This document shows, one piece after another, positions 1-43,345 of a stretch of 43,345 nucleotides of DNA. Each line of letters starts with the position of its first letter. Position 1 is the stretch's first letter. Origin of the DNA: Cochliopodium minus (Eukaryota > Discosea > Himatismenida > Cochliopodiidae); contig JAMYWO010000311.1 in NCBI GenBank assembly GCA_024220525.1, positions 1 to 43,345 on the forward strand. Reading direction: 5' to 3'. The position numbers were made by a program, and so were the translations under genes. The notes under the pieces were generated by a model. The model made no database searches, was not told where the DNA came from, and saw nothing but the letters and a program-made list of their open reading frames with translations.

Positions 1-124
1 AGAAAATATTAAAAACAAAAAACAAAATCTAAAATATTCAAAAAATAAATTTAAATTTAAAGATAAAACAAAAAAAAATAAAAATTTGAAAATTTGAAAA
101 GAAAATAGAAAAAAAAAAGTTTAC
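1..124 (-). repeat. Intron 7 block shared with copy B (40072-40192)
   Basis: Bases 1-124 match 40072-40192 almost base for base, apart from a few homopolymer-length changes near 90-115. The adjoining exon 7 sequences differ at many codons. See finding on gene conversion. Confidence 0.9.
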
Positions 125-2271
125 AAGAACCAGGCTTGATTTTCAAGGTTTTATTGTAACCAAGACAATAAGTGGCAATAGGAAACCCTGTCTCAGTTTG
201 CCAGTATTGATCCACAATGTGTTTGTTGAGGTGAGAACCAGACCATTCTACAATAGAAGAATCTAAAAAATAAAAAATAATAAAATAAAAAATAAAAAAT
301 AAAAATATAAAACATAATAAAAAAAAATAATAAAAAAATTTTTTTACCAGCACGTTCCCCGATCAAAAAAATACTTTTTAGACTGGAAATATCGTACTTC
401 TTAATAAATTCTCCGTTAGGATCTTCTTTTCTTATTGCCCTCATTGCAGTAGGAGCAGAAGTCATTGTGTGAACTTTATAATCCTCAACAACTCTCCAAA
501 AAGCTCCTGCGTCAGGTGTGCCAATAGGCTAACAAGAAAGGAAAAAGGATTTAAAAATTTTATGAAGATAACAAAAAAAATAATCAAAAACTCAAATATT
601 TGAAAAAACAAAATTTCTTTTAAGATTAAATAAAAAAATATTAAAAAGAAAAAAACCTCAAATTATGAATAAAAATTAAAAAAAAAAAATTTTTTTTTAC
701 CTTTCCCTCATACATAACTGTCGTACAACCACCCAACAAAGGACCATAAATCATGTAGCTGTGCCCAACAACCCAACCGATATCACTAGAAGCCCAAAAG
801 ACATCACCAGGCTTGCAATCAAAGACAGCAGGGACAGACCACTTCAAAGAAACACAAGCACCTGCAGTGTCTCTCACTACGCCCTTTGGATCTCCTGTTG
901 TGCCCGATGTGTAGAGGATGTAGAGAGGATGATTGGAATCGACGGGAACACATCCTTCCATTTTTGGGATGGATGAGTCTTGGGAGAGGAGCTTCCAGTC
1001 GTAGTCTCCCTTTCCCATTTCCACTTTGAAGTTGAGCTCTTCTCTGTTCAAGATAATGCATTTCTCAGGTTTGTGGGATGACAAGTTGATTGCTTTATCG
1101 AGAATAGGCTAAATGAATTAAAAAGAAAAGTTAAATTAATAGGTATTTTACTAAGATTTTGTGAATATGTTAATTGTATAGGTGAAAGAATTATAATTGG
1201 TGGAAGTAAATTTTGTTTATATTTTTTCAAATTTTTTTTTTTACCTTGTAATGTATTTCTCCTTTTGGTTCGACACTTCCAGAGCATGAAATCACGAATT
1301 TTGCTTCACTGTGTTGGATTCTTTGTGCGAGTTGTTCAGGTGCAAACCCTCCGAACACGACGGAATGTACTGCTCCTATTCTTGCGCATGATAACATTGC
1401 TATTGCTGCTTCGGGGGAATTAGGCATACTTTCAAAAAAAAAAAAAAAGATTAATTCAAATTCAAATATTAAATGATTTATTAATTGCATATCTTGTTAA
1501 TGAATATAGAATATAGAAATATATGTTTGTTTTATCTTTAAATGGATAGATTTAACACTTGTAAAATCAAATGATGTTAAAATAATGTTGATTTTTGCTC
1601 AATTTATTATCAAAAGATCACAAATTTTTAATCATAATGATTATACTAACCACAAATTATGAATAAATAATAGATATGGTTGACTAATAATAACAAGTTT
1701 CTTCATTTTTTTACTAGATAACTGCTCTATCTCCTTTTCTCAAGCCCATTTTATATAATACACCTGAAAATTTCTTCACTTCTTCCAATAATTGACTGTA
1801 TGTTAATTGCTTCTTTGTATTCTATAATTTTTATCAAAGTTTAATTTCAAATATCTTATAAAAATCGTTGTTTTATCTCTTACTGTCACAGGTGAATCGA
1901 AAATGATAGCATTTTGATTTCCTTTTCCTTCTTCCACATGTTTGTCCAATGCATTAAAACATGCATTCATAATCCCACCTTTGAACCATTTATAATATGG
2001 TGGATTGGTTTTATCCAATACTTCTTCATATCCTTTGAACCTATTACAATAAATTTTTTTTTATTTTTATTTATTTGATTTTTTTCAAAAATTTTTTTTA
2101 CCATGAAACTGATTCAGATTGTTGTTTCCAAAATGCTTCTTGATTCTTTATTGAAAATTTGTAATCATTCAAGTAATGTTCTGAAACATATTTCAGTTTT
2201 TCTTTGTCAATTCTACTGAAGTAAAGTCTCTTATTATGATATTTATGGATCTTCTTAAAATTTAATTTCAT
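125..2271 (-). CDS. Propionyl/acetyl-CoA synthetase copy A (ACSS3/PrpE type), 3' end outside window
   Basis: AMP-forming acyl-CoA ligase that activates propionate or acetate with ATP and CoA. Seven exons are readable on the minus strand: 2271-2102, 2040-1884, 1821-1715, 1428-1245, 1108-701, 528-348 and 262-125, all with GT-AG borders and matching phase. Diagnostic motifs are [11 protein letters not shown] (nucleotide-binding loop, exon 5), the PrpE-like block [13 protein letters not shown], and [10 protein letters not shown] (exon 7). The last exons, which would carry the GHR hinge and the catalytic lysine of PKTKSGK, lie beyond base 1. The start ATG at 2271 aligns with that of copy B. The N-terminus is basic and lacks acidic residues at first, so a mitochondrial presequence is possible (inference). 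Exons 4-5 are nearly identical to copy B, whereas exons 1, 2, 6 and 7 have diverged clearly. Choice between propionate and acetate is not settled by sequence. Confidence 0.93.
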
Positions 2272-2541
2272 TGTTTTTCTTTTGTTTTGTTTTTTTCTTT
2301 TTTTTTCTTTTTTTTACTTTTTATTCTTTTCTTTTCCAAAAGATGAATTTCAAAAAACTTCCTCTCTTTTTTAAAAAATGATTGCAATTTCACTGAAAAA
2401 ATAAAAATTAAAAAATTAAAAAATTTAAAACTTCCTGATTCTCACAAATGAAAATTAAAAGAGGAAATATGAATGATTTAAAAAACAAAACAATAATTTC
2501 CTCCATTAAAAAGATTGTTTAAAAATAAAATTTGGGAAGTT
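2272..2541 (-). promoter_or_regulatory. Gap upstream of acyl-CoA synthetase A
   Basis: AT-rich spacer with long T tracts and no coding signal. The minus strand carries AGAGGAAGTTT at about 2355-2366, roughly 85 bp before the ATG. The same sequence sits about 86 bp before the ATG of copy B (42642-42652). This shared spacing in otherwise diverged flanks makes it a candidate promoter element; no factor is assigned. Confidence 0.3.
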
Positions 2542-4779
2542 TTAATATTGAATCAAATTATCCATTAACTTAAATATAAGCGCTTTGGGTAATTTTGAAA
2601 GATTGGGGCTGTATTTCCTGCAAATCAACAAAAGAAAGCACAAACTCTTAGCAACATCAGTGAAAAGATGAGAAGTGTTTTGATTAAAATTTGACTTTAC
2701 ATCTAAGTGTATCTGAAACATCCTGCACAAAAAAAAATATTGATTAAAAATTGAAAGAAGAGGAAAAAATGTTTTTACAAAGAACTTCTTTTGAAATCAT
2801 CCGCTCCAAAAACTAATTTTGGAAAAAAAAAAGAGATTAATTAATTTCATTTTTATTTAAAAACTTTTTATGATTTACTTTGAATACAATCTTTGAAAAT
2901 TTATAAAAAAAAAGGATTAAAAAAAAAAATTATCAAAATAAAAAATTATTTTTTTACATCCATCATGAAGCAAACATCTTAAATTTTTTTAAATGAAAAA
3001 AAAGTAAATTTAATTTTATGAAGGGAATAAAGGAGATTTTACGATTGTTGCTGACCTACAAATGGTTCGACTCCATTGGTGGGTACAATTCTCTTCCAAG
3101 GAAGAGGAAGGTTTTTGGAAGAATAATCGTCTAATGTAGATAGATCTATCCTATAAAAATAAACAAAAAAATGAATAATAAAAAAATAAAAATAAAAAAA
3201 AAAAAAATTTTTTTACGTGATATAACTGTTTTCGAATCCTGATTTGTAAGGATCATCTTAAAAATATAATTATTTTATTTTATTTAAAAATCATTATTTT
3301 TTTTTACATTCTAATTTCCATCCACAAAAAATCTTTGAAGAAAAAATAATTTGGTTTTTGAAAGAAAAACAAAAATGAGCACTTACATACCTATAAAAAA
3401 AATCATTCGTATTAAATTAGATGATTTAAAAATTTATATTTAAAAAAAAGTTTACATTCTTTCCTCAAAATAAATACCACTCCCAAAAACCAAACAAGGA
3501 ATTTCTAAATAAAAAATAAAAAAAAATAGATTATAAAAGGATAGAAAACTATTTTTTGAAGGAAAATCCTCACCAGGTAAAAAATTATAAGTTTCACATT
3601 TATCGAGAATAGTATCGTATCTGACGAAAACGTTTTGAGCTTTGATTGTTTGGCCTAAAAAAAGAATTTTTTAAAGTTTTAAAAAAAATATAATAATAAA
3701 AAAAAATTTTACCTCCAAACATATAAAAATATCTTTTCCCATCTTTTTCAAAAAAGAAATTTAATAATTTTTTTTGATAAAAATAATCTTTATTTACCAG
3801 TACAATATGACGCTCCTAAAAAATAAGTTTGCAATAAAAAAACATTTTATTACAAAATAAGAAAAAATAAACCATAAACACTGTTTTCCAAATGTGACTT
3901 TTTCTTCCAAGTAAAAGTGGGTAAGTCCAACTCATAAATATATTCGTTGATATTATCTTCAAAAGTCTATAAAAGATAAGAAAAGGATTAAAACATGGAG
4001 TCTTTTTTTTAAAAAAAAAAATTATTTACACATCCTCCACTAATGTAATATTTATCTCCGATTAGGCATGATGAAAACAAAGAAATTGCTCCTATTTATT
4101 TGAAATTTTGTAAAAAAAACAGGATAGATGAATATTTTGTGTTTAGTTAACCTGGTTTTTCTCCTTTATCTTTCTGTATTAATTTTCAAACAGAAATTTA
4201 TTTCTTCAAAAAATTAAAAAAATCATTTTTTTACAATCATCTCAAATGTCTTTGTTCCGAAATCATATCTTTCTATTGAATCATGTTTTCTGCTTTTTAT
4301 TTCTGCATCAACACCAAATACCAAATATCTACGTTTAAATATATAAAAATTAGTCTTATTTAAAGTCTTTTTCTTTTAAATCTAAGTTTCCTTACAATTG
4401 GTCTCTCCATATAAATGAACTTTGCTCTGATCTTATTTGTCCCATTTTCATGGGTACTTCCATCTCCCAATTTTTGGTCTTCAAATCAAAATACCAAAGA
4501 TCATTCATCCTTCCAAACTTTAATTTGGTTAGGATATCAATAATATGCACAAGTTAATTATAAATTTAATTTACTTCTGTTCTTCCTCCGTATATATAGA
4601 TTCTATTTTGATATAATTCAGCAGTATGTCCACATCTACCTAAATTTAATGGTATTTTTTTATTTCGAATGATTTAAATTTTGAATTTGATGAAGATTTT
4701 TACCAGGTATACTATTATTTTGTTTTATTTTCTCATATATCAACCAATTGTCACTTTCTTTTAACATCTTATTTCCCAT
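2542..4779 (-). CDS. Kelch-repeat beta-propeller protein, possibly with a C-terminal BTB-like region
   Basis: The start is ATG at 4779 (MGNKMLKESDNW). Fifteen short exons keep phase down to 3056: 4779-4704, 4639-4575, 4517-4396, 4328-4235, 4173-4152, 4091-4030, 3966-3873, 3815-3798, 3742-3713, 3654-3574, 3504-3456, 3390-3387, 3332-3308, 3256-3217 and 3150-3056. Kelch signatures recur: GHTAELYQNRIYIYGG, NDLWYFDLKTKNWE, SSCLIGDKYYISGG, YELDLPTFTW and YIFCGWKLE. This is the galactose-oxidase/kelch fold used for protein binding. If the last exon is read through, a stop occurs at 3039. Splicing instead to 2977-2958 gives DVCFMMD, which resembles a BTB strand, and open sequence runs to a stop at 2542 (62 residues, LLLICRKYSPNL). 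The order kelch then BTB would resemble LZTR1-type adaptors. The BTB part and its junctions are uncertain; the propeller is solid. Confidence 0.75.
3387..3390 (-). other. Predicted 4-nt micro-exon (GTAT) of the kelch gene
   Basis: These four bases lie between an acceptor (TTTTATAG) and a perfect GTAAGT donor. Including them alone restores phase and makes the kelch motif M-Y-I-F-C-G. Skipping them shifts the frame to a stop within a few codons. Retaining the 54-nt intron that follows is in frame but inserts 18 residues inside the motif. Confidence 0.6.
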
Positions 4780-5015
4780 GTTAAATTTAACGAATTATTT
4801 TTTTTTTTTATTATAATTTTTGCTGAAAATAAAAATATTATTTTTGTTAGTTTTTGCTTTTTCAAATTCACATTACTTGCTGAACCATTTGAAAAGATTG
4901 TTTTTCTGAATTTTTCTTTGATGTTCTTTTCTAAAAAAGAAATGAGGGAATATTTGAATAAGAAAAAATTATATTATTCAAAAAAAAAAAAAAAAATTTG
5001 GTTAGAAAGGGACAA
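4780..5015. promoter_or_regulatory. Divergent intergenic region between kelch and RasGAP genes
   Basis: A 236-bp spacer between two outward-facing start codons, made mostly of A and T runs. It must hold both promoters, but no specific element stands out. Confidence 0.4.
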
Positions 5016-8000
5016 ATGGATATTAACACATTAGGTTGGTTAATATCAAAAATAATATCAACGAAACAATATTAATTGAAAAATTTTTTGACCCCTAGAT
5101 ACAAATGCAAATCATGTAAATATAGTGATAGATCCATTGAAAGGGAATAGCCATAAAATATATATAGATTCATTACTTGCATTTGATTCAGTATGAGAAG
5201 CTTAATTTTAAAATTTTATTTATTTTTTTTTTGTCTTAACATTATTTTTGTTATTGAAGCTTTTAATCGTTGAAGATTTTTTGATTGTGAAAACATTATG
5301 TGCATTAGGGAAAGAAAATGAAGATGAAGATTTGGCGATATTGATATTAAAATTTTTGGAGTATCATATGAGATTACCTGATGTGATAAGATCATTGATC
5401 AGAGAAAGATTGTCCACAACAAATTTAGAATCTGAATTATTTAGAGAAGATAGGGCAGATACATGGCTTTTGAAGATGATAGGAAAAGAACATGGAGTAA
5501 CTTATATTAAACTCATTTTGAAACCTGTATTGCAAGCGGTATCTGATATGCCAAAGGCATTCGAGATATATGAGAACAAAATTGTAAATACTTTCTTTTT
5601 GGAATCCAATAGACAAAATTGTTTGAAATTGGTGAACCAGATATTAGATAGCTTGGATAATTCAGTTGATAAATTCCCTGTGTAAAAAAAAAAAAAATAT
5701 ATAATCCCTCTTTAAAAATATATAAAAAAAGAAATTCTCAACAATCATTCAATATAAAGCATATATCTTTGAATTTCATTTGAATATATTTATTCACATG
5801 AAATATTTGAAAATTATATACCCTATTACCCAAAATAGGATTTTTATTATTTTTATTTAATACATCATATAGGATTTTGATGGACCTTTTTGTATTAATA
5901 AGAGAGGAAACTGAAAGGAAATTTCCAAAGGCAGGTTATATTGCTGTTGGATGTTTCTTTTTTTTGAGATTTGTATGTCCATTTTTCACAGTACCAGAAA
6001 GCATAAATCTGATAGATGGTAAAAAAAAAACAATTTAATTGAAATTAATTTTTAAAAAATATCAAAAAAAAAAAGATGTTACACCTGATATAAGAAGAAC
6101 ATTAATTGTGTTGTCAAAAATATTGCAAAATCTTGCAAATGGATCATTTTTTAAAGAAATAGAGTTGGAACCTATCAATCAGTGGCTAGAGCAGAGAAAA
6201 TCATTCATACCAAAATTTTTCGATTCTATTTCACAACCGAAAGTAAATTTCAAGCAAGATCGTTTTAACAGTATTAGAGGAGTGAATGAAGCGATAAAAT
6301 CTCTGAGGAGAAGAAGAAAAGAAAAATCGGAGAATGTTAGAATGCAACTTTTAAAGGAGAAGCTTTATGAAGATAAGGTGGTTCAAAAGGTGGAGTCTCA
6401 AGAACGTGTGAGATCTTCTAATTCCATGGAAAATAATTTCAGTAATAGGAGGATGTCTGTAGGAGAGAGATCGGAGAGGTTTAGGTTGGAGATGATGTTG
6501 GAGAAGGAAGAACTGAAGAAGGAGGAAGAAATATTGGAAACCCCACCTAAACAATCTAAACAACCCGAAGTCAAAAAGGAATTTACTGAAGTCAAAAAGG
6601 AATTTGTGGACACTTTTGAGAATACAGACACTTCTAGCAATGAAGAAGGTGACTTTTCTTTTGAGGATTATGATACACAGAAGAGAAAGATCAGCCCCAA
6701 CAGAAACTCTATTCCTGTGCCAAAATCTCCTGTGGAAACCAAAAGACAGTTGTTGAACGACATGCAAAAAGAATACACAAACCAAAAGATATCTAATGTG
6801 TTGAATAGTTGGGCTGGTGACAAAAAAGTATCTCCCAAAAGAAGGGGAAGTGGAAACAAAGAGTCTAATTCTCCAAAGGGAGATTCAAGTCTCACCAATA
6901 AAACTTCTGCAGAGCTCAAAATTGACCTCAACAAACTCAATTCTAACAATTCTCCTAGTCCTAAACTTGTGGAAGGTTTGGTGGATCAGCCTATCACCCG
7001 TAAGAGTTTCTCTGGAGGAGGAAATAAAAAAACTGTGATTGGCTTGTTTAATAATTCTCCTGTCAATTCCAATTTAATACAAAGAACTAGCAACAGTAAC
7101 AATAACAGTTTTCTTCCTAACAACCAGGGAACTTCGAGTCCTTTACAAAGTAGAAACCAGGATTTAGATAAAAGTGATGAGGATGACAGCTCTTCTTCTA
7201 ATTCTAACACTCTCACTGAAGAAGTCTTTAAATCTGTTGCTCTTTATGATTTTACACATGACAAACCCAATATTTTAAATTTTAAAAAAGGGGATGAAAT
7301 TACCATACTGTATAAATCTACTCCTGCTTGGTAAACAACAAACTCTATTTTTTTATTGTTTTTTTTTTAAAAAATTATTAGGTGGGTTGCTTGTATTGAT
7401 GGTAAAAGAGGATATGTTCCTGCTTCATTTCTTCAAGTAGGAAAAGAGGAAAGAGGTCCTGAAATCAATTTTTTCACAACTAAAAAACCATCAGAAGTGG
7501 ATTGCAAAGTGGTGAGTCTTTTTGATTTCTCCATGGACAAAGAGAACTACCTTAGTTTTAAAAGAGGAGAAATAATCGAAGTGCTCAAAAAGGCAACAGA
7601 AAACTGGTGGTGGGCAAGCATAAACGGCAAAGGTGGGTACATACCTTCCAATTATGTTACTGAGTACACTGAAGAGTCCCTGGAAAATGCAAAGAAACCG
7701 TTGAGACCTTCACAACCAATATTAAAAGAAGAAGACAAAGATAAACCTAAAAGTAGAACTCCTGTTTTGTATCGACAAGACACTGAGGAAAGGATGTTTG
7801 AGATTGAAAGTGCCATTTCTCATTGGTCTGGCCCTTCCAACAAACCTTATGTCAACAAAGAAGGAGGGGAGGACAGTGAGATCCCTTCTCTTCCTCCTTT
7901 GCTCTCTCCTAGGTTGCTCACCTCCCCCTTTTTGTCTGATATCAATTTGACTACGCCCAAAACAAGGAGGACCATGGAGATCTCATCAGGGAGAAGATTC

Positions 8001-8330
8001 TCTGTTAGTTTCGACAAACAAAACAATTCAGGTATTCCTGCTCACCTTCGTACTCTCGCCATCATTTGTTCGAAAGTCATTTTGTTTGGTCAAAAACTTT
8101 CTGAGATGAAAAAATTACCCAAGGTCATTGAGATTGAGCACATTCTTTATTTCATCACCATGCTCACTCGTTCTCATCTCAAGAAGCCTTCCATCAAGAT
8201 CAAGACTCTTCCAAACAACAAGGATATCCCTGATGATGGTGCTCCTAATTATTATGAGATCTATGAGAAGGCTTATCTCCAACAGAAAATGAAATCCAAC
8301 CCTATTAACTCCAAAAATAATGTGAAATAA
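5016..8330 (+). CDS. RasGAP protein with two SH3 domains
   Basis: Six exons (5016-5034, 5099-5190, 5260-5681, 5873-6018, 6076-7330, 7382-8330) join in phase to a 960-residue protein ending at TAA. Residues about 20-300 form a Ras GTPase-activating domain: the LFREDRADTWLLK block (place of the LFRxNSxAxK arginine-finger loop region), GVTYIKLILKPVL, FLRFVCPFFTVPESI (family FLRFxxPAxxxP) and RRTLIVLSKILQNLAN. A long charged and Ser/Asn-rich linker follows. The first SH3 lies at about 610-662 (ALYDFTHD, split by the intron after TPAW, then GYVPASF) and the second at about 685-742 (SLFDFSMD, WWWAS, GYIPSNYV). The C-terminal 220 residues are unassigned. The expected role is to shut off a Ras-family GTPase at a site chosen by SH3 ligands. 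Exon 1 has a weak GTTGGT donor, so the first 6 residues are the least certain part. Confidence 0.9.
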
Positions 8331-8713
8331 ATAAAAAAAAAGTGAAAAATATTATAAGCTATAATTTAAATATTTCACCTCAATCATAGATGAGCAAAGA
8401 TCTCCACCCAAATTTAAAATTATAAAAAAAAAAAAACAAACATTTAGTTAATAACTCCTTAGTTATTTGAGATAAATTAACCTTTATTTTTAAACATATT
8501 TTGCTAATTTGTTTAGATTTTTTAATCTTAAAAACAAATTTATCTATTTTTTAAGATTAAAACAATGATAATTTGAATTTTCAAATATAAGAAAAGATCT
8601 CCATTCATTTAGTGATAAAGAATAAAAATATTACGATAATGATAAAAAAATAAAAAAAAAGGACGTGAAGAAAATTTCAAAAAAATAAGAAATTGCCTTA
8701 ATCTAAACTATAA
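8331..8713. other. Intergenic region, no gene seen
   Basis: 383 bp of A/T-rich sequence between the RasGAP stop and the next start codon. There is a short open stretch from an ATG near 8390 (MSKDLHPNLKL) ending after 11 codons. No RNA gene or repeat is visible. Confidence 0.5.
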
Positions 8714-9818
8714 ATGAGTGAATACACATTATCACTTGTAAATGCTCTGCTTCTTTTTTCATTTTTAACGGAAATATAATATATTTTGTTACAAATAATT
8801 GCAGAAAACCTCGATAGAAGGTGATTTGGAAAATATAAAGAGAAAATTTGAAGAAAGATATAATACCTTATGGATCTCAAGAAGAGAATTAATAGAACAA
8901 AACAAAGAAAATTTGATTGGAAGGTATATAAAAGAAATTTAGAAAAATATAGGGATAATATAAGATCAACATTCAAAGAAATTAAGAATTCTATAGATTA
9001 TAAAAGATGAAATAGATATTAATAAAATATTGATTAGTTCCAAAAATATATATTCATTTCTTTAAAATGAAATTAAATATATCTTAAGAAAATATCAACA
9101 TGTTTTTCTGCATCTGATCCATTCAAATTTTTTAAATTTAAAAATTCAATTTTTTTTCCATACAGCAAAGATACATGGAAGGAAATGATGCAACAGCTGA
9201 ATTTGGGGATAAAGATCAACTTCGAAGATCTAAAGGGAGTGATCCTCAAAGAAGAAAAAGATATGAAAAAAGTGGTTTTCAAAATGGCTGACGAAGATAA
9301 CAAAGGATACTTAAACGAAATTGATCTAAAGAAGCTCCTCGTTAAGATATCCCAGCTTAGAGTGATCACTATTAATCAAAAGAATAAGCTTTTTGAGGTT
9401 TCCGCTAATGAGAGCAAGCAGTTCGAGGCTGTGAGGACTCAGCTTGCTTCTGTTTTTCATGATCTTGGTGGTTCTCACGACATGGAGGAGTTGACAAAGA
9501 CTTTAAATGGAATCATATTTAAAGATGTATTTTTATTTATTTTTTTCTATTTAATATATTTTTATATTTTATTTTTATTATTTTTTTTTTTATTTTTTTA
9601 ATTATATTTTTGAATTTTTTATTATCTATTGTTCATTTTTATTTTTTTATTTATTTTTATTTTTATTTTTTTATTTTCAGGTGAAAGAATTAACTTTAGA
9701 GAGATTTGGGAAGGTCTTCGATGGGATCTCTTCTATTTTGAGTTGCATCTCCCTTTCTGTGATTCACAACGTGATCCATGCAACCACCGAAAAAAATGAG
9801 TTTACAACTTTTGAGTAA
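8714..9818 (+). CDS. Small EF-hand-like helical protein
   Basis: Four exons fit in phase (8714-8737, 8805-8923, 9166-9526, 9681-9818) and give 213 residues beginning MSEYTLSLKTSIEGD. One EF-hand-like loop is visible near residue 105: DEDNKGYLNEID, with Asp at positions 1, 3 and 12. It lies between amphipathic helices (VVFKMA before, LKKLLVKI after), so calcium binding is plausible but a single loop with Asp at position 12 is atypical. The rest is predicted mainly helical (Lys/Glu/Leu-rich). The third intron (9527-9680) is a dense T/A tract. A 75-nt stretch at about 8943-9017 is open in the right phase but has no donor, so it was left out. The gene follows the RasGAP gene on the same strand; no functional link can be shown. 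Confidence 0.65.
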
Positions 9819-10182
9819 AAAAAACAATTTAAAATAACTCAAAATTAATTTTAATTAAATTAAAAAATAAAAAATAAAAAAATAAAAAAAATAAAAAATA
9901 AAAAAAATAAAAAATAAAAAAATAAAAAAAATAAAAAATTAAAAAATAAAAATAAAAAATACTCTCCACACGTAACCAAGGTGAATGGTTGGTCTATTTC
10001 ANAATAAAAAATAAAAAATAAAAAATAAAAAATAAAAAATAAAAAATAAAAAATAAAAAATAAAAAATAAAAATAAAATATATTAAAAAATAAAAAATAA
10101 ATTTTAAAAAATGAAAAATATATTCAAAAATAAAAAATAAATTTTAAAAAAATGGAATTAAAAATTTTTTTTTTTTTGTAAC
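9819..10182. repeat. AAAAAAT-type microsatellite with one undetermined base
   Basis: Mostly iterations of AAAAAAT and AAAAT units on the plus strand. An N at 10002 sits beside a 41-nt non-repetitive island at 9961-10001. Outside the island nothing codes. The N and the repeat suggest an assembly join or a collapsed repeat. The GH30-type gene runs into this tract from the other side. Confidence 0.85.
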
Positions 10183-10983
10183 CTGAATAATTCAACATAT
10201 CTCACACCTCTTTTCCAAGCTTTTTTAGCCATTTCTCTTTGAAAAGAATCTTCGTTCCAATCAAAAGATTCGGAATTAGGATTGGAAGAATACCCATCGA
10301 CCCAGTATCCCTCCATCTTCCTACTGTCTTGTATGTTAGGAGAGTAGTCTATTTTTTGGAAGAGATAGGTTCTGTTGGAACATGCCCCTGCGTTGTATCT
10401 CGCTATGTTCAATCCCAACCCTGGAACTATTTCTGTATTACTTTCATTGATTTTTATATACACTTGGGGTTCTAGTGTAAACAATGCATCCGCTATTTTT
10501 TGTTAAATTTTTTTAATGAGCAAAAACTATCATGATTATTGAATGGATAGATCCATTTTGGGACATAAAATAAAATAATCTTTATTATTCTTTTATTTAA
10601 TTTATCCCTTCAATTATAGAAAAATTTTTTTACCCAAATCCTTTTTTTTTTTATAATGTATGATTTGATATTGAAATTGATTCGATAATTGAAATCTGAT
10701 TTACTTCTCTATTCCCAAATGCCTATTTCATGAATTCAAAATAAAATTTTTGAAATTTTTTTTTTGTTTACTTTTGCCCACCATGCTAAGGAAACACCAA
10801 ATCCTTGTTTGATAATAGAATTAATTGATGTCAATAATTTTGAATGAAATCTTAACCTTGCCATGGCACTGGATTGGATTTATTCTCTTCAAATTTCTTA
10901 ATTATTTCTTTAGAAGGGATGATGTGCATGGATAGGATCAAAATAAACATAAAAATGAATGATTTGACATTCAATTTACTCAT
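10183..10983 (-). CDS. Secreted GH30-type glycosidase (endo-beta-1,6-galactanase-like), 3' part missing
   Basis: The start is ATG at 10983, with a signal peptide (FIFMFILILSMHIIPS). Exons 10983-10857, 10803-10772, 10722-10705, 10641-10635 (7 nt) and 10492-10183 join in phase. The protein shows the N-terminal half of the GH30-related clan-A TIM barrel: GFGVSLAWWAK (family GWGTSLAWWA), REDLADALFT, GLGLNIARYNAGAC and RGVRYVELF. The family continues with S-N-S-P-P-W-W and two catalytic glutamates, all absent here because the gene enters the A/T repeat holding the N at 10002. The island at 9961-10001 reads NHSPWL in one minus-strand frame, like the next motif, but its phase does not match the donor at 10182. 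This is either a pseudogene or, more likely, an assembly casualty. Substrate would be a plant or fungal galactan-type polymer (family knowledge). Confidence 0.7.
10635..10641 (-). other. Predicted 7-nt micro-exon (GATTTGG) of the GH30-type gene
   Basis: Flanked by a T/A-rich acceptor ending AAAAG and a GTAAAA donor. It supplies the missing phase between exons 3 and 5 and completes REDLADALFT, a conserved block of the family. Without it exon 5 would be read in a frame that meets a stop after a few codons. Confidence 0.6.
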
Positions 10984-11163
10984 TTTATGAATTCAGCCAC
11001 AATTTTTTTTTTCATTTCATTTATTAATTTAAATAAATAAAATTGAAAGAAATATAAAAAAAAATTAAAAATTTAAATTTTAATCCAAAACTCAAAAATA
11101 CAAAAGGAAGCCAAAAAAAATATGATTGAATCTTCTTTTTTTTTCTCAATTCCCTTTTTCTCT

Positions 11164-14042
11164 TCAGAAAAAAGAAAAGAGGTTATCGTTATCATCATAA
11201 CCGTTCTCTAAGTTGTGAAGCGGAGAATTGTTGCTGTTAGAAAGGAGGAGCGAGTTAGAAAGATGTTCAAAATTGTTAGGGTTAGGATCTGATTGAGAGA
11301 GAGGTGGGGGTGGCATTGGAAGACTCAAATTTTCTCTTTGGTTAGGATTTGAGAGAGGGCGGAAATAAAATTTCTTTTTTTGATTCAAAAAAAAAATAAT
11401 TAAATTTAAAAAATAAAAAAATTTTTTTTTTATTTTATACCTTTATTATGTCTGGTAATTCATCTTGAGTGTTACTATATAAAATTTTTAATTTTTTTTT
11501 TATCAATTTTTTTATTTTCAATTTCAATAAAATAAATTTTAAAAATGTTTATTTTTGTTGTTTTACCAAGTAAATCTTACATCAGTGAGGGAATGGGTGA
11601 GAGGAACAGCATTTTTGGGAACATTGATCTCACAAATTTTGTCAATAGAAAGCTAATATAAAAAAAATTTTGAAAATGTTCAAAAATTAAAATAAAAAGT
11701 CAGAAATAAAATTTACCATTGCAAAAGAAGGAAGCTTAGTGAACGAATCCTAATAAAAAATTAAAAATTTTTTAAAATTAAAAAATAAAATATAAAAAAA
11801 ATAATAATGATAAAAAAATAAATCATAATTAATGTTAAAAATAAACAAATAAAATGAAATAATAAAAATACTCAAAAAAATAATTAAAAATAAAAAAAAT
11901 TAAATTAAAAAAAAAAAAAAAATCTTACGAAATAATAGTTTGTGTTCATTATGACGTGAACCTTGAAAATAATTTCAAAAAAAAAGGATTAATTGTAAGA
12001 ATTCTTTTTGATGAAGAAATGAATTAAGTTACATAATGTCCCTTTAAGTGCCTAATGTAGACGTTGTTGTTCTTACATATTAACTTGGGACTCAACAGAC
12101 CCTCTACTCTCTCCACCCTAATCAAGAAATTACTATTGTCCAATTCCTAAGAGAAATAATAAAAATAAAAATTTAAATAATAAAACCAAAAATAAAAATA
12201 TAAAAATAAAAAATAAAAAATAAAAAATGAAAATAAAAAATAAAAAATAAAAAACAAAAAAAATAAAAAACAAAATTTTTTTTTTTGCCTTATGATGTTG
12301 TGTTGGAATTAAGTCTGGATAATACTTTTTATTTAAAAAAAATTTTTTGTTAATTATTTTATTTATTATTTTTTATTTTTTTATTATTACAAAGTTAGTT
12401 AGGTTTTCATATCCTAGGAGAGTTTGCATTGATGGTGAAGCTTCTAGTATGAAAGATGGGACAGGATACATGATCTTTCCATCAATGGGAAAAACTAGCT
12501 TTACCATGAACCACATCTGTGAAGCTAACAAAGAAACATATTGTCATGATTTTATTTTTCGGAGGGAAAATATTAAAATGAAATTTAAAAAAATTAAATT
12601 AAATTTAATTGTGAAAATGAGAATTTGAAAAATTATCTTTGTTGGGAAATTAAAATGATTTTTTTGAAAAGGATTTTTTAAATATATATGATTTTTAGTG
12701 AAAAGAAAAAATGTGAATTAAATTTTTTGGGGAGGAAATTAATAAAAAATAAAATCATTTTTTTATATTTTTTTCGAAAAGGAAGAGGCGGAAAGAATCT
12801 CCTCATAATTATTTGATCATAAATTTAATTTAAGAGGAAAAGAAAAATCTTACATGAGAATTCCTTTAGTTCGATGATTTTCAACAATGATTCGTTTTTC
12901 TTCTTCAATACATCAATCTCCTTTAACAAATGGCCATTTTTAACGATTGATAGATCGGGCATGCGATTACCACAGTTGGAACAGAATTTTCCTTGATCAG
13001 AAGTTTTGGTGTTGCACTTTTTGCAGATGATTACGTTCTCTTCTTCCACATTCTTTTGTTTTTTAACTTCTGTTTTTTTGGGTCTTTTTTAAATAGAAGG
13101 ATAAAAAATGAAAGATATAAATGAGATAATTAGGGTATTGGTGAGTATTATGGAATATATTGTGTATCTTTAATATTGGAGATTAATTAAAAATAAAAAT
13201 TAAAATTTTTTATTTATTTAAAAAAAAAGACTCGGAGGCGGATTTAGTTTTTAACTCTAATATCTCAGCATTATACTAAAATATTCTTTTTTTACCTTCC
13301 AACTGGTTTCCTTGAAAGATTCAAAAATATTTGGTTAATAAAGGAAATTATAAAGAGATTTGATAAAAAAACTACCTTTTATGATTCTCAATACATTCCA
13401 GATTCCTATATAAACCTATAAATAAATAAGAAATGTTTGAAATTATTATAAATAAAAAAAATTATTTTTGAAAGTGGGAGAGATATCAAAGATATAAGAA
13501 AATAAATCTTCAATATTTCTTTATTATACAAGATTTTGATGAAATAATTTTTTTTTGAGGTTCCATATTTACGAATAATTTGATATTATTAATATATTGA
13601 ATGAATATAACTTTTTTGTTTCCAAATTTTTTTATATTATGCAAATATTCAACATTATTTTAAGTATATAAGGATTTTTTTGAATGTTTTCATTAAATTA
13701 AAGAAAGAATGACTTACAATAACTACATGGCTTATTTCCATCGCATTTTTTATGGTTCTTTCTGCAATTTACTTTATGAAATAGAGTTTATAGAAATTAA
13801 AATTAAAATTTCTTTTATTTTAAATATTTCTTACAACATGCAACAGCTTCCTTTTTTTCTTCCTTAAAAATAGAATTATTTATAGTATTATTGATGGTTG
13901 GAGGTGGATTTGTTGGAATATTGACATTTTGTGGAATAATTAAGTGGGATTGATTGATTATTTGATTTGGATTGGGATTTTTCAATTTATTGATTGGTTT
14001 ATTATTAATAATTGGGTTTTTGATGTTAAAATTGTTTTGCAT
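11164..14042 (-). CDS. Array gene 8: Zn2Cys6-AT-hook-zinc ribbon-coiled coil-PAS transcription factor
   Basis: Start ATG 14042, with a Pro/Asn-rich leader. Exons 14042-13835, 13771-13718, 13415-13376, 13310-13296 (15 nt) and 13083-12854 are phase-checked. The zinc cluster is assembled across introns: VACLNC, RKNHKK, C-DGNKP-C-SY-C, then LYRNLE-C, a perfect C-x2-C-x6-C-x5-C-x2-C-x6-C. RKPVGRPKK (AT-hook-like) is split by the intron after the micro-exon. A C4 zinc ribbon follows (CKKC, then FCSNCG) and a helix LLKEIDVLKKKNESLLKI. The PAS core begins in the exon at about 12370-12505 (VPSFILEAS, LLGYENLTNF), then YYPDLIPTQHHK, FLIRVERVEGLLSPKL, YIRHLKGHY, IDKICEINV and CNTQDELP. The intron after HHK starts with GC (12288-12287). 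The Pro/Asn-rich C-terminus (11164-about 11385) ends DDNDNLFSFF. It is the most diverged member at the array's downstream end. Confidence 0.88.
13296..13310 (-). other. 15-nt micro-exon inside the AT-hook motif of array gene 8
   Basis: The bases GAAACCAGTTGGAAG lie between TTTCAAG and GTAAAA. They encode the middle of RKPVGRPKK, matching the unsplit motif of genes 1-3, and keep phase with both neighbours. Confidence 0.75.
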
Positions 14043-14253
14043 CTTTCAATTTTTTTTTAAATATTTAATTGTGAAAATAATATTTTTTATTTTCCCCTTT
14101 TATTTTTTTTAATATGTTCGGTTCATTATTGGAAAAATTTTAAGGCTTAAAATTTGGAAATAAAGTAAAAGAATTCCCTTTGTTCGGGGCATTGGAAATT
14201 AAAAATAGCTTTTTGTCAAACTTTTTAATTTAATCAAGAAAAAAAAATTTATT

Positions 14254-15914
14254 TTATATATTGGAGAAAAAACTATCAAAATCAAAATTGTTTTGATCTT
14301 GAACTTCCGTGAGATCATTATTGTTATTTTCTTGATATATAACTTCTTCTTCCATTATCAAAAGATTTTTGAAAGAATTGTTTAGATCATAGGATATTTC
14401 GATGAAATTGCTATTCTCTTGAGTATCATTATTCTGTATATGTTGATTATAAAGATTAAGATCTTGAATAAAATTGGAATTATTAATTAATAATGAATTG
14501 TTAGGGTTGGATTCAGTGAAATGTTTTTCCTTCTTTTTGCTTTTATTCCCAAAAACCTCATTGATGAAGAAAGGAGGATTTTCATTTGCATTACAATAGA
14601 ATTTGAGCTCTCTGGAAGTACATGCAGGAGGAAGATCTTTCTCCAAAACTTTATATTGGAGAATCTTATCAACATACAATATCCCCCAACTTGGAAGCTG
14701 ATCATTTTTGTTCTTTTCGAAGAAATAGAAGTTTAAAAATTTATAAAAAATTAAATTTTTTTTTTTTTTTATTAATTTTTTACTATATACGTTATAAAAT
14801 GATAACTTAGGTTAACATAATGACCCTTTTATGAAAGGCAGAGTTAGTTTATTTCTGGAAAAAAAATGTTGAGATATTTTTTATTTACTTGAGAGTGAAG
14901 CATGAAAGCTGAAGGATGTCTGCCTTTGAAATGAGGAAACATGATATCCTCCCTTCTTTCTATTTCAAGAGGAATATTCTTTTTGTCTACTTCATAGTGG
15001 TGTTCGGAAGGGAAGAGATCAGGAAAGAAAACATTGCAAAGATTGTTGTATCCAAGCAATTCAAGAAATTCTTTAGATGCATCTAAAATGAACGATTCAA
15101 CTTTAAAATCAAGATGTAAGTTATTCATTGTTTATATTTGTTTAAAAGTATTTATTAACCTGGTTGTTTCATCTTGAAATCTTTTGAGATTGTTGTAGTG
15201 AAAGTAAGTTTTTTGATCATCCAGCAATTATTACCTATATTTTAAGAGACATCCATAATTATTTTTTATTCAAAAGGGAAATTTAAATTCTCTTAAAATT
15301 AATTCTTTAAATTTCAGTCAACTGGAAAGTGGAAAAAATAATCTTTTGAATTTTTTACTCTTATATTGAGGTTGTTCCATCAAATTTTTTAAGGCTTCAT
15401 TTTTAAGTTTCAATATTTCGATTTCTTTTTGTAAAGATATATTCTTCATGACTAGTTGATCCTTAGAATCTAAATATAAAAAAATATTGGTAAATTTTGA
15501 TGTATAATTGAGATTATATCATTATAGATGGGTAAAACTGTTTTTTTGTTTGATTGAAATTATACCTGATAATTTATTTCCACACATATTGCAAAATATC
15601 GCATTTATATCTTGTTTTGAATCACATTTATCACATTTGATTTCAATGCCTGCCATATACCTCTTTAAATCTTCATTTTTTTGTTTTTTATTTTTTTCGT
15701 TTTCAGAATTATTTTTTTTCTTTTCATCTGATCTTCCTGATGGTTTTCTTTTGTTACTATTATACACACATTCCACCTTGTTTCTTTGGCAGTTGTAACA
15801 GGGCTGCTCTCCACTACATTTTTTATGATGTTTTTTGCAGTTTATACAAGCTATTGGTACTCTTGTTCTGTTATTAACTATTTGGTTACTTTCATTGCCA
15901 ATTTCTTTCATCAA
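14254..15914 (-). CDS. Array gene 7: Zn2Cys6-zinc ribbon-PAS transcription factor
   Basis: Start ATG 15914. The first exon (15914 to about 15568) holds the whole zinc cluster unspliced: ACINC, KKHHKK, C-SGEQP-C-YN-C, QRNKVE-C. Then come a basic linker in which the AT-hook is degenerate (KRKPSGRSDEKKK, no GRP core), and the zinc ribbon CDKC/FCNMCG. The next exon (about 15473-15345) gives the helix LVMKNISLQKEIEILKLKNEAL. PAS residues are FILDASKEFLELLGYNNL, then FFPDLFPSEHH, IPLEIERRED and HPSAFMLHSQ in one uninterrupted exon (about 15109-14890). The last exon reads ILYVDKILQYKVLEKDLPP and CNANENPP without the introns that split this block in genes 1-3. An acidic Asn-rich tail ends NNFDFDSFFSNI. 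Fewer introns than its neighbours suggest intron loss, or later gain in the others. Confidence 0.88.
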
Positions 15915-16175
15915 AATTTAATTTTTTTTTTTGTTTTTTATTTTTTTAATAGATTTAATGATTTATGTTTGTTTCAGCTAAATCCAACAGTGAATAAAAA
16001 CGTAATCCTTTTTATTTGATTTAGAATAGTCAAATATTATCAAATAAATGCAAATTAAAAAAGTAAAAATACAAAGAAAATTAATGGAAATTAAATTAAA
16101 AACAACTTCTCAAAAAAGAATTTTCAAAAACGAAATAAAAGATAAATAAATAAATAATATCATTTTTTTTTAATC

Positions 16176-18334
16176 TTAATCGAAATCAAAAATATTATCA
16201 AAATTAAAATTGTTATTTTCGGTAGTGTTAAATTGAATTGATAAAGATTCACTTTCTTCATTCTTAATAATGAGCTCCATATCTATATCATCATTGGAAC
16301 CCAAAAAAGAAGAGATAGGAGTAGGAATGGAACTAAGTGGAGAATTATCAACGAAATCATTTCTAGAAGGAGAAAAGTTTAAAAGATTAATATTATCAAA
16401 ATTGAAACTATTAAAACTGTTGTTAAGATTAGGATGATTGTTTTGATTTTCATCCAAAAATGTATTATGAACAATATTAATGTTGGGAGTGTTGTTGGTT
16501 CCATAGTTGTTAAAGAGCTTTTCGTACTGATCTTTTTTCATGTAAAAACCTTTTTTGGTGTGCTTTTCGACAATTTTCTCCATGAAATCAGTGACTTTGT
16601 AGCTTTTTTTGTGTTGAAAGTTGGAGAGATCATTGTTACTTCCAAAACACAATTTTAGATATTGAGCAAAAGATTTCGGAGGTATATCATCTTCATCTAT
16701 GTTTGTTTTTAGTATCTTTTCTATAATCTTTATGGATAAAAAAATTAATTAATAAAATTAATAAAAGTTTTCAATTTTTCTGATTTTTTTTTTTTTGATT
16801 TTTTTTTTTTACTATAACACCCGTAGATGGTCTACAAGTGAAAAGATCCTAATATAAATATTAAAAACAAGAATTAATATAATGAGAAAATAAATTACGA
16901 GATAAGCAAAAAACTTGAATGCAATTTCCAAACATTTTCCCTTTTAAAAATATTCAATTAAATTTTTATTTTAAAATTATTTTTATTTTTTACATTCAAT
17001 TAAATTTAAATTTTTATTTTTTCAATTATTTATTTTACATTGCTATGTCGAATGATGGAGGAGGGATAGTATCCAGTGAGGTATGGTGTTTTGAGACCAT
17101 CAATTATTTCAATCTCAAATGGAGCTTTACGTTTGTCCACAACCATATGATGTTTTTTAGGAACAAGATCTTTTTAAAAGGAATTTTTTTTTATTTTTTT
17201 TTGCTTATTTTTTATGTAATATTTGATTTTCATTCTTTTATTCTTTTATTCTTTTATTTTTTTATTCTTTTATTTTTTATTTTTTTTTATTTATTTAATT
17301 TATTTTTAAATTTTTATTTTTTATTTTTTTATTCTTTATTTTTTATTATATTTGTTTATTTTTTATTTTTTATTGTTTAAATTATTTTTTTGCCTGGAAA
17401 ATAAATATTTTTTAACGATTGGTATCCAAATAAATGGGCAAGTGAAGGAGATGAATCCAAAACAAAGGCGGGAACTGCGTGAATTTAATTTTGGAATAAA
17501 CAAACGAAATGAGAATAAATTTTTGAGCGGATCTCTTTTTAATTTATTATTTACCAGGATGATACATTTTATCACCTTTTGGTGGTGACAAAACTTGAAG
17601 CATCCATAATTGAGAAGAAACTAAAAATTTTTTTAAAAATGATTTATTAATTTAATAAGATTATAATAAAAAGAGATTTAAAATTGAATTTATGATTATA
17701 AAGAAAATTAAAATTTCTTGAATGATATTACATGAATAATCTTTCAATTCAATTATTTTCATCAATGATTCGTTTTTTCTTCTTAGCATATCGACTTCAT
17801 TTTGAAGATTTTTATTTTTCTTAACGAGATGATCCAAAGAATTTATTATGCTGCCACATTGATTGCAAAATTTTGCAATCACATCCTGTATCGAATTGCA
17901 TTTGCCACATTTGAAATCTATCTCCTCAATATCTCCTCCTGATGTTGATTTATTCTTTTGTTTCTTTGGTATCACATCCTTTGTTTTGGGTCTTCCCAAC
18001 TTTCTTTTGCTCGTATCATCTATACATTCCAATTTTCTCTTTGCACCTATTTTCAATTGATTAGAAGGATTAAAAGAGGATAATGAGATAAAGAATTGAA
18101 TGTGTTTAAAATAATTACAATATGAACAAGGTTTGTTATGATCACATTTCTTATGGTTTTTTCTGATTTTAAAATAGAATTCAAAATGAATTTGTGGGAG
18201 ATTATTTATTTTTTTTTTTTTAAAATCTTTTACTTGCAATTTACGCAAGCAAATACTTTGATTTTTTTCTTTTGATTGGGATGGCAGAATTTATTATTTT
18301 CATTGTCGATATTGATCAAGTTCATTTCTATCAT
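16176..18334 (-). CDS. Array gene 6: Zn2Cys6-AT-hook-zinc ribbon-coiled coil-PAS transcription factor
   Basis: Start ATG 18334 (MIEMNLINIDNENN). The zinc cluster is split over three exons: ACVNCK, KNHKKCDHNKPCSYC, AKRKLEC. It is followed by KRKLGRPKTKD (AT-hook-like), the ribbon CGKCNSIQD/FCNQCG and the zipper-like helix LQNEVDMLRRKNESLMKI, all in the exon at about 18050-17731. Then come SSQLWMLQVLSPPKGDKM, VPAFVLDSSPSLAHLFGY, DLVPKKHHMVVDKRKAPF and TGYYPSSIIRHSN, which form the PAS module (17600-17050). The intron after NIYFP begins GC rather than GT (17393-17392); sister genes have GT there. The last exon (about 16730-16176) has IPPKSFAQYLKLCFG and an Asn-rich acidic tail ending FNFDNIFDFD. 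Closest relative is gene 5: they share codons, intron positions and intron sequence. Confidence 0.88.
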
Positions 18335-18507
18335 TTTTTTTTTTTATTAAATCCTTTCAATTAACCCACTAAAAAATAATATGGTCTATTCACAAATGAG
18401 ATTGAGATTTTTATGAGTATAACTTTTTTTTTTTTTTCAGAATTTTTTTTCTCTGAATTTTTTTTCTTCAAAATAAATCTTGGAAAGCGAAGACATGTTT
18501 TATTAAT

Positions 18508-20531
18508 TCAATCAAAATCTAAAATATTATCAAAATTAAAAGTATTGTTATCATTCTCATTGTTAGTGGTCAAATAATTACTGTCTTCGTTCTTCGAGAA
18601 GGGATCAGAAAATTTTAAATCATTATTAGAATTCAAAGAAGAGTAAGAATTGGAATTAAGTGAAAAAGAAGAATTGAGAGAAGAATTATCTACGAAATCA
18701 TTTCTAGAAGGAGAAAAGTTCAAAAGATTAATATTATCTAAACTATGAAGACTATTAAAACTGTTGTTAAGATTAAGATGATTGTTTTGATTTTCATCCA
18801 AACAAGTATTGTAAACATTATTAATGTTGGAAGTGTTGTTAGTTCCGTGGTTTACATCTTGATCATTATTGATGTAAAAACTTTTTTTGGTGTACTCTTC
18901 TACGATATTCTCGATGAAATCATTTTCTTTGTAGTTCTTTTTGTGTTTATAGTTGGAAAGATCGTTCCTACTTCCAAAACACAATTTTAGATATTGAGCA
19001 AAAGATTTTGGAGGTATTTTATCTTCATCAATGTTTGTTTTTATCACCTTTTCTACAATCTTTTATGTATAATTGGAAAATAATGGTAAAATTATGGTAA
19101 AACGGGATTTTTTTTTTGATTTTATTTTTTATTTTACTAAAATACCAGTAGACGGTTTGAAAGTTGAAGGATCCTAATTTAAAAAAATATTAAAAACAAG
19201 AATCAAAAAATAACCAGAAAAAAAATTACAAAATATGCTATGAACTTGTAAGCAATTTCCAAACATTTTCCCTTTCAAAATATTATATAACAATTTTTTA
19301 ATTTAATTTTTATTTTTTTATTTTATATTTTTACATTGCTTTGGAGAAAGATTGAGGAGGGATGGTATCCAGTGAAATATGGTGTTGTTAGACCATCTAC
19401 TATTTCTATTTCAAAAGGAGCTTTACGTTTATCCATAATCACGTGATGCTCCTTTGGAACAAGATCTTACAAAAAAAAAATGAGATTTAATTTTATCTAA
19501 AGAATTATTTTTTAATTTATTTTGTTTTTAATTTATTTTATTTTATTTTCATTTTTCAATTTTCTTATGTATTATTTTTTAATTTATTTTGTTTTTAATT
19601 TATATATTTTTTTTATTTTGATTTTTTACCTGGAAAATAAATATTTTTTAAGGATTGGTATCCCAATAAATTAGCAAGTGAAGGAGATGATTCCAAAACA
19701 AAAGCAGGAACTATATCAATTTAATTTTGAATCAATAAATGAAATTGGATTTATTTTTTTTTAATTTACCAGGATGATGCATTTTATCATCTTTTCGAGG
19801 TGCAACTCTTTGAAGCATCCACAATTGAGAAGAGACTGAAAATTTAGAAAAAGAATTGATTTTTTAATGAGATTATAAAAAAGAGATTTAAAATTGAATT
19901 AATCATTTCAAAAAAAAGAAAAAGAAAATTTAAATTCTAATAGATATTACATGAATAATCTCTCAATTCAATAATTTTCATTAATGATTCGTTTTTTCTT
20001 CTCAACATATCAACCTCATTTTGAAGAGAGATATTCTTCATAACTAGATGATCGGGTAATTTATCTCCACATTGATTGCAAAATTTGGCCATCACATCCT
20101 GTATTGAATTGCATTTGCCACATTTGAAATCAATATCTGTGCATCCTGATTTATTTCTCTGTTTCTTTGATATATCCAATTTGGGTCTTCCCATCTTTCT
20201 TTTATTCATATCTTCTAAACATTCCAATTTTCTCTTTACACCTATTTTCAATTGATTAGAAGGATAAAAAGAGGTTAATGAGTACATAAAGATAAAGAAT
20301 TGAAATATTCAGGAAAAATAAAAAATTACAGTATGAACAAGGTTTGTTATGATCACATTTCTTATGGTTTTTTCTGATTTTAATATTGAATTCATTATGA
20401 ATTTGAAGGAGATTATTTATTTTTTTTGAAATCTTTTACTTGCAATTTATGCATGCAAATACTTTGCTATTATTCTTTTGATTCTTATTTGATTGATTAT
20501 TTTGATTATTAAGATTAATAATTGTGATCAT
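18508..20531 (-). CDS. Array gene 5: Zn2Cys6-AT-hook-zinc ribbon-coiled coil-PAS transcription factor
   Basis: Start ATG 20531 (MITIINLNNQNNQSN). Zinc cluster ACINCK / KNHKKCDHNKPCSYC / VKRKLEC over three exons; KRKMGRPKLD; ribbon CGKCNSIQD/FCNQCG; helix LQNEVDMLRRKNESLMKI (exon about 20261-19949). The PAS module runs from SSQLWMLQRVAPRKDDKM through VPAFVLESSPSLANLLGY, DLVPKEHHVIMDKRKAPF and TGYHPSSIFLQSN to CLEIAYKFIAYF (about 19845-19220). The last exon starts IVEKVIKTNIDEDKIPPK and carries an Asn/Ser-rich tail ending FNFDNILDFD with a TGA stop at 18508. By family analogy it binds DNA as a dimer through the cluster and senses a ligand or partner through PAS; neither is shown by sequence alone. 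Confidence 0.88.
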
Positions 20532-20766
20532 TTTTTTTTATTTATTCTAATTCAATTTAAATTTATATCACTGATATTTCAACACATCCTTTTATCAGAT
20601 ATACTTTAAACAAGTTTTTATCTAGTTAATTAAAAAGGAAATAAGAATTTAAAAACATAAATTTATTTTAAGAGAAAAAAAAATAGTCTGAAAATATTTT
20701 TCTTTTAAAATGTATTATAAAAAAATAAATAATTAAATCAAATTTAAATTTATTTACAGTTTTTAT

Positions 20767-22671
20767 TCAATCAAAATTAAAAATATTATCGAAATCAAAA
20801 TTATTTTTTGGTGTTGACAAAGAACCACAATCTCCACTCTGAATGATGTGCTCCGAAAAATTATCGAGTGAACTAACAGAAGGAGAAAAAGAAGGAGAAG
20901 AAGTAAAATTATCAACAAAATCATTTCTGTTTGATGAAAAATTGAAAAGATTATTAAAGCTGTTATCAAGATGATTGTTTAGACCAAAATTATCCTCTAA
21001 AGAAATATTATCATTAATATTTCTATTTTTATTGAGAAAATGATCTTCGACTACTTTATCCATGAAATTAATTTCTCTTAGAGGAGGTTTTTGTTTGGGT
21101 TTCTTTATGTAGAGTTTTGGATAAATGTACTGAGGGGCCTCTTTGTTGTTTCCAAAATAAAGTTTGATATTTTTTGCGAAAGATTTAGGAGGTATGCTAC
21201 TTTCATCTAAATTCTTTTCTTTTATTTTCTCAACTATCAATACAGCCATCTTTTCAAAAAAAAATAAAAAAATTAAATTTTCCCAGAATTATTTTTTTTT
21301 AAAAAAAAAATTTTTTTGTTAGATACCGATGGTTTGTAAGTCACAGAATCCTTAACAAAAAAAAAAAAGAAAAATTTAAAAAAATTTTCAAAAGTAAAAA
21401 AAGAAAATTTACGAAATATGCAATGAATCTGTAGGCGATTTCAAAATATTTTCCCTATTAATTTTTTAAATTTTTTTTTTTCAATATATTCTTTAAGAAT
21501 GAATTTTTATTTTTACGTTACTGTGGCGAATGACTGCGGAGGGATGGTATCCAGTCAGGTAAGGACTTTCTAATCCCTCCACCACTTCAATCTCGAAAGT
21601 AGCTTTAATGCGTTTATCCACAGTGATTCTATGTTCTTTAGGGAAAAGATCTTCCCAAAAAAAAAATTAAATAAAAAAAAAAAATTAAATATAAAAATTG
21701 TCTAATTTTTTTTATTTTTAAAGAAAAAATTTCTTTTCATTATTTTTTTACCTGGAAAATAAATGTTGGACAAACTTTGGTATCCCAATAAATTTACTAG
21801 CGGAGGAGAAGCTTCTAATACAAAAGCGGGCACTATTTTCAAAGGTTTTATTAAAAATTTTTGGATAATAAATCTTATTTTTTTTTTTATTACCTGGATG
21901 ATGCATTTTCTCGTATTGAGGAGGTAATCTTTGAAGCATCCATAATTGTGAATTAACTAAAAGATGTAAAAAAATATATTGTAGATTCATTAATTTGAAT
22001 TGATTAATTTGGAAGAGATTTAAAATTGAATCTTTTTTTTCAAAATAAATTATATGGGAAAGGAAAATTAAAAATTTATACATGTATGGTCTTTCAATTC
22101 TATTATTTTCAACAATGATTCATTTTTCCTCTTTAATGTTTCAACTTGATTTTGAAGATTTTTATTCTTCATAACTAGATGATTCGTAGAATTAATTATA
22201 TTTCCACATTGATTACAAAATCTTGCTACTATATCTTGTATCGAATTGCATTTCTCACATTTGAATTCCATCTCCCTATCTTCTTTTTTCATTAATTTAT
22301 TTTCTACAATATCCACATTTTTCTGTTTCTTTTCTGTAATATCCTTTTTTGGTCTACCCATCTTTCTTTTATTTGTATTTTCTGCACATTCTAATTTTCT
22401 TTTCACACCTTATTGATTATAAGAAGGGAAATAATAAAAGGGATAATTAATGTAGAAGTATCATAATTGTTACAAAATGAACATGGTTTCTTCATATCAC
22501 ATTTCTTATGGTTTTTCCTTTATTAAATGTTATATTTGCACAAATAAAATGAGTGATTATAAATATTTACTTGCAATTTAAACATGCAACAACTTTTTTA
22601 TTCTTGATATCTTTTGTTTGAATCGTATTATTTTTTGTCAAATGATTAAGTGGTTCCTTATTCTCTTCCAT
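20767..22671 (-). CDS. Array gene 4: Zn2Cys6-AT-hook-zinc ribbon-coiled coil-PAS transcription factor
   Basis: Start ATG 22671 (MEENKEPLNHLTKNN). The zinc cluster is VACLNCK / KNHKKCDMKKPCSFC / VKRKLEC over three exons. One exon (about 22408-22082) then holds KRKMGRPKKD, CEKCNSIQD/FCNQCG and the helix LQNQVETLKRKNESLLKI. The PAS module reads NSQLWMLQRLPPQYEKM, VPAFVLEASPPLVNLLGY, DLFPKEHRITVDKR, TGYHPSAVIRHSN and YFEIAYRFIAYF. The final exon, 21249-20767, begins MAVLIVEKIKEKNLDESS and continues to an acidic Asn-rich tail ending NFDFDNIFNFD with TGA. The upstream gap to gene 3 is only about 107 bp, so its promoter must be very compact or lie within the neighbour. Confidence 0.88.
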
Positions 22672-22777
22672 TATTTTTTTTTTTTAATATAAATCTTTTA
22701 ATTTTTTTGACTTTGTTTCTCAAACTTTATATTCAACCAAAATTTTGTTAACAAAGATTCTTGTTTAATTAATGATC

Positions 22778-24835
22778 TCAAAAATTAAAAAAATTGTTAT
22801 CAAAATCCACACTATTTGGAGAATAAAATATATTTCCATCAATTTCATTGTTATCATTGCTTGAGGATAGATTTGTTGTGATAGCTGGCAAACCAGAGTT
22901 TAATATTGGTATGTAATTCCTACGCCAGCTGAATCTTTTGAGACTTTCACTTTGTAAAAAAAAAAGTTACTTTTAAAAAAAAAAATTTGAAAAAAAAATA
23001 AAATAATTTTTTTACGGTGGCTCGTTAGTTGTGTCACTATTTTTTAAATTAAAAAAAATTTTTTAAAAAAGAATTTATTTTTACCAATAAAACTTGAATT
23101 CATTTGGTTCCAGAAGAGGCGGAACAAAGTTAAAATCAATGTTGAGATCATGTATTTTGTCAATCATCAACATACCTTTTGAAAAAGTTTTTAAAATTTT
23201 GAAGAAGAATTTATTTTTTTTTACTGAAAACTGGTTTCTGTAGGTTGTTATCCTTAAATTAGAACAAGAATAATTAAAATGAAGTGTAATAAAGAGTAAA
23301 AAAATTTTAAAAAAAAATACTCCATAGCCAATAAACTTGCAAGACAAATGTATCAAATGTCCCTGAAAAATAAATTGAAAAAAAAAAATGAGGAAAAAAG
23401 AAGGAAATGAATAATAATTTTACCTTGGCATGCCTGAAATAAATTGAAGGAAATCTTCCAAGCATCTTGTGATTTGTCAATCCTTCTTCTTTTATTATTT
23501 CTATTGAAAATTTTCCTTTTTCACTGACAGAATGTTGTTCTTTGGGAATGAGATCTTTTGAAATAATAAAAAATTAAAATTGATGGTAAAAAAAATTAAA
23601 AAATAAAAAAATAAAAAAATAAAAAGAGATAAATTAAAATTTTTAATGAAAATAAAAAAAATACCCAAAAAATTAACGTTTGTTAAATTTTTATAACCAA
23701 GTAAATTACAAAAAGGATCTGACATCTCCATTATAAATGAAGGTGCTTTTATTAAAAATAAAAAATGAACAAATTTCAAAAATAAAAGCAAAAATAACCA
23801 GGACTATAGATTTTATCGTCATTTGGGATCACCTTAATAAAATTTTCATTAATTTGATTTAAATCAAAAAATTTAGAATTATTACAACTTTCAGTAAAAC
23901 CCACATTTGGCTTGCTTTTTTCAAAAAAATAAATTAAAAAATAAAAATTAAAATAAAATCTGTTTCATATTTTTTTGTATTTTTAAAATTTTACAAGTAT
24001 ATTCCCTCATTTTTAAAATTCCCATCAAAGCCTCATTTTTGTTCTTTAAAATTTCCACTTCTTTTAGTAATTTTATGTTCTTCAAAATCATCATATCTGG
24101 CAGTTTATTTCCTTTTGAAGAAAAATTTGTGAAAAACAAAAAAAATTTAAAAGAAAGAAATTTTTTTAGTTTACCACATTGACTGCAAAATTTGGCTAAA
24201 TTAAAAAAAAAATTTTTTTTTGGAAGGAAATTATTTTATCAAATAGCATATTTTTTTACCTGAATTATCTTGTTGTTTCGAGTTACATTTGTTGCACTTT
24301 ACTTCTATATCTCTCAAATCAATTGTTACAATATTTGTTTCTCCCTTCAATTTCTTGTCTGATTTATTTAAATGTAAATTAAATGAATGAATTCAAATTC
24401 AAACCTAAGGGTTTTTTTGGTCTTCCAACAGGTTTCCTTTTAATATTTTCATAACATTCTATTTCTCTTTGTATACAATATGAACAGGGTCTTTTTCCAT
24501 CACACTATGATTTAAGAAATTAAAATTGTATTTCTCATCATTTTTTTTGATTTCTTTATTTTTTTACCTTTTTATGATTTTTTCTGATAGATTGTTATTT
24601 GATTAAAATGGTTGAATTATTGAATAGGGATATTAATTTATTTTGAAATGATTTACTTGCAATTCATGCATGCAACAGTTTTTCTTTTTTCTTTCTTTAT
24701 ATCATTTGAATTATTTGTATTATTTGGGAAATTATTTGGGTTATTGGTATTATATAAGTTTGGGAAATTATTTCCATTATTATAATTTGGATTCATGTTG
24801 TTTATATTGTGGGTTATATCGTTATTTGTGTTCAT
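22778..24835 (-). CDS. Array gene 3: Zn2Cys6-AT-hook-zinc ribbon-coiled coil-PAS transcription factor
   Basis: Start ATG 24835. An Asn-rich leader ends KKEKRKTVACMNCK. A 16-nt exon (about 24571-24586) gives KNHKK, and the next gives C-DGKRP-C-SY-C-IQREIE-C and RKPVGRPKKP. Further exons give CNKCNSKQQ, then AKFCSQCG on a 21-nt exon, then helix LLKEVEILKNKNEALMGI. The PAS module follows in small exons: VIPNDDKIYSP, APSFIMEMSDPFCNLLGY, DLIPKEQHSVSEKGKFSI, LGRFPSIYFRHAKGHLIHL, CKFIGYGV, then MLMIDKIHDLNIDFNFVPP and FKFYW. The last exon (about 22951-22778) contains ESLKRFSWRRNYIP and ends VDFDNNFFNF with TGA. Its first 60 residues and the introns there are almost identical to those of genes 1 and 2. 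Confidence 0.88.
24599..24680 (-). repeat. Shared intron/exon block of array genes 1-3
   Basis: The intron before the 16-nt exon and the end of exon 1 recur almost unchanged at 26960-27052 and 29240-29324, including non-coding words such as ATTGAATAGGGATATTAA and TGCAATTCATGCATGCAAC. They mark a homogenised segment covering the zinc-cluster-coding half of the three genes. Confidence 0.85.
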
Positions 24836-24943
24836 TTTCTCAATTTTTTTTTTATATTTTAATTTCTGAGAAAATCAAATTTGAAATCAAATATAAATAC
24901 CAAAGAATTTAATAATACAAAAAAATGTTAAAAAAGTATTTTA

Positions 24944-27204
24944 TCAAAAATTAAAAAAATAATTATCGACATCTCCATTGTTCGGAGAATAGAAGACTTC
25001 ACCACTACTATTATTTGGGTCAACTCTCGAAAGAAGAAAAGTATTGAGGTTATTACTGTTGTAGATCTGAACATTGAGAGGACTATTATCATTATTGTTA
25101 TTGTTGTTAATGTTGACATTGTTTTGAAAATTGTTATTGTTAATATTGATGTTGCCGTTATGATTATTGTTTGTTTGGTTGTAATAACCTGGATTTGAAT
25201 TGGGGATGTTGTAATTGCGTCTCCAGTTGAATTTTTTGATTGGTTCACTTGGAATAAATAAAAAAAAAAAAAATTTTTAAAACAAAAATTTAAAATTAAA
25301 ATTAAAATAATTACGGAGGTTCATCGCTTGGATTACTATTTAAAAAATTAAAAAAAAGATTTTAATTAAAAACGAGTTGAAAAATGGAAATGAATTTACC
25401 AATGAAATTTGAATACACTATGATCAATAAAAGGAGGGACAAAGTTTAAATCTATGTTGAGATCTAAGATCTTTTCTATCAATAACATACCTAATGAGGT
25501 AGAAATGTTAAAATATAACATAAAATAAATAACAAGAAAATTTACCAAAAGATGGTTTTTTTGTTTTCGAGTCCTATTAAATGAAAAATTTAAAAATTAC
25601 AATAAAAATTTAATAAAAATGAATAAAGCATACTCCATAAGCAATAAACTTGCAAGATAAATGAATTAAGTGCCCCTGAAAGAAAATAAAAATCCAAAAA
25701 AAAAGTTTCAATCTTTAAAAAAGAAATGAAAGTGGAAAATATTACCTTTGAATGCCTGAAATACACGGAAGGGAAATTTCCTACCATCTTGGGGCTTATC
25801 AAACCCTCTTCCTTTACTACATCGATTGAAATTTTTTCTCTATCTTTTACATAGTGTTGTTCTTTAGGAATGAGATCTTATTAAAGAAATAGTGAATTTA
25901 AAATAAATAGATCAAAAAAAAATTTAAAAAATAAATAGATCTAAATAAAATAATTAAAAAAAAATTAAATTTTGTTTAATTTGAAAAAAAAGAAAAAATA
26001 CCTGGGAAATAAACGTTTCTTAAACTATGATACCCAAGTAAACTACAAAAAGGATCAGAAGCTTCCAATATAAATGAGGGAACTATTTAAATAGATAAAT
26101 AAAATAAATTAAAAAAATAAAAAAATTTTAAAAGGGAAAAATTAAATGATTACTTGGGCTGTGGAATTTGTCGTCACATGGAATCATCTAACTCCAAAAA
26201 TATTTGTATGAAAAAAAATTTAATAAATATTTTATTTGAAAAAATAAATTACAATTTTCAGCAATATCCACATTTGGCTTGCTGATACGAAAAAAAAACA
26301 AAAATAACAAAAATATTCAAGAATTAAAATTAAATGAAATGATAGAAAATTTTATTTTTACAAGTATATTCTCTCATTTTTATTATTCCCATCAAAGCCT
26401 CATTTTTGTTCTTTAAAATTTCCACTTCTTTTTGTAAAATGTTGTTTTTCAAAACAAGTAACTCTGGCAATTTATTTCCTTTGAAAAAATATCTTTAATT
26501 TTATGTTTTTTTTTTAAAAATAAAAAAATTGAATATTACCACATTGGCTGCAAAATTTTGCTAAAAAAAATTTGAGAAAAACAATTATTGCGAAATGTTT
26601 GCAGAGATGTTTTTTAAAATTTTTTACCGCCATTGTCTTGTTTTGAATCACATTTATCACATTTTACTTCTAAATTTCCTAAATCTATTGTTATATTGTT
26701 CGGATCGTTCTTTTGTTTTTTATCTGAGTTTGATGAGAAGAAACACAAAAGTTTAAAAAGCGAATTAAAACAAAAAATTTGAACCTAAGGGTTTTTTTGG
26801 CCTTCCAACAGGTTTTCTTTTATTATTTTCAAAACATTCTATTTTTCTTTGAATACAATATGAACAGGGTCTTTTTCCATCACACTATGATTTTGGAAAT
26901 TAAAATTGTATTCCTCATCATTTTTTTTATTTTTTTACCTTTTTATGATTTTTTCTGAATTGATTGTTATTTGATTAAAATGGATGAATTATTGAATAGG
27001 GATATTAATTTATTTTGAAATGATTTACTTGCAATTCATGCATGCAACTGTTTTTCTTTTTTCTTTCTTTGTATCATTTGAATTATTTGTATTATTTGGG
27101 AAATTATTCGTGTTATTGGTATTATTTGAGTTTAGGAAATTATTTCCATTATTATAATTTGGATTCATGTTGTTCATATTTTGGGCTTCGGTATTATTGT
27201 TCAT
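24944..27204 (-). CDS. Array gene 2: Zn2Cys6-AT-hook-zinc ribbon-coiled coil-PAS transcription factor
   Basis: Start ATG 27204 (MNNNTEAQNMNNMNPN). Exon 1 (27204 to about 27030) ends TVACMNCK. A 16-nt exon gives KNHKK, then C-DGKRP-C-SY-C-IQRKIE-C and a GRPKKP AT-hook-like motif (about 26886-26787). Ribbon halves CDKCDSKQD (about 26724-26631) and KFCSQCG, helix LQKEVEILKNKNEALMGI. PAS: MIPCDDKFHSP, VPSFILEASDPFCSLLGY, DLIPKEQHYVKDREKISI, VGNFPSVYFRHSKGHLIHL, CKFIAYGV, LIEKILDLNIDFNFVPPF and FKFHW. The last exon (about 25245-24944) begins EPIKKFNWRRNYNIP, has a long Asn-rich run and ends GDVDNYFFNF with TGA at 24944. The long open frame on the same strand within that exon starting at 25248 is a shadow of this one. 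Confidence 0.88.
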
Positions 27205-27428
27205 TTTCTCAATTTTTTTATTTTTTTTTTTTATAAATTTATATTAAGTTTCAAAAAAAATAAAGTTAAATTAGATCTCACATTAGTTTGAATAAACAAA
27301 TTGGTTCATTAAAAAGATTTAAAAAGTTGAATTTTTTATTTTTGAGGAATTATAATTAATAATAATCCCGAAAAAAAATCCCTCATTAAGTTTTAAAAAA
27401 TTCCTCTTTATTTTGTTCTGTTTGACCT

Positions 27429-29476
27429 TTAAATATTAGAAAAATAACTATCATTATTGTTATTAGGTTGAAAATTAATTCCCTTGTTATTATTGCTATC
27501 AATCCTCTGAAGAAAAAAATTGTTGAGATTATTACTGTTATAGATCTGAACATTCATCCCATTATTATCGTTATTATTGTTATTAATGTTGACATTATTG
27601 TTGAAACTGTTATTGTTATTAAAATTGTTGGAGAATTGATATGTTTGGTTGGAATTTTGAGAATTTACCAAAGGATTGTACTCTCTATTCAAATTGAATC
27701 TTCTGAGACTTTCACTGGAATGTTTTAGTCAGATAAAAAGGAAAAAAAAACAAATTTAAAAAAAGAAATTTACGGAGGTTCTTCGTTTGCATTACTACAA
27801 TTATAAAATAATTAAAATTTAAAAATAGAAAAAAAAAGAGAACAAATTACCAATAAAACCTAAATTCACTCCTATTCATTGGCTCCAAGATAATATCACT
27901 TACATTGAGATCAAGAATTTTTTCTACAAACAAAATTGCTTTAAAGAAATAATAAAGTTAAAAATTAAAAAGAATAAAAAAAAAAAATTACAAAAACTTG
28001 GTTGTCTTGTTTCCATGTCCTTTGGTAAATAAAAAAGTAAAAAATTTTAAAAAAATATTTTTTTAAATTAAGTTTTTTTTTTTACTAAATAACCAATAAA
28101 CCTACAAGAAAGTTTCAATAAGTGCCCCTTAGCATGTTTAAAATATACACATGGTAGTTTTCCAACCATCTTGGGGTTGATTAACCCTTCTTCTTTAACA
28201 ATATCCACTGTCACTTTCCCTCTCTCAGAAGTGGAATGTTGTTCCTTTGGTATGAGATCTTTTTGAAAGATTTGAAAATTTAAAATAAAAAATTGGAAAA
28301 AAATACCAGGAAAATAAAGATTTGATAAACTTTGGTATCCAAGCAAATTAGAAAAAGGTTCAGACGCTTCCAATACAAAAGAAGGAACTTTTATTTTTAA
28401 CAAACATTTTTTTTTGAATGAGAAATAGAAATAAAGTGTTTTTAAAGAATTTACCTGGATGATATATTTTGTCATCATTTGGAATCACCTAAAAAAAATA
28501 ATAAATGAAAAAAAAAAAAAAAAAATTATTACCAATTTTTGTAAAACCCACATTTGACTTGCTATTTAATTGTTTTAATAAAAAAATGAATAATTTAAAT
28601 CAAAAAAAAAATGTTTACAAGTGTTCTCCCTCATTTCCAAAACACTCATCAAAGCCTCGTTTTTCTTTCTTAACATATCTACTTCTTTTTGTAATTCCAA
28701 ATGTTTGAATATCAATGATTCTGGCATTTTGTTTCCTACACGAAAAAAAATAATTTTTTGGATTATTTTTTTTTTCAATATTATTTAAGAGACTAAAGAA
28801 ATTTTTTTTGTTTACCACATTGACTACAAAATTTTGCTTTTGAAAAAAATTTAATTCAGAATATTAGTTAGTAATAATTCGTCTATGACTTACCATTACT
28901 TTGTTGTTTTGTTTCACATTTATCGCATTTTGCTTCCAATTCTCCCAAATTTACTGAAATGTTATCTTTGTCACTTTTCTGTTTCTTTTCTGCATTATTT
29001 ATTTTATGAATTTCAAGAAAATAAAATAATTAAGTGAAATTTTGAACCTGATGGTTTTTTTGGTCTTCCAACAGGTTTTCTTTTAACATTTTCAACACAT
29101 TCTATTTTTCTTTGAATACAATATGAACAGGGTCTTTTTCCATCACACTAGGATTTTGGAAATTAAAATTGTATTTCTCATCATTTTTTTTGATTTCTTT
29201 ATTTTTTTACCTTTTTATGATTTTTTCTGAATTGATTGTTATTTGATTAAAATGGATGAATTATTGAATAGGGATATTAATTTATTTTGAAATGATTTAC
29301 TTGCAATTCATGCATGCAACTGTTTTTCTTTTTTCTTTCTTTGTATCATTTGAATTATTTATATTATTTGAGAAATTATTTGTGTTATTATTATTATTTA
29401 AGTTTTGGAAATTATTTCCATTATTATAATTTGGATTCATGTTCGTATTTTGAATTGTATCTGTATCAAAGTTCAT
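27429..29476 (-). CDS. Array gene 1: Zn2Cys6-AT-hook-zinc ribbon-coiled coil-PAS transcription factor
   Basis: Start ATG 29476. Exons seen: 29476-29301 (Asn-rich, TVACMNCK), 29226-29211 (16 nt), 29147-29048 (C-DGKRP-C-SY-C-IQRKIE-C, RKPVGRPKKP), 28989-28894 (CDKCETKQQ), 28836-28816 (AKFCSQCG) and 28735-28619 (LQKEVDMLRKKNEALMSV). PAS exons follow: VIPNDDKIYHP, VPSFVLEASEPFSNLLGY, DLIPKEQHSTSERGKVTV, VGKLPCVYFKHAKGHLLKL, CRFIGYL, LFVEKILDLNVSDIILEP, FRFYW and CNANEEPP. The last exon (about 27717-27429) has ESLRRFNLNREYNP, an Asn-rich run and the end NNNNDSYFSNI. Zinc cluster plus PAS recalls fungal ERT1/AcuK-type regulators of acetate use and gluconeogenesis; the ribbon and AT-hook are additions. 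The role here is inferred only. Confidence 0.88.
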
Positions 29477-29747
29477 TTTCTCAATTTTTTTTTATTTAAT
29501 TAAAATTTTTATCTTTTTTTTTGAGGAAATTAATTCGTTTGAGGATGTTAATTTTTCGAATAAGGGTAAAAAATAAATTTGTGAGGAATTTATTAAATTA
29601 CTTCCTCTTGAAAATAAAAAAGAATTTATCAACATTTTAAATTTCGAAAACTGTTGAGTTAATGAGACAATGATTTCTAATTTTTATATTTTATTAAAAA
29701 AAAATAGTTCGATTGAGAAAATTCTTTTTATCACATAGAATAATAGA
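29477..29747. promoter_or_regulatory. Divergent intergenic region between array gene 1 and the racemase gene
   Basis: 271 bp between outward-facing starts, A/T-rich. The octamer CTTCCTCT occurs on the plus strand near 29600 and resembles the element seen upstream of the acyl-CoA synthetases. The sequence just before ATG of gene 1 (AAATTGAGAAAATG on the minus strand) is shared with genes 2 and 3. Confidence 0.35.
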
Positions 29748-31407
29748 ATGAATTCATCAGCATTGAATGGAATTAAAGTTATAGAAATAGCAGGATTAGC
29801 GCCTGCTCCTTTTTGTGGGATGATATTGAGTGATTTTGGAGCAGATGTGACCAGAGTTGATAGAGTGGATCAAAAAACATCAGATGTGCTTAGCAGAGGG
29901 AAGAAATCAATCTGCATAGATTTGAAAAAAGAACAAGGGAAGAAAATATTTTTGAGATTGATAGAAAAAGCAGATGTATTGATAGATCCATTCAGACCAA
30001 AAGTATTGGAGAAATTAGGATTGGGAGAAGATCTCTTATTGAAAGTAAATCCAAGATTAATATTTGCAAGATTAACGGGTTTTGGTCAAAAAGGTATATC
30101 AAAAGAATAATTCATTAATGATGTCAAACTTGATCCATAATATTTATTGATATACAATATATCTTAATATAAATAAAATACTTTGAAATAAAATATATAT
30201 AGGATATTATTCTGATAGAGCAGGACATGATATAAATTATTTGGCAGTTTCAGGAATGTTATCTGTACGAAAAAATTTTATAAAATCAAAATTTTTTTCA
30301 AGATCAAAAAGATAACCTTGAATAATACCATAAAAATAAATAAATAGGTTCTGGGTAGAGCAAATGAAAATCCAATGTATCCTCAAAATTTCCTTGCAGA
30401 TTTTGCAGCTGGGGGATTGTTATGTGCATTTGGAATACTAGTTGCAATACAAGAAAGAACAAAATCAGGAAAAGGACAAGTGATAGACTCTGCAATGGTA
30501 AAAATATCCAATCAAATTATTAAGGAAGTGAAAATGAACAGTAAATATTGAATATAACTATGATTATCTGGATTAAAAATCAATATATCTTCCAAAATAT
30601 TACAACAGTTTAATTTTGTTAGTAAAAATTTTATATCCGCTAACCAAGTTGTAAATATTTGGACATGTCTTTTGAATTGGTCATCTAAATTCATTCAATT
30701 CAATAAATAGGTTGATGGGACAACTTATCTTGGCTCTTTTTATCTTAAATCAAAAGACACAATTTTTTCAAATAACAGAGGAGAAAACATGTTGGATGGA
30801 GGAGGTAAACATCAAAAGTTTTTTTGTTTTAAATTTATTTTAAAATTTCTTTCTTTATTTTTTATTCTAGCACACTTTTATGAAGTTTACGAAACAAGTG
30901 ACAAACAATATATGGCTGTTGGTTCGATTGAACCACAGTTTTATGCTCTTCTCATCAAGGGACTTGGTTTGGATATTAACACACTGCCTCATCAGCTCGA
31001 CACCTCATCTTGGCCAACCATGAAAAAATGTTTCAAATATATTTTTGCAAGTAAACCTAGGTCTCATTGGGAAAGTATTTTTGACAAAGGTATTAAAAAT
31101 TATTTTTTTTTATTTTTAAATTTTTGTTTTGATAGTTGATGCTTGTGTCACTCCTGTGATAAATGTGGGTGAACTTACTACTCATCCTCACTGTATAGAT
31201 CGTAATTTGGTTCAAAATGTGAATGGAAATATTGAGCCTTCCACTGCACCAAGATTGTCTAGAACTCCCTCTCGTCCTTCTTTTGCTTTCACTAATCCAG
31301 GTCAAAACACTTTGCAAATCCTCAAAGAATTGGGTTTTGATCAAAAAGAAATTAACATTTTCTTTGATACTGGCGTTTCCAAATCTAATTCTCAATCAAA
31401 TCTTTGA
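29748..31407 (+). CDS. Alpha-methylacyl-CoA racemase (class III CoA-transferase family)
   Basis: Six exons (29748-30093, 30203-30264, 30348-30497, 30711-30804, 30871-31089, 31136-31407) give exactly 381 codons, 380 residues plus stop, the usual family length. The enzyme interconverts (2R)- and (2S)-methylacyl-CoA so that branched fatty acids can enter beta-oxidation. Landmarks: [20 protein letters not shown], the CoA-site block [22 protein letters not shown] with the catalytic histidine, [13 protein letters not shown] with the catalytic aspartate, [18 protein letters not shown], and VGSIEPQFY with the catalytic-loop glutamate. All three catalytic positions of the racemase subgroup are kept, which favours racemase over CoA-transferase. 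The C-terminus ...SQSNL resembles a weak peroxisomal PTS1, and human AMACR also has a non-canonical PTS1. TGA is the stop. Confidence 0.95.
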
Positions 31408-31537
31408 AATTTCTCCTTTTTTGCAAAAGAAATTAAATCACTTTTTAAAGTCTGGTTTTAAAAAAGACAACTTAATCTTGAACTTTGTTTCTCAAAAAAA
31501 AAAAAAAAAAAAAAAGGGGTTCGTTCACTTTGGATCT

Positions 31538-32434
31538 ATGGAGAATATGTTGTCAGATATGATCGATAAAGTTTTATTGGATTATCCATCAATCAAAGAA
31601 GAGAATTTTGTTCAAAGTCTCAAACAATTGGATATCCCCAAGATAAAACGTCTAAATGAAGATAAATTCCTCAAGATATATCTTACACATTTGACAGAGA
31701 ACAAGAAATTGGAATCATTATACTTCTTGGAAGACTTTAAAAGTAATTTGGAAGAATTCGAGAACAATTCCAACTATAAATTATTAATTCCTCAGTATAA
31801 TTGTCCTAATATTCCTATCTCCAATCATATGAAAGAAAATGGTGTTTTGGATCTTAATGGATTATTGACTGATAAGAGAATCATGGAGAATAAAGATAAG
31901 TATTTTTACACAGACCTAAAGAGATTGATATCGGAAGAGAAGATACAAGAAAAAATAGAGATTTTGCTTTTCAAAAACAATGCATTATCAGAACCATCTT
32001 TTATGAAAGAATGTTTCGAGTTAACTGTAAGAATTTTTTTTTTTTTTATTTTTTTTCTGAATCAAATATTTAATTTCAAAATTTCGGCTTATTATATTTA
32101 TATTAATATTCAAAATCAGAAAATACTACCTAATTGCAAAGAAATTGATATCTCATACAACAATTTTGGAAAATCATGCTGGGAAGATTTTTTCGTATTG
32201 ATAGATTCTTTCAGTGGGATCATCAACTTTACTGGAAATCCTATCGTATCTGAAGAAAGCAAAAGCTCCTTTGAGAACATCCCGTTCAACAAATGGAAAA
32301 ACCTCATATGGATAGCCAAACAGAGATTGAATGTACAAAATTGGAAGAAATGTTTACCAAAAGATGAAAAGATATACATGGAGACTATTTTTACTCACAA
32401 TGAGTATTATTTTAGTGAAGATGATCAAAATTAA
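31538..32434 (+). CDS. Leucine-rich-repeat/RNI-like protein
   Basis: The start chosen is ATG 31538, after a long A tract that follows the racemase stop by 131 bp; upstream in-frame sequence overlaps the racemase and is a shadow. An intron at 32027-32119 (GTAAGA...TCAG, 93 nt) is in frame and open, but its T-rich content marks it as intron; spliced length is 267 residues. LRR-like text is KIEILLFKNNAL, then CKEIDISYNNFGKSCWEDFF and GIINFTGNPIVS, consistent with two or three ribonuclease-inhibitor-type repeats. The N-terminal 150 residues are charged, mostly helical and unassigned. Proteins of this kind are binding scaffolds. It lies between the racemase and an unknown gene, 10 kb from neither kelch nor RasGAP genes, so context gives no role. 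Confidence 0.7.
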   Translation: MENMLSDMIDKVLLDYPSIKEENFVQSLKQLDIPKIKRLNEDKFLKIYLTHLTENKKLESLYFLEDFKSNLEEFENNSNYKLLIPQYNCPNIPISNHMKENGVLDLNGLLTDKRIMENKDKYFYTDLKRLISEEKIQEKIEILLFKNNALSEPSFMKECFELTVRIFFFFIFFLNQIFNFKISAYYIYINIQNQKILPNCKEIDISYNNFGKSCWEDFFVLIDSFSGIINFTGNPIVSEESKSSFENIPFNKWKNLIWIAKQRLNVQNWKKCLPKDEKIYMETIFTHNEYYFSEDDQN

Positions 32435-32594
32435 ATTTTTAAATTTTTAATAGAATTATTTATTTGTTTTTTTCAGAGAAACTTTGAATTTATATTTTAA
32501 TTCATTTATTGATAAATAAAAATTTTAAAATATTTTTTTTTTTATTTCGAAAAAAAAAAAAAAAAAAGAACTTTAAAACTTTAAATATAAGGAA

Positions 32595-34211
32595 ATGAAA
32601 AGGAAAGAGGAACAGTCATTCTATAAGTATCTAAAAAATTGTGGCTTGAAAGAAGAACACTTTAAAAAAATAATAACAGTAGAAATGATAGCAGGAATTA
32701 AAGATTTTATGGGACTGACCTTAAATAGAGATAAACCAATGACTTTTTTACATTTAATTCAAAACCAAAGTTTCAATGAAGAAAAAATAGTTAAATTCCA
32801 TTACAATACTTGTTTCGTTGGATCGGCTCATAAAGAAGCTAATCAGGACAAAATAAAGAGATTAAATCTAAAAAAATTATCAAGAGGAAATATCGTCTAT
32901 TGCGGAGATAATGAGATAAATCAAAATTTAATGATGGATTTCATGAGATCGAATTATGATTCTTTGAGAGGGGAAGTCGATTTGGGACAATCAACGTTTC
33001 CTTTAAAAAACATATTTGTCTCTATGGAAGAAGATCTTTCATTTATTTTCAATTCAAAACCTGTTAAATTCAAATTGAAAGATCAGATTATTTATTTCGA
33101 AAATGGAAAACAATTGATTAGCTTAAAATTAATCAAAGATAGATTCTTCAGTGAAGTTGTGAAACATATAAATCTAGTTCAAGAACAGTGTGTCAACAAG
33201 TTGCCTTATTCCATTCGAATGAAAGTAAAGCCTCACTTGGAAATTATTGCCAAAAAGAAACAGAAAAATGGAAAAAATAAAAACAATCAAGCAAACTTGG
33301 CCACAAATCACAATTCTCCTATCAAAGTTCCTTCAATGAGTGAAAATAATGGCACCATAGGAAATAAGCCTCCATCCCTCTCAAACTCAAATCATAACAT
33401 CAATTATTATAATTTTACGTCTCCTTTCTCTTCTCCATTCAATCTGAGTATATCTTTAACTAATCCACTTAATTTTTCTAACACAAACAATGAAAACAAC
33501 ACAAATTTTCTCTCCTCTCCAATCAATCTTAACATTTCATTTGCTAATGCATTCCTTCCTTCTCATTTTGGTAATAACACAAACAATGAAAACCACACAA
33601 ATTATCTTTCTTCTTCAACTAATAACAACCTCTCATATCTCCATTACAATACTGTATCTCAACTTTCATCCAATATTTTAAATAATTACAACAATACCAA
33701 CAATGAAAACTTTCCTCCTCCTCAAAATTTGATTTATTATAAAAACAATCAAGGAATCTTGTTTTATGAAAGTAGTAAATTGAAACAGGATATCTATTCT
33801 GATTTGATTAAATTCAAAAGTCAAATCAAACTTGCCGTAAAGAAATATTCTGAAGGAAAGCTGAAGATTTATTGGATTTTTAGAAATCGTAATTTCGCAA
33901 AAGATGTTGATGAAAACAATAATTTAGAAAGTATCATCCAAAAAATAAACTCCAATTTTAAACAAATCAAAAATTTGTGTGAAAGAAATATTCCTGATGA
34001 ATACTTTATTTCAAATCCTCCACAAGATAGATATTATGTCACTTTTATGGAGAACACAATGTTCCGTGTTCATTTCCTTCATTCGGGGCAAATATTAAAG
34101 TTTAATCTTGAAATTCTTGAAGAAGAATTTAGAGTAACAGATGGAAAAAACAGAGTTTCAACTTTTTCAACATTTTCTGATTTTGAACAAAAAATTTTAA
34201 AGATAAATTAA
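32595..34211 (+). CDS. Unknown 538-residue protein with two similar terminal modules
   Basis: An intronless frame from ATG 32595 to TAA 34211. I do not recognise the family. Residues 1-60 are helical (NCGLKEEHFKKIITVEMI), vaguely SAM-like. A module ending near residue 200 reads IFVSMEEDLSFIF ... GKQLISLKLIKDRFFSEVVK. The C-terminal module reads YYVTFMENTMFRVHFL ... KNRVSTFSTFSDFEQKIL. The two have the same order of beta-like segments and end in a helix, recalling a degenerate SH2 domain (weak inference). Between them lies a low-complexity Asn/Ser linker with three copies of a TNNEN-containing unit (near 33484, 33584 and 33692). Lysine-rich KKKQKNGKNKN at the start of the linker could be a nuclear signal. 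Confidence 0.75.
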   Translation: MKRKEEQSFYKYLKNCGLKEEHFKKIITVEMIAGIKDFMGLTLNRDKPMTFLHLIQNQSFNEEKIVKFHYNTCFVGSAHKEANQDKIKRLNLKKLSRGNIVYCGDNEINQNLMMDFMRSNYDSLRGEVDLGQSTFPLKNIFVSMEEDLSFIFNSKPVKFKLKDQIIYFENGKQLISLKLIKDRFFSEVVKHINLVQEQCVNKLPYSIRMKVKPHLEIIAKKKQKNGKNKNNQANLATNHNSPIKVPSMSENNGTIGNKPPSLSNSNHNINYYNFTSPFSSPFNLSISLTNPLNFSNTNNENNTNFLSSPINLNISFANAFLPSHFGNNTNNENHTNYLSSSTNNNLSYLHYNTVSQLSSNILNNYNNTNNENFPPPQNLIYYKNNQGILFYESSKLKQDIYSDLIKFKSQIKLAVKKYSEGKLKIYWIFRNRNFAKDVDENNNLESIIQKINSNFKQIKNLCERNIPDEYFISNPPQDRYYVTFMENTMFRVHFLHSGQILKFNLEILEEEFRVTDGKNRVSTFSTFSDFEQKILKIN

Positions 34212-34269
34212 ATTATCTTTTTCGTTTTAAATCTCAATTTTCAATTTCAAAAAAAAAAAAAAATTGATT

Positions 34270-34464
34270 ATGGGAAATGCAAAATTAAAAAAGGAAAAAG
34301 AAGAAATTGAAGAAAATAGAATCAAATATCCTTGCAATAATTGCTCATGCCATGATTACAGAGAAGTATATATTTCAACACCTTACAATGATAACAATAT
34401 CACTATTTGTGCTTGTGATCATCATAAGAGAGCTCATAAAGGATATGAAAATTCAATTGATTAA
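34270..34464 (+). CDS. Small Cys/His-rich protein, probable zinc binder
   Basis: A 64-residue frame from ATG 34270 (MGNAKLKKEKEEIEENR) to TAA, 58 bp after the unknown gene's stop. It has a charged helical start, then the Cys/His pattern C-x2-C-x-C with later C-x-C-x2-HH and a final H (PCNNCSCHDY ... ICACDHHKRAH). This matches the look of a compact zinc-binding fold, but I cannot name the family. MGNAKL could be an N-myristoylation start (Gly2, Ala4 rather than Ser6; weak). It could also be a 3' exon of a longer gene, though no acceptor is convincing before it. Biased composition and motif spacing argue that it is real. Confidence 0.5.
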   Translation: MGNAKLKKEKEEIEENRIKYPCNNCSCHDYREVYISTPYNDNNITICACDHHKRAHKGYENSID

Positions 34465-34565
34465 AAAATTTATAAAGGGAAATAAAATTTAAAAAAAAAT
34501 ATTCTTTAAAATCAACAAAATTCATTGATATTTTTTAAAATAAGAATGTAATCCTCCAAAAATTT

Positions 34566-37500
34566 TTAATTTGTATTTTTTTTTTTCATTTCTTTTTCGA
34601 GAATCTCGTTTTGTTTTTTTAAAACTTCAATTTGTTGAAGAAGATTTAAAATAGTTTCACTTTCTTGGGTTTTTTTGTTTTGTTCAAGCAATTCCTCAGT
34701 TAAAACTGTTTCTTCATTTTCTTCAGTAGAAGCTTCAGTTCCTTCAGAAAATTCACCAATACAATCTTCAATAGATGAATTGTAATTTTTCTCTTTATAT
34801 TCACCAATACAATCTTCAACAAAAATTTTGCTTTTTCTTTCAATTTCATTGTTACTTAAAAAGTTCCTAAAATCAATTTTGTTGAAAGAATTACTAAAAG
34901 ATTTTTTGATTTTATGAGAGATGGGATTATCAATGTGTTTTTTTTCCTTTCTTTCCACTCTTTTTTGAATGAGATTGAAGAAAATGCCTGGATTATTTTT
35001 TTCAACAAAATTTTTTTCCCTGAAAAAATTAGAAATCGAAGAATTGATGGAATTCAATAATTCCACCATTGGTTGAAAGGAGAACATCTTTAATTTGAAG
35101 ACATTTGGAGTTGAAGAATTTGTATTACCAGGAAGAATTTTGGTTTTAACAACAATTTTCGCTTTTTGATTAGTTGGATCTTCAAAGCAAAGATAAAATC
35201 CATTTTTCCAATAAGCTTCTTTAAGAACTGTACTTTCTTTCAATAAAGATTTTCTTATTCTCATGAAAAGAATGTTTGTCCAAAAACTAATGTCAAATTT
35301 GGTTGAGTATTCGACAATACAATGAGATTTGAGTTCCACTTCATCTAAATTTTGCTTTTGTTTATCTGGTTTTTGTTTGGGAAACAAGAGAGGAACAAAG
35401 TAACGCCTTTGTTCTTTACTATTTGTTGTGTTGACGATGAATCCCAGACAATTCAAAACTTTGATTAAGAATGATCTTTTCTCCTTGTTTTCTTTAGAAA
35501 TAAATTCGCAATTAAGAACGTTGTTGATGATTGAGTTTCGGGAGGAATTGTCTATCACATGAATGTGCTGTGTCAAATCAACGAATTTTTCATTTTTTAC
35601 TTTTTCATAAATTTCCGTTTTTTGGGTGGAAATGAATTCTTCCAAGATATTTTGGTAACCCTCTTTGTAAATCATGTTTTGTACATCGGATAGTCTATTG
35701 ACGTATTCAAAGTAGCCCAGTCTTTGTGTAAAACTCTTTTCCTTTATTTCTTTATTTGATTTTTCTTGCATAGGCTCTCCTAAAGAATTCTTCAATTCAT
35801 TCAGAGTATTTTCTACCACTTTTAAGCAAAGATCCCTTTTATAATTATCTCTTTCAAACTTTTTCAATTGTTCAGAAATAAATTGGAGCATTTTCTGTAT
35901 GGCTTTCTTTCCGTAATTGAAAATGGCTCTCGTAATGGAGCCCAACAATTCTGTGTCCGTGATTACAAAATCTTTCAATGCATCCATGTCGAAGTAAACA
36001 ATCAAACCCAATTTGTGGAGATCACACAAAATATGGTTCAAATCTTTCGAAACGTTTTCTTTGAGGTAAGGTTTGAGAGAAGAGATTTTTAAGAAAGTTT
36101 CACCATCCTCCTTCTCCTCCAATCCTCTCATATAAGAGTTCTTATTAGACAAGATGCGAATTTGATTATAAACATTTTTGTGATCAGAGTTAATGTGAAC
36201 GCTGTGCTTTGATCCTTCGTATTGTTCCATCACTTTCTGGATCACTTTAAGATCTTGTTTCTGGTTGCTAATTGAATAAAAAAGGGAAATTTTCCCTTGT
36301 GAAGGATAATCGTAGAAACAATGAAATTTATGATTAGTTTTGGTTTTAAATCTGTTCAATTCTTTTTTTTAAAAAAAAATCAATTATTTTTTATCAATTA
36401 ATTTTTTTTTGATGAATTGTTTTTACCTTCATTGATCTCAAACATTCTTTTTTCTGTTTCTTCTTTTTTTCGTCTTCAACAAACTTTGTTCCAAACAATA
36501 CAATCCTCAAGTTTTTTCCTATCTGTGATTGAAGAAAATGAACCCAATAATCCAATCTATTTTTGGAAACTATCTCTGACACTTCAAAAGACAAATCTAA
36601 CAATAAAAAAAAGACACATTCAGTGCTCATGTAGTGCATGTGTGACAATAGATACTCCTCTTTCCCTGAAAAATCAAAGACAGAAATTGGTTTGTTACTT
36701 TTCTTCATTTTGAACCGGAATACGTCCATTATGTCTGTCATTTGATATTCCTTTCTCCTTGGAGATTTCATTTCTTTGTTTTTCTTATTTAATTCAAAAA
36801 ACTTGCAAATTTTTTAAAAAAGATTATAAATTTATAATTTTAAAATTTTTATTATTTTTACCTTGAATTTTAACAAAGATTTTTCATAGTCGTCCTGTCC
36901 AATAATGCAAATTCTCAGATTCTCTATTCCAATATCAACTTGTTCCTTTGGTGTCTTCTTTTCTCTTTTTGTAATTATTTTTTTCAAAGGGGAGAAAAAC
37001 TTTGGGCTTTCTATTTTCTCGTAAGATTTTGCTCTATTATGTGTAGGCTTTCCTTTTTTAACTTTATATTACTTAAAAAAGAAAATAATAGGAGAATTAC
37101 TTAAGCTTTGTAATTTGGGAGATTTGAATGTTTTTATTTCCCCGCGATTCTTTGAATCTTTCTTTGAGAATTTTAAAAATTCATTTTCTCCAATTTTATT
37201 CTCAATGTTGGTGTTGTTCTGTCGATTATCTTAAATAATTGAATAATATAAATAAATTAATAATACTTGAGTATTTTACTTGTATTCTCCAAAGAGAAAG
37301 TATCTTCTGTTTTTAAAGTGATGATCTCTTTGTTTTTTATTTTATCGGTAATATCCGTCAATTCAAATTCCTAATCAGATCAATCAAATAAGTTGAAAAA
37401 ATGAAGAGAAAGCATTACCAAACCATTGTCTTTCAATTTATTTTTCATTACTGAAAAAATTTCGTGGAAATTTTTGTTTTCGAGTATCAAATCAATGAAC

Positions 37501-38926
37501 ATTTTAGATTCAATGCTAATCTTGTCCAATTTTTCAGCATTAATGATTAGAAACTTCACCATTTTGTCGGAGACTTCTTGATTCTCGAATAAAAGTTGAA
37601 AAATGGATTTCGCCTCTTTATTTTCCAATCCTAGATCGCATTTGTTATCGACAAAACATTGAATGGTGTCCCAAGAAATATTGTTGAACTGGCAAATGAT
37701 ATGGAGAGGTGTATTTTTGTTCTCATCACGATAATTAATATCAGACTTGTCTTCTATCAACTTTTTGATGATTTTAATCAAGGTTGATTCTCCCAAGCAA
37801 ATTAAAGAAATTTTTTTCTCTAAAGAATGGCGTTCTCTCATCTGACTTGCTAATATCTCGCTCTTTGTGGCAGATTTCACTCTGTTGATGTAAATACTCA
37901 AAGTATCTTGTTCCTTGATATCTTTTAGATCGAAATGTTCCTTGAGGTAGATTTTGTTAATTTCCTCATGAAGTAGAACCAAAATTTCAAAGTCCTTTGA
38001 ACTCTTTAATTCTTCATTTTCAACTAAAGATATCGTATTGCATTCTTCGTTCAAGACATGAACTATTACCCTAAAGACAAAGGAAAAAGATTCATAAATT
38101 TGAGAGACATCTTCCCTTTGATGAATTCTAACATGTGATGAAAAAGAATCAATCTCTTGTTTTTTTGTTCTCCATTAAAAGAAAGTATCATCTCTTTCTT
38201 GTACTTGATCTCTTCTTGGCAAAATTTTACTGATTCCTCTAGTAAACTGGTTAAAAGGGAACATCCATTCTTTTCATTATTCTTGCATTTTAGTCCAGAT
38301 ATTGCCCAAAAGCAATTTTGAAGGCAATTATCTTTGATCGAAAGATATTTTGTTGGAAATTCATCCATTCCCAAGATATCTTCTGAATTCGTATCCAATA
38401 TCATCAATATATGACCATGTAAGATTTTATTCAAAATTTTAATTATTTCCTCAATATCCAGCTCAAATTCTTTTTCCTTCTCGTCTATATAGGTGCATAG
38501 ATAATGTCTTCCTTCTCTTTTTTGAACATCACCTGTATAATACAGAACAAGAAGTTTTGATCCATTCTTTTTAGAGATATATTCTATTCTATTCTCCAGT
38601 AGATCCAAAATTCTGGATTTTCTAGCATCTTTGCCAACAAATTGAATTTTCTCCCTCGCTTTAAAAATAGATTGAATTTTATTTATATTATTTTCTGAAA
38701 AAGTAGTTTCTTCATCACAACCAATGGTAATAAGAGATGTATGTTCGTAAATTTTTGTTAAATTCTCTATCTTTTCAACTTTTTCGTAATTTAAAAACTC
38801 TTTTTCTTCGAACATCTTTTGGTTATTCAAAATTTCAATCAATAATTGAATCAAATCTGAATGATCAATTATTAGAATGTAAACACCCGTATGAAACTTG
38901 TTTTTTTTTTTTATTTTATTTATCAT
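34566..38926 (-). CDS. Pseudo-caspase / ankyrin / degenerate Roc-COR protein (Roco family)
   Basis: Start ATG 38926. Exons 38926-38133, 38070-37419, 37370-37280, 37229-37101, 37061-36862 and 36750-36427 join in phase to 730 codons. The last exon (about 36360-34566) adds about 597 residues; that final junction does not resolve in phase by hand. Residues 10-264 follow the caspase/metacaspase fold order: GVYILIIDHSDL, DARKSRILDLLENRI, LLVLYYTGD (family YYSGHG), HYLCTYIDE, HILMILDTNSED (family LILDTCHSG), WAISGLKC and LLTSLLEES. Both catalytic positions are replaced (His by Asp, Cys by Asn). Ankyrin repeats (about 360-440) include NKNTPLHIICQ. The Roc domain has GQDDYEKS (P-loop, one Gly lost), ISVFDFSGKEEYL (G3) and RIVLFGTKF (G4 region). 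COR is marked by LGLIVYFDMDALKDFVITD near 870. The C-terminus has VEDCIGE/IEDCIGE twin units and a coiled coil (LLQQIEVLKKQNEILEKE). Confidence 0.8.
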
Positions 38927-38957
38927 TTATATTATTATTTTAAATTCAAATATTCAC

Positions 38958-39017
38958 CTTTTATTTTGTTTTCCCAAAATGAAAATTGGAATTTATCCAA
39001 CGTGCAAGAACGAGGAT
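38958..39017 (-). other. Unassigned 60-nt exon-like segment
   Basis: Bounded by TTTCAAAG and GTGAATAT on the minus strand and open as PRSCTLDKFQFSFWENKIK, with more G+C than its flanks. It lies between the Roco gene start and copy B's stop. It does not join the Roco gene in phase and may be 5' untranslated sequence or an old fragment. Confidence 0.35.
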
Positions 39018-39139
39018 CTTTGAAAAATTTTTAATTCAAAATTTAGAATAAAAAAAAGAGATTGAGGAAATAAAAATAAACAAAATAATTAAATAATTTT
39101 TTATTTATTTTTATCCATCAAGGGGAGGTTGAAAATAAT

Positions 39140-42100
39140 TTAAAGTTTAAGAACATCCTTAATTCTTTGTTCAACATGATGAACGGCGGAAATATCTTCA
39201 ACAGTACCAGGGACTTTGTATTCTTTCTTGTTGGCGATGTTTCTCATGACACCTCTCAAGATCTTTCCAGACTTTGTCTTAGGAAGATGATCAACAAATA
39301 CAATCTTGGAAACTGTAGAAATGGCGCCAATCTTTTCTCTGACTTGTTGGGAGAGTTCCGAACTGATATTATCTCCTTTTTCAACTCCATTTTTCAAAAC
39401 AACAATAGCACAAGGAGATTCACCTAAAAATAAAAAAATTTAAAAAATAAAAAAAAAAACAAGAAAAAATAAATAAAGAAAAAAAATTCAAATTAATTGA
39501 CTTAAATAATAAAAAAACAATAAATTAAAAAATTTAAAATAAATAAAATGAAAATTTATTTTTACCTTTCAATTCATCGTTAATACCAAATACAGCAGAC
39601 TCAGCAACATTGTGGTTTGCGTTAATAACTTCCTCAATAGCACCAGTAGAAAGTCTGTGTCCAGAGACGTTGATGACATCATCAACGCGGGTCATGATGT
39701 GGAGATAACCATCCTCATCAATGAAACCAGCATCCCCTGTAGTGTAATACCCTGGATGTTGGTCAAAATATTTGGTTTTAAATCCCTTGTCGTTTTTCCA
39801 CAAAGTAGTGAATGTACCAGGAGGCAATGGTTCTAAAAATAAAAAAAATAAAAAAAAAAAATGTAAAAATGTTTCAAATAATTAACAATAATCAAAAAAT
39901 AAAAATAAAAATTAATAAATAATTAAAGTGGAATAAAACGTATTTTTTATAAATGATTACCTTTTACACAAACTTCCCCAACTTCACCATGAGGCAATAC
40001 TTTATTTTCGTCATTCAAAATTTGGATGTTGTATCCAGGAACAGGAAATGAGCCTTTAAAAAAAAAAGAAAAGAAAATATTAAAAACAAAAAACAAAATC
40101 TAAAATATTCAAAAAATAAATTTAAATTTAAAGATAAAACAAAAAAAATAAAAATTTGAAAATTTGAAAGTAAATAGAAAAAAAAAGTTTACAAGAACCA
40201 GGTTTAGATTTAAGTTCATTTTCATAGTATCCGAGGCAAAAGGTACCCATTGGAAAGCCTGTCTCAGTTTGCCACCATTGGTCCAAGACACGTTTTTTGA
40301 CGTGAGAACCAGTCCATTCGATGATAGAAGGATCTAAAAATGAATAAAATCAAAAAAATGAAAAAAAATACTAAAAAAAAAATTTAAAAAAAAAAATTTG
40401 AAAATAAAAAAATAAAATATTTTAAAAGATTAAATAATGATTGATAAAAATAAATTTCTTTACCAGCACGTTCTCCAACTAAAAATAAACTGTCAAGACC
40501 TGACAAATTATGTTTTTTAATGAATTCTCCGTTCGGATCTTCTTTTCTGATTGCCCTCATAGCAGTAGGAGAAGTAACCAAGGTGTGAACATTATAATCC
40601 TCAACAACTCTCCAAAAAGCTCCTGCGTCAGGTGTACCAATAGGCTAATAAGAAAGGAAAAAAGAATTTAAAATTTTAAAAAAAATAAAAAAAAAATAAT
40701 TAAAAAATTCAAATATTTGAAAACAAAATTTCTTTTAAGATTAAAAAATTAAAAAAATTAATTGAAAAAAACTGAAAAATAATAAAAAAACTGAAATTAT
40801 GATTAAAAAAACTGAAAATTTTTTTTTTTTACCTTTCCCTCATACATAACAGAGGTACAACCACCCAACAAAGGACCATAAACCATGTAGCTGTGCCCAA
40901 CAACCCAACCGATATCACTAGAAGCCCAAAAGACATCACCAGGCTTGCAATCAAAGACAGCAGGGACAGACCACTTCAAAGAGACGCAAGCACCTGCAGT
41001 GTCTCTAATAACGCCCTTTGGATCTCCTGTTGTGCCCGATGTGTAGAGGATGTAGAGAGGGTGATTGGAGTCGACGGGAACACATCCTTCGATTACAGGG
41101 TAGTTTTTCTCGTTAAGGAGGAGCTTCCAGTCGTAGTCTCTTTTTCCCATTTCCACTCTGAAGTTGAGCTCTTCTCTGTTCAAGATAATGCATTTTTCAG
41201 GTTTGTGGGATGACAAGTTGATTGCTTTGTCTAGCAATGGCTAAAAGAATTAAAAAGAAAAGTTGAAAAAGGCTAAATAAGTTAACGTTAAAAATGAAAA
41301 AAAAGAGGTTTCAAAAAAGATTATAAAAAGAAAAAACATCATTCTTTTTAAACAATAATCCTTTGTTTCTTATTAATTTTTTTTTTACCTTGTAATGTAT
41401 TTCTCCTTTTGGTTCGACACTTCCAGAGCATGAAATCACGAATTTTGCTTCACTGTGTTGGATTCTTTGTGCGAGTTGTTCAGGTGCAAACCCTCCGAAC
41501 ACGACGGAATGGATTGCTCCTATTCTTGCGCATGATAACATTGCTATTGCTGCTTCGGGGGAATTAGGCATACTTTTGAAAAAAAGATTAATTCAAATTC
41601 AAATATTAAATGATTTATTAATTGCATATCTTGTTAATGAATATAGAATAAGGAAATATATGTTTGTTTTATCTTTATAAGGATAGATTTATCACTTGTA
41701 ATATCAAATGATGTCAAAAATAATGTTGATCTTTACTCAATTTATTATCAAAAGATCTATTTTTAAACATAAAGATTATACTAACCACAAATTATGAATA
41801 AATAATAGATATGGTTGACTAATAATAACAAGTTTCTTTATTTTTTACTAGATAACTGCTCTATCTCCTTTCTTCAATCCCATTTTGTGTAATACTCCAG
41901 AAAAATTCTTCACTTCTTCCAATAATTGATTGTATGTTAATTGCTTCTTTGTTTTCTATAAATTATAAGAGGAATATTAATGTCAATGAAATTATAAAGG
42001 AAAAAATATTTAATCTTTAAAGAATTAATAGATCATATATGAGTATATTCTTATTCTAATTTTCTTTGTATGTTATATTATAAGCTCATTCTGTTTTAAT

Positions 42101-42556
42101 TCCATATATTATAATCTTGGTATTCTGAAAAATTAATCTCTTTATAATTCTTACAGTAACAGGTGAATCGAAAATGATGGCAGTTTGATCCCCTCTTCCT
42201 TCTGCTACATTTATATCTACTGCATTGAAACATGCATTTATCATACCACCTTTGAACCATTTATTATATGGAGGATTGCTTTGATCAACGACATCTTGAT
42301 ATCCTCTAAACCTAATAATGCATAATATGATTTATTAAATGTGTTTTAATATATTAAATTCTCGATTTATTTACCATGATACTAATTTGGATTGTTTTTT
42401 CCAAAATGCTTCTGGATTTGTGATTGAGAATTTATAATCATTCAGGTAATGTTCAGAGACATATTTTAATCTATCTTGATCAATGTTATTGAAGTAAAAT
42501 CTCTTGTTGTTAGAGAAATTTTTGATCTTATTAAAAATATTCTTTTTTATCTTCAT
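39140..42556 (-). CDS. Propionyl/acetyl-CoA synthetase copy B (ACSS3/PrpE type), complete
   Basis: Ten exons (42556-42375, 42311-42155, 41955-41849, 41572-41389, 41240-40833, 40644-40464, 40333-40193, 40053-39961, 39832-39566, 39423-39140) sum to 668 codons (667 residues), right for PrpE/ACSS3. It converts propionate (or acetate), ATP and CoA to acyl-CoA, AMP and PPi. Motifs: [11 protein letters not shown] at about 276, [11 protein letters not shown] at about 427, [20 protein letters not shown] with the adenylate-binding aspartate, [10 protein letters not shown] hinge, and [10 protein letters not shown] with the catalytic lysine near 627. The basic, Asn/Lys-rich N-terminus ([14 protein letters not shown]) may target mitochondria (inference). 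Exons 4-5 and introns 3 and 7 nearly match copy A. Together with the racemase, the genes point to propionyl-CoA and branched-chain acyl metabolism, but no physical operon exists. Confidence 0.95.
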
Positions 42557-42772
42557 TTTTTTTTATTTTATATTTAAAATAAATTTGTTTTAATTCTTTT
42601 ATATTTTTTGCTGAAGCAAATGGATCAAAATGAAAATCCATAAACTTCCTCTTCAATATTTTTTGATTGGATTCATCTTTTAATTCAAAAAATATTTTAA
42701 ATTTGAATTAGAAATTTGAAAGTTATTAACAAATCTTTTTAATTGAAAAGGTCAATAATAAATACAAAGCTT
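42557..42772 (-). promoter_or_regulatory. Spacer between tandem acyl-CoA synthetases B and C
   Basis: 216 bp between copy C's stop and copy B's start. It contains AGAGGAAGTTT on the minus strand at 42642-42652, placed as in copy A (see the entry at 2272). Otherwise A/T-rich, with no other feature. Confidence 0.3.
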
Positions 42773-43345
42773 CTAATTTTTCTTAAAGAGAATATCCTTA
42801 ATTTTGTGTTCAACATGATGAACAGCGGAAATGTCCTCAACAGTACCTGGGACCTTATATTCTCTACCATTAGCCATACTTTTCATCAAAGCCCTCAAAA
42901 TCTTTCCAGACTTGGTCTTAGGAAGATGATCGACGTAAATGAACTTTGAAACGGTGGAAATTGCTCCAATTTTTTCTCTGATTTGTTGGGAGAGTTCCGA
43001 GTTCAATTTATCACTTGGATGGACTCCATTTTTCAAAACAATAATGGCACAAGGCGCTTCACCTATATAATAAGAATAAAAAATAAATTAAAAAAATAAA
43101 AATTTAAATAAATAAAATAAAAACAAATAAATAAAAAAATGAAAAAAAAAAATAATTTTATTTTTTACCTTTCAATTCATCGTTAATACCAATAACAGCA
43201 GACTCAGAAATGTTTTTGTTTGCGTTAATTACTTCCTCAATAGCACCAGTAGAAAGTCTATGGCTTGCGACGTTGATGACATCATCAACGCGGGTCATGA
43301 TGTGGAGATAACCATCCTCATCAATGAAACCAGCATCCCCTGTAG
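42773..43345 (-). CDS. Propionyl/acetyl-CoA synthetase copy C, C-terminal end only
   Basis: Exons 43345-43169 (continuing beyond the window) and 43062-42773 encode the last part of a third synthetase sequence, ending KDILFKKN and TAG. It keeps [20 protein letters not shown] and the catalytic-lysine motif [10 protein letters not shown]. The hinge reads NVASHRLSTG where copy B has [10 protein letters not shown], so the conserved Gly is Ser here; this may alter the domain rotation needed for the thioester step (inference). The connecting intron (43063-43168) differs from the corresponding intron in copy B. It is in tandem, same strand, 216 bp from copy B. Confidence 0.93.

Follow-up and report, generated by a model that had tools for sequence, protein, structure and literature searches.

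Roco proteins, recognised by a Roc domain followed by COR, include LRRK2 and DAPK1 and touch on both cell death and immunity. DAPK1 is laid out as kinase, ankyrin repeats, Roc, COR and death domain. Architectural partners recorded across the family are LRR, ANK, TPR, TIR, CARD, death, kinase, helicase, AAA, MBT and SH3 domains (PMC11378527, PMC4104024). A caspase domain is not named among them in the available portions of these two surveys (the word "caspase" occurs 0 times in that of PMC11378527), and the open PMC literature gave no caspase-Roco fusion among the matches listed. Caspase folds that have lost catalytic residues are known from elsewhere. FLIP(L), a multidomain pseudo-caspase with death-effector domains, can form pairs with a working caspase and modulate its activity, according to the available part of its source (PMC7586951). 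Bacterial pseudo-orthocaspases have lost the His-Cys dyad, and some are joined to TPR scaffolds; the accessible portion of the paper describing them names no ankyrin or GTPase partner, with 0 occurrences of either word (PMC6426788).

Here, we analysed a 43,345-base stretch of Cochliopodium minus DNA (the window, contig C308 in our numbering), taken from an assembly whose 598 contigs total 44,654,751 bases. On its minus strand lies what appears, from its sequence, to be a Roco-family gene with a dead, paracaspase-like C14 domain in front, followed by ankyrin repeats, then by a degenerate Roc and a COR of normal appearance (Table 1). We are highly confident in the domain identities as assigned, and the domain order proposed in an earlier note on this DNA (C14-like, ankyrin repeats, Roc, COR) is supported. 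The Roco family itself is well known; the pairing of a dead C14 domain with an ankyrin-Roco protein is absent from both Roco surveys, as far as their available portions go (PMC11378527, PMC4104024). A natural fusion of this type would connect Roco proteins physically, and in a testable way, with signalling of the caspase type.

As in DAPK1-type Roco proteins, the ankyrin repeats stand directly ahead of Roc-COR. Unlike DAPK1, the gene carries a dead C14 domain in front and has lost Roc motifs, and its spliced model contains neither a kinase nor a death domain at E up to 1, and thus not the combination of these two with ankyrin-Roc-COR that marks the DAPK type. The predicted protein would resemble FLIP(L) in carrying, among several domains, a caspase-like one that lacks the catalytic Cys, its fold here being predicted. 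FLIP(L), in contrast, uses death-effector domains (PMC7586951). Any likeness would lie in the way of working, and nothing points to kinship. With the bacterial pseudo-orthocaspases it shares the lost His-Cys dyad.

Table 1. Features of the Roco-type gene in the window
Feature	Position	Strand	Remarks
Roco-type gene	38926 to 34566	minus	open frames
Exon 1 as modelled	38133..38926	minus	unspliced: open up to stop at 38066
Pseudo-caspase (C14-like) domain	38099..38749	minus	residues 60-276 of exon 1; profiles, hhalign
Overlap of exon 1 frame and ankyrin frame	38069..38174	minus	second frame change or odd intron 38132-38071
Ankyrin repeats, exon 2	37539..37775	minus	Ank_2 match below cut-off
Roc domain	36484..36915	minus	exons 5 and 6, intron 36861-36802 between; Pfam Roc 31.6 bits
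A-rich end of exon 6	36427..36480	minus	frame change within, ahead of intron 6 (36426-36362)
Exon 7	34566..36361	minus	COR-A and COR-B like region, polar tail after; no kinase

The caspase-like front end and its catalytic site

The first 59 residues of exon 1 are without a domain match. Searching exon 1 with Pfam gave no caspase domain: the best match was to DUF771 (E 0.021), and the caspase-8 N-terminal model scored at chance level (E 0.33). A genome-wide search with PF00656 (24 matches at 0.001, 28 at 10) also missed exon 1. For this reason, C14 domains found elsewhere in the genome, with the window left out, were used to make profiles over four rounds comprising 3, 28, 30, and 32 sequences. 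Against these, exon 1 scored 22.1, 67.6, 59.4, and 62.6 bits, respectively, when run without the HMMER filters (the default filters drop it in three of the four rounds), while the best of 999 shuffles of exon 1 reached 8.4 bits in any round. Since these profiles include other pseudo-C14 domains, a canonical-only profile was made from 19 C14 domains in which the His and Cys motifs are kept. Exon 1 scored 46.1 bits with this profile and reversed exon 1 scored -6.7, with no shuffle among the top 12 rows (lowest row 5.9 bits). Just one of 144 decoy frames ranked above exon 1 (L061, 99.1 bits), and it is itself a C14 frame outside the 19 profile members; decoys at 39.3 to 9.6 bits also lie within C14 loci. 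Finally, hhalign matched exon 1 to 14 canonical C14 domains with 96.5% probability (E 7e-10).

The profiles and hhalign thus bear out the earlier reading of the N-terminal part as a caspase-like domain, with an extent of residues 60-276. A chance likeness to C14 was rejected via the shuffles and the reversed sequence, and another alpha/beta fold for exon 1 is not favoured. A single-sequence AlphaFold prediction of the N-terminal domain had a pLDDT of 32.5; in a homologue-guided model, residues 1-120 reached a block pLDDT of 80-93. The closest folds to the latter were MALT1 and metacaspases first, and in Foldseek 27 of 27 matches under 1e-3 were MALT1, both being results that the input alignment of C14 proteins favours and that were obtained without a control. 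With that bias noted, the model may add support to the pseudo-caspase call. By sequence, too, MALT1 and metacaspases come out best among solved structures related to the C14 family of this genome (MALT1 E 1.8e-10); they are proteases, whereas the window domain is without the His-Cys dyad.

To compare catalytic positions, 33 C14 stretches from the same genome were aligned with the window, 31 of which cover both catalytic columns. The window domain has Asp at the His position (38530-38528) and Asn at the Cys position (38389-38387), and the two sites read YYTGD and LDTNSED, as the earlier note had them. It lacks the catalytic His and Cys of an active C14 protease. Both residues are present in 23 of the 31 other stretches, which are possible active partners of the kind the earlier note suggested looking for, and are absent as a pair in eight. 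These eight are one domain with Lys/Val at the His/Cys columns (L055), one with His/Ala (L053), a Leu/Arg fragment (L054), the second C14 domain of L006 (His/Asn), and two near-identical loci (L056, L057), each with one His/Asp and one Lys/Glu domain. By eye, a further C14 domain on contig C50 has Ser in place of His and keeps the Cys. A tree of C14 domains groups the window with the pseudo-domains of L006 and L056/L057 (support 88/83, below the tool's star) and gives the window domain the longest end branch.

Ankyrin repeats, Roc and COR

The ankyrin repeats can be located at about 37775-37539, but they are weak: the Pfam cut-off for Ank_2 is 27.3 bits, and the match reaches only 26.4 when the exon is searched and 23.7 when the spliced model is. 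The Roc domain exceeds its Pfam cut-off of 27 in the spliced model. Its P-loop (36900-36877) reads GQDDYEKS and has lost the second P-loop Gly, whereas GxxxxGKT is found in four of five readable paralogues and is lost in that on C50. The paralogue alignment, together with the Pfam score, confirms the earlier description of a Roc with a missing P-loop glycine. The G4 motif (36489-36478) is also altered, and reads TKFV with the Asp lost, compared with TKxD in seven of seven aligned paralogues. The window Roc thus departs from the GTP-binding motifs G1 and G4 of the Roco family and, judged on these motifs, is probably a pseudo-GTPase. Loss of the G1 and G4 motifs alone does not remove a protein from the Roco family.

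Pfam lists no COR in exon 7. At E 0.1, exon 7 matches 33 other places in the genome, some of which are pieces of one gene, and the best match scores 154 bits at 36% identity. Nine paralogue stretches align collinearly with exon 7, their identity to it being 23-35% and 19 columns being invariant, so that the COR predicted after Roc is borne out by paralogy within the genome, and not by Pfam. Roc followed by COR, the arrangement that places a gene in the Roco family, is therefore found here, with the frame between the two broken as assembled. The RCC1/MORN-like Roc-COR-kinase paralogues (C153, C461, C30, C75, C50) have a collinear COR within the same range of identity and share with the window the exon joint after Roc. 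They differ from it at both ends. A kinase was found in four of six paralogue frames scanned (the other two being L018, which is cut by the locus edge, and L023), and none in the window. No C14 front end was found in the flanks of 11 of 12 Roco loci and the sole C14 profile match, at L062, is the neighbouring gene; for most of these loci the sequence scanned ends 1.5 kb upstream of the match, and further front ends may be missed. Beyond the genome, word-limited searches of a large protein database found no homologue of the whole protein at 1e-3 among 7990 scored candidates, and a search with a COR profile gave none among 7994.

Reading frame, splicing and the extent of the gene

The genome is AT-rich (mostly 21-31% GC per kilobase) and its introns are short and of GT-AG type. 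The earlier note implied a single gene with introns at 36426-36360 and 38132-38071; one continuous reading frame was not confirmed for the sequence as assembled, and this splicing was not supported as written. The former intron, rejected as written, actually spans 36426-36362 (65 nt); once it is removed, exons 6 and 7 do not join in frame and the exon 6 frame meets a stop. Paralogues on C153, C186, and C234 close the equivalent exon with ..NNG. Because the same ending is present in the window in another frame, we place a frame change inside the A-rich end of exon 6. The latter intron is doubtful. Its donor is GTTAGA, whilst the other five introns begin with GTAA, and towards the 3' ends of long frames the enrichment is 2.0-fold for GTAA and 1.15-fold for GTTA. 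Its GC content is 31%, compared with 8-17% in four other introns and 27% in intron 2. Furthermore, codon scores are positive, and so coding-like, in both frames across the exon 1/2 joint, so there may be a second frame change here rather than an intron. We see two options for the joint, another change of frame or an odd intron.

Both frame breaks lie near runs of seven A, and assembly error and true decay are both possible as their source. In the case of decay, this would be a former pseudo-caspase-ankyrin Roco gene that recently lost its frame and makes no full-length protein. Such a history would account for the frame change in exon 6, and possibly another at the exon 1/2 joint, and for the loss of both the catalytic site and the nucleotide motifs. 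Moreover, 34 long open frames contain 181 A/T runs of at least seven, all unbroken, which argues that such runs are not generally mis-assembled, with the qualification that the frames were chosen as open. Nevertheless, runs of seven A are places where assemblies also err, and the exons of this gene are long and without stops: none occurs over 286 and 597 codons, for which the chance at the same base composition is ~4e-13 and 1e-23, respectively. We consider decay rather unlikely, yet it is, like an assembly error, a serious rival.

The exon 1/2 joint also bears on whether there might be two adjoining genes, one for the pseudo-caspase with its end at 38066 and one for ankyrin-Roc-COR with its start near 37841. 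Unspliced exon 1 does have its own stops at 38068-38063, the first Met of the downstream frame is at 37841, just ahead of the repeats, and on C461 a gene that contains C14 seems to be distinct from the Roco kinase gene beside it. But the two frames overlap by 106 nt with no AT-rich gap between them, and ~230 nt of coding-like frame precedes the Met at 37841. The stretch from C14 to ankyrin is likewise coding-like at 33% GC, compared with 20% and 14% in the 5' and 3' flanks. Two separate genes are, in our view, very unlikely, and the locus probably encodes one expressed product.

C14 proteins of the genome and a possible adaptor role

C14 and NACHT occur together in one open frame in eight of the 12 C14-bearing frames scanned (L001, L002, L005, L007, L008, L043, L050, L052). 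These frames resemble an NLR-like repertoire carrying a built-in caspase-type effector.

The front module of the window gene has a counterpart on C116, where the exon after a pseudo-C14 exon has ankyrin matches in eight stretches; no Roc was found within the 7 kb read. The C116 and window ankyrin parts are 43% identical over 63 residues. However, the window ankyrin part matches 196 places in the genome, the closest (on C179) at 52%, and common descent of the C116 and window pair therefore does not follow.

Other loci bring related domains close together. At L006 (C42:162844-166254), one strand carries ankyrin repeats and two C14-type domains near each other; the first keeps His and Cys, and in the second, C14-like one Asn replaces Cys. 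The near-identical L056 (C50:51201) and L057 (C50:57597) are copies of a divergent pseudo-C14 frame pair. L062 (C461:12000-19300) comprises a gene of RCC1-Roc-COR-kinase type, a C14-containing frame 360 nt further on, and then a P-loop frame. At L074/L041 (C50:84100-90700), the Ser-for-His C14 domain is ~3.5 kb upstream of the Roco gene without a P-loop, on the same strand. Counting the window, C461, and C50, there are three neighbourhoods that combine C14 and Roco (a plain count).

In Roco proteins COR acts as the dimerising part, and ankyrin repeats are protein-binding modules. By analogy, the COR of the window protein would hold it as a dimer or platform and its ankyrin repeats would bind a partner, while the dead C14 domain would pair with C14 proteases that are active in the cell, for instance the C14-NACHT proteins. 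Pairing would then hold, time or divert protease activity, as FLIP(L) does with caspase-8. Taken as a whole, this mechanism, in which a Roco platform would present a FLIP-like adaptor or decoy to active C14 proteases, is possible, although we put it somewhat below an even chance. The more general proposal of the earlier note, that the protein could serve immunity or a process like cell death as a scaffold or decoy, is consistent with the C14-NACHT frames and the other pseudo-C14 domains.

Several findings favour the adaptor or decoy reading, namely the C14 identity and lost catalytic residues of exon 1, the lost Roc motifs, the COR paralogy, the long stop-free exons, the coding-like C14-ankyrin stretch, the pseudo-C14 and ankyrin pair on C116, the active-looking and pseudo-C14 pair at L006, the 23 candidate partners, and the precedents of FLIP(L) (PMC7586951) and of pseudo-orthocaspases joined to TPR repeats (PMC6426788). 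Against it stand the exon 6 frame change, the doubtful exon 1/2 joint, the lack of a whole-protein homologue in the search above, the longest branch of the C14 tree, the fact that the C116 ankyrin part is not the closest in the genome, and a structural model whose alignment was made of C14 proteins.

The dead domain could instead belong to a general scaffold, binding a non-caspase partner or a peptide and having nothing to do with C14 proteases of the cell. This genome abounds in ankyrin repeats, and in the available text on the bacterial pseudo-orthocaspases some sit on TPR scaffolds with a caspase partner not shown (PMC6426788). Yet this genome is rich in C14 domains able to pair, and pairing does occur in the pseudo-caspase FLIP(L), as the accessible part of its source describes (PMC7586951), so that we regard an unconnected scaffold as rather improbable. 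The fullest form of the adaptor reading would be a double-dead adaptor, pseudo-caspase and pseudo-GTPase Roco in one, keeping many C14-NACHT executioners under control as a FLIP-like checkpoint that arose independently of animals, through a direct Roco-caspase link; we think it doubtful that all of this holds. A natural fusion would also show a pseudo-caspase regulator outside animals in a C14-NACHT-rich genome, and would bear on how death switches are restrained.

Elsewhere in the window, the Roco-type gene adjoins an acyl-CoA synthetase-like gene with its stop at 39140, as read from the window. By eye, several similar acyl-CoA synthetase-like copies are present on the minus strand at both window ends (60-1108, 39140-41592, and 42776-43087). 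A series of related frames occupies 15525-28484, also on the minus strand, the first of which has a Cys-rich motif that we take to be like a binuclear zinc cluster.
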